Assembly (NCBI GenBank): GCA_026391255.1
Contig: JAPLDU010000124.1
Coordinates: 18,259 to 59,642, forward strand
DNA: 41,384 nucleotides
DNA from: Bacteroidia bacterium
Lineage (GTDB): Bacteria > Bacteroidota > Bacteroidia > Bacteroidales > JAPLDU01
Direction of reading: 5' to 3'
Below the pieces are notes generated by a model. The model worked only from the letters and a program-made list of their open reading frames with translations, was not told the DNA's origin and ran no database searches. Within the stretch, counting starts at the first letter, position 1; the number at the start of each line of letters is the position of its first letter. A program made the position numbers and the translations under genes. Of the stretch, positions 1 to 41,384 are shown one piece after another.

Positions 1-39
1 TTGCCAAAACACATCAAGTTTTCAGAAATAAGATACTAA
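1..39 (+). repeat. Right end of dispersed repeat, copy A (partial)
   Basis: These first 39 bases match, with about four differences, the right-hand ends of the two longer repeat copies at 11362-11654 and 35391-35592. The shared core runs from TTGCCAAAAC through TTTCAGAAATAAGATACTAA. The rest of the copy lies outside the window to the left. Bases 40-183 between here and the next gene are AT-rich and hold nothing else I can name. Confidence 0.8.
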
Positions 40-183
40 AATACTACTGTTTAAAAGCATATAGCCTTTAGGTCAGTGCTAAGATCAAAATATTATATCG
101 TTATTATTCAATGTTTTACGTTTTGCATTTTGGCATTACATATTAATTGATTTCTTTTGAAGTAGAGTAAATTTAAATGATAT

Positions 184-1272
184 ATGATTAACGAAAATAA
201 TTTTTGTGTCATAATGGCCGGAGGAGTAGGAAGCCGGTTCTGGCCACTGAGCAGAAACTCAAGGCCCAAGCAGTTCATGGATATCCTGGGCACAGGTAAG
301 ACATTGCTTCAACAAACCTTTGACAGGTTTACCACTGTATGTTCATTAAAGAATATATATGTAGTCACCAGTTCGGAATATAAATCCCAGGTAATTGAAC
401 AATTACCGCAAATTCCTGAGGAGAATATCCTTCAGGAACCCTTTCGCAGAAACACTGCACCATGCATCGCGTATGCATGCTACCGCATCAAAGCGGTTCA
501 TCCATGCGCCAATGTTATTGTGGCGCCATCTGATCATCTCATCATGAAAGAAGACGAATTTCTTGACAAGATTAATGAAGCGCTTGAGTTCACGAAGGAT
601 AGGGACGCCCTGATTACTCTTGGTATCAAGCCCAGCCGTCCTGAAACAGGATACGGTTATATCCAGGTAAGTGAGGAAGATTCGAATCAGCCAAATGTCA
701 GGAAAGTCAAAACGTTTACCGAAAAACCGAGTCCTGAACTGGCCAAAGTCTTCATGGAGAGTGGCGAGTTTTTCTGGAACTCCGGGATATTCATCTGGAA
801 TCTTAATTCAATTTTAAAAGCACTTGAAACCTTTCTGCCGGATATAAATACCTTATTTAAGAATGGAGTTTCTTTCTATAATACAAATGATGAAGAATCA
901 TTCATAAAGGGTACCTATTCAGAATGCAGAAATATTTCCATTGATTACGGTGTAATGGAGAAGGCAAAAAATGTGTATGTTCTTTGTTCTGATTTTGGAT
1001 GGTCTGATCTTGGTACATGGGGTTCGCTATACGAACACAGCCCTCAGGACGATTCTGGCAATGCATTGAAAGGCAATAACATAATGATGTATCATTCCAC
1101 AAATTGTATTGTCAATGTACCTGATGAAAAACTGGTCGTGATACAGGGTCTGAATGATTATATTATCGTAGAATCAGACGGTATGCTTCTAATATGCAGA
1201 AAGCAGGATGAGCAGCAAATACGGCAGATCGTGAATGAAATAAAAATAAAGAAAGGAGAAGAATATTTGTAA
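184..1272 (+). CDS. manC: Mannose-1-phosphate guanylyltransferase
   Basis: Transfers GMP from GTP to mannose-1-phosphate to make GDP-mannose, the donor for mannose, fucose and rhamnose-type sugars in LPS and capsule. The N-terminus carries the nucleotidyltransferase signature MAGGVGSRFWPLSR followed by PKQF (residues about 11-29). A second family motif, FTEKP, lies near residue 178. At 362 residues it is the short, single-domain form and lacks the C-terminal cupin phosphomannose-isomerase domain of the ~470-residue bifunctional enzymes. It is cytoplasmic. The ATG at 184 sits directly before the conserved domain, and no longer in-frame start is plausible. It is convergent with gldN and has no operon partner in the window. 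The polysaccharide genes at 15.2-18 kb may use its product (inference). Confidence 0.93.
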   Translation: MINENNFCVIMAGGVGSRFWPLSRNSRPKQFMDILGTGKTLLQQTFDRFTTVCSLKNIYVVTSSEYKSQVIEQLPQIPEENILQEPFRRNTAPCIAYACYRIKAVHPCANVIVAPSDHLIMKEDEFLDKINEALEFTKDRDALITLGIKPSRPETGYGYIQVSEEDSNQPNVRKVKTFTEKPSPELAKVFMESGEFFWNSGIFIWNLNSILKALETFLPDINTLFKNGVSFYNTNDEESFIKGTYSECRNISIDYGVMEKAKNVYVLCSDFGWSDLGTWGSLYEHSPQDDSGNALKGNNIMMYHSTNCIVNVPDEKLVVIQGLNDYIIVESDGMLLICRKQDEQQIRQIVNEIKIKKGEEYL

Positions 1273-1464
1273 CAGTCACACTGATTTGAATGATTCCTCC
1301 TAAATATATTTCATAAAGTTAAAAGTTCATAAAGTTTATAAAGTTTTGAAATACAATTAATTGCAAGGCGTTGAAATATTTTGGAAAATTTAAATTATAA
1401 ATAATTGATTATTAGTTCCCTGCTTGTTACTTTCAACTTTCAACTTTAAACTTTAAGAACTCTT
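1273..1464. repeat. Intergenic region with AAGTTTATA/AACTTTA tracts
   Basis: This gap lies between the convergent manC and gldN genes. At 1317-1347 it has a degenerate tandem of AAGTTTATA-like units, and at 1430-1456 the complementary AACTTTMAA-like units. The two tracts could pair as an imperfect stem between the two converging genes. I see no classic GC-rich terminator here. Related tracts recur at 14,995, 15,060, 16,453 and 28,770. Confidence 0.6.
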
Positions 1465-2376
1465 TTAATATTCCCAGAGATCATGTTCAGTTGTAAAAAT
1501 CCAGTTTTTAATTCTTTCAGATTCCTGTACTGCACTGCTCCCTAATGAATACTCATTAATATCTCGGTTGTCATAAACATTAGACTCCTGAACTATGAAA
1601 CTCGAGAATTTTCTTTTAAAGAAAACGTCGTCAAATGTACGGTGCTCAGCATCATTAAAGGTATTAAATACTTCGTGGTTGGCCAGCAGGGGTCTGAAAT
1701 CATTGTAAGATATCCAGAAAAGTTTTTGCTGGGTGGCATTGTCATCACTTTCCTCTTCGTTGGTAGCTCCTGCGCCAATAGCCTGGCCTCCCTGCATATT
1801 CTGTGTCTGTTTGAAAAATTCACGAATAGGGCAAAGGGCAACGATGCGAACCTGCAGAGTAGAATATTTACGGTCAAAATACCAGATTTCCTTTACTATA
1901 TATTGTTTCACCTCCGAAGTAGTCATTTCCTTATCAATAATTACCGGTTTTCTTTCGCCCGTTTCAATATCAATTGTATAGGTAGTATCTTTCCCTGCTC
2001 CTAATTTCTGGAGTATGTCAGTCCATGTGATGGGGGTTTTAAATTCATCACCAGGACCGCCATTGGCATCATAAGCTTTCATACTTTCATTTTTGATACC
2101 ATAAAGCAGAAGATCAATAAGGCTCATTCTCTCACCAATTGGTCTGGTGGGATAATATAACGGATGATTGATATTTTCCCTCAGGTCGATTTTACGTTGA
2201 ATCTCCTTTGACCACATTACATCTGCTTCCCGCAAATGAGGATATGGTACCGGTTTCCTGTTGACATCCCTTTCCTTAATATAAATGCCATTCAATACAT
2301 TCTGTGCGGAGATAACTCCTGGCATCAAATTAATCAGGATGGCCGATATGCACAATAGAAAAATTAATCTTTTCAT
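1465..2376 (-). CDS. gldN: T9SS periplasmic ring protein GldN/PorN
   Basis: A 303-residue protein with an N-terminal signal peptide (hydrophobic stretch about residues 4-24, ending ...ISAQ). It matches the GldN/PorN family: an 'exported with conserved Tyr/Trp-rich motifs' domain with IWYFDRKYSTLQVRI near residues 163-177 and WISYNDFRPLL near 220-230. In characterised T9SS the protein binds the lipoprotein GldK/PorK to form a large periplasmic ring under the outer membrane. It is the last gene of gldKLMN, with only 11 bases between the gldM stop and its ATG, so co-transcription is almost certain. The length is normal for the family and no defect is visible. Confidence 0.95.
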   Translation of the reverse strand: MKRLIFLLCISAILINLMPGVISAQNVLNGIYIKERDVNRKPVPYPHLREADVMWSKEIQRKIDLRENINHPLYYPTRPIGERMSLIDLLLYGIKNESMKAYDANGGPGDEFKTPITWTDILQKLGAGKDTTYTIDIETGERKPVIIDKEMTTSEVKQYIVKEIWYFDRKYSTLQVRIVALCPIREFFKQTQNMQGGQAIGAGATNEEESDDNATQQKLFWISYNDFRPLLANHEVFNTFNDAEHRTFDDVFFKRKFSSFIVQESNVYDNRDINEYSLGSSAVQESERIKNWIFTTEHDLWEY

Positions 2377-2387
2377 ATTAAATTGTG

Positions 2388-4046
2388 TTAATTAATTCTG
2401 AACACAAGAGGCTGAAGGCTACGGGTTGTTTTATCCGGTCCTTTGGCTTTTATATCTTCAAAATAAATCTTATCACCTTTGCGAAGGTTTTTAAAAAGGG
2501 CGAGTTGCTGGTCGGTGAACTTGTTATTAGGGGAAGGATATTCCTGGTAATAATTTTTCACAACTGTTGAAACAAGAAATGAACTAACGGTAAAAGGCAT
2601 TTCGAAATCAAAGTTCTCAATTTCAGCAGCTACACCATTCTGGGCCATCAGGAGATTTTTGGAAATAAATCCGCCACTCTGGCCTCCAACCTTTGCCATA
2701 GGGTCGGGTACTGTTTTAACCCTGAAAGATTTCTTCCCCATTTCTTTTAATTTGCCATCAATCTTTGCATTCACACTGATAAAAGTGCTGAGGCCTTTCA
2801 TATCCACCTTATCCGGTCTGACAATCCAGCCACCGGTAGTTTTGGTGTCTTTAATAATAGATCCGTTGGAAAAGTTGGGAGTAATATTTTCAGAAGGAAT
2901 ACCCGGTACAGAAATATCTACAGGATTATCAACACCATAATAAAATACATTCATTTTTGCAGGTGAAACCACCACTCCGATTTCTGCCACCTGGTATTCT
3001 GCTTTAAAAGGATAATGATTTTCTCCTCCGCCGGGAGCTTTGTAGAAAATAAGTCCGCCCCACTTGATACTCGGGTTAACGGTCGATCCCGGTGCCTTAA
3101 ACTTACCTTTACCATTGACTATTTCTAATGCTTTATAATCCTTGTCTTTCACACCTATCATATTATATTCAATGGTTCCATCTTTATGAATGGTTGAATC
3201 ATATCTTCCAATAAATATTTCCGGGGTCTGGGTAGTATCAGATGCAGCAAGGAATACATCAGCTTCATAGCTTCCATCTTTAAAGATAAAATTTGACTTC
3301 GCCTTGACAATAGCTTCGAGTGAATTGAATTTGAAAGAGCTTGCATCTATTTGTTTGTACAAATAAGTGAGAAGGTCAGATTCACCATTCCTCACATCGC
3401 TTTGCATTTTGGAAAGCATGGTAATAACGGCGATCAGAGGCATCATTTCAAAGTGGCCAACCTCCCAGGAAATAATATCCGTTCCACTGGCCGGAGGATT
3501 TGCAGTATTCAGGTTATTTTTGATTGATTCGATCAGTCCCTTGTCTTTCTGTGCGACCAGGCTGACGAGATAATCACGGTATTCATTTATTTTTTTCTTT
3601 AAGATATACGCTTTACCGTTTTTTTCTGATCCGATCATGATAACTGAAGGGTAATCCATATTGTCAGCCAGTTTGATGGAATCGGAATATACTTTATTGC
3701 CTTTAATAGCAGGAGCGTCTTTACCGTCAGCAGCCCTGACAATCTCTATTTTCAGATCCTGAATATATTTATAAAGATCTGCAGCGTGTTTTCTGACTTC
3801 GTCTGCCCTTTCTCTCCATGGTTTTACTTTAGTAGCGTTTTCCAGTTCAGCTTTCTGAAAGTTACCATATGTAGCATCATTCTTTGCAGAAAAGTTTTCA
3901 ATAGTTTTTGATAATCCGGTTTCGACGACGGCAAATGCCATGATTGTTTCACGGGACACATTAAGAGCCAGTAGTGCCGTCAACACAAGGTACATCATCG
4001 ATATCATCCTCTGTCTCGGGGTTTCCGGACAATTTTTAACAGCCAT
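2388..4046 (-). CDS. gldM: T9SS/gliding motor protein GldM/PorM
   Basis: A 552-residue inner-membrane protein with one N-terminal transmembrane helix (about residues 14-36) and a large periplasmic part. The N-terminus keeps the TPRQRM motif. Its arginine (R11) corresponds to the conserved arginine that pairs with the GldL membrane glutamate in the proton-driven motor (family knowledge). The periplasmic region has the order expected of GldM: a helical D1 domain (about 40-220), then beta-rich domains D2-D4, which reach across to the GldK/GldN ring. The ending SLQPLVFRIN is intact. It lies 46 bases downstream of gldL and 11 bases upstream of gldN. Confidence 0.96.
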   Translation of the reverse strand: MAVKNCPETPRQRMISMMYLVLTALLALNVSRETIMAFAVVETGLSKTIENFSAKNDATYGNFQKAELENATKVKPWRERADEVRKHAADLYKYIQDLKIEIVRAADGKDAPAIKGNKVYSDSIKLADNMDYPSVIMIGSEKNGKAYILKKKINEYRDYLVSLVAQKDKGLIESIKNNLNTANPPASGTDIISWEVGHFEMMPLIAVITMLSKMQSDVRNGESDLLTYLYKQIDASSFKFNSLEAIVKAKSNFIFKDGSYEADVFLAASDTTQTPEIFIGRYDSTIHKDGTIEYNMIGVKDKDYKALEIVNGKGKFKAPGSTVNPSIKWGGLIFYKAPGGGENHYPFKAEYQVAEIGVVVSPAKMNVFYYGVDNPVDISVPGIPSENITPNFSNGSIIKDTKTTGGWIVRPDKVDMKGLSTFISVNAKIDGKLKEMGKKSFRVKTVPDPMAKVGGQSGGFISKNLLMAQNGVAAEIENFDFEMPFTVSSFLVSTVVKNYYQEYPSPNNKFTDQQLALFKNLRKGDKIYFEDIKAKGPDKTTRSLQPLVFRIN

Positions 4047-4092
4047 GCTAGGTCAGTTTAATATAATAATTAAATGAATGGAATAAAAGAGG

Positions 4093-4911
4093 TTATTTAT
4101 TGTAGTTCATAGCTGAAAGCATATTGCCATAGATCTCATTCAATGCTTCAATCTTATTGCTTAGCTTTGCCATTTCCTCCCTGTACTTATCAGAATTCTG
4201 AACAGTACTCTTCAGGTTATCAAGCATTTTATCCAATCCGGCATAGGTTTCCTTCGATGATTTCAGGTAATCGCTGGTTCCCTGCAGTTGCATTTCATAC
4301 ACAGTATTCAGTGCTGACAGGTTTTTATTAAGATCACCCAACTGTGAATTATAGGAAGAGCTTCCCGAGGTAATGGCTGATAAATTATTCGATATAGTAT
4401 CAGTAAGTTCTTTATAAGCCGTGGTTGATTCAGTAACCACGTGCATTGAATCAGCTGCAGCTTTAACATTTCTGGTATACTGAGCAGTGGCAGCAGTTGC
4501 TTCGGTTACCTCTGACATGGCCGATGCCGTTTGGCTTAATTTTGTGAAACCGGTTCCGAGTCGTTCAAGAACTTCCCTGGGTATTTCTGCTTTTTCCAAT
4601 ATTTTATTTGCGATATCTTCAGCAGTAACCATGTTTTCATGAGTACTCCTTTCTATTTCATTGTTTTCGCCCATCCCTGCCAGTTCAGGATAAACCAGCG
4701 ACCAGTCATAATGCTCAAGCAGCGGTTCAAAAGCAGAAAAGAAGAAAATGAAAGCTTCACAACTAAGCCCGATCAACAACAGGTAAGAGGCTCCGGGATA
4801 GTGGTTGATTTTAAACAAAGCACCAAGAATAACAACTGATGCACCCCAGCCATAAAGCTTACTGGATAAAGCTTTATATACCCTACTTTCGGCTAATTCG
4901 TTTATATTCAT
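4093..4911 (-). CDS. gldL: T9SS/gliding motor protein GldL/PorL
   Basis: A 272-residue cytoplasmic-membrane protein with two transmembrane helices (about 22-37 and 42-61) and a long cytoplasmic, mostly helical C-terminal tail. Helix 2 contains CEAFIFFFSAFEP. E52 is the expected counterpart of the conserved intramembrane glutamate that carries the proton path with GldM. Five GldL around two GldM form the rotary motor that powers secretion and gliding (family knowledge). The tail (about 130-270) is rich in Ala, Ser, Thr and Leu heptads and should form coiled coil. It lies between gldK (64-base gap) and gldM. Confidence 0.95.
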   Translation of the reverse strand: MNINELAESRVYKALSSKLYGWGASVVILGALFKINHYPGASYLLLIGLSCEAFIFFFSAFEPLLEHYDWSLVYPELAGMGENNEIERSTHENMVTAEDIANKILEKAEIPREVLERLGTGFTKLSQTASAMSEVTEATAATAQYTRNVKAAADSMHVVTESTTAYKELTDTISNNLSAITSGSSSYNSQLGDLNKNLSALNTVYEMQLQGTSDYLKSSKETYAGLDKMLDNLKSTVQNSDKYREEMAKLSNKIEALNEIYGNMLSAMNYNK

Positions 4912-4975
4912 AATAACAAAGACTTTAGAAATTAATAGTTATTTTTTAAGGTTAATAAATGTTTATTATTGATTA

Positions 4976-6352
4976 TTAAAACTGAGAACCACCGGCATCA
5001 TTGCGGTCGCGGCCTTCAAACGATCTTACACACCTGAAACCGATATATGATTTGGCAGTATCCTGGTATTCATAGGTACGTGAGCTGACCTGAAGATAAT
5101 ATCCGATATCCTTCCAGGAACCACCACGTATAATTTTACGTTTCAATGTAATCGGATCATTTGCCCTGGCATCATATTGATAATCAGGGTTAAGGTCATG
5201 GGTGAAACTATAGGCTGATTCTTCAAAGGCATTGTTTGTCCATTCTGCCACATTACCTGCCATATCATAAAGCCCATACTCATTTGGTTCGAAGCTACCC
5301 ACGGCAACGGTGTATATACCACCATCGTCGGTATAATTTCCGCGCAAAGGTTTAAAGTTTGCAAGGAAACATCCTACATAATTACGGGTATAATAACCTC
5401 CCCAGGGATACATGGACAATTCGAGACCACCGCGTGCTGCATATTCCCATTCTGATTCGGTTGGTAAGCGGTAATCCTGGACAAAAGTACTTCGGTTGGC
5501 GGCAAGGTAACCATTTAAATACTGTGTTCTCCAGCGGCAGAAAGCAACGGCCTGTTTCCAGCTGACACCTACCACGGGATAATGGTCGTAGGCAGGATGC
5601 CAGAAATACATATTGGTCATTGGCTCGTTATATGAATAGGTAAAGTCATTAATCCAGCAGAGGGTATCAGGATAAACATTGATCTGGTCGGTCATGATAA
5701 ATGCCGAACGGTCTTTTACATCTACTTTGTCGCCTTTTTCATTGATTACTTCACCGGTATATTTCCCGGTCTCATAATTATAATGATGTCTTGACTGGCC
5801 TTCAAAATCGAATTTTTTAGCAGCCTGACGGAGGTCAATCCACCAATATTTATAATTCAGCTTTCGGGTATCAAGTTCCTTACGACGATAGAAGCGTTCA
5901 TTTTTTGGCAGGTAAAGATCGCTGATTGCTGTTTGCACTTCAGGATCAGACCACCTGATCTGTTCATCCCAATTGATAAAAGGAGGATCAATTTCCTCGC
6001 CGTTTTTATCCTGGGAGATCAGAAATTCCGGTTTTTCTTCACCAAGTTTCAGGCGGACCAATGAATCGCGAACCCAATAAACAAACTGACGGTACTTATT
6101 ATTTGTAATTTCAGTTTCATCCATCCAGAATGGGGCTATAGAAACGGTTTTTGCCTGAGCAGTCATTGCCCATGGCACATCCTGATCACTAGGACCCATG
6201 TTATAGCTTCCCTGTTTAATGAAAAGCATTCCATAGGGGTCGGCTGAGTACCATTTTTCACGGTTCTGGACCCCTGTAAGTTCTCCATTACCGTAATTTC
6301 CGCAGCTTGTTAAGATTGCCAGGAAAATGCTTAAATAAAACAAGTTTCTCAT
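4976..6352 (-). CDS. gldK: T9SS ring lipoprotein GldK/PorK
   Basis: A 458-residue outer-membrane lipoprotein with a formylglycine-generating-enzyme (SUMF1/FGE) fold. From the ATG at 6352 the lipobox LTSC places the lipidated cysteine at residue 17. FGE-type motifs follow: VVGVSWKQAVAFCRWRTQ, RLPTESEWEYAARGG, PWGG, GLYDMAGNVAEW, RGGSWKD and YIGFRCVRS. In known T9SS it is structural: it forms the GldK/GldN periplasmic ring under the secretion pore. A start at 6376 is possible but would overlap the -7 box at 6374-6381 and place residues before the signal peptide, so I chose 6352. It sits 43 bases after porP and opens the gldKLMN run. Confidence 0.95.
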   Translation of the reverse strand: MRNLFYLSIFLAILTSCGNYGNGELTGVQNREKWYSADPYGMLFIKQGSYNMGPSDQDVPWAMTAQAKTVSIAPFWMDETEITNNKYRQFVYWVRDSLVRLKLGEEKPEFLISQDKNGEEIDPPFINWDEQIRWSDPEVQTAISDLYLPKNERFYRRKELDTRKLNYKYWWIDLRQAAKKFDFEGQSRHHYNYETGKYTGEVINEKGDKVDVKDRSAFIMTDQINVYPDTLCWINDFTYSYNEPMTNMYFWHPAYDHYPVVGVSWKQAVAFCRWRTQYLNGYLAANRSTFVQDYRLPTESEWEYAARGGLELSMYPWGGYYTRNYVGCFLANFKPLRGNYTDDGGIYTVAVGSFEPNEYGLYDMAGNVAEWTNNAFEESAYSFTHDLNPDYQYDARANDPITLKRKIIRGGSWKDIGYYLQVSSRTYEYQDTAKSYIGFRCVRSFEGRDRNDAGGSQF

Positions 6353-6373
6353 AATACCTTGGTATTTATTTTG

Positions 6374-6381
6374 CAAAGATA
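6374..6381 (-). promoter_or_regulatory. Bacteroidota -7 box upstream of gldK
   Basis: Read on the minus strand this is TATCTTTG, a perfect match to the TAnnTTTG consensus, 22 bases before the gldK ATG at 6352. I see no good TTTG -33 element. The box lies after the porP stop, so gldKLMN may have its own promoter in addition to readthrough from porP. Confidence 0.5.
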
Positions 6382-6395
6382 AATGTTTCTTCTTA

Positions 6396-7340
6396 TTAAT
6401 GTTTCCAGTTTAATATCCATTCTGACTTGGTCTTGCCCTGTTCACGGCTGATCTGGAAGCAATATCCGACAAATGCTTCAAAAGCTCCGCTGGAATATGT
6501 TCCTATATCAGAAGTGGTAAAGTCATAAGCCATCCCTATTTTGATTCCGTTTACCAATTCCATTCCGATCATGGCGGTGTAGGCATCTCCTACCCTGTAG
6601 GACACACCGCCCCAGAACTTATTGTCGTATAACAAGTTCATATTAAAATTCATCTGGGTCACGGATCCGTCGCTTTGAATGAAAGCGGAAGGGATAACCT
6701 GGAATAATGGATTGGGCATTTGAATGTTATATCCGGTTGTAAAATAATAATGACGTGTCATATAAACTTTTGCCTTCGTAAGGTCAAGGGTCGGTTCGTT
6801 CAGATGGGTAGAAGAAACACCCAGATAAAATTTATCAGTACGGTAATAGGCGCCAAGGTCAAAATTAAAAGCCATGGCGCTTTCATCATTAGGTATAAGG
6901 GGGTCACTGCTGGGAGTCGAATTTGCACCGCCTGTTGTCCAGTCAGTATTAACCAATGCTTTGTTAAAAAGCCCGAGATTTAAACCCAGTCCTAATTTTC
7001 CACGTCCTATCTTCATCAGGTAGGCATAGGTAAGATTTAATGCAAGATTTTTTTCAAATCCGATATTATCAGTAACAATGGTAAGACCAACAGCGCTTGG
7101 AACAGACTCTAACTGAGTAAGGGGTGCATTGATATTAAAGACTTTTGTGGAGGGATGACCAGCCAGTCCCATCCATTGCTCACGGATCAGCGCATAAGCA
7201 CAGATCCTGTCACCAGATCCTGCTGCACCGGGGTTGATTGCCGGAGTATTAAACATGTTCTGGCTATATTGGGGATCCTGCTGAGCAAAGGCAGTGGATA
7301 GTATAAACAAAAGAATACCTGATGAAAGCGCTTTTTTCAT
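6396..7340 (-). CDS. porP: PorP/SprF-family T9SS outer-membrane protein
   Basis: A 314-residue outer-membrane beta-barrel of the PorP/SprF family. It has a signal peptide (MKKALSSGILLF...AFAQQ) followed by the hallmark DPQYSQNMFNTPAINPG and alternating barrel strands such as GVSYRVGDAYTAMIGMEL. Family members anchor T9SS machinery or substrates at the outer membrane. PorP of Porphyromonas gingivalis is encoded directly upstream of porKLMN, exactly the arrangement here. I use the ATG at 7340, just before the signal peptide, rather than an in-frame ATG at 7424 whose extra 28 residues are not signal-like. A second family member lies at 22,094. Confidence 0.92.
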   Translation of the reverse strand: MKKALSSGILLFILSTAFAQQDPQYSQNMFNTPAINPGAAGSGDRICAYALIREQWMGLAGHPSTKVFNINAPLTQLESVPSAVGLTIVTDNIGFEKNLALNLTYAYLMKIGRGKLGLGLNLGLFNKALVNTDWTTGGANSTPSSDPLIPNDESAMAFNFDLGAYYRTDKFYLGVSSTHLNEPTLDLTKAKVYMTRHYYFTTGYNIQMPNPLFQVIPSAFIQSDGSVTQMNFNMNLLYDNKFWGGVSYRVGDAYTAMIGMELVNGIKIGMAYDFTTSDIGTYSSGAFEAFVGYCFQISREQGKTKSEWILNWKH

Positions 7341-7554
7341 ACCAATTTTGTTATATCTCTTATTTTTGCATTGTATATCAGAATACAAGAGGGTAAAGAA
7401 AAGTAAATTTTTATTATTGACCAAATTTTATTAACATCAATAAGTTAATAATTAAAAGCATTTTGGGATATTATCCTGATTTTCAATATTAAAATTAACG
7501 AATATTTTTTTAACATATTTTAAAGAAATCAAAAATTTATCGTAATAATCAGCT

Positions 7555-8736
7555 TTAGCCGAGTTTCTGATATGTTTTCCAAAGCCTGTCCGGTAATTCA
7601 CCATTGCAGGTCTTTTCATAATCCTCGTAGGAACACGAAACCAGCATTTTCTTCTGATTGTCACCGATACCATAAATTATCTCAAGCCACCAGTTACCCG
7701 TTTTATTGCTCTTATAAAAGGTAATCTCCTGGTTTATTTCTTCAAATCTCACGTGGTATTTTGAAAAATGATCAGAAGAAATAAGCGGTGTATCATCTGG
7801 GCGGTTTGCGATGCCTTCGATAAAATGCCAGGCGATTTGTGCTGCCAGGGAAGTTGTCTGATCCTGCCTGTCATAATCGGGATTTACCCCGAAAAGGCCA
7901 AATACCGAGCAACGATTACCCAGTCCTGCAAAACGTGCGATCTGGCATGCTTCCTCCGCGTATAATCCGTTTGGTGACGGGTCTGAATTACCAGGTGCAT
8001 CTGACTGCCTTACGGAGCTGATATTAAAACTTAACAAATCAGTATCCCTGAGAACGGGTTCAATGGAAAAAATATCCCTGCGCAGAGTTCCCAGTCTGTA
8101 AGCATCAAAATACAGCTTTGCCATCAGATCGGTTTCTTCTGATGAAACCAGGTAATTCTGGTAGCCGATTACAGATATATTAAAGAGATACCGTGATTTT
8201 TCGAGAACAATACGGCTGATATATGAATCCTGCATGTTCCCATTGGAATTATCCCCAATACCTATTGCCGAATCAACGGAAGTGATATTCACTGGTTTTT
8301 TAAGGCTGGCAAAAGCCATGAATACAGCATATGTCAACTCCCGGGTACCGCCCAGGATTAATGGTATAATATTGTTTTCGAGAAGAGCATGAATTATTTC
8401 CCTCAGGGCAGCATAAGAATCGCTGATTGACCTGCCGGGTTTCAAATTACCAAGATCAATGACAGACGGCATGTTTGCCGGACAGAATAGTCTGAGCAGT
8501 TTACCGCGGATCAGGTCTGGAGCTTTGGAGCAACCGGTATTCTGGGAATTGCGATCTTCCGGCACACCGATAAGTGCAATACGGTAAAGTTTCAGATCAG
8601 TACTCCCCTCTGAAGGATTAAAAAAATGAATGTGCCTGCATAATCTGTGATCCTGTAAACCGGCCTGGTGATCAATATCTGAACTAAGTAAATATGGTTC
8701 AAGATAATCCAAAAATATTTCCAGAATTTTTTCCAA
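7555..8736 (-). CDS. Degenerate arginase-fold (ureohydrolase-like) protein next to T9SS genes
   Basis: A 393-residue protein with the layout of the ureohydrolase family (arginase, agmatinase, formimidoylglutamase), but the catalytic metal sites are eroded. The position of the GGDHS motif reads GGTRE (129-133). The DAHxD motif reads DSAIG (155-159). The SfDxD motif near the C-terminal half reads SFNIS (236-240). Thus only D155 of the usual six Mn ligands remains, and hydrolysis of a guanidino substrate is unlikely. No signal peptide or membrane segment is seen, so it should be cytoplasmic. It is 18 bases downstream of topA and 214 bases upstream of porP-gldKLMN. From memory, flavobacterial relatives labelled formimidoylglutamase show similar degeneration and also lie near gldK. 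Its function is unknown. Confidence 0.8.
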   Translation of the reverse strand: MEKILEIFLDYLEPYLLSSDIDHQAGLQDHRLCRHIHFFNPSEGSTDLKLYRIALIGVPEDRNSQNTGCSKAPDLIRGKLLRLFCPANMPSVIDLGNLKPGRSISDSYAALREIIHALLENNIIPLILGGTRELTYAVFMAFASLKKPVNITSVDSAIGIGDNSNGNMQDSYISRIVLEKSRYLFNISVIGYQNYLVSSEETDLMAKLYFDAYRLGTLRRDIFSIEPVLRDTDLLSFNISSVRQSDAPGNSDPSPNGLYAEEACQIARFAGLGNRCSVFGLFGVNPDYDRQDQTTSLAAQIAWHFIEGIANRPDDTPLISSDHFSKYHVRFEEINQEITFYKSNKTGNWWLEIIYGIGDNQKKMLVSCSYEDYEKTCNGELPDRLWKTYQKLG

Positions 8737-8754
8737 AAATGATAATTGAAACGG

Positions 8755-11073
8755 TTATGTTTTCCTTTTCTTTTTGCTTTTTGGTTCAGGAGCTTCGCTG
8801 ATTATTTTCCTGCAATCTTCCACCGTCAGCTGATTGAAATCTGTTTTTGAAGGAAGCTTGTAATTGTTCTTGTTAAAGTAAAGATATGGACCATACCTTC
8901 CGTTCAGTATTTTCATTTCATCATCTTCTGGAAAACTTAGCAGCACTTTGTTTTTTTCAGCCTCCCTGCGTTGTTCAATAATAACAATAGCTCTTTCAAG
9001 TTCAATGGTACGCGGTTCATCGACCCCTCTTTTCATCGAGTAAAATTTATTCTGATGTTTGATATAAGGGCCGAATTTTCCAATTCCGACGATCACATCC
9101 TTATCTTCGAATAACCCAATGTTCCGGGGAAGTTTAAAGAGTTCAAGCGCTTCATCAAGGGTGATGGTTTCGATACGCTGGTTTTTAAGCAGGGCGGCAA
9201 AACGCGGTTTCTCCAAATCAGAGTCTCCAATCTGGGCCATCGGACCGTACCTTCCAATCCTGACAAATACAGGCTTGTCTGTCCCAGGTTCAGTACCAAG
9301 TTGACGCCTGCCTGTTGTAATTTCAGAATTCTCAGTTGTGTCTTCAACTTTTCGATGAAATTCTTTGTAGAATTTTTCAATCATTTTATTCCACAAAAGT
9401 TCCCCTTCGGCAATTTCGTCAAATTCTTTTTCGACAGTAGCAGTAAAATTGTAATCGAGAATATCCCTGAAATGTTCGATCAGGAAGTCATTAACAACAC
9501 TTCCGATATCTGTGGGAAAGAGTTTCGATTTTTCCACACCAACTTGTTCTGACTTTTTTTCTTCTTTTATTTTATTGTTTTTCAGCGTAATATAATCATA
9601 TTCCCTGCGCACACCCGGCCTGTCTTCTTTTACCACATATTCTCTCTGCAGAATAGTTGAAATAGTAGGTGCGAAAGTGGAAGGCCTTCCAATGCCCAGC
9701 TCTTCCATTTTTTTCACAAGGCTTGCTTCGGTGTAACGGGCTGCACGCTGTGTAAACCTTTCGATAGCCAGGATATTATTGATAGTGGGCTCATCATTGA
9801 CTTTCAAAGCCGGTAAAATTTCTTTGCTTTCCTTTTTTTCATCATCTGTAGATTCGAGATATACCCTGAGGAACCCGTCAAATCTTATCACTTCGCCTGT
9901 AGCGACGAATGTTTCGTCAGTTGTAGAAATCCGGATTACAGCAGTTGTTTTTTCAAGTTCTGCGTCCGCCATCTGCGAAGCGATGGTTCTTTTCCAGATT
10001 AGATCATACAGGTTTTTTTCAGGATTTGTTCCGTTAATGCTCTCATGTTCAAGATAAGTCGGTCTGATAGCTTCGTGTGCTTCCTGGGCACCTTTGGTCT
10101 TTGTCTTGAACTGTCTGGTTTTAACATATTTTTCACCTAGTAATTTAATCACTTCTTTTTTGGCAGAACCCAGCGCCAGGTTCGACAGGTTCACCGAATC
10201 AGTACGCATATAGGTGATCTTTCCTTCCTCATATAGTTTCTGCGCAATCTTCATGGTCTGACTTACCGAAAACCCAAGTTTCCTGCTGGCTTCCTGCTGA
10301 AGAGTAGAAGTTGTAAACGGAGGGGCTGGTGATTTTTTTGTCGGTTTGGTGGTGACTTCTGTGATCTGGAATTTTGCATTCCTGCATTTTTCCAGTAACC
10401 GAATCGTTTCTTCTTTTGTTTCAAATCTTTTCGAAAGGTCAGCTTTGAATTCCACGGTATTTCCATTGACATCCAGCGTTTCGAAAGTAGCAGTGACCTT
10501 GTACCATGGTTCAGAAGCAAAGCCTTCAATTTCTCTTTCACGTTCAACAATGAGGCGAACTGCTACTGACTGCACTCTTCCGGCTGAAAGAGCAGGTTTT
10601 ACTTTTTTCCAAAGCAAGGGCGACAGCTCAAAACCCACCAGCCTGTCGAGTACCCTGCGGGCCTGCTGGGCATTTACCAGGTTCAGATCAATACTCCTGG
10701 GATGCTGAATGGCTGCTTCAATAGCATTCTTTGTTATTTCATGAAAAACGATCCTTCTGGTGGACGCTTTATCTAATTTCAGAGCTTCAGCCAGGTGCCA
10801 GGCAATGGCTTCTCCTTCGCGGTCCTCATCGGAAGCAAGCCATACGATCTTTGCTTCAGAAGATAATTTCCGCAGATCAGCTACCAGTTTTTTCTTTTCC
10901 GGAGATATCTCGTATAAAGGTTCAAAGTTATTTTCTATGTTAATACCCAATTTTTTCTTCGATAAATCACGGATATGACCATTGCTTGATTTCACAAGGA
11001 ATTTATTTCCGAGAAACCGTTCAATAGTCTTAGCTTTTGCCGGTGATTCAACGATTACCAAGTTTTCAACCAT
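8755..11073 (-). CDS. topA: DNA topoisomerase I
   Basis: Type IA topoisomerase that relaxes negative supercoils. With the start at 11073 it has 772 residues. The Toprim domain opens with VENLVIVESPAKAKTIERF and has the acidic triad DEDREGE at about 82-88. The catalytic tyrosine is Y288 in KITYMRTDSVNLS. The C-terminus carries three topoisomerase C-terminal repeats (GRYGPMAQIG, GKFGPYIKH, NGRYGPYLYF) and ends in a basic tail, with no Cys4 zinc fingers. ATGs at 11073 and 11079 are both possible. The far upstream ATG at 11139 adds 22 atypical residues. A near-consensus -7 box (TTACTTTG, one mismatch) 21 bases before 11079 supports the shorter forms. Confidence 0.95.
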   Translation of the reverse strand: MVENLVIVESPAKAKTIERFLGNKFLVKSSNGHIRDLSKKKLGINIENNFEPLYEISPEKKKLVADLRKLSSEAKIVWLASDEDREGEAIAWHLAEALKLDKASTRRIVFHEITKNAIEAAIQHPRSIDLNLVNAQQARRVLDRLVGFELSPLLWKKVKPALSAGRVQSVAVRLIVEREREIEGFASEPWYKVTATFETLDVNGNTVEFKADLSKRFETKEETIRLLEKCRNAKFQITEVTTKPTKKSPAPPFTTSTLQQEASRKLGFSVSQTMKIAQKLYEEGKITYMRTDSVNLSNLALGSAKKEVIKLLGEKYVKTRQFKTKTKGAQEAHEAIRPTYLEHESINGTNPEKNLYDLIWKRTIASQMADAELEKTTAVIRISTTDETFVATGEVIRFDGFLRVYLESTDDEKKESKEILPALKVNDEPTINNILAIERFTQRAARYTEASLVKKMEELGIGRPSTFAPTISTILQREYVVKEDRPGVRREYDYITLKNNKIKEEKKSEQVGVEKSKLFPTDIGSVVNDFLIEHFRDILDYNFTATVEKEFDEIAEGELLWNKMIEKFYKEFHRKVEDTTENSEITTGRRQLGTEPGTDKPVFVRIGRYGPMAQIGDSDLEKPRFAALLKNQRIETITLDEALELFKLPRNIGLFEDKDVIVGIGKFGPYIKHQNKFYSMKRGVDEPRTIELERAIVIIEQRREAEKNKVLLSFPEDDEMKILNGRYGPYLYFNKNNYKLPSKTDFNQLTVEDCRKIISEAPEPKSKKKRKT

Positions 11074-11139
11074 GCTCATATGTTCTAAAAAGAATTCCGC
11101 AAAGTAAGCTAAAACCATTCCGAAGTTCAAAATTATCAT

Positions 11140-11361
11140 TCCAAAAAAAACTATGCCTTATCTGTAAAATATTTTATAATTGCCTTATATAATATACTTT
11201 ACAGTCGATTTAGTTTAGAAAATTAATAGCCAGCAACAACAGTTACCACGAATCATTAAAATTTTTTACTTTGAAATCTCAATTTGTAACTATTCAGGTT
11301 GTTTATACTGTAGACTTTTAGGAGTGATGAATTATGAGTTATGAATTATGAGTAATTACCT
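11140..11361. other. Intergenic region upstream of topA, no gene seen
   Basis: AT-rich DNA of 222 bases. At 11289-11318 it has a stretch matching 23770-23800 (TAACTATTCAGGTTGTTTA, then ACTG). At 11325-11355 it has an imperfect repeat of ATGAATTATGAGTT. No coding region is supported. Confidence 0.5.
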
Positions 11362-11654
11362 AACCTGGATGAGCCAGAACCAAACAAGAAATCGCAAATC
11401 TCAATCCGCCGTGGCGGAACAAATAACAAATAAATATCAATCAACAAATAACAAATTCTAAACCTGTGTATGATCTGGAAGAACGGACTTTTCAGTTTGC
11501 AAAGCGAGTAAGATTACATATAAAGAAACTTCCAAATAATATCGCGAATATTTCGTATTTGAATTTTTGATATTGTTTATTATTTGTTTTTTGTGATTTG
11601 TTTTTTGGATTTTTTTGCCAAAACGCGTCAAGATTTCAGAAATAAGATATTAAT
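11362..11654 (+). repeat. Dispersed repeat, copy B, holding a four-helix-bundle gene relic
   Basis: Both ends match copy C (35391-35592). The left end starts AACCTGGATGAGCCAG and the right end finishes GCCAAAACGCGTCAAG...AGATATTAAT. The left AT-rich arm (CCAAACAAGAAATC... about 11380-11455) is partly complementary to the right arm (about 11560-11610, ending TTTGTGATTTG...TTTTGG), giving a long imperfect stem. Compared with copy C, copy B has an extra ~90-base middle segment, which encodes the relic at 11460-11552, and a small TCCGCC/GGCGGA hairpin at 11405-11418. This looks like an element that normally carries a complete four-helix-bundle gene (inference). Confidence 0.75.
11460..11552 (+). 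pseudogene. Relic of four-helix-bundle (23S rRNA IVS-type) protein gene
   Basis: In one frame the DNA reads KPVYDLEERTFQFAKRV, then RLHIKKLPNNIANI, before running into repeat sequence and a stop at 11568. This is the start of the four-helix-bundle family known from 23S rRNA intervening sequences (PF05635/TIGR02436), whose members typically begin with YDLEERT-F-FAK and are about 120 residues long. Only about 31 residues remain, there is no ATG in frame, and everything after helix 1 is missing. I recognised the match from family knowledge and did not search for it. The gene is a remnant that lies inside repeat copy B. Confidence 0.72.
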
Positions 11655-11702
11655 GCTTAATGCCTATTGCCTGATTATTCTACTCAATAAAAATGAAAAA
11701 AT

Positions 11703-12269
11703 ATGCACGAAGATTTTTTAAAGATCAAAGCAGCCGTTGAAAGCTGTACATTATGCAGCCTTTCTGCCACACGGACAAATGCTGTATTTGGGATGGGGTT
11801 TCCTGATGCTGAGATAATGCTGATTGGTGAAGGACCGGGGCACGATGAGGATGTAAAGGGCTTGCCATTCGTCGGTCGATCGGGGCAATTGCTGGATAAA
11901 ATTCTGGAAGCATGTGGTTTCAACAGGAAGGATCATGTATTCATCGCTAATATTGTAAAATGCAGGCCTCCTGAAAACCGCGTACCCACACCCCTGGAAA
12001 GAGAAACCTGTATTCCCTACCTTCATAAACAAATAGAAATGATTGACCCAAAAATAATTGTCCTGCTTGGTGCTACGGCCTTACAAGGACTGATTGACCC
12101 GGATGCAAAGATCACCAGACTGCGCGGAAACTGGTTGAACTGGAACAATCGTCTCGTTATGCCTACTTACCACCCATCAGCACTATTACGTACACCGGGC
12201 CTGAAAAAAGATGCCTGGGAGGATTTTAAAAAAAGTGGTGGGGAAATACAGGGAACTTGTAAATCCTGA
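11703..12269 (+). CDS. Type 4 uracil-DNA glycosylase (4Fe-4S)
   Basis: Removes uracil from DNA after cytosine deamination, starting base-excision repair. The 188 residues match family 4 UDG. The four cluster cysteines are C15, C18, C87 and C103, in CTLC, KCRPPENR and RETC. Motif A is GEGPGHDED (42-50, usually GEAPGxxED) and the C-terminal motif is HPSALLR (157-163). It is a normal length and soluble. The start at 11703 lies a short distance before the first cysteine pair, as expected. It is on the plus strand, 65 bases before the PLP enzyme gene. That gene has its own promoter box, so the two need not form an operon. Confidence 0.92.
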   Translation: MHEDFLKIKAAVESCTLCSLSATRTNAVFGMGFPDAEIMLIGEGPGHDEDVKGLPFVGRSGQLLDKILEACGFNRKDHVFIANIVKCRPPENRVPTPLERETCIPYLHKQIEMIDPKIIVLLGATALQGLIDPDAKITRLRGNWLNWNNRLVMPTYHPSALLRTPGLKKDAWEDFKKSGGEIQGTCKS

Positions 12270-12305
12270 TCACTATTCGGCTCATTGTTAGCTGCAACTT
12301 TTTTG

Positions 12306-12313
12306 TACTTTTG
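12306..12313 (+). promoter_or_regulatory. -7 box for the PLP enzyme gene
   Basis: TACTTTTG fits TAnnTTTG perfectly and ends 21 bases before the ATG at 12335. An ATTG at 12284-12287, 18 bases upstream, is an acceptable -33 element. This is the best promoter candidate in the window. Confidence 0.6.
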
Positions 12314-12334
12314 CAACCGTTATAATAAAAAAGC

Positions 12335-13516
12335 ATGGATACTAAAAAATTAAAATTTAATTCAAAACTGATTCATTCAGGGGATTTTAAGGATGAATTC
12401 GGAAGTGCAGTAACACCCATTTACCAGAGTTCCACTTTTTCGTTCAGGGATGCACAACAGGGTGCTGATCTTTTTGCCGGTAAGGAAAAAGGGTACATAT
12501 ACACACGCATCGGAAACCCAACCATTGATGCACTGGAAAACAAACTTGCCGAATTGGAAAATGGTTACCGCGGCATTGCCCTTTCATCGGGGATGGCTGC
12601 TGTAAATACTGTTTACATGACATTTCTTGAAAAAGGAGGACATTTGTTAAGTACAGCAGCAGTATATGGCCCAAGCAGGGGAGTCATTGAAAGTCACTAT
12701 GCCAAATTTGGCGTGGAATTTTCATTTATTGATACTTCAGATACCAGCCAGATTGAAAAAGCGATCAGATCCAATACCAAACTTCTGTTTATTGAGACTC
12801 CTTCCAATCCTACCATTCAGATTACCGATATACGCAAAGCATCGGAAATAGCTCATAAATGTGGTATTCCCGTAGTTGTTGACAATACTTTTTCAAGCCC
12901 TTACCTGCAGAAACCCCTTGACCTTGGCGCTGATGTTTCCCTTCATTCTCTTACCAAATTTATTAATGGTCATGCTGACATTGTGGGAGGAGCTCTGATC
13001 GCAAAAGACGAAAATTTGTATAACCGTTTACGAAAAACCATGGTTTACCTCGGTTGCAATATGGATCCCCACCAGGCATATATGGTCATCAGAGGTGTAA
13101 AAACCCTTTCACTGCGAATTGACCGTGCACAGGAAAGTAGTATGAAAATTGCCACATACCTTGAAAAGCATCCTAAAATAGCATGGATCAGGTATCCCGG
13201 ATTAGCATCATATCCCCAGCATGAGCTTGCACTGCAACAAATGTCAGGATTTGGCGCCATGATGAGCTTCGGGGTAAAAGGTGGCTTTGAAGCCGGGAAA
13301 AACCTGATGGATAATGTTAAATTAGCAACACTGGCTGTATCACTTGGAGGAGTTGAGACCCTGATACAGCACCCTGCTTCCATGACACATGCATCTTTAC
13401 CGGTAGAAGCGCGTCTGTTATCAGGCATTACCGACGAATTAGTCAGGTACTCGGTTGGAATTGAAGATGTGGAAGATTTGATCGCCGATCTTGAACAAGC
13501 CTTGGATTGTGTCTGA
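12335..13516 (+). CDS. Trans-sulfuration-family PLP enzyme, methionine gamma-lyase-like
   Basis: A 393-residue Cys/Met-metabolism PLP enzyme. The PLP lysine is K208 in SLHSLTKFINGH. D183 in VVDNTFSSPY would hold the pyridine nitrogen. Y56 and R58 in YIYTRIGNPT come from the neighbouring subunit and bind phosphate. The overall pattern (HSGDFKDEFGSAVTPIYQ, SSGMAA, ETPSNPT) is closest to methionine gamma-lyase, which splits methionine into methanethiol, ammonia and 2-oxobutyrate. However, the active-site cysteine of classical methionine gamma-lyase (YGC) is replaced by proline (Y111-G112-P113). A role as cystathionine gamma-lyase/synthase or O-acetylhomoserine sulfhydrylase therefore cannot be excluded. 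It is cytoplasmic and tetrameric in the family. Confidence 0.82.
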   Translation: MDTKKLKFNSKLIHSGDFKDEFGSAVTPIYQSSTFSFRDAQQGADLFAGKEKGYIYTRIGNPTIDALENKLAELENGYRGIALSSGMAAVNTVYMTFLEKGGHLLSTAAVYGPSRGVIESHYAKFGVEFSFIDTSDTSQIEKAIRSNTKLLFIETPSNPTIQITDIRKASEIAHKCGIPVVVDNTFSSPYLQKPLDLGADVSLHSLTKFINGHADIVGGALIAKDENLYNRLRKTMVYLGCNMDPHQAYMVIRGVKTLSLRIDRAQESSMKIATYLEKHPKIAWIRYPGLASYPQHELALQQMSGFGAMMSFGVKGGFEAGKNLMDNVKLATLAVSLGGVETLIQHPASMTHASLPVEARLLSGITDELVRYSVGIEDVEDLIADLEQALDCV

Positions 13517-13637
13517 GTTTAGACGATGAAACAGGAATTGGAAAATTTGAGAATGTGAGAATGTGAAAATGATCAGTTATAAATATGTTATTGTCCTGCT
13601 GATACCTGATTATTCACTCATAATTCATCACTCATCC

Positions 13638-13693
13638 TGATACCCGATACTTGATACCTGATACTTGATACTTGATACTTGATACCTGAAATC
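13638..13693 (+). repeat. Heptamer tandem repeat TGATACY, seven to eight units
   Basis: Seven 7-base units TGATACC/TGATACT (the second reads CGATACT) run without gaps from 13638 to 13686, followed by a decayed eighth unit. The tract ends three bases before the tyrS ATG at 13696, so it forms the whole immediate leader of tyrS. The rest of the 13517-13695 gap holds degenerate TGAGAATGTGAA-like and TCATCACTCAT-like repeats and no gene. Confidence 0.9.
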
Positions 13694-13695
13694 TC

Positions 13696-14994
13696 ATGGT
13701 AAATTTTATTGAAGAGCTTAGCTGGAGGGGCATGATACACGATATTATGCCCGGAACAAAAGAGCAGCTTGAAAAAGAAATGACTACCGGTTATGTCGGG
13801 TTTGATCCGACTTCTGATTCATTGCATATTGGGAATCTTGTTTCGATCATGATGCTTAAACACCTGCAGCTTGCCGGACATAAACCCATTGTGCTTGTCG
13901 GCGGAGCTACCGGGATGGTTGGTGATCCATCAGGAAAAAGCGAAGAAAGAAATTTACTTGATGAAGCTACATTGCGACATAACCAGGAATGTATACGCAA
14001 GCAATTACTGAAATTCCTTGATTTTGAAAATGACCATCCAAACCATGCCGAACTGGTCAATAATTTCGATTGGACAAAAGATTACAGTTTCCTTGCTTTC
14101 CTGCGGGATATTGGTAAGCATCTGACTGTAAACTATATGTTGGCTAAAGATTCAGTAAAGAAGAGACTGGAAACCGGACTTTCATTTACCGAATTTTCAT
14201 ATCAGCTTTTACAGGCATTTGATTTCTACCATCTTTACAAAACAAAGAACTGCCGGCTTCAAATGGGCGGTTCCGACCAGTGGGGCAATATTACTTCGGG
14301 CACTGAGCTGATCAGGCGTATGGCAGGCGGCGAGGCATTTGCACTGACCTGTCCTCTGATCACCAAATCAGATGGCGGAAAGTTTGGCAAGACGGAAGAA
14401 GGAAATGTCTGGCTTGACCCGAAAAAAACATCACCCTATAAATTTTACCAGTTCTGGATGAATGTATCAGATGTGGATGCGGAAAGGTATATTCGTATTT
14501 TCACTTTATTGCCGGGTGACATGATCGAAAAATTGATTGCACAGCATAAAGAAGCTCCTCACCTCCGTCTTCTTCAGCAAACCCTTGCAAGGGAGATTAC
14601 TATCCTGGTTCATTCTGAACATGACTTCCAATCAGCTTTCGAAGCTTCTCAGATATTATTCGGGAAAGGAACCGCCGAAACACTGACAAAATTGGATGAA
14701 GAAACATTTCTTTCAGTTTTCGAAGGAGTCCCATCTTTTGAAGTAGCTCTCTCAGAATTTGAAAGCGGGATCAGACTTACTGAACTGCTGACGGTTAAAA
14801 CACAGGTATTTGCCTCAAAGGGAGAACTCAGGCGTATGCTCGATGGTGGCGGATTGAGCATTAACAAAATTAAAGCTGATAACCAGGATATGCTGATAGC
14901 CAGGAACATGCTGATCAACCAAAAATATATCCTGGTACAGAAAGGAAAAAAGAATTACTATTTGATAGAAGCTGTGAAAAGAAATAGTTTATAA
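13696..14994 (+). CDS. tyrS: Tyrosyl-tRNA synthetase
   Basis: Charges tRNA-Tyr with tyrosine. This 432-residue class I synthetase has the HIGH-type motif HIGN at residues 44-47 (DSLHIGNL). The KMSKS-type motif is KFGKT at 229-233. It also has the tyrosine pocket/GSDQWGN loop near 192-197 and a C-terminal S4 RNA-binding domain (about 365-430, [20 protein letters not shown]). The length and motifs are those of the bacterial TyrRS-S type, and nothing is missing. The start at 13696 leaves almost no room for a ribosome-binding site other than the heptamer tract described separately. It is a single gene with no partner close by. Confidence 0.97.
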
Positions 14995-15090
14995 AGTTAA
15001 AAGTTATAAAGTTTATAAAGTAAAAATACCCGTGTTTCTACTTATTTATCGGCGACTTTTTACTTTCAACTTTATGAACTTTAAAAACTT
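14995..15090 (+). repeat. AAGTTTATA / AACTTTA tracts after tyrS
   Basis: Directly after the tyrS stop there are AAGTTAAAAGTTATAAAGTT-type units (14995-15022). After a short spacer come the reverse-complementary units CAACTTTATGAACTTT (about 15066-15085). The two arms could fold into a weak AT-rich stem at the end of the transcript. The same pattern recurs after manC and before the 28,711 terminator. Confidence 0.6.
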
Positions 15091-15226
15091 AGTTACATTT
15101 ACAGGTAATAACAGAAGTAAATTACATCATTTGAACCCGGTCATAAATTATATTAAAACGAAATTTATTTATTACATAAATATTGTTTAATCCACTAAAT
15201 ATCATTTGTTTATTTTCGTAAATCGT

Positions 15227-15241
15227 TCCGCCTCAGGCGGA
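15227..15241. repeat. Small TCCGCC-TCA-GGCGGA hairpin
   Basis: A perfect 6-bp stem with a three-base loop, followed by three copies of CGTAATT. The same TCCGCC/GGCGGA arms occur inside repeat copy B at 11405-11418. It lies 42 bases upstream of the wzz-like gene. No further gene is seen in 15091-15282. Confidence 0.7.
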
Positions 15242-15282
15242 TCGTAATTCGTAATTCGTCATTTTAAAATTAATATAATATT

Positions 15283-16302
15283 ATGCCAGAAAATTCAGAA
15301 GTGAACTTTAATTTCAGCTCGGTGGAGCTGTTTAATTTTATTTTGAAAAAATTTAAGCTGCTTGCAATCATAACCATTGCAGGAGCGGTCATTTCCATCA
15401 TTGTATCGTTTTCAATAACGCCCAGGTTTAAAAGCAAGGTGATCATGTTTCCGGCTTCTTCATCCTCAGTGTCCAATGATTTATTGACAAATAATCTCGG
15501 ATCAAAGAATATTCTGAAATTCGGCAGTGAAGAGGAATCCGAACAGATGCTGCAGGTATTGTATTCAGATGAGGTGAGAAGCAGGATCATCAAAAAGTTC
15601 CACCTGATGCAGCATTATGATATTGACTCTACTTCACAATTTCCTCTGACAAAACTTTATGAAGAGTACAAGTCGAATATTTCGTTCCGAAGGACGGAAT
15701 ATTTATCTGTGGAGGTGGAAGTACTGGATCCTAATCCGCAGATGGCGGCTGACATAGCAAATGAAATTGCAGCTCTTACTGATACTGTGATGAACAGGAT
15801 GCAAAAAGAGCGTGCAGGGCTTGCCCTGAAGCTGGTTGGAGGGGAATATACCAGCCTGTCCAGACAGATAACCGCAATGGAAGATTCCCTCGGGCAGATA
15901 CGGAAAAAAGGCATCAATAATTACGAAACACAGGCACAGGTATATAACAGCGCCCTGGCGGAAGCAATTACCAAGGGCAACAACGCAGCTGTAAAAGCCC
16001 TGCAGCAGAAGATTGATACCTTGTCGAAATATGGGGGCGCATATGTATCATTGAGAGACCGGCTGATTTATGAGACTGAAAGAATAAGTCATCTGAAAGC
16101 CAAGTATCTTGAAGCTAAAATAGATTATGAACAAAAGCTGCCGCATAAATTTATAGTTGATCGTGCTGTAAGAGCTGAAAAAAAATCCAAACCCGTCCGA
16201 TGGCTGATCGTATCATTATCGACCCTGGCCACCTTTGTCTTTTCCCTCATAGTTCTGATCGTGCTGGATGCATTAAAGAATAAATTCAGGTTATTTTCCT
16301 GA
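15283..16302 (+). CDS. Wzz-like polysaccharide chain-length determinant
   Basis: A 339-residue inner-membrane protein of the Wzz/polysaccharide co-polymerase type. It has a first transmembrane helix at about residues 28-48 (LLAIITIAGAVISIIVSF), a long periplasmic helical region (about 50-300), and a second helix at about 305-328 (WLIVSLSTLATFVFSLIVLI). The periplasmic part has coiled-coil character (MNRMQKERAGLALKLVGGEY to RDRLIYETERISHLKAKYLE). Such proteins set the length of O-antigen or exopolysaccharide chains. The domain has no cytoplasmic tyrosine kinase attached. The next gene, 260 bases downstream on the same strand, is an O-antigen ligase/polymerase, which fits. Confidence 0.85.
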   Translation: MPENSEVNFNFSSVELFNFILKKFKLLAIITIAGAVISIIVSFSITPRFKSKVIMFPASSSSVSNDLLTNNLGSKNILKFGSEEESEQMLQVLYSDEVRSRIIKKFHLMQHYDIDSTSQFPLTKLYEEYKSNISFRRTEYLSVEVEVLDPNPQMAADIANEIAALTDTVMNRMQKERAGLALKLVGGEYTSLSRQITAMEDSLGQIRKKGINNYETQAQVYNSALAEAITKGNNAAVKALQQKIDTLSKYGGAYVSLRDRLIYETERISHLKAKYLEAKIDYEQKLPHKFIVDRAVRAEKKSKPVRWLIVSLSTLATFVFSLIVLIVLDALKNKFRLFS

Positions 16303-16327
16303 ATTAATAAGTCTTATAAATACAATA

Positions 16328-16400
16328 GAAATACAGTTGAAATACATTGAAATAAATAGAAATACAGTTGAAATACATTGAAATAAATAGAAATACAATA
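16328..16400 (+). repeat. 31-base direct repeat, two perfect copies plus a decayed one
   Basis: Two identical 31-base units lie head to tail at 16328-16358 and 16359-16389. A third, degenerate unit follows. Each unit is itself built from GAAATACA-NTT-like sub-units of about 10 bases. The location is between wzz and the ligase gene. I see no coding meaning. Confidence 0.9.
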
Positions 16401-16452
16401 GAAATATATAGAAATTATATGGAAATAAATAACTGTAATTCATGTCATGACA

Positions 16453-16525
16453 AACTTTATAAACTTTACGAACTTTATGAACTTTATAAACTTTATAAAC
16501 TTTATAAACTTTTAACTTTATAAAC
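16453..16525 (+). repeat. 9-base tandem repeat AACTTTATA
   Basis: At least seven gap-free 9-base units run from 16453 to 16515: AACTTTATA with variants AACTTTACG, AACTTTATG and AACTTTTAA. A partial unit follows. The tract is 37 bases upstream of the O-antigen ligase ATG. The same unit occurs singly or in short runs near other genes in this window. Confidence 0.9.
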
Positions 16526-16562
16526 TCAGTCATTCATTTGCAGGCTGCAATAACCAAAATAC

Positions 16563-18008
16563 ATGGAAGATAACAGGCTTAATATCATTTACTATAAATA
16601 TGCCTTCCTGTTTATTCTGGTGAATGCTTTTTTTATTTACACCGAATCCATCTATTTTGCGCTTATTCCATTAATACTGGCTATTATATTGTCAGCTTTT
16701 TTCGCATTGGATAAAATCATCCTGTTCATAGTATTTTTTGTACCTGTTTCAATACCATTAAGAGAATTTGTATCAAACCTCCCGATCGATTTTTATATTC
16801 CCACTGAACCCTTGATAGTAGGGGTTCTGCTTGTATTTATCCTGAAGATATTATATCAGCGCAAATTTGAAAGGTCCATTATTCGACACCCGGTAACAAT
16901 AGCGATATTTGCCAATCTTATATGGATATTCGTGACATGCATGACCAGCAGCATGCCGGTTGTATCATTTAAATTTCTTGCAGCACGCTTATGGTTTATA
17001 GTTGCGTTTTATCTGTTAGGTACATTACTTTTCAGGGATTTCGAAAACACAAAAAGATTTATCTGGCTGTATGTCAGTTCGTTCATTATCGTTATTTTCT
17101 ATACTCTCAACCGGCAGTGGGATTTTGGGCTTTTCAACCAGGAAGCTGCCAATTTTGTGGTGAATCCTTTTTTCAGTGATCATACTTCTTACGGAGCCAT
17201 GCTGGCAATGTTTCTTCCTGTACTATTCGGGTTTGCCACTGCATCTGATTATTCATCAAAATCCAGGTTCCTGATTTGGGTGGTGATCGCAATTTTTATC
17301 ACTGCCTTTGTATTTTCTTATACCCGTGCGGCCTGGCTAAGTTTTGCAAGTATGATTTTTATCTGGTTAATTATTAAACTGAAGCTAAAGTTTAGTATAA
17401 TTATACTCCTCATTACAGGGCTGGTCGTTGTATTTTTTATATACAAGACTGATGTACTTATCAAACTTTCTCTTAATAAGCAGGATTCATCGAAGAATAT
17501 GGAGAAACACCTCGAATCGATGGCTAATGTATCAACAGATGCTTCAAACCTTGAAAGGTTAAACCGCTGGAGTTGTGCCCTTCGTATGTTTGCAGAAAGA
17601 CCTGTCTTTGGCTGGGGTCCCGGGACTTATATGTTCCAATATGCACCATTCCAGCGCAGTTATGAAAAAACGTATATCAGTACAAATGCAGCCAACAGGG
17701 GCAATGCTCATAGCGAGTACATAGGACCTCTTGCCGAGTCAGGTTTTTTGGGAACACTGACATTCCTGGCAATTTTAGCAACAAGCGTTTATACAGCACT
17801 GAAAGTTTACCGGCAGACAAAGATAAAAGAAGAAAAGATGTTGTCGTTATGCCTGATGCTGGGGCTTTTCACTTATTTCATACATGGGTTTCTGAACAAT
17901 TTTCTTGATACTGATAAAGCATCAGTTCCTTTCTGGGGTTTTATTGCCATGATCGTGGCAATGGATGTTTTCCATAAGCCGGAATCCAACAAAGCAAATT
18001 TATTGTAA
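16563..18008 (+). CDS. O-antigen ligase / Wzy-type polymerase family membrane protein
   Basis: A 481-residue polytopic inner-membrane protein with about ten or more hydrophobic helices from residue 10 to 475. The Wzy_C/WaaL signature lies in the periplasmic loop region: ERLNRWSCALRMFAERPVFG, then WGPGTYMFQY (about 336-365) and RGNAHSEYIGPLAESGFLG (about 379-397), including the conserved histidine of the H-S-E pattern. Members either join O-antigen to lipid A-core or polymerise repeat units. Sequence alone does not separate the two. It follows the Wzz-like gene, so the pair probably works on the same surface polysaccharide. In T9SS organisms the LPS ligase (PorV/PorU partner pathway) is also needed for cargo anchoring. 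Confidence 0.86.
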   Translation: MEDNRLNIIYYKYAFLFILVNAFFIYTESIYFALIPLILAIILSAFFALDKIILFIVFFVPVSIPLREFVSNLPIDFYIPTEPLIVGVLLVFILKILYQRKFERSIIRHPVTIAIFANLIWIFVTCMTSSMPVVSFKFLAARLWFIVAFYLLGTLLFRDFENTKRFIWLYVSSFIIVIFYTLNRQWDFGLFNQEAANFVVNPFFSDHTSYGAMLAMFLPVLFGFATASDYSSKSRFLIWVVIAIFITAFVFSYTRAAWLSFASMIFIWLIIKLKLKFSIIILLITGLVVVFFIYKTDVLIKLSLNKQDSSKNMEKHLESMANVSTDASNLERLNRWSCALRMFAERPVFGWGPGTYMFQYAPFQRSYEKTYISTNAANRGNAHSEYIGPLAESGFLGTLTFLAILATSVYTALKVYRQTKIKEEKMLSLCLMLGLFTYFIHGFLNNFLDTDKASVPFWGFIAMIVAMDVFHKPESNKANLL

Positions 18009-18120
18009 TCGATATAAGAACACCGATTAACGAATTATGATTTTAGATGTGACTTAAATCTTTTAAAAATATTTTCTGAATCTTAAATCGTTAATCATTA
18101 TTCGTAATTCAGATTAATAA

Positions 18121-18149
18121 AACCGCCGGGAAGAGTCTCCCCGGCGGTT
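18121..18149 (-). terminator. Rho-independent terminator of the RRM gene
   Basis: A perfect 10-bp stem, AACCGCCGGG with CCCGGCGGTT, encloses a 9-base loop. On the minus strand it is followed by TTATTAAT, and with the end of the stem this gives a T-rich run. It starts 24 bases after the stop of the minus-strand RRM gene. It could also end the plus-strand ligase transcript. Confidence 0.85.
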
Positions 18150-18172
18150 TGCAGCATAGAAACGAAAGAAAT

Positions 18173-18466
18173 TTATCTCCTGAAGCCACCTTTATTGAAA
18201 GGGCGGGGCTTTCTTTCTCCTTCAACCTTGGGACGTGCTTCGCTTACTACAATGTTTTTCTGGTCGATTTCCTGCCCATTAAGGGAGTTAATCGCTTCCT
18301 GGGCTTCCTCGTCATTTGACATTTCAACGAAACCAAATCCTTTACTCCTGCCGGAATATTTATCCCGGATGATCTTTGCTGATAAAACTTCTCCGAATTC
18401 TTCAAAAAGTTCTTTCAGACTTTCGTCACTTGTTTTAAAGTTGACGTTACCTACGTAAATGTTCAT
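18173..18466 (-). CDS. Small RRM-type RNA-binding protein
   Basis: A 97-residue protein made of one RNA-recognition motif and a short basic tail. RNP2 is IYVGNV (residues 3-8) and RNP1 is KGFGFVEM (42-49), both with the RNA-stacking aromatics. The tail (about 80-97) is rich in Arg, Lys, Pro and Gly (PRPFNKGGFRR). Such single-RRM proteins are common in Bacteroidota and cyanobacteria and are thought to act as RNA chaperones or post-transcriptional regulators, often cold-responsive (family knowledge). It is a single-gene unit with its own terminator. A perfect -7 box lies unusually far upstream (18574-18581), which suggests a ~95-base leader. Confidence 0.94.
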   Translation of the reverse strand: MNIYVGNVNFKTSDESLKELFEEFGEVLSAKIIRDKYSGRSKGFGFVEMSNDEEAQEAINSLNGQEIDQKNIVVSEARPKVEGERKPRPFNKGGFRR

Positions 18467-18573
18467 AGAAAAAAAATTAAAAAATTAAAAAATAACAGCA
18501 AATGTGTGAGCAGCCAATTATGCTAAGGAATTAATACACCTTCTTAAAATTGGAAATCACATATATTACAGTA

Positions 18574-18581
18574 CAAAAGTA
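18574..18581 (-). promoter_or_regulatory. -7 box, possible distant promoter of the RRM gene
   Basis: On the minus strand this reads TACTTTTG (perfect TAnnTTTG). A TTTG lies 15 bases further upstream (18597-18600), closer than the usual spacing. If used, the RRM mRNA would have a leader of about 95 bases that is extremely A/T-rich next to the start codon. Confidence 0.4.
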
Positions 18582-18790
18582 AACTAATTTTATTCACAAA
18601 AAATTCTTTAACAATTTTTTATGAAACAATTGTTCATGAAATTGCATGTTTCGTAGTCGGCTAATTCTAATCTGAGACCTGCAGGTAATAAGTCTGCAAG
18701 TCTGTAAATTTGTATCTTTCCGCTTTATTCAAATTGCCTGTCCGTCTGATAAGTAATTATTATTATAAATCACTAACATCCGACAAATTT

Positions 18791-19127
18791 AAATATTTCG
18801 TTCCTACGGAACTTGATTTTCAGGATCAATTTATTTTCTACCAATATATTATCCCTACGGGATAGTCACGTAGTGACTTAATATCGGTAGAAATATTGTT
18901 CTCGGGAAACATAAGCCGGTGGGCGAAATATTCATCATACCTGGTAATAATGAAGAGTTGAAACATTTCAAAAAAGTCATACCGGACAGTAATGATAATA
19001 ACGGGTATGTACCCCAGGGCAAGCCCTGGACCCAAAGTTCCGCAGCAGAGCTACGGGATATTTACCCTCCGACTTTGTCGGTATGATTCGACTTAAAATT
19101 TTCAGTTCACTTTGTTCCTGAAAATTT
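18791..19127. repeat. Cluster of REP-like hairpins, copy 1
   Basis: A run of short palindromes lies in the 735-base gap before the DUF1003 gene. They are GTTCC-TAC-GGAAC (18800-18812), then a composite element bounded by TTTCTACC (18835-18842) and GGTAGAAA (18886-18893). The composite contains ATCCC-TAC-GGGAT and GTCACGTAGTGAC. Further right are CCAGGGC-AA-GCCCTGG (19014-19029), CCGAC-TTT-GTCGG (19069-19081) and a 10-bp stem AAATTTTCAG/CTGAAAATTT (19096-19127). The first 100 bases recur in inverted orientation at 23549-23651. This resembles REP sequences mobilised by IS200-like RAYT transposases (inference). Confidence 0.8.
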
Positions 19128-19171
19128 AGTCTCATGAATAAATTAATGTTTAACGGTTTGTTATTTTAAAT

Positions 19172-19179
19172 TAGTTTTG
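19172..19179 (+). promoter_or_regulatory. -7 box for the DUF1003 gene
   Basis: TAGTTTTG matches TAnnTTTG and ends 22 bases before the ATG at 19202. The -33 region is only a weak GTTTA. Confidence 0.45.
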
Positions 19180-19201
19180 TTTTAAATTTAAAAATGAAAA
19201 T

Positions 19202-19915
19202 ATGGAATCCAACCAAGTAAAAAGTCATATCAGCAAGCAGGAGTTTGATGAGGACAAAGGCTTTCCTGCAGGTGTATTAAGAGATGATTTGTTTGAGTTT
19301 ATCAAAAAGGAATATCCTGATCTGAAGCCTGACCATTTCATTACAATGGAAGAGCTGAACATATACCGCCGGAAATTGCTGACTTCCCTTGTAAGCCAGG
19401 AGTTGGGCGAAGTGACCAAACTCGAGGAGGATGTGCTGGATTCAATTCAACATAACCGCCTATTATCGGAAAATATTGAACCAGATATTGAAGAGCACTT
19501 TACATTCGGGCAAAGAATTGCAGATAAGATCGCTGAATTCGGTGGTAGCTGGACTTTTATCATCAGTTTTTTTGTATTCTTTTCCATATGGATGATTATC
19601 AATATAATAGCATTTTCTACGCATCCTTTCGATCCTTATCCTTTCATCCTGCTGAACCTGATCCTATCCTGCCTGGCAGCAATCCAGGCGCCAATCATCA
19701 TGATGAGCCAAAACAGGAAGGAACAGAAAGACCGCCAGCGCAGTGAACATGATTACATGGTAAACCTGAAGGCAGAACTTGAGATAAAATTACTCAACGA
19801 AAAAATTGATCATCTGCTGATTTACCAGAACAAACGCTTTCTTGAGATCCAGCAGATACAGGCAGATTTCCTGGAGGATATTTATGAGGAAATCAAAAAG
19901 AATCCGAAGATTTGA
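19202..19915 (+). CDS. DUF1003 membrane protein
   Basis: A 237-residue protein with a hydrophilic N-terminal half, two adjacent transmembrane helices (about 119-140 and 148-168), and a charged helical tail predicted to form coiled coil. The DUF1003 core is seen in FGQRIADKIAEFGGSWTFII, FDPYPFILLNLILSC and AIQAPIIMMSQNRKEQKDR. The family is widespread, sits in the inner membrane, and has no agreed function. The N-terminal region (residues 1-95) contains CxxC-free helical sequence, with LKPDHFITMEELNIYRRKLL before the core. It has its own promoter box and is convergent with the PorE-like gene. The stop codon lies inside a GATTTGA repeat. Confidence 0.88.
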   Translation: MESNQVKSHISKQEFDEDKGFPAGVLRDDLFEFIKKEYPDLKPDHFITMEELNIYRRKLLTSLVSQELGEVTKLEEDVLDSIQHNRLLSENIEPDIEEHFTFGQRIADKIAEFGGSWTFIISFFVFFSIWMIINIIAFSTHPFDPYPFILLNLILSCLAAIQAPIIMMSQNRKEQKDRQRSEHDYMVNLKAELEIKLLNEKIDHLLIYQNKRFLEIQQIQADFLEDIYEEIKKNPKI

Positions 19916-20112
19916 GGATTTGAAGATTTGAAGATTTGAAAATGAAAAAACTATTATCTGAAATAGTTAAAATATTGGAATTTATGAATATAGAAAATGT
20001 AAAAAAAATTTCACGTCATTCTCATTTGTTTTTTAATAATTCATTATTTCAATCGCACTATAATTAAATCATTCATCCTCAAATTTTCAAATTTTCAAAT
20101 CTTCAAATCTCA
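19907..20112. repeat. Inverted GATTTGAA / TTCAAATC tracts between convergent genes
   Basis: At 19907-19942 there are four units of (A)AGATTTGA, with the DUF1003 stop TGA embedded in the first. At 20073-20112 lies the reverse complement, four units of TTCAAATYT, ending just before the stop codon of the minus-strand PorE-like gene. The arms are about 35 bases each and flank 130 bases of AT-rich DNA. They could form one long stem that serves both transcripts. Confidence 0.8.
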
Positions 20113-22080
20113 TTATTGTCTTTCAGGGCTCACCTCAACATCAACCAGTTCTATCCTGCGCTCGCGGGCTGCGGATGGACTGTACACCGAATTTCTCAGG
20201 TCATGGATATCATCACTAACTGTAGGGTTGGCGACTGATTTGCCAAAAGCCAACAGTGTCAGTTTAAGCCTGCCATTCCGGATATAGGTTTGAAAAGCAT
20301 GGTTATCATAGCTAAGCAAATAATTTTGCAGGCAATCGATTCTCCGTTTTGAGAGTAATTCATTGTATTCAACGGTATTCAACGGACTGGCATAGGATTT
20401 CAACGTAATTCTGACTGTCTGGCCTTTTTCCAGCAGTTCGAGTAATACCGGCAGGAATCGTAATAATTTGTCCATTCCCTTTTCGGCCTGGTCAATAAAG
20501 AAAGAATTTATTTCATCTTCTGCAGTGGTCTTTTCTGATCCTTTAAGACCATCAGAATAACCAGACCTGTATTCTTCCGTTTTGTGCATGTAATCATCGT
20601 AGAGCACATCGTAACCGGAACGTGTGGTGGAATCCGTACTTTTAGGGTCCGGCTGATCGTTATCAAAATATAGATTGAGAGGTACAAGTTCTTTTGCCTG
20701 GTGAATGTAATCCCCGAGAATCCTGGCCTCTTCGGCTTTTCTGCGTTGCATTCGGACGGAATCGTTGCGTGAGAAAGGAAGCCGGTAGGTATAAATATCG
20801 TTACAGCAAGTGGCATCTGCTGCTTCAGAACCGGCTCCCCTGTTCGAAACAAAATACACATTTCTCGAAACAGGATTGAACCAATAATAAAGATCATCGG
20901 CGCTTGAGTTGATGGGTTTACCCAAATTGACCGGTAATTCCCATTTACTGAAATCCCCTTTTGACCTGAAAATATCAAATCCCCCAAGTGCAGCATGCCA
21001 GGTGGAACTGAAAAACAAAACTGTATCAGCTCCATAATAAAAAGGTGTGACCTCATCATCTATTGAATTGATCATATCGCCGGCATTGACGGGCTTTCCA
21101 AAGCTACCATCAGGATTTACCGGTGAGTACCAGATGTCGTATTTGCCTTTCCCTCCCTGGCGGTCGGAAGCAAAAATGAGTTTCCTGCCAAACGGAGTTG
21201 CAGCAATACAAGGTTGAATATTATTCGCAGCAGGGTCATTGATTTCAGCCGGTAAGGCATGGATATTTATCCATTGTCCATTTACCAGACTGGCCTGGTA
21301 AATCTTACACTTTTCATGATTATCATGTATCGGACAACGGCTGAAATAAGCAGTGGATGATTCCTGATCAAAACTGAGGTTTGCATTTTGATATAACGGA
21401 GAATTCAATGGCTGACCGGCAGAAAGCGCCTTCTGCCAGTTATTATTCATTTTTTTCGAAACAAAGATATTTGCATTGAAAACACCGGTATCAGCAGGGT
21501 TCAGAGGACGGAAACTTGCAAAGAAAAGTGACGAATCGGGCAGTTCTACAGCTCCGAACTCACTCCAGGGCGAATTGACAGTAGTATCCAGTTTTGTTAC
21601 ATTGAGGTCATCAACAGACACAGGATTTTCTGCAAGCTGTCCGCAAACGGTGGATTCGTACCTTGATTTGAGTATATAATACTGATATTCTTTATTTTGC
21701 CTGTAATTTCGATAAAAACGCTGAAAATTAATGGCGGCTTTATCATAAATTCCCTGGCTTTTCAGCATACATGCATACCAGAACAAGGCCAGAGGATAGT
21801 CCGGTTCATTATTTTTCAGAATATCCCTGTAAACACCGGCTGCATTTGTGTATTCCCGGTTCAGCCTCAGCGATTCGGCATATTTGAAACTTATCTCTGT
21901 AATATTGTTGTTCTTTTCAAGCGCTTTTTTGTAATATACCGATGCTCCTGAATAATTGCCACGTGCAAATTCCCTGTCGCCCGAGGTGATCCATGCTTTT
22001 ACATTTTGTCCTGATAAAATTGTGATCTGACAAATCAGTAAAAGGCACGATACAAAGCTGATTCTTGCTGATCTGTTCAT
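20113..22080 (-). CDS. PorE-like TPR / beta-propeller / OmpA protein
   Basis: A 655-residue periplasmic protein with an N-terminal signal peptide (to about residue 24, ...LSGQN). TPR-type helical repeats follow (about 28-140, GNYSGASVYYKKALEKNN). Next comes a WD40-like/PD40 beta-propeller (about 165-430, with TAYFSR, KLIFASDRQGGKGKYDIW and NVYFVSNRGAG blades). A C-terminal OmpA-like peptidoglycan-binding domain ends the protein (about 465-645, NLYFDNDQPDP and YNELLSKRRIDCLQNYL). The domain order is that of PorE, which tethers the T9SS to peptidoglycan (family knowledge). It is 13 bases downstream of a SprF/PorP gene, a common pairing in this phylum. The two very likely act as one outer-membrane/cell-wall unit. 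Confidence 0.87.
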   Translation of the reverse strand: MNRSARISFVSCLLLICQITILSGQNVKAWITSGDREFARGNYSGASVYYKKALEKNNNITEISFKYAESLRLNREYTNAAGVYRDILKNNEPDYPLALFWYACMLKSQGIYDKAAINFQRFYRNYRQNKEYQYYILKSRYESTVCGQLAENPVSVDDLNVTKLDTTVNSPWSEFGAVELPDSSLFFASFRPLNPADTGVFNANIFVSKKMNNNWQKALSAGQPLNSPLYQNANLSFDQESSTAYFSRCPIHDNHEKCKIYQASLVNGQWINIHALPAEINDPAANNIQPCIAATPFGRKLIFASDRQGGKGKYDIWYSPVNPDGSFGKPVNAGDMINSIDDEVTPFYYGADTVLFFSSTWHAALGGFDIFRSKGDFSKWELPVNLGKPINSSADDLYYWFNPVSRNVYFVSNRGAGSEAADATCCNDIYTYRLPFSRNDSVRMQRRKAEEARILGDYIHQAKELVPLNLYFDNDQPDPKSTDSTTRSGYDVLYDDYMHKTEEYRSGYSDGLKGSEKTTAEDEINSFFIDQAEKGMDKLLRFLPVLLELLEKGQTVRITLKSYASPLNTVEYNELLSKRRIDCLQNYLLSYDNHAFQTYIRNGRLKLTLLAFGKSVANPTVSDDIHDLRNSVYSPSAARERRIELVDVEVSPERQ

Positions 22081-22093
22081 TCAGAAATACCGT

Positions 22094-23116
22094 TTAAATA
22101 AAAGTGGGACATTGTTTAAACGGGACAGGAGGCATAATTCTTCTGAGATTGAATATATATGCCATGCTGAATTCAAAGCCTCCCATGCCATTGCTTGCTC
22201 TTGTGAGGCTCGAAATATTGAAATCATAACTGATACCAATATTCACATTTTGATAATCGGCGCCTGTTTTAAGAATGATAGCATCACCCCAGCGGTTCCA
22301 TCCGCCAAAATACAATGACTGCACAATCAGATTATTCAATGATAGTTTTGTCATTCCGCCCCAGGTGAATTCTCTCAGGACTCCCTGTTTTGAGAACATA
22401 AAAGAAGGGTAAATGGTGATGTCAGGCCGGTAATGATACTCAACCATAGCATGTATGTTGAACCTGGGATTCAGTTTTACCCCTGAATTATCATAGAATG
22501 AAACTGTTGGGGAAAGAAGATGCTGCACAGAGAAACCGGAATTTACAGAATATTTTTCGTTGATGTATGATGAAATACCCGCACCCGCAGAAAGATCGAA
22601 AAAAGTAAAATTACCGGCCGAAAGGTTTTCATTGGCTGGAATACCGGGATCATAATAATCACCGTTGAACTGGCTGTTAAAATTGAATTTGCTGAAATCA
22701 ATGCTATATTGTGAAAAAGAAGGGCAAACACCGGCTGATATAATATTTTTCCCTGTTCCTGTAAGATCATAATGAAAAGAGACGGCTAATCCGATCTGTG
22801 TGAACCCGAAGTTTCCATCGCCGGCCTTGTCTGAATTGATGATCAGTCCGGCGCCGGCAGCACTGTTTACAAGTCCGGGCAATATCCATTTGCTGTCAAA
22901 AGAGGCTGAAAAGGTCCGGTAACCGTTGGTAAATGATTGCCACTGGTTGCGGTCGTTGGCAATGAACCTGTACTGGCCGTCAAAATTCCCTGTGGTTGCC
23001 GGATTGAGATTCAGCGGTGAAGAATAAAACTGCGAAAAATGTATGTCCTGGGCACTTATCGGGAAAAAACCGAATAGTAATAATAAAGCCAATATGAATC
23101 TTCTGATTCCGGACAT
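22094..23116 (-). CDS. SprF/PorP-family T9SS outer-membrane protein
   Basis: A 340-residue outer-membrane barrel. It has a signal peptide (MSGIRRFILALLLLFGFFPI, cleaved after SAQ), then the family hallmark DIHFSQFYSSPLNLNPATTG and repeated barrel strands (GNFGFTQIGLAVSFHYDLTG, GGFEFSMAYIFNL). The family is named from SprF, which helps secrete the SprB adhesin, and PorP. It is the first gene of a two-gene unit with the PorE-like gene, and a perfect -7 box lies 20 bases before the ATG. It is only distantly similar to the porP at 6,396, so it is more likely an accessory substrate-specific copy than a duplicate of the core one (inference). Confidence 0.9.
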   Translation of the reverse strand: MSGIRRFILALLLLFGFFPISAQDIHFSQFYSSPLNLNPATTGNFDGQYRFIANDRNQWQSFTNGYRTFSASFDSKWILPGLVNSAAGAGLIINSDKAGDGNFGFTQIGLAVSFHYDLTGTGKNIISAGVCPSFSQYSIDFSKFNFNSQFNGDYYDPGIPANENLSAGNFTFFDLSAGAGISSYINEKYSVNSGFSVQHLLSPTVSFYDNSGVKLNPRFNIHAMVEYHYRPDITIYPSFMFSKQGVLREFTWGGMTKLSLNNLIVQSLYFGGWNRWGDAIILKTGADYQNVNIGISYDFNISSLTRASNGMGGFEFSMAYIFNLRRIMPPVPFKQCPTFI

Positions 23117-23135
23117 CCTGGTATGTATTGAAATG

Positions 23136-23143
23136 CAAATATA
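23136..23143 (-). promoter_or_regulatory. -7 box of the sprF/porE-like unit
   Basis: On the minus strand this is TATATTTG, a perfect TAnnTTTG, 20 bases before the ATG at 23116. The -33 element is not obvious. Confidence 0.5.
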
Positions 23144-23338
23144 GATATAAAATCAGGTTAATCAGACTGCAGGCTGAAGACTGTTAGCTTTTTATCAGTA
23201 AAATATTTTCCGACAATATAGGACAGTCTAAAAGCCTATAACCTATAAACCTCATCATAAGCTAAAAATGTACCATCAATCCTCATAAAAATAACAATTT
23301 TATCATTTTGAAATCATTTCAATAACTGAGTAACAAAA

Positions 23339-23428
23339 AACCACGGAGATACGGAGAACACTGAGAAACACAGAAATATTCAAGAATTCTTCGATGCTTT
23401 CTTCCTTGTTCTCAGTATTTCCATGGTT
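23339..23428. repeat. Long inverted repeat with CACGGAGATACGGAGAA arms
   Basis: The left arm 23339-23359 (AACCACGGAGATACGGAG...) pairs with the right arm 23408-23428 over 21 bases with three mismatches. The loop is about 48 bases. It is in the 848-base gap between the divergent sprF-like and Cys-rich genes and encodes nothing. The style resembles the ACCACATAG repeat at 36,245. Confidence 0.8.
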
Positions 23429-23514
23429 ATGACTTTAATTATTCATTACTGTCTGGTAGATTATCTTTGAAATGTATTAATCCATAATAATTGCCGGGTA
23501 GTAGTAATATATAG

Positions 23515-23660
23515 CCCACTACGGGGCTTTGTTTTCAAGAAATCATTATTTCTACCGATATTAAGTCACTACGTGACTATCCCGTTAGGGATAATATATT
23601 GGTAGAAAATTATTTGCTCCTGAAAATTAAGTTCCGTAGGAACGAAATATTAGAAATTTC
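23515..23660. repeat. REP-like hairpin cluster, copy 2 (inverted relative to copy 1)
   Basis: The element from TTTCTACC (23549) to GGTAGAAA (23608) and its flank to 23651 is the reverse complement of 18791-18893, with roughly 10 differences in 103 bases. Hairpins include GTCACTACGTGAC, TCCC-GTTA-GGGA and GTTCC-GTA-GGAAC. Together with copy 1 it brackets 4.6 kb that holds the DUF1003, PorE-like and SprF-like genes. Confidence 0.85.
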
Positions 23661-23777
23661 CGGACAATAGTAATAATTATTAAATGTCAACATCATGTTA
23701 CATATTTCTGCTTCCGTTGAGAAAGACATAAACAAAACAAATTTTACATTTCTCAGTTATTAGAACGTATTAACTAT

Positions 23778-23930
23778 TCAGGTTGTTTAGACTGTTAGAC
23801 TGTTAGACTATAGACTGTCAGGATATTAGAAATAATTCGATAAACGCAACATAATAACTTTTTTTCTGATACAAGTTACTTAATACTAATTCAAAAGACT
23901 AACAGTCTAAAAGCCTACAGTCTATATACC
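23778..23930. repeat. TAGACTGT tandem tract with distal inverted arm
   Basis: TTAGACTG-like units at 23786-23818 are partly complementary to ACTAACAGTCTAAAAGCCTA... at 23898-23928. Related CAGGTTGTTTA-ACTG sequence is found at 11,296 and a short piece at 23,165-23,185. The tract ends about 35 bases before the Cys-rich gene. Confidence 0.65.
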
Positions 23931-23964
23931 TGAGTAGTGAATAATTTTTATTAAATTTAAAGAT

Positions 23965-24189
23965 ATGAATTCAAAATTTCAATGCAGGAATTGTAATTGT
24001 GTATTTGAGTCAGAAGGAAAACGGGTTGAGTGGCAGGATGCCGTTGTTGGCGAATGCTTTAAATATACCGCAGAATGTCCGGATTGCGGCTGTGACTGCA
24101 ATGAGTACCGTTCACCGAAATCTGCGAATGCCGCAATCCCTGAACCTGCGGGCGGATGCGGAAGCGGGTGTTGTTGTCATCAGAACTGA
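23965..24189 (+). CDS. Cysteine-rich mini-protein, function unknown
   Basis: A 74-residue protein with 12 cysteines (C7, C10, C12, C31, C38, C41, C43, C45, C65, C69-C71). The first part, FQCRNCNC...AECPDCGCDC, looks like a zinc ribbon with two CxxC knuckles. It is followed by a Pro/Ala linker and a striking tail, GGCGSGCCCH, that could bind a metal or cluster. No signal peptide or membrane segment is present. Cys codons, a clear ATG and a stop in a compact frame support a real gene, though I do not recognise the family. Its last 10 bases overlap the 3' end of the opposite-strand FISUMP gene. Confidence 0.75.
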   Translation: MNSKFQCRNCNCVFESEGKRVEWQDAVVGECFKYTAECPDCGCDCNEYRSPKSANAAIPEPAGGCGSGCCCHQN

Positions 24190-25001
24190 TTCCTGATACA
24201 ACGAACCGAGTAACCGAATGACCCGAAGTCATCGTTCCTGATCACCTGTGAATAATTGTAATTCAGGCTGCGGTTCCAGGCATCTGATGCAAAATACTCG
24301 GAAGCCGTCCACCAGGTGCCTGTATTGCCGAGATAATAAAAAATACCAACGTCGTCGCGGTAACCACCGGGCAACGCATTGTAACCGCTGGAATTATCAG
24401 CGCCGGCATTTGGACTCGTCCAATGACTTGTTCCGGCTTCTTTAAGTTTACCTCCTTCGGTTGTTCCTCTCCAACCGGTTGCATCAGCCTGTGATTGACT
24501 CATGCCAAGAAACATTTCCATCTGCTCCCATTCTGCATCATTTGGTAAATGCCATCCTGCCGGACAAACTCCCTGAACTATTCCGGTATTTGTATTGCTG
24601 CCTGGTGTGCCGTTCATCGCTGCAGCCCAGGTATAGAGTAGCCCGTAGGTTGTTTTATTTGAGAGGTCATTTTTATATACAAACCAATATTTTGCATTGT
24701 AATTTCGTGAGATATTTCCGGCATTGGTTCCATCAACCAAAGCAGTGCCATCAGCGTAATGTGTTGTTTTCAGGTTTTCCCTCATCCAGCACTGGCTGCC
24801 GATCTGCACAGTATTGTATGAATTGCCGTCGAAGTCAGTAATGGCAGATGTTCCGCAAACCCAGGAAGGCGCTGTAACCGATTTCTCATTCCCGTATTCT
24901 TCATTTTTTGCATTTGTTGTAATTCCTTTCTGTGCAAGCACTACAGAGACGGACCATGACAGGCTAAAGGCAATTGTACTGATGATTATAATTTTTTTCA
25001 T
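24180..25001 (-). CDS. FISUMP-domain secreted protein
   Basis: A 273-residue exported protein. It has a signal peptide (MKKIIIISTIAFSLSWSVSV...LAQ), and the rest is one Fibrobacter succinogenes major paralogous domain (FISUMP, TIGR02145). Typical blocks are NTVQIGSQCWMRENLKTTHY, GLLYTWAAAM, VCPAGWHLPNDAEWEQM, GYNALPGGYRD, WWTASEY and GYSVRCIRN. The domain is common in Bacteroidota surface proteins and its role is not known. No C-terminal sorting domain or lipobox is seen, so it may remain in the periplasm or be surface-bound by other means. It is alone in its transcription unit, convergent with the Cys-rich gene. Confidence 0.88.
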   Translation of the reverse strand: MKKIIIISTIAFSLSWSVSVVLAQKGITTNAKNEEYGNEKSVTAPSWVCGTSAITDFDGNSYNTVQIGSQCWMRENLKTTHYADGTALVDGTNAGNISRNYNAKYWFVYKNDLSNKTTYGLLYTWAAAMNGTPGSNTNTGIVQGVCPAGWHLPNDAEWEQMEMFLGMSQSQADATGWRGTTEGGKLKEAGTSHWTSPNAGADNSSGYNALPGGYRDDVGIFYYLGNTGTWWTASEYFASDAWNRSLNYNYSQVIRNDDFGSFGYSVRCIRNQF

Positions 25002-25178
25002 ATTCCTTCATTTATGATTTTTAGAGACAATATTCTGATACCATCAAAAGAATAATAATTGACTATACATAAATTTCATTTTGCTGAAAAATATTTCACA
25101 CTTCTATATTTATAATATAACGCTGATGTCTGTAGAAAACATTGATAAGCATCTTAAATCTTTCGATTGTATGAGTTT

Positions 25179-25342
25179 CCAAAAGATTTCGCCCCTACAG
25201 GGCTTAATGTTATCAGGAATATTTTTCTACAAAGATTTCACCCCTAACGGGGTTTATCTGACACATCAAATCTCTTTAATCCCGTAGGGATGGAATCTTT
25301 GTAGCAAGAAATAAATGGCGGCATTTAAGTCACGTAGTGACG
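25179..25342. repeat. REP-like hairpin cluster, copy 3
   Basis: This lies in the 449-base gap upstream of the FISUMP gene and after the M14 peptidase gene. The arms CTACAAAGATTTCACCCCTA (from 25227) and its near-complement ending TGTAG (25304) form a ~78-base inverted repeat. Inside are CCCC-TAAC-GGGG and ATCCC-GTA-GGGAT hairpins. To the left is a further half-element (AAAAGATTTCGCCCCTACAG, 25182-25201). To the right is GTCACGTAGTGAC (25329-25341), identical to the palindrome in copies 1 and 2. The rest of 25002-25450 shows no gene. Confidence 0.82.
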
Positions 25343-25450
25343 ACATAAAATTTTAACCAGACTATAATGATAATTTAATGAAGGCATCTCAATATATTAT
25401 ACTGGTTTTCATCAGTGATATAAAACAGGAAGCAAAGACCTTATCCCGGA

Positions 25451-27190
25451 TCATTTCAATTTAATAAGCTTTAATGTCTGATGGATATTTTCCCCGGAAA
25501 AATGGTAAAGGTACATACCTGGAGTAATACCTGAAATATCAATAAGAATTTTGTTTTCACCGCAATTCAGATGCACATCTCTGGTAATAACGGTCTGACC
25601 TATCATGGAAGATATTTCAATCTTCACATCCGCAGGTACCGTAAGCTTTACCTGCATCACAGTATATCCTGAGGCCGGATCTGGCCAGAGTGAGAATCCT
25701 GATTGTCCGGATAATTCCTCAAAACTGTAATTTTCAGGTACAAGCTGTACATCGAGGTTTGTAATATTTTCATTGATAACCTGTACATTATCAATGAATT
25801 TTGAAATATATCCCGGTGCGCTGAATTTCATCTGATCATTTCCTGTGTAAACCGGCCTGTAATAGCTACCGTCATTATTGTGCGAGTAAACTTCTGAATG
25901 AACCGAATCATGATTGAGTATGTCTATCTTAGCGATGATTGGCGCCCCGGTTACTGAATCGCTGACAATCCCCCTGATCCCGAAAGTGCATTGTTTAATA
26001 TAATTTAGCATGGAACGGTAGTCGGCTTCCCAGTAATCAGGAAGGCTTTCGGGGGCAGGAATATAATCGTTGCTCAGTTCAATGGTCACCTCCCTGCCAT
26101 GAAGGTAATAATTTGTATAATCCTGTCTGCCTCCTATTAATTGATACCAGGCATAGCCATCGGTAATGCCGTTATTGAGGAAAGTCATATAACCGGCCAG
26201 TGATGCCGGTGTATAATGATGGACGGTATCGGCAAACTGCCGGCAAATGTAATAGTACCAGTCGTTGTCAGGATGAAACTGAGGCCATGTATCCCAGGGG
26301 TAGTTAAGTACTTCGGATCCGGTATGCAGATTGGCGGCCAGCACGAAATGATGAGCCGACATAAAAGACATCATGGCCAGGTTCTCAGGCTGCCAGTCAA
26401 ATCCATCGGGATGCAAATCTCCCAGCAGGTCGGGAAAATTCCTGTTCAGGTCAACATTATTGGCGTTAAACCGGGTGGATCCTTCCACGGTACTGTTACC
26501 GGCAGCATAGAGACCATCAGGGTTTGACAGGGGATTGATCCATATTTGTATATTATCGACTAAAGAAGTTACCTCAGGATCGGTCCCGTAATTGGACAAC
26601 AAATAATCGATGAGGTGAAGAGTCAGTATTGTTCCTGTAGGTTCGTTTCCATGCATGGTAGAAGTGTACAGAAACTCAGGCTCCTGCTCATCCTGGTTGA
26701 CATTGTCAGATATTTTGACAAAAAGTAAATCACGATGCTGAACACTTTCACCGATTTTTACAAGCTGGCATATCTGGGGATATGATCCGGCAAAAGATTG
26801 CATCATAGAAACGTACTGTTCATAGGTCGGATAACTGTCCCAGTTTTTTAAATCTTTGCATGTTTTACTCATTTTAACATGCTTCATAAGAGATGGCGGA
26901 GGAAGTACCTGGTAATTTAACCGCAACTGTAAAAAGTCATTAAACCCGCTTTGCCCGGCATAAGCATACACAGTATCATTCCTGACATCTGCGATAGAGA
27001 TCATCCTCGTAAGCAGGTTCAGATCTGATTTTTCATGAATGGTAATCCGGAAATACACCTCTCCCCGCTCAGTCAGCTGACTGGTGGCTTTTCCCATTTC
27101 CCTGTCCTGGGAAAACACCGGAAATGAAAGCAGGATCAGCAATATAAAAGGAATAATGCAGACCGTAATTTTTCTGAAATGAAAAAACAT
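25451..27190 (-). CDS. Secreted M14 zinc carboxypeptidase with T9SS sorting domain
   Basis: A 579-residue cargo protein. A signal peptide (to about residue 28, FPVFSQ) is followed by a prodomain-like region (30-115) and an M14 metallocarboxypeptidase domain (about 120-400). Zinc ligands are H180 and E183 in STMHGNEPTG and H289 in ANLHTGSE. R250 in DLNRNFP is the substrate-binding arginine and E371 in VTIELSND is the catalytic glutamate. A carboxypeptidase-regulatory-like beta domain follows (about 403-475). The last ~85 residues are a type A sorting domain (LWPDPASGYTVMQV ... ISGITPGMYLYHFSG...LIKLK). It should be exported by the T9SS encoded at 1.4-7.4 kb and trim peptides at the surface. 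All catalytic residues are present. Confidence 0.92.
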   Translation of the reverse strand: MFFHFRKITVCIIPFILLILLSFPVFSQDREMGKATSQLTERGEVYFRITIHEKSDLNLLTRMISIADVRNDTVYAYAGQSGFNDFLQLRLNYQVLPPPSLMKHVKMSKTCKDLKNWDSYPTYEQYVSMMQSFAGSYPQICQLVKIGESVQHRDLLFVKISDNVNQDEQEPEFLYTSTMHGNEPTGTILTLHLIDYLLSNYGTDPEVTSLVDNIQIWINPLSNPDGLYAAGNSTVEGSTRFNANNVDLNRNFPDLLGDLHPDGFDWQPENLAMMSFMSAHHFVLAANLHTGSEVLNYPWDTWPQFHPDNDWYYYICRQFADTVHHYTPASLAGYMTFLNNGITDGYAWYQLIGGRQDYTNYYLHGREVTIELSNDYIPAPESLPDYWEADYRSMLNYIKQCTFGIRGIVSDSVTGAPIIAKIDILNHDSVHSEVYSHNNDGSYYRPVYTGNDQMKFSAPGYISKFIDNVQVINENITNLDVQLVPENYSFEELSGQSGFSLWPDPASGYTVMQVKLTVPADVKIEISSMIGQTVITRDVHLNCGENKILIDISGITPGMYLYHFSGENIHQTLKLIKLK

Positions 27191-27191
27191 A

Positions 27192-27305
27192 ATGAATTAC
27201 GAATTACGAGTTACGAATTACGAATTATGAATTTTGAACCTTGAACTCTGAACCTTGAACTCTGTACTCTGGACTATTGACTATGGACTATCAACTATGG
27301 ACTTC
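27192..27305. repeat. Mixed short tandem repeats between M14 gene and ychF
   Basis: Three different repeats sit end to end. They are GAATTAC(G) units (27193-27230), TTGAACCTTGAACTCTGAAC-like units (27234-27266) and GACTATGGACTAT-like units (27270-27300). They fill the whole gap between the ychF stop and the M14 ATG, leaving no visible promoter for the M14 gene. Confidence 0.85.
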
Positions 27306-27309
27306 TACT

Positions 27310-28398
27310 TTACACATTGAACCTTACATGAAGAATATCCCCGTCCCCGATGATATAATTTTTACCTTCCACAAAGAACCTGCCTTTATCCTTGCAGGCT
27401 TGTTCAGAGCCAAGTGATATAAAATCATTGTATTTCATCACCTCGGCACGGATAAATCCTCTTTCGAGGTCGCTGTGAATTACTCCCGAAGATTGCTGGG
27501 CATTCATTCCGTTTTTGATGGTCCATGCCCTGATCTCTTTTGGTCCCACAGTGAAAAAAGTCAGTAGATTCAGGAGACGATAAGCAGAACGCACCAGTTT
27601 GTTAACACCGGGTTCTTCCAGCCCGATATCCATCAGGAATGCCAATCTGTCATCCGGGTTGTCCAGTTCTGATATTTCTGCCTCTGCAGCGCCGGCAATG
27701 ACCAGCACCTCTGTTTCCTGGTCTTTTAATGCATCCTTAACCTTATCGACCCATTTATTTCCCTTTGAAACCGATGGTGCATCCACGTTGCACACGTAGA
27801 TCACCGGTTTTGCGGACAGGAGAGCCAGGTCTTCCACATGTTTCCTGTCTTCCACACCGACAGACACTGTCCTGGCCGACTGGAAATTTTCGAGGTGATG
27901 CTTATAAACCATCAGTATATCAAGAACTTTTTTAGCATCCTTATCTCCTATTTTTGCCGCCTTTTCGATGCGATGAATTTTTTTCTCAACCGATTCAAGG
28001 TCTTTGATCTGCAGTTCAAGGTCAACAGTTTCCATATCGCGTACAGGGTTCACCGAACCTTCAATGTGAGGATTGCTGTCATCTTCATAACAACGGAGTA
28101 CATGCACAAGGGCATCGGCATTCCGGATATCGGCAAGGAATTTATTGCCCTCTCCTTTTCCCTGGCTGCGCATCAATCCGGGAATATCCACCATCTCAAT
28201 AGTGGCATGCACGATCTTTTCGGTCTTCTGAAATTTTTCCAGTTCGTACAACCTGGCGTCAGGAACGCTGATTGTACTGAGATTTGATTTGTTGGGTGAA
28301 AAACCGGCTTTTGCCGTTGCTTTTGTGCTGGACAAACAATTAAAAATGGTGGTCTTTCCCACCCCGGCAATACCAATGATCCCACAATGCAGAGCCAT
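27310..28398 (-). CDS. ychF: Ribosome-associated ATPase YchF/OLA1
   Basis: A 362-residue Obg-family P-loop protein that prefers ATP and associates with ribosomes. The P-loop is GIAGVGKTT (residues 8-16). The switch-II region is VDIPGLMRSQGKGEG (about 69-83) with DxxG, and the G4 position is NVDAPS, the YchF variant that explains ATP preference. A coiled coil lies at about 125-170, and the C-terminal TGS domain ends the protein (KEIRAWTIKNG to KNYIIGDGDILHVRFNV). The length is typical and no defect is visible. A perfect -7 box lies 20 bases before the ATG. Confidence 0.96.
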   Translation of the reverse strand: MALHCGIIGIAGVGKTTIFNCLSSTKATAKAGFSPNKSNLSTISVPDARLYELEKFQKTEKIVHATIEMVDIPGLMRSQGKGEGNKFLADIRNADALVHVLRCYEDDSNPHIEGSVNPVRDMETVDLELQIKDLESVEKKIHRIEKAAKIGDKDAKKVLDILMVYKHHLENFQSARTVSVGVEDRKHVEDLALLSAKPVIYVCNVDAPSVSKGNKWVDKVKDALKDQETEVLVIAGAAEAEISELDNPDDRLAFLMDIGLEEPGVNKLVRSAYRLLNLLTFFTVGPKEIRAWTIKNGMNAQQSSGVIHSDLERGFIRAEVMKYNDFISLGSEQACKDKGRFFVEGKNYIIGDGDILHVRFNV

Positions 28399-28418
28399 AT
28401 CAGAATGTTTATTTATTG

Positions 28419-28426
28419 CAAAAATA
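28419..28426 (-). promoter_or_regulatory. -7 box for ychF
   Basis: The minus strand reads TATTTTTG, a perfect TAnnTTTG, 20 bases before the ychF ATG. A TTG 15 bases further up is too close for a typical -33 box. Confidence 0.5.
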
Positions 28427-28471
28427 CATAAAATTCCTGATCAATGGTTTTCACCGGGCTACAAACAGGTG

Positions 28472-28540
28472 ACCTCTACGAGGTGGCATGTCGACCCCGG
28501 GTTTCGCCCGGGGCTATTCAGCTTTAAGTCCTTCAGACTT
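28472..28540. repeat. Three consecutive hairpins upstream of ychF
   Basis: ACCTC-TAC-GAGGT (28472-28484), CCCCGGG-TTTCG-CCCGGGG (28495-28513) and AAGTC-CTTCA-GACTT (28526-28540) lie in a row, the last followed by TTTT. The first has the same TAC loop as the other REP-like hairpins. The remaining part of the 28399-28710 gap holds TGTGACTTTGTGACC-type tandem repeats (28645-28695) and no gene. Confidence 0.85.
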
Positions 28541-28710
28541 TTTCGTCAATTCGTATCTTATTCCTTGTCAAATTTCATTAATCAAAAATCAATCCCCCTA
28601 ACCACCTTCTCATGGGGAAATAGCACCAAACCCATCTGACACATGACGTTTATGACGCCCGTGACTTTGTGACCTGTGACTTTGTGACCCGTAACCTAGA
28701 CAATCAACAA

Positions 28711-28743
28711 TCAAAAAAAAAACCACCCCGGTCTGAGGTGGTT
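28711..28743 (-). terminator. Terminator of the ompH-bamA transcript
   Basis: The 7-bp stem AACCACC/GGTGGTT with a 9-base loop is followed on the minus strand by ten T residues (28711-28720 read in reverse). This is a strong intrinsic terminator 77 bases after the stop of the last ompH gene. Confidence 0.88.
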
Positions 28744-28819
28744 TTCCTGTATTTTCTCATTTACAGAGTTCTAAACTTTATGAACTTTATAACTTTTAAC
28801 TTTATGAACTCTTAAGCAT

Positions 28820-29338
28820 CTATTTTATGCCAAGCTTGGTTTTTACCAGGGGCATCACGTCTTCGCTGTCGGTGGAAAAATAAACCACAGCGCCGGCGCT
28901 TACATCAAAGATATAAAAGAATCCTTTTTCTTTTCCCACATCCTGAATTGCTTTATTAGCTTTATCGATTATAGGCTGAAGTAACTCAGTCTGTTTCTTC
29001 TGGTAATTATCCTGTGCACTTGACTTGAACTCTTCAATACGGGTATTCAAATCCTGCAGTTCTTTCTGGCGTGTTGCCTTAACCACTTCATTCATAGTTG
29101 GTTCCTGTTTCGTGAAATCACTGTACTTTGATTCGAGTTCAGCCTGCATGGTACTTAGCTGGTCTTCCAGCTCTTTTCCGTAAGACTGCAAAGATTTCTG
29201 GGCAGAATCACGTTCAGGCATCATTTTAACCAGTTCAGATGAATTAATGTGTCCGAACTTCATTTTTCCCTGTGAAAAAACTGAATAAACAGAAAAAACC
29301 AATGTAATGACAATAATGAACTTTACTAAATTTCTCAT
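28820..29338 (-). CDS. OmpH/Skp-family periplasmic chaperone, paralog 1
   Basis: A 172-residue exported protein of the OmpH/Skp family. It has a signal peptide (MRNLVKFIIVITLVFSVYSV...FSQ), a short beta segment KFGHINSSELVKMMPERD, two long charged helices forming the coiled-coil tentacles (about 45-125), and a closing segment ending VMPLVKTKLGIK. Skp proteins hold unfolded outer-membrane proteins on their way to BamA. I chose the ATG at 29338 because it starts the signal peptide and has a perfect -7 box 25 bases upstream. The in-frame ATG at 29365 lies inside that box. It is the last gene of the bamA run and is next to its paralog. Confidence 0.92.
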   Translation of the reverse strand: MRNLVKFIIVITLVFSVYSVFSQGKMKFGHINSSELVKMMPERDSAQKSLQSYGKELEDQLSTMQAELESKYSDFTKQEPTMNEVVKATRQKELQDLNTRIEEFKSSAQDNYQKKQTELLQPIIDKANKAIQDVGKEKGFFYIFDVSAGAVVYFSTDSEDVMPLVKTKLGIK

Positions 29339-29362
29339 AATATATAATCTGCAAATTTTTGG

Positions 29363-29370
29363 CAAAGATA
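29363..29370 (-). promoter_or_regulatory. -7 box for ompH paralog 1
   Basis: TATCTTTG on the minus strand, a perfect TAnnTTTG match, lies 25 bases before the ATG at 29338, in the 57-base gap after ompH paralog 2. It could give the distal chaperone gene extra transcription. Confidence 0.45.
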
Positions 29371-29395
29371 GAGTTGTTTTAAAATATTCAAACTG

Positions 29396-29917
29396 TTATT
29401 TCTTTGAATAACCCAATTTCCCCAGCACATCGTCGCTTTTGTCGTATTTGGGGTCGGTAAAAAGGATACTGGCGCCTCCGCCTGCCGTATCAAAAATGAT
29501 GGCATAACTACCCTCAGTGGCAATTTCTTTTACAGCATTGAATATATCATCCTGTATAGGTTTTACTAATTCCTGGCGTTTCTTGTAAAGCTCGCCATCC
29601 TTGCTGAAGTATTTTTTCTGAAGATCCTTGGCTTCTTTTTCCTTTTTCATGATATCATCTTCGCGTTTCTTTTTCATCTCTTCGGTCAGAAGAACCTTCT
29701 CAGACTCGAAATCCTTGTACATTTTATCCACCTCGGCAAAGACTGCTTCAATTTCCTTCTGCCAATCGACCGAAAGCTGGTCAAGCTGATCCTGGGCCGA
29801 TTCGTAAGTCGGAATATTATTCAGGATATATTCGGTATCGACATAGGCAAACTTTTGTGCAATACCGGTCATTGCAACAAGCAAAACGACTGATAATGTT
29901 ACTATTGTTCTTTTCAT
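29396..29917 (-). CDS. OmpH/Skp-family periplasmic chaperone, paralog 2
   Basis: A 173-residue OmpH/Skp protein. The signal peptide is MKRTIVTLSVVLLVAMTGIA, cleaved before QKFAYVDTEYILNNIPTYES. The helical arms are longer in charge runs than in the neighbour (KKKREDDIMKKEKEAKDLQK) and the C-terminus returns to beta structure (YAIIFDTAGGGASILFTD). The ATG at 29917 directly precedes the signal peptide. An in-frame ATG at 29935 would add six residues. It lies between bamA (43-base gap) and ompH paralog 1. The bamA-ompH-ompH order is standard in Bacteroidota. The two chaperones are clearly diverged, so both are probably kept for distinct clients (inference). Confidence 0.93.
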   Translation of the reverse strand: MKRTIVTLSVVLLVAMTGIAQKFAYVDTEYILNNIPTYESAQDQLDQLSVDWQKEIEAVFAEVDKMYKDFESEKVLLTEEMKKKREDDIMKKEKEAKDLQKKYFSKDGELYKKRQELVKPIQDDIFNAVKEIATEGSYAIIFDTAGGGASILFTDPKYDKSDDVLGKLGYSKK

Positions 29918-29960
29918 ATGAGTAAATTTTAACATGACTGATTAATAAACAAATCAAAAC

Positions 29961-32489
29961 TTAAAATTGCTGGCCGATCACGAAATGAAACTGGCCTTTA
30001 TTTGCCGACGGGTTATTGGGTATGGCATCAAAACCATAACCCCAGTCGACTCCAAGCATACCGAACATTTGCAGGAAAATTCTTACCCCAAAACCTGCAG
30101 AACGTTTAATATCGAATGGGTTAAAAGTACGGGAATCATACCAGGCATTTCCGCCCTCAAGGAATGTCAGGGCATAAATGGTTGCCGCCGGATTCAGTGA
30201 AACCGGGTAACGCATTTCCATGGTCAGTTTATTATAAATATTTGCACCATCCGTGGGTGTAAGCGAACCATTTTCATAACCCCTGAGACCAATAGTTTCA
30301 CGACCGTATAAATTGTACCCTGATAATCCATCACCTCCCACTGTATAACCTTCGAACGGAGAACGCGCATCTTTGTTAAAATATCCGAGAAATCCGAACT
30401 GTGCTTTTGTATTTAATACCAAATCTCCTGCCAATCTTGTAAACCAGGAAGCATTAAATGTCCATTTATGATATTCTATCCATCTGTACTTTTCCTGTGC
30501 AGTCATTGTGGAGTAGTCTTTTCCATTGATCACGGAGTATGGTGGTGTTATCTGCAGGGACAGTGAAAATAATGATCCGGTACGGGGATAAATGGGCTGG
30601 TCAATGGAATTACGGCTCAGACGAACCAGGTAACTAAGGTTATTGGCATAACCATTTGCGAAAAGGAAATTGGTCCAGTCGTTCAGAGTATAGCGCTCAT
30701 AGCTGATTTGATTCTCGAGCAGGAAAAAGTCATCGGGAACCTTGAGCCGTTTACCTAAGCCTAATGCAGCGCCGGTAATATAGATTGATTCGCGGCCAGT
30801 GTGACCTTTTGCTATACCGTTTGACTGAATTGTACGGTAAACAGAGACGGAGAGTGAATTGGGTTTTTTTCCGCCCAGCCATGGCTCAGCAAAGGACAGG
30901 TTATAAGATGAATAATAAATCCCGTTTGACTCGATTTTAAAGCTAAGTCTTTGTCCATCACCCGATGGAAGTGGTCTCCAGGCACTTTTCTTAAAAAAAT
31001 TCCTGGTCGAGAAATTATTAAAAACGAGGCCCACGGAACCTACTATCATGTTAGATCCCCAGCCTCCCGAAACCTCAATTTGATCAGAAGACTTTTCCTC
31101 GAGGGTATATTCAATATCAACGGTTCCGTCAGAAGGGTTGGGTATTGGATTCACACCTATTTTTTCAGGATCAAAATAACCGAGGGTCGCAAGTTCACGA
31201 TGAGTACGGATAATATCCGAACGATTGTATAACTGTCCCGGTTTGGTTCGTATCTCACGCCTGATCACATGTTCGTTTGTCTTGGTATTGCCTTTGATAA
31301 TGACATTATTGATCCGCGCCTGTTTCCCTTCATATACCTGCATTTCAAGATCAATAGAGTCGTTCTGCACCAGTATCTCCACCGGATTTATTGATGAGAA
31401 CAGATATCCATCATCCTGGTAAATTGAAAATACTCCGGTCTCCGAGTATATCTTATCTTCCAGAACAGACTGGTCGTATATGTCCCCCTTCTTAATATTT
31501 AAAATATTAGACAATTGCTGAGATGTGTATTTTGTATTTCCTGACCAGGTAATATTTCTGAAATAATATTTTTCCCCTTCTTCAAGAGTAATATGGATAC
31601 TTATAGTATTATCCTGGTTTTTGATCAATGAATCAGTTACTATACGGGCATCACGGAATCCTTTGCTGTTGTATTTTTTAATGATATTAAGCTTATCAGT
31701 CTTATAATCATCTTCAATATATTTGGAAGATTTAAAAATATTCCACCAGCGTTTCTGTTTGGTTTCTTTCATTGCATGCCTGAGCTTTCTGTCGGGCATC
31801 ACTTTTTTCTGGGGAAACAAAAACTGAGGCAGAATGGCAGCAGCGAATTTTGAACGTGGCAGTACTTTATCATTCCCTTTAAACGTGATCTCTCTGATCT
31901 TGATTCTTTCCTTTTTATCAACATCAATATAGAGTATGACATGGTTGGAAAGAGTTGTGTCATTTTCCTGACGGATACTGACATCACAGTTCAGGTAACC
32001 TTTACCGATGTAAAATGTTTTTATTGTATTAATTGTATTTGAAATAATATTGTCTGTTACCTGATTTCCTGTAACGAGTTTAATTTTCCCACGGATATCA
32101 TCAACATCGCCTTTTTTGACTCCTGTAAATGAAAATTTTGAAAGCCGGGGTCGCTCCAGCAGGCTGATATTGATAAATATTTTATTCTCAATAATTTTTG
32201 TGGCAGAAATCTTTACATTGGAAAATAAGCCCTGATCCCACAGTTTTTCAATTGCCTTGGATATTTTATCACCGGGAACCATGATTTTATCACCGACAGT
32301 AAGGCCTGAAAGCTGGGCAAGTACATTTTCGTCGAGATATTTAATTCCGCTTACGGTAATACCTCCTATTTCGTACTCATGTGGTGTTGAATAGTTGATA
32401 TCAGGCAGGTCAGGGTTGATCTGATCCTGTCCGACACTGCAAAATGCCAAAGAAAAAAGCATAAAAATGCATAGGAGGAATTTTCTCAT
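29961..32489 (-). CDS. bamA: Outer-membrane protein assembly factor BamA
   Basis: An 842-residue Omp85 protein that inserts beta-barrels into the outer membrane. A signal peptide (MRKFLLCIFMLFSLAFCSVG) is followed by POTRA domains from about residue 38 to 450 (for example ITVSGIKYLDENVLAQLSGL, ITFKGNDKVLPRSKFAAAIL, VIIKGNTKTNEHVIRREIRT), then a 16-strand barrel. The lid-lock loop motif is GLRGYENGS, the form of the VRGF/Y motif expected in this family. The last residue is phenylalanine (HFVIGQQF), the proper beta-signal. A basic insertion in the third POTRA (KKVMPDRKLRHAMKETKQKR) is usual for Bacteroidota. It overlaps uppS by four bases (ATGA), so the two are translationally coupled. Confidence 0.96.
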   Translation of the reverse strand: MRKFLLCIFMLFSLAFCSVGQDQINPDLPDINYSTPHEYEIGGITVSGIKYLDENVLAQLSGLTVGDKIMVPGDKISKAIEKLWDQGLFSNVKISATKIIENKIFINISLLERPRLSKFSFTGVKKGDVDDIRGKIKLVTGNQVTDNIISNTINTIKTFYIGKGYLNCDVSIRQENDTTLSNHVILYIDVDKKERIKIREITFKGNDKVLPRSKFAAAILPQFLFPQKKVMPDRKLRHAMKETKQKRWWNIFKSSKYIEDDYKTDKLNIIKKYNSKGFRDARIVTDSLIKNQDNTISIHITLEEGEKYYFRNITWSGNTKYTSQQLSNILNIKKGDIYDQSVLEDKIYSETGVFSIYQDDGYLFSSINPVEILVQNDSIDLEMQVYEGKQARINNVIIKGNTKTNEHVIRREIRTKPGQLYNRSDIIRTHRELATLGYFDPEKIGVNPIPNPSDGTVDIEYTLEEKSSDQIEVSGGWGSNMIVGSVGLVFNNFSTRNFFKKSAWRPLPSGDGQRLSFKIESNGIYYSSYNLSFAEPWLGGKKPNSLSVSVYRTIQSNGIAKGHTGRESIYITGAALGLGKRLKVPDDFFLLENQISYERYTLNDWTNFLFANGYANNLSYLVRLSRNSIDQPIYPRTGSLFSLSLQITPPYSVINGKDYSTMTAQEKYRWIEYHKWTFNASWFTRLAGDLVLNTKAQFGFLGYFNKDARSPFEGYTVGGDGLSGYNLYGRETIGLRGYENGSLTPTDGANIYNKLTMEMRYPVSLNPAATIYALTFLEGGNAWYDSRTFNPFDIKRSAGFGVRIFLQMFGMLGVDWGYGFDAIPNNPSANKGQFHFVIGQQF

Positions 32490-33241
32490 TTACTTGATGA
32501 TAATTTCAGTTGCTCACTGGTTTTGCCGAATCTTCTTTCACGGTTCTGGTAATCAATAATGGCCTGGTAAAAATCATCTTTCCCAAATTCCGGCCAGTAT
32601 TTTTCTGTAAAATAGAGTTCGGAATATGCAATCTGCCATAGCAGGAAATTGCTGATACGAAATTCCCCGCTGGTTCTGATCAATAATTCTGGATCAGGGA
32701 TATCACATGTTGTCAGGCTTTTAATAAACAATTCTTCGGTTATATCTTCTGAATTTACAGAGCCATTTTCAATCATCCTGCCAATTTTTTTCACTGCGTT
32801 CAGAATTTCCCACCTCGATCCGTAGCTGATTGCCAGTACCAATGTAAGTCCTTTGTTTCCGGAAGTAATCCGGATAACATCGCTGAGTTTGCTGCGTACT
32901 TCGCCCGCAAGATCGTTGATATCGCCGATGGTGAGAAGCCTCACCTGATTGTCCATCAGTGTTTTTGTCTCTTTATTTATTGTGGAGATCAATAATGACA
33001 TCAGGGCATTAATTTCAGTTTTCGACCGGTGCCAGTTTTCTTTAGAAAATGTATAAAGGGTAAGATACCCGAGTTCCAGTTCAACTGCGGCTTCCACGAT
33101 ATTTCTTACTGCTGCAGCCCCGCTCCGGTGACCGTATATTCTCGATTTGCCTTTTTCTTTTGCCCAGCGACCGTTGCCATCCATAATAACAGCTATATGA
33201 CGCGGAATATCTTTATTCCTGATCTGGTCTTTAATCGTCAT
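32486..33241 (-). CDS. uppS: Undecaprenyl diphosphate synthase (isoprenyl transferase)
   Basis: Makes the C55 lipid carrier for peptidoglycan and O-antigen from farnesyl and isopentenyl diphosphate. With the start at 33241 it has 251 residues. The signature HIAVIMDGNGRWAK places the catalytic aspartate at D21. GHRSGAAAVRNIVE and LTLYTFSKENWHRS follow, and the C-terminal motif is RTSGEFRISNFLLWQIAYSE. Two in-frame ATGs exist, 33271 and 33241, both in the context ATGACGAT. The later one is preferred, as it lies four bases after the stop of the upstream gene, while the earlier one lies inside it. It overlaps bamA by four bases. Confidence 0.95.
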   Translation of the reverse strand: MTIKDQIRNKDIPRHIAVIMDGNGRWAKEKGKSRIYGHRSGAAAVRNIVEAAVELELGYLTLYTFSKENWHRSKTEINALMSLLISTINKETKTLMDNQVRLLTIGDINDLAGEVRSKLSDVIRITSGNKGLTLVLAISYGSRWEILNAVKKIGRMIENGSVNSEDITEELFIKSLTTCDIPDPELLIRTSGEFRISNFLLWQIAYSELYFTEKYWPEFGKDDFYQAIIDYQNRERRFGKTSEQLKLSSSK

Positions 33242-33245
33242 CTGC

Positions 33246-33962
33246 TTATTCTTTAAAACTTTTATCGTCATAAGCCGGACAACGGGTACGGCTGTAAAAT
33301 ATCTTGTAGGTCACAAAAATACCTCCAAAGGCATACAGGTCATTCCGGTTTGGAAGCGCATTCTGCCTGTATTTACTAATATTGTCAGGAGACAGATAAG
33401 GATCATTTAAGGGGTCGTTTGAAGGTTTGCCAAGACCATCAAGGTAATCGGTAAAAGTTTTTCTGTACACAAGCTCGGCGCCGGCGCTGATCCTTTTGGT
33501 CACATTTACCTTGATGCCCACACCGAAAGGAATTGCAATATGACTGGTAACCTGACTATTATCATATAAAAAATAGGACAGACCTGATGTCACGTATGTT
33601 GAAACGTTATAAGAAGGGCTGGTAGTTATATATGGTAAGAAATTAAATTCAAGCTGGACGGTCATATCCGTGATTTTAGAATTAAAGCTGTGATTCCTGA
33701 GCCTGTTATAGGCATATGGAGACAGGTAATCATATCCCTCGAGCCTGCCCTGCATTATACTCCACCTCATGGCATACCGGAGGTTAAAAGACTGGCGGTA
33801 AAGAAAGCCATAAGCATATGCCGGGCTTTTAAACGGGGTGGTCGGATTAATTTCTCCAAGATAATAGGAATAACCTGAATAAACACCCAGATCACCTCTG
33901 CGCTGGGCCATTGCGCAGGTAATCAATTGAAGAAATACTATGACCAGGAGGTATTTTTTCAT
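33246..33962 (-). CDS. DUF6089-type outer-membrane beta-barrel protein
   Basis: A 238-residue protein with a signal peptide (MKKYLLVIVFLQLITCAMAQ) followed by an eight-strand-like barrel pattern: RRGDLGVYSGYSYYLGEINP, SVQ-free alternating strands, YVTSGLSYFLYD, GVGIKVNVTKRISAGAELVY and a closing FGGIFVTYKIF. It matches the conserved DUF6089 protein typically encoded just upstream of uppS-bamA in Bacteroidota. Its function is not established. The start at 33962 fits the signal peptide. A longer frame from 34049 would run through a palindromic repeat and is rejected. It is the first gene of the uppS-bamA-ompH run, with a four-base gap to uppS. Confidence 0.88.
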   Translation of the reverse strand: MKKYLLVIVFLQLITCAMAQRRGDLGVYSGYSYYLGEINPTTPFKSPAYAYGFLYRQSFNLRYAMRWSIMQGRLEGYDYLSPYAYNRLRNHSFNSKITDMTVQLEFNFLPYITTSPSYNVSTYVTSGLSYFLYDNSQVTSHIAIPFGVGIKVNVTKRISAGAELVYRKTFTDYLDGLGKPSNDPLNDPYLSPDNISKYRQNALPNRNDLYAFGGIFVTYKIFYSRTRCPAYDDKSFKE

Positions 33963-34049
33963 TATTAAAAGTGATGTCTTCAAAGGCTGTTTTGAATTAT
34001 TAAATAAATTCAGTTTTGAGATATTATTTGTCTGTTTACCCACCCCCAA

Positions 34050-34073
34050 CCCCTCCCTGCTGGCAGGGAGGGG
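34050..34073. repeat. Perfect 11-bp palindrome CCCCTCCCTGC/GCAGGGAGGGG
   Basis: An 11-bp stem with a two-base loop is flanked by CACCCCCAA and AAAAAGGGGAGGG, which extend the dyad. It lies 88 bases before the DUF6089 ATG. GC-rich hairpins of this look are common intergenic repeats in Bacteroidota and other genomes. The remaining bases to 34209 are AT-rich and hold no gene. Confidence 0.85.
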
Positions 34074-34209
34074 AAAAAGGGGAGGGTAAAAAAATATGCT
34101 TTATAATTGAAATTCAGATAAATATAATAATATTATTTATTAATATAAACATATTCATATACTTAACATAAATTAAAACAGCTTCTCAGCAAAATAATCA
34201 CAATTTTTA

Positions 34210-35091
34210 TCAGTTTCGCTTATCCAAACCCCACATCAGTTTGTTACGCAAAGTACTGTAAAAACTATGATTTTCAAGTTTTAGTATTTTAATGGTAAAA
34301 TCAGCACGCGATACCCTGAGTTCCATACCCGGGTCAAACGAACTGGACCTGTAATCGAGTGATACCATAAAATTCGAGCTACGCCCTTCAACTTTCAGGC
34401 TAAGCACCACATCATCAGGAACCACGATGGGCCTTACGTTCATATTGTGCGGGGCTATCGGAGTGATAATAAAAGTGGAAGCGCCGGGAACCACTATCGG
34501 TCCGCCGGTACTCAGCGAATAGGCCGTTGAACCGGTAGGTGTGGCAATGATCAGCCCGTCGGCCCAGTAAGAATTAAGGTATTCATTATTGATCCATGTG
34601 TGTATTGTGATCATAGATGATGTTTCCCGTTTCTGAACGGTAAATTCATTCAAAGCAAAATTATTTGTTCCGAATAAATTCTCTTGCGTTTCCAGTTTGA
34701 GCAAAGTGCGGGGTTCCAGGGAAAATTTTCCCTGTTGAATGGCAGCAATGGCTTCAGCGATCTGCCCGCTGGAAATTTCTGCAAGAAAACCCATCCTTCC
34801 GCTGTTGAACCCTACCAGCGGCACATTGGTATTTCTGACAAGTGACACCGATTCGAGGAAAGTACCGTCACCACCGATACTGAACATATAATCAATTCCA
34901 ACGGGCAGGTCATTTTCATGGTGAAATAAAGCGCTTACCTTCAGGTCAAGCTTCAGTTCCTTCACAAGAAAATCATAAAAAGGCCCGAATATGTACAATT
35001 CAGTCCGGGTGCGACTCAGTTCACTGATCAGTTTCAGAAAACTTGAATGAAACGACTCGCCAAATGTCCTGCCGTAAAGTGCAATCTTCAT
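34210..35091 (-). CDS. nadK: NAD kinase
   Basis: Phosphorylates NAD to NADP. The 293 residues contain the diagnostic GGDG at 73-76 (FSIGGDGTFLESV). Further motifs are FNSGRMGFLAEI (about 95-106), NEFTVQKR (about 155-162) and DGLIIATPTGSTAYSLSTGG (about 177-196). The length is typical and the protein is cytosolic. Its stop is followed by 160 AT-rich bases before the palindrome above the DUF6089 gene, so it is probably transcribed from its own promoter. A perfect -7 box lies 20 bases before the ATG at 35091. Confidence 0.95.
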   Translation of the reverse strand: MKIALYGRTFGESFHSSFLKLISELSRTRTELYIFGPFYDFLVKELKLDLKVSALFHHENDLPVGIDYMFSIGGDGTFLESVSLVRNTNVPLVGFNSGRMGFLAEISSGQIAEAIAAIQQGKFSLEPRTLLKLETQENLFGTNNFALNEFTVQKRETSSMITIHTWINNEYLNSYWADGLIIATPTGSTAYSLSTGGPIVVPGASTFIITPIAPHNMNVRPIVVPDDVVLSLKVEGRSSNFMVSLDYRSSSFDPGMELRVSRADFTIKILKLENHSFYSTLRNKLMWGLDKRN

Positions 35092-35111
35092 ACGAATAAT
35101 AAATTACCGGG

Positions 35112-35119
35112 CAAAAATA
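35112..35119 (-). promoter_or_regulatory. -7 box for nadK
   Basis: The minus strand reads TATTTTTG, a perfect TAnnTTTG, 20 bases before the nadK ATG. The tract of TACGAATTACGA repeats begins directly upstream, so the -33 region is repeat DNA. Confidence 0.48.
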
Positions 35120-35129
35120 GCGAAAGTTT

Positions 35130-35330
35130 TTACGAGTTACGACTTACGAATTACGAAGTACGAATTACCAGCGATGGAGTGACTGAGTGACAAGGTGACT
35201 GAGAGACTGAGTGATGGTGTGACGAAGAGACAGAGAGACGAAGACACTGAGAGACGGAGTTTCCTACTCCCCCTTGGCGAATGGGGCACGGGGGATTGAG
35301 AAAGACAGAACGACGAAGCAACTACCCATT
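35130..35330. repeat. Mixed short tandem repeats upstream of nadK
   Basis: TACGAATTACGA-type 7-base units (35131-35168) are followed by GAGTGACTGAGTGACAAG-type units (35176-35260). A decayed GC-rich block (CCCCCTTGGCGAATGGGG..., 35269-35300) closes the tract. No gene is seen here. Confidence 0.8.
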
Positions 35331-35390
35331 CCGAAATAAATCTACTTCCTGATAAAGTCTGTTATGTGAACTTGCCCGGAGGCTTAACCC

Positions 35391-35592
35391 AACCTGGACG
35401 AGCCAGATCCAAACAAGAAATCACAAATCTCAAAATACAAATAACAAATAAATATCAATCAACAAAAAGACAAATTCAAAGTAGTCTGTTTCGTATTTGA
35501 AATTTTGATATTGCTTATTATTTGATTTTTGTGATTTGTTTTTTGGAATTTTTTGCCAAAACGCGTCAAGATTTCAGAAATAAGATACTAAT
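35391..35592 (+). repeat. Dispersed repeat, copy C, without internal gene
   Basis: A 202-base copy that starts AACCTGGACGAGCCAG and ends GCCAAAACGCGTCAAG...AGATACTAAT. It matches copy B at both ends but lacks the four-helix-bundle relic. The left arm (35409-35460) and right arm (35496-35545) are imperfect inverted repeats. Its right end reaches into the last five bases of the lipoprotein gene at 35588, including its stop codon. Confidence 0.8.
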
Positions 35593-36088
35593 ACTTTACC
35601 AAATCAAAATATTCACCACTATTATTAAAATACTTGATAACACAATATTTATATGTAAAATATAATCTGTCAATCAGTGTATAATTACTTTTTAATTCAT
35701 AAACTTCCGGGTAATACACATTATTTACTGTCATTGAAATCGGATTTTTCAATGAATCAAAATAGATTAATTCACTATAATCTTCCCATGTAATCTCAAA
35801 TTTATTATGTTCAATAGTATAAATTCCCAAAATAGAAGAGTTACCTATATTAAGTGATTTTACAAAACTAAATGATATGAATTGATTGTAATCTTGTTTA
35901 TCAATCACCTCATAATATTTACTATAGCTCCATATGAACAAAGTATCATAATTTCCTAAATTCGACTTATAAACTAATGTATCATAATATTTATAAATGG
36001 GCAGTTTATCATTTGGAATGTTAAAATATTTGTCTTTTTCACAACCAATTAAAAATACAAATAGTAATATTACAAAAACATATTTCAT
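35588..36088 (-). CDS. AT-rich orphan lipoprotein, function unknown
   Basis: A 166-residue protein with a clear lipoprotein signal. It has MKYVFVILLFVFLIGCEKDK with lipobox LIGC, cysteine at residue 16. The mature part is rich in Tyr, Asn, Ile, Asp and Lys (IPNDKLPIYKYYDTLVYKSN), with pattern suggestive of beta-strands but no domain I recognise. The DNA is markedly more AT-rich than its neighbours, which suggests acquired DNA. An ATG at 36124 is in frame, but 36088 fits the signal peptide. Its 3' end, including the stop, overlaps the right end of repeat copy C by five bases. No operon partner is present. Aspartate after the +1 region (C-E-K-D) does not obviously force inner-membrane retention. 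Confidence 0.75.
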   Translation of the reverse strand: MKYVFVILLFVFLIGCEKDKYFNIPNDKLPIYKYYDTLVYKSNLGNYDTLFIWSYSKYYEVIDKQDYNQFISFSFVKSLNIGNSSILGIYTIEHNKFEITWEDYSELIYFDSLKNPISMTVNNVYYPEVYELKSNYTLIDRLYFTYKYCVIKYFNNSGEYFDLVKY

Positions 36089-36244
36089 AATTCTCAAATT
36101 CCCGGAATGATAAATTTCATTCAAAGGTCTTCAATTTATTAATTGCTTATCCGGGATTTTAAATATTATTCAAATTTTCAATAAAAAAATAACTGCTTAT
36201 CCCCATTAAAAAGGTTGATGATAATTTATAATATTTATATCTTT

Positions 36245-36366
36245 TTTTACCACATAGGCACAGTAGATACATAGTAAGACACATAGTTTTTATCATGAAT
36301 TATCACTGCAAATAAAGGTCAAATCTATGTGAAGCCTATGTTTCTATGATACTATGTGGTAAAATA
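36245..36366. repeat. Long inverted repeat with TTTTACCACATAG arms
   Basis: The left arm (36245-36286: TTTTACCACATAGGCACAG...) and the right arm (36325-36364) are complementary over about 40 bases with several mismatches. Both are built of ACATAG sub-units. The loop is about 38 bases. It lies in the 495-base gap between the orphan lipoprotein and the giant adhesin, which otherwise holds only AT-rich DNA and the terminator. Confidence 0.8.
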
Positions 36367-36527
36367 TGAGGAGTATAAAAGTTTATATTCTCAAATTTAT
36401 TAGCGATAATATTTACTGAAATATTTTACTTGCTCATAGGAGATAAGCAGTAAAAAATAATCAGACGTTAATCATTATAATCATATAAATCAGATCAATC
36501 ACAGTTCAGACATTTTTCATCAGACAA

Positions 36528-36560
36528 AAACGGCAGCCTTCTCAAAGAATGCTGCCGTTT
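36528..36560 (-). terminator. Terminator of the giant adhesin gene
   Basis: The 10-bp stem AAACGGCAGC/GCTGCCGTTT with a 13-base loop is followed on the minus strand by further T residues (the T-run begins in the stem, then TTGTCTG). It lies 60 bases after the adhesin stop codon. Confidence 0.88.
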
Positions 36561-36619
36561 CCTGTTTACAAACCTGATAGAATTTTCAGGTGCTTAATGG
36601 TTCCAAGTCAGGTATATCT

Positions 36620-39600
36620 TTAATATTTCACCATTGGTTTAATATCAGTGAACCCGTTGCAGTCGAATTTATAACTGTACACACCGGGAGCATAGTTCTC
36701 CATGTTCAGTTCGATGACGTGTTCGCCTGCCGTAAAATCTTCCGATACTTTCAGTTCGATCAATGCGCCTACCACATTATATGTTCGGATATATACATGA
36801 CCGGCCTCCGGTAGGTAGAATCTGATAGAAGTGTTCACGCTGAATGGGTTAGGCATATTCTGGTAAACCGAATAACCCGGAGTTTGAGGAATAATGTTGT
36901 CTAATTTTTCAACTATGCTTATTCCATCCTCGGTAAACCGATCATTGCCCGTCTGCCAGAGTTCCACCACTATCTGTTCTTCCGTGGCTGAAGCAATATG
37001 CCATAACTTAAGAGTGAAGATACTCTGAGGGATCATACCGTCTGTACCGCCCGTCTGGTCATCATCTCCCCATATTGCAAGCGATAATGAACCACCGTCG
37101 AAGACTGTGGAGCCAACCAGTTTTCCATCCGGGCTGAAAGCAGCAACCTCATCTCCAATATCTGGCTGTACATTCCAGGCGTACAGCGGTATACCCACGG
37201 TCATATTAACTCCTGTATTATGAAATACTGCAAAATGCCTTGTGTTGTAATCAAATGTATTTTTTACCAGTGGACCTAACATCCCGTTTGGCGGGTAGAA
37301 GAATATCTGAGGTGTCGCCAGTTTGATCTGGTAACCCCTGCCCGGAAGCATATTACCAATGCTGTTGATCTGAAGTTGCGGCCAGTATACATAACCATCC
37401 TGATCCTTCATGATAATGATTTCGTTCACTATTGAATTCATCACAGTTTGTATCTGGGCCGGGGATTTACGCAGGTAACCCAGTATGCTCCATCCTGAAG
37501 GAATATTCACATGTGTGAATTCAGGAACAATACTGTAACCGTAAACAGCCAGTATCCTTGATGAGGACATCTTGACCTTATAGCCCTGGCCAAGTGTCAT
37601 ATTTCCGATCAGGTTCAGGCTGTAAGCAGGCCATAACACATTACCCAACCAGTCCTTGACAATGACCACATTTGTTATCACCGGATTAAATACAATTCCG
37701 ATATCCGAATGTACCGGTAACAGGTATGTTGACATGATGTTCCACCCGTTACGCAGGTCAACCAGTTGTGAATCCAGTACGGTGTAAGGAGTCAATGACA
37801 ACAACCCGCTGAGGCCGTCCACCACAAATGTTGAATCTTGCGGGAAAGTAAGGTTATAAACCGGTTTAGCAAAGTATTCTGCACCTGTATTCAGTTTCCA
37901 GAATTTAAAGGTAAATACCTCTCCCGGATCGAAACCGGTATTAGGTACAATACCATCTTCACCCCAGGCAGCTATTGAGGTTGCCTGTCCCTGGAACCTG
38001 GTGTATCCACCGCAGGCCAAAGTACCCAGGGAGTCATAGAACACTCCGATATAATCGCCAGTTTCAAGGAATGGAACAGCATTTAACGGCACATAAATAG
38101 TATGGTTGTAGCCGGTATTGTAATAGTTCCAGTCAGGCAGAGCATTGGTATGAACGGTATATGAGCCTGTCGCAGTACAACCATTGGCATCCGTAACAGT
38201 GACGGTATATGTTCCTGCAGGCACATCAAACAGGTCTTCAGCGCTTGACACCCAGTCACCATTGGCATTTTCCCACCAATATGTGTAGGGGAATGTACCA
38301 CAGCATACAAAGATGTTTACGGCTCCCGAAATACCGGCAACCACATCCACATCGGTAATAGCAGCGTTATCAATATGCAGGGGATGGGCAGGTTGTTCGA
38401 CAACGAAAGTATCCACACCTATGCAATGATTGGCATCAGTCACGGTGAAATAATATGTACCGGCCTGCAGGTCATCCACAGTAAAGTTGATAGTAGAGCA
38501 ACATGGAATAAACGTTGAAGCTCCGGGAATTACGACCGTATTACAACCGACGGTTGTTATACCGGACCATGTAAAGCCATAATAAGGCAATGTACCGCCG
38601 AATGCATGTATTGCAATTATACCGTCGTTACCACCATAGCAGTTAACATTGCTGATCTGGGCAGTCATTGAGACAGGAGATGCAGGCGCCGTGACATTTT
38701 CACATCCGGAACCAATACAACCGTTACTGTCAGTAACTACCACACAATAATTTCCTGCCCCTATACCTGTCAGTGATGCGGCTGTTGAACCATTTGACCA
38801 CTGATAGGTGACCGGTGGAACAAGTGCCGATATGTTGGAAACAGCTATGGTACCATCAACCTGTCCATAGCAGAGATTCCCTGTCGACACAAGATCAATT
38901 GTAACCGGGCTGGACTGATTGATAGTGGCAGATGCGAAAGCATGACAACCATTGGCGTCTGTCACAGTGACAGAATAATTTCCTGAAGGAAGCCCGGTGA
39001 GATTCTGAATGGTGGATCCGTTGTTCCAATGGTAGGTGTATGGTGATGTCCCTCCTGAAACCAAGATATTGATAGCACCAATGTTAACACCATAACAACT
39101 GATGTTGCCGCTGTTGATTACGATTGACAATGCATCAGGCTGTGTAATGGTATATGTTGCTGTTGTAGTGCAACCATTAGTATCAATCACTGTTACCGAA
39201 TAAGTCCCGGGGGCAAGTCCTGACAAATCCTGGGTGGTAGCTCCGTTGCTCCATAATACAGTATAAGCAGGAAGAGTACATGAAGGTGTTCCTCCGGTAA
39301 TTGTCAGATCAATCATTCCATTGTGATTGCCATTGCAATCAATATTGCTGATCACAGCAGATGGAACCAAAGGATCTGGTTCGTGAATCACCACCGGAAC
39401 TATTATCACACAGTTATTGGCATCGAGGATTGATACCCAGTAGGTAGCTGGCGGGAGATACCCCATCGAGAAAGTATCAACATAAACAAAGTTGATATTA
39501 TCAATCGAGAATGCATAAGGAGGTAAGCCACCTGCTGCTGTCATCAGGAAGTAACCATCATTAGCTCCGTAACAGGAGATATTATGCCCGGTAATCGTAC

Positions 39601-41384
39601 CGGCATGAAGTGGTGCATATGGCTGGCCAACCACAGCGGTACCCGTAACGATTGTTCCGCAGGCATCTGTCACGGTTACAGTATAATTTCCGGCAGCAAG
39701 ACTGTCAATAGATTGGGTTGTCTCACCATTGCTCCATAAATAGGTAAATGGCGGCATACCGTCTGTGACAGTCACTCCGGCGCTTCCCATGTAATCATCG
39801 AAACAATTCAGGTCATTGATATTAAATGTCAGTTCCATATCGGTAATCACTACTTCCATAACACAGGTGCTCGTGTTACCGTGGATATCAGTGACTGTCC
39901 AGATTACCTTGGTTACCCCGCCGGTATAAGTACCGCTTGCATCCGCCGTTCCATTGAAACTGTTAACCACTGACAGTACACCACAATTATCTGATACCAA
40001 AGCTGGTGGTACATGAACATAGTAAGATGGAGTACAGGGTGGTACAAGAATTGAAATATTCAACGGACAACTAATGATTGGTGCTTCGTTGTCGAGAACA
40101 ACCACCTGGGTTGAACAGGTACTGGTATTACCGTGAATGTCAGTGACGGTCCAGGTGATGATTGTTGTTCCCACCGGATAAATTCCACTGGCATTTCCTG
40201 TTCCTGTAAAGTTGTTGATCACTGAAGCTACTCCGCAATTATCACCTGTAACCGGAACCGGTACTGGTACATTTGCATGACAATAGCCCGGATCATTTGA
40301 TACTGTAATTAACGGTACGCAACTAATTGTAGGAGGCTCATGATCACTCACTGTCACTGTTTGCGAGCAGGTAGCTGTATTGCCGCAACCATCGGTCACC
40401 ATCCAGATCACATTAGTTGTACCATACAGGAATATAGCAGGTGCATTGTTATTGATATAATCCACACTGCAGTTATCATGAGTCTGGGGCAAACCTAAAT
40501 TAATACCTGTTGCTGAACAATTTAAATAATTAGGTTCCACGATCACAGGCGCCGGACATACAATTGTTGGGTTAGTGATATCATGCACCGTGATCGTTTG
40601 CAGGCAGGTTGAGTAGTTGCCACAGTCATCCGTTGCTTTCCAGGTGCGGGAGATCGTATAGTTGCCTGAGCATATCCCCGGGATAATTACATCGGTATGT
40701 GTTATCACAGGTGAGGCAGTGCAATTATCCGTAGCTGTTGCTGTTCCGGTATTTGCCGGGTTACTTGGATCCTGGCAATTAATTGTCACATCGCCCGGAC
40801 ATGAGATGATTGGGTTAGTCACATCATTGACAGTGATGGTCTGCACGAAGTTATCGCTTGTATTACCACAACCATCGGTAAAGTTCCAGGTGCGCACTCT
40901 TACATAAGCATTGGCACAACTGATATCCGGGGTGGTTACATCACTTACTAAATGTATGGCCGGGCTGGCAGTACAGTTATCCGTTGCTGACGGGACTAAT
41001 GCCAACGCTGACGTTATGCCTGATGTGTTACTACACTCAAGACTGGCATCCAGTGATCCGGCTGTGGTGGTGATCACAGGCGCTGTATGGTCATTAACAG
41101 TGATGGTCTGCACAAAGTTATCGCTCGTGTTTCCACAACCATCTGTAAAGTTCCAGGTACGAACTCTTACATAGGCATTGGCACAACTGATATCCGGGGT
41201 GGTTACATCACTTACTAAATGTATGGTTGGAGTTACCGTGCAGTTATCCGTTGCTGACGGGACTAATGCCAACGCTGCCGTTATGCCTGATAAGTTGCTG
41301 CATTCAAGGGTAGCATCCAATGTTCCGGCCGAAGTGGTGATCACAGGCGCTGTATGGTCATTGACAGTGATTGTCTGCACGAAG
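36620..41384 (-). CDS. Giant HYR/SprB-repeat adhesin with T9SS sorting domain (5' end outside window)
   Basis: The last 1,587 codons of a very large surface protein. The frame is open to the right edge of the window, so the true start is not seen. Counting from base 41380, residues 1-510 are HYR-type Ig-like modules (TDGCGNT, TVNDHTAPVI, CS-rich). Residues 515-1075 hold about eight SprB-type repeats (SYTVLWSNGATTQDLSGL-like, GTYSVTVTDANGC). Residues 1080-1495 have two copies of a GDYIGVFY.../GDEVAAFSPDGKLVGS domain, with two GWNIMS/GWSILG modules between them. The last ~85 residues are a type A sorting domain (YQNMPNPFSVNTSIRFYLPE ... GVYSYKF). It is a probable T9SS cargo and adhesin. The gene ends at a strong terminator. 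Confidence 0.92.
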   Translation of the reverse strand, partial: FVQTITVNDHTAPVITTSAGTLDATLECSNLSGITAALALVPSATDNCTVTPTIHLVSDVTTPDISCANAYVRVRTWNFTDGCGNTSDNFVQTITVNDHTAPVITTTAGSLDASLECSNTSGITSALALVPSATDNCTASPAIHLVSDVTTPDISCANAYVRVRTWNFTDGCGNTSDNFVQTITVNDVTNPIISCPGDVTINCQDPSNPANTGTATATDNCTASPVITHTDVIIPGICSGNYTISRTWKATDDCGNYSTCLQTITVHDITNPTIVCPAPVIVEPNYLNCSATGINLGLPQTHDNCSVDYINNNAPAIFLYGTTNVIWMVTDGCGNTATCSQTVTVSDHEPPTISCVPLITVSNDPGYCHANVPVPVPVTGDNCGVASVINNFTGTGNASGIYPVGTTIITWTVTDIHGNTSTCSTQVVVLDNEAPIISCPLNISILVPPCTPSYYVHVPPALVSDNCGVLSVVNSFNGTADASGTYTGGVTKVIWTVTDIHGNTSTCVMEVVITDMELTFNINDLNCFDDYMGSAGVTVTDGMPPFTYLWSNGETTQSIDSLAAGNYTVTVTDACGTIVTGTAVVGQPYAPLHAGTITGHNISCYGANDGYFLMTAAGGLPPYAFSIDNINFVYVDTFSMGYLPPATYWVSILDANNCVIIVPVVIHEPDPLVPSAVISNIDCNGNHNGMIDLTITGGTPSCTLPAYTVLWSNGATTQDLSGLAPGTYSVTVIDTNGCTTTATYTITQPDALSIVINSGNISCYGVNIGAINILVSGGTSPYTYHWNNGSTIQNLTGLPSGNYSVTVTDANGCHAFASATINQSSPVTIDLVSTGNLCYGQVDGTIAVSNISALVPPVTYQWSNGSTAASLTGIGAGNYCVVVTDSNGCIGSGCENVTAPASPVSMTAQISNVNCYGGNDGIIAIHAFGGTLPYYGFTWSGITTVGCNTVVIPGASTFIPCCSTINFTVDDLQAGTYYFTVTDANHCIGVDTFVVEQPAHPLHIDNAAITDVDVVAGISGAVNIFVCCGTFPYTYWWENANGDWVSSAEDLFDVPAGTYTVTVTDANGCTATGSYTVHTNALPDWNYYNTGYNHTIYVPLNAVPFLETGDYIGVFYDSLGTLACGGYTRFQGQATSIAAWGEDGIVPNTGFDPGEVFTFKFWKLNTGAEYFAKPVYNLTFPQDSTFVVDGLSGLLSLTPYTVLDSQLVDLRNGWNIMSTYLLPVHSDIGIVFNPVITNVVIVKDWLGNVLWPAYSLNLIGNMTLGQGYKVKMSSSRILAVYGYSIVPEFTHVNIPSGWSILGYLRKSPAQIQTVMNSIVNEIIIMKDQDGYVYWPQLQINSIGNMLPGRGYQIKLATPQIFFYPPNGMLGPLVKNTFDYNTRHFAVFHNTGVNMTVGIPLYAWNVQPDIGDEVAAFSPDGKLVGSTVFDGGSLSLAIWGDDDQTGGTDGMIPQSIFTLKLWHIASATEEQIVVELWQTGNDRFTEDGISIVEKLDNIIPQTPGYSVYQNMPNPFSVNTSIRFYLPEAGHVYIRTYNVVGALIELKVSEDFTAGEHVIELNMENYAPGVYSYKFDCNGFTDIKPMVKY
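40847..41380 (-). repeat. Two near-identical 267-base tandem repeats inside the adhesin gene
   Basis: Repeat 1 (41114-41380) and repeat 2 (40847-41113) each encode 89 residues (QTITVNDHTAPVITT ... CGNTSDNFV) and differ at only about ten residues. Since the frame is open at the window edge, more copies probably follow. The third unit (from 40846) is a clearly diverged HYR module. Confidence 0.92.

Follow-up and report, generated by a model that had tools for sequence, protein, structure and literature searches.

The intervening sequences (IVSs) of 23S rRNA known from Coxiella, Leptospira and Brucella carry within them an open reading frame (ORF) of the four-helix-bundle type (PF05635/TIGR02436), and their ends are complementary to each other and make a stem. 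Elements of the IS200/IS605 and REP/RAYT kinds are extragenic, contain hairpins, are preceded by a constant motif in the 5′ flank and leave no target duplication. The DGR protein Avd, which also has a four-helix-bundle fold, is a pentamer, and the cyanobacterial STRR are heptamer repeats, that is 7-nt units arranged in tandem between genes.

The IVS of Coxiella measures 428 nt, and the mobility of IVSs has been proposed since the early 1990s, for which Burgin 1990 and Ralph and McClelland 1993 are cited (PMC4990558, in excerpt). Some other rRNA IVSs encode transposases (PMC2672173, in excerpt). TAACTGA repeats have been described from Beggiatoaceae, Cyanobacteria and Bacteroidetes, with a patchy, horizontal-looking distribution and without a known mechanism (PMC4679880, in excerpt), and intergenic 7-nt tandem repeats are likewise found as the heptamer elements of Geobacter (PMC2700814, in excerpt). 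A term search of the main texts of the latter two papers gave no mention of a four-helix bundle, and among the matches listed from the open-access literature, available only in part, nothing relevant was found on four-helix-bundle genes as mobile elements or in association with inverted, interspersed or heptamer repeats.

The family described here was noticed in a stretch of 41,384 nt from a Bacteroidia genome (C79:18259-59642), which as a whole is referred to as the window. It shares with the 23S rRNA IVSs the PF05635/TIGR02436 ORF inside (a likeness that held when tested), the size class, and the complementary ends that form a stem, here the arms, as seen from the consensus fold and the arm tests; it differs from them in lying outside rRNA (none in the window, 0 of 46 loci), in reaching about 100 copies by way of gene-less derivatives, and in having arms of 7-nt repeats. 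Unlike the transposase-coding rRNA IVSs, it has no transposase. As with miniature inverted-repeat elements (MITEs), there is a short, gene-less, multi-copy form that possesses both ends of the gene-bearing form, which was also confirmed; however, the gene-bearing parent lacks a transposase, there is no target duplication, and long, imperfect fold-back arms take the place of exact terminal repeats. The absence of target duplication, the 5′ flank CCYAA, the hairpins, the extragenic position and a PF05635 number that tracks the number of Y1 transposases recall IS200/IS605 and REP/RAYT, yet no Y1 gene was found in cis, and the RAYT-like genes of this genome have a separate set of hairpin repeats, which are different and without significant end homology to the family. 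The fold resembles that of Avd, but no reverse transcriptase (RT) match was found in the genome and Avd scores no higher than generic bundles. Intergenic 7-nt tandem repeats are common to the heptamer repeats and to this family, whereas here the heptads are complementary arms around a four-helix-bundle gene.

A multi-copy hairpin with a gene between its arms and a location outside rRNA indicates a free-standing, transposase-less fold-back element that is kin to the 23S rRNA IVSs. The kinship in protein and architecture is clear, although by location the element is not an IVS, and its description as a fold-back element with MITE-like derivatives is well supported. Taken together with mobility, we consider it probable that these are small free-standing mobile elements, each built of a four-helix-bundle gene between complementary arms and accompanied by MITE-like derivatives. 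The anatomy, copy number, common borders, deletion series, the position of the tested loci outside rRNA, the occupancy in relatives and the spread over phyla are established by direct observation.

Copies in the window and in the genome

The source genome comprises 4.08 Mb in 161 contigs, with 97.5% completeness and 2.9% contamination. An initial annotation, made from the sequence alone, had recognized three sites in the window with a common right end, two of them with both ends in common, and BLASTN bears this out: copies B and C align with 95% identity along 104 bp at the right end and with 80% along 101 bp at the left end, and copy A, of which only the right end is present, matches C at 92% over 39 bp (Table 1). 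Copy A was left incomplete because the two bases that precede it read N in the genome assembly. Copy B had been credited with about 31 codons from the N-terminal part of the gene; the remnant runs to 34 in-frame codons (ITNSKPVYDLEERTFQFAK...) with the start codon changed from ATG to ATA, and at the deletion junction (184|444 on the 550-nt stretch L042:1366-1915) it jumps to the right arm. Copy C was thought to have lost the gene part completely, which proved incorrect, since a remnant of five codons with a mutated start is kept at the common deletion junction. The palindrome in the left arm of copy B, or a near copy of it, occurs also in L137, L061 and L105, in the left arm and at more than one position.

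Table 1. Coordinates of the three family copies and their parts within the window
Feature	Position	Strand	Remarks
Copy A	1..39	+	right end only; truncated by window start
Copy B	11359..11653	+	CCTAA flank motif 11359-11363, core 11364-11650, terminal TAA 11651-11653; internal-deletion derivative
Copy B, 5′-terminal small hairpin CTGG-loop-CCAG	11364..11377	+	from sequence and the fold of the family consensus
Copy B, 14-bp palindrome TCCGCCGTGGCGGA nested in left arm	11405..11418	.	
Copy B, PF05635 gene remnant, 34 codons	11448..11549	+	start codon lost; breaks at 184, resumes at 444 of L042:1366-1915
Copy B, right arm and right end	11551..11653	+	BLASTN match between window copies
Copy C	35388..35591	+	CCCAA flank motif 35388-35392, core 35393-35588, terminal TAA; amplified gene-less form of ~196 bp
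Copy C, gene start/end remnant at common deletion junction	35467..35484	+	family consensus ATGACAAATTCAAAGTAG; start mutated in C

Further copies with identical borders, which the initial annotation had proposed to seek by BLASTN, are abundant in the genome. The right-end pattern with at most 3 mismatches occurs at 135 places, and at none for a reversed-pattern control. With copy C as query there are 40 near full-length matches in the same sense (C included, 91-100% identity), these being the scored subset of 243 first-look candidates, and the other 11 matches to it in its own genome are short and antisense. For delimitation, 112 merged pieces around the listed places (296 kb) were used and profiles were built of both ends, giving 108 left and 108 right ends and 104 pairs; these were corrected to 103, since one C154 copy with an inverted middle had paired on both strands and its '+' reading was left out. 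The middle of L073 (C154:1243-1438) reads in the opposite orientation while the ends stay constant, which is what a flip between the inverted arms should produce.

Most of the paired copies (87 of 103) are internal-deletion forms of 180-215 bp. By a loose pattern, 79 of these 87 fit the common junction and 8 retain more of the start of the gene, which implies that a second deletion form has also multiplied. The consensus runs from CCTGGACGAGCCAG... to ...TTTCAGAAATAAGATAC, with CCYAA before it (88-94% per position) and TAA after it; the flanks are otherwise unrelated, apart from being A/T-rich at positions -10 to -7. Whether CCYAA and TAA are part of the element or of the target cannot be said from one genome. 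The common 196-bp form retains the first and last codons of the gene, with the consensus ATGACAAATTC followed by AAAGTAG. Longer copies have other deletions, which on L042:1366-1915 fall at 160|449, 135|426, 94|384, 97|336 and 186|405, so that with that of copy B there are at least six besides the common one, in line with the MITE-like internal-deletion derivatives first suggested.

The expected intact gene of about 120 codons between the same arms is present as well. One complete copy (L042, 538 bp) consists of left arm, a PF05635 gene of 119 aa and right arm, the complete form being ~550 bp, and in five further copies with the gene a contig end cuts the element short; these are L043, L044, L046, L048 and L045, the last of which has one in-frame stop. 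No transposase had been seen at the outset, and PF05635 is indeed the sole gene of the intact copy. Among 66 aligned short copies the highest pair identity is 96% and the median 90%, and by the former the burst of copying is not very recent; the identity and covariation figures rest on 66 of 85 short copies, with L146 and L130, whose left flank is common with another copy, among those omitted. Two pairs of copies with the same left flank (C42:5052 and C42:80866, C153:82 and C153:1887) look like segmental duplications that carried the element along.

The genome has 18 PF05635 matches, 16 of them above cut-off; of the 18, one lies in the complete copy and five in the copies cut by contig ends. 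The intact gene matches both PF05635 (45.5 bits versus a cut-off of 33.8) and TIGR02436 (69.4 versus 24), and its AlphaFold model consists of four helices with a pLDDT of 94. The best matches among solved structures are the S23-family proteins 2RLD (Z 16.0) and 2GSC (Z 15.7), and a sequence profile search finds 2RLD alone. Unrelated bundles reach at most 13.2 (1yo7), and structures of Avd and the DGR ribonucleoprotein 12.3 (8ub7) and 11.5 (4dwl); since unrelated helical bundles score as high, the similarity to Avd is by itself not decisive. Pectin methylesterase inhibitors and copper storage proteins, which also appear as structural neighbours, were taken as generic bundles.

Folding, genomic placement and target sites

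As RNA, the consensus is predicted to form a small hairpin at its 5′ end and a long A+T-rich stem whose loop contains the gene remnant. The energy of this fold is -47.9 kcal/mol (z -4.6), a value that none of 200 shuffles equalled, and folded as DNA the consensus has a z of -3.2. The arms had been described as imperfect inverted repeats that form a structured shell, and this long hairpin around the gene remnant agrees with that description. For the intact copy the fold barely stands out from those of shuffled sequences (z -1.6; 6 of 100 as good). None of 11 predicted pairs has compensatory changes among the 66 short copies, so there is no sign of selection on the fold within the family; the short copies have the appearance of descendants in decay and not of RNAs that are each under selection. 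Scans with Rfam 15 at gathering score gave no match on the window or on the intact-copy locus L042, and on 46 four-helix-bundle loci they gave no rRNA and one tRNA as the sole match. An RNA-family explanation was rejected on this basis, and the claim of a free-standing element outside rRNA stands for the loci tested.

None of the 103 copies lies inside an ORF of at least 120 aa. The upstream gene has the same direction as the element in 64 of the 89 copies with both neighbours callable (binomial p 4e-5), with a median gap of 46 nt from its stop to the copy, and the direction of the downstream gene is unbiased (46 versus 43). A target-site duplication was not found in 576 length/offset combinations over 103 copies, where the largest excess was 8 versus 2.3 expected (for a 3-mer), nor did GC skew indicate a replication-strand bias of the copies (intercept -0.002, s.e. 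0.005).

Occupied and empty sites are observed in relatives with the same architecture, and none for the element family of the window itself, because the 59 relatives compared all belong to other families of the order. For one intergenic spot in Flavobacterium, a search of 199 genomes gave at least 8 with the element; 196 have a match to the query in some portion, which among the matches listed is nearly always the neighbouring gene on the left, and in genome G191 the flanks lie 8 bp apart versus 511 in the query. Reading of 31 loci at this spot showed the element in 8, a left arm only in one (L301) and a gene-less heptad hairpin in another (L306); in the remainder no element was seen, and some of these end early or differ. 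In cyanobacterial plasmids the element lies between cas2 and cas1 in two records and the two genes abut in two others, although no clean junction is seen and cas1 differs at its end. In 14 of the 59 genomes of relatives in the order, all from other families, DNA matches reach E<=0.001; that in G013 is the best, with 81% over about 85 bp.

Other four-helix-bundle loci and their spread

Several other PF05635 genes of the same genome are flanked by different, again inverted arms, some of which recur elsewhere without the gene. Arms were tested by comparing the 220 nt upstream of a gene with the reverse complement of the 220 nt downstream. In the genome itself and in relatives of the order, 30 of 38 loci (4 of 42 with short flanks being left out) score above the 95th percentile of 73 control ORFs, and 27 score above every one of these controls. 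A cross-phylum set, made of the best 80 of at least 544 relatives, was compared with 305 control ORFs: 72 of the 80 loci lie above the 95th percentile of these controls, 23 above the 99th and 5 above the highest value (p 6e-36). Against 51 stricter controls, genes flanked by intergenic sequence on either side, the loci have a median of 33 versus 16 (p 2e-14), but only 21 of the 80 lie above the 95th percentile of these controls and 3 above the highest value. Intact genes in unrelated flanks had been named in advance as an observation that would refute the element. Of the PF05635 matches in the genome, 12 others (11 over cut-off) do have different flanks, but for 10 of them the arms are once more inverted, with scores beyond the 95th percentile of the controls, and several of these arms recur elsewhere.

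The arms are composed of degenerate 7-nt repeats. In the 80-locus set the mean self-match at lag 7 is 0.435 upstream and 0.451 downstream versus 0.276 in controls, with echoes at lags 14 and 21, and the controls stay at 0.26-0.29 throughout lags 2-24. Typical left arms read CAAATTCCAAATAACAAAT... or CGAAATCCGAAGCACG..., those of cyanobacterial plasmids GTAAAAA or AATCGTA/AATCCCC, and from locus to locus the arm sequence varies while complementarity is retained. The heptad test is weaker per locus, with 49 of 80 above the control 95th percentile in either flank, and against the small intergenic control set only 3 of 80 lie above, although the shift holds (p 2e-9). Within the window, positions 19897-20110 hold a second type of element, in which GATTTGA-type repeats, ~130 bp of other sequence and complementary CAAATCT-type repeats follow one another, and its arms match those of the four-helix-bundle genes L037/L038. 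Further 7-nt (or 14-nt) arrays lie at 13638-13689, 27192-27303, 35130-35168, 11318-11353 and 1429-1454, with the units TGATACT, GAATTAC, TTACGAA, TTATGAG and ACTTTCA.

The best 80 of the at least 544 protein relatives are of the same subfamily, with 58-88% amino acid identity in the best segment, and the 69 labelled rows among them bear 22 phylum labels, one archaeal; a caveat is that bins can be mixed. The closest relative of L042 among the 80 is a Delongbacteria record (L190, 88%, on a starred branch), which has both arms of the family, including the left border with the preceding CCTAA; its right arm is interrupted and the last part of the right end is unmatched. L261, which has an in-frame stop, was left out of alignment A2. 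In the protein tree, for which 69 of 81 rows had a phylum, there are 29 phylum changes versus a shuffled mean of 42.5 (0 of 200 shuffles as low), and 9 of 78 branches are starred. Given this clustering and the small number of supported branches, the case for transfer between phyla comes from the high identity and not from the tree. The window itself looks, by inference from a T9SS sorting domain, like Bacteroidota; at 40824-41384 a large protein with such a domain contains tandem repeats of 267 bp (2.1 copies, 88%).

Phage records gave 1 weak match and plasmid records 9. In three Planktothrix plasmids a four-helix-bundle gene follows a drmD-type helicase gene, where an Oscillatoria plasmid has another small ORF, and in Gloeocapsa and a Chloroflexota plasmid it lies between DUF1156 and Swt1-HEPN genes (these cases being loci L270-L272, L281 and L283). 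In such plasmid defence-type operons the genes perhaps have a domesticated role.

Possible routes of mobility and rival explanations

How the element moves has not been demonstrated, and a hairpin handled by a Y1 transposase in trans is our best guess. The protein, which has the S23 pentamer fold, would, by inference, bind the folded arms as RNA or single-stranded DNA. The single-stranded hairpin would then be handled in trans by a Y1 transposase of the host (IS200/IS605/RAYT-type), with the four-helix protein as partner, and would presumably insert 3′ of a CCYAA-like site without target duplication. Internal deletions gave rise to gene-less derivatives, one of which, of ~196 bp, multiplied in MITE-like fashion to most of the ~100 copies, and the complete copy is inferred to have supplied a factor in trans. 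The Y1 step taken alone, with cutting and recognition by Y1 only inferred, is put forward tentatively and with more doubt than confidence.

The step draws on a correlation across 149 genomes of the order, in which the counts of PF05635 genes and of Y1 transposases rise together (rho 0.63; Fisher p 2e-8), Y1 being present in 29 of the 30 genomes with at least 8 PF05635 genes versus 69 of 119 others. The partial correlation for Y1 is 0.53 given genome size and DDE, and that for DDE is 0.05 given size and Y1 (genome sizes covered 140 and 144 of the 149 genomes in the two correlation analyses). The genomes are not independent, and so this is only a lead. A Y1 gene in cis was rejected: none was found in 127 four-helix-bundle loci or 78 family-copy loci (1-3 kb flanks, phmmer E<=1e-4), and no significant family end was found in Y1 loci, which have REPs of their own. 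One Y1 match far below cut-off (L189, 14.5 versus 23 bits) lies ~0.5 kb from a copy. Four RAYT-like Y1 transposase genes (L184-L187) have their own hairpin repeats nearby, and L187 has an in-frame stop and a run of N before the gene. The absent replication-strand bias, which a Y1 route might be expected to produce, also counts against it.

The same element might need no transposase at all if the pentamer and host replication and repair suffice, the pentamer binding the folded single-stranded arms and promoting strand invasion or annealing at CCYAA-like microhomology. The sole gene of the intact element being a four-helix-bundle gene, the lack of Y1 matches in the 127 loci with such genes and of target duplications, and the deletions and inner inversion of L073, which fit hairpin-mediated slippage, all speak for this; however, we know of no member of the four-helix-bundle (S23/IVP) protein family that cuts or joins DNA, and the link of copy number to Y1 genes is left unexplained, for which reasons we regard it as doubtful, if still to be reckoned with. 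Retro-mobility, in which an RT in trans copies the folded RNA and the protein acts like Avd, could appeal to the fold similarity to Avd and the DGR ribonucleoprotein and to the position of copies downstream of genes and in sense. It is very improbable, and RT in trans was rejected, as RVT_1 (PF00078) has no match at E<=1e-5 in this 97.5%-complete genome and PF05635 number does not follow RT number (rho 0.10; partial -0.13 given size), 54 of the 110 positive genomes having no RT.

Other readings deny mobility or the family itself. A structural or regulatory repeat, terminator- or REP-like, could have been spread by recombination, with an ordinary gene between repeats by chance, and the intergenic position of all 103 copies by the ORF test, their bias to the position after a stop codon and the strong consensus fold would suit it. 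Yet the gene lies within the family's own borders and is deleted in graded fashion, the same arrangement recurs with unrelated arm sequences, relatives have occupied and empty sites and the copies lack compensatory changes, so that a non-mobile repeat is improbable. That repeats from mixed genomes were brought together in binning or assembly has next to no weight: the bin has 161 contigs and 2.9% contamination and five gene copies lie at contig ends, but the copies are spread over dozens of contigs, and breaks at repeats are the expected effect of a real repeat.

With a mobile fold-back element as the preferred reading, a wider proposal can be made for the genes commonly annotated 'four helix bundle protein' in environmental bacteria and some archaea. 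Most of them may be the single gene of an unrecognized class of mobile element, a transposase-less heptad-repeat hairpin with the pentamer as mobility factor, with the 23S rRNA IVS as a particular instance that inserted into rRNA, and with many of the heptamer repeats between genes (cyanobacterial STRR, TAACTGA arrays) as its gene-less remains; this is a conjecture that we think more likely to fail than to hold. The family described here also supplies a function-level hypothesis for this common and unexplained annotation and a possible source of puzzling bacterial heptamer repeats. The mobility of the 23S rRNA IVSs and the role of the IVS protein have been open questions since the early 1990s (PMC4990558, in excerpt), and both can now be put to the test on a relative that stands free of rRNA, occurs in many copies and is represented by intact, deleted and empty states.
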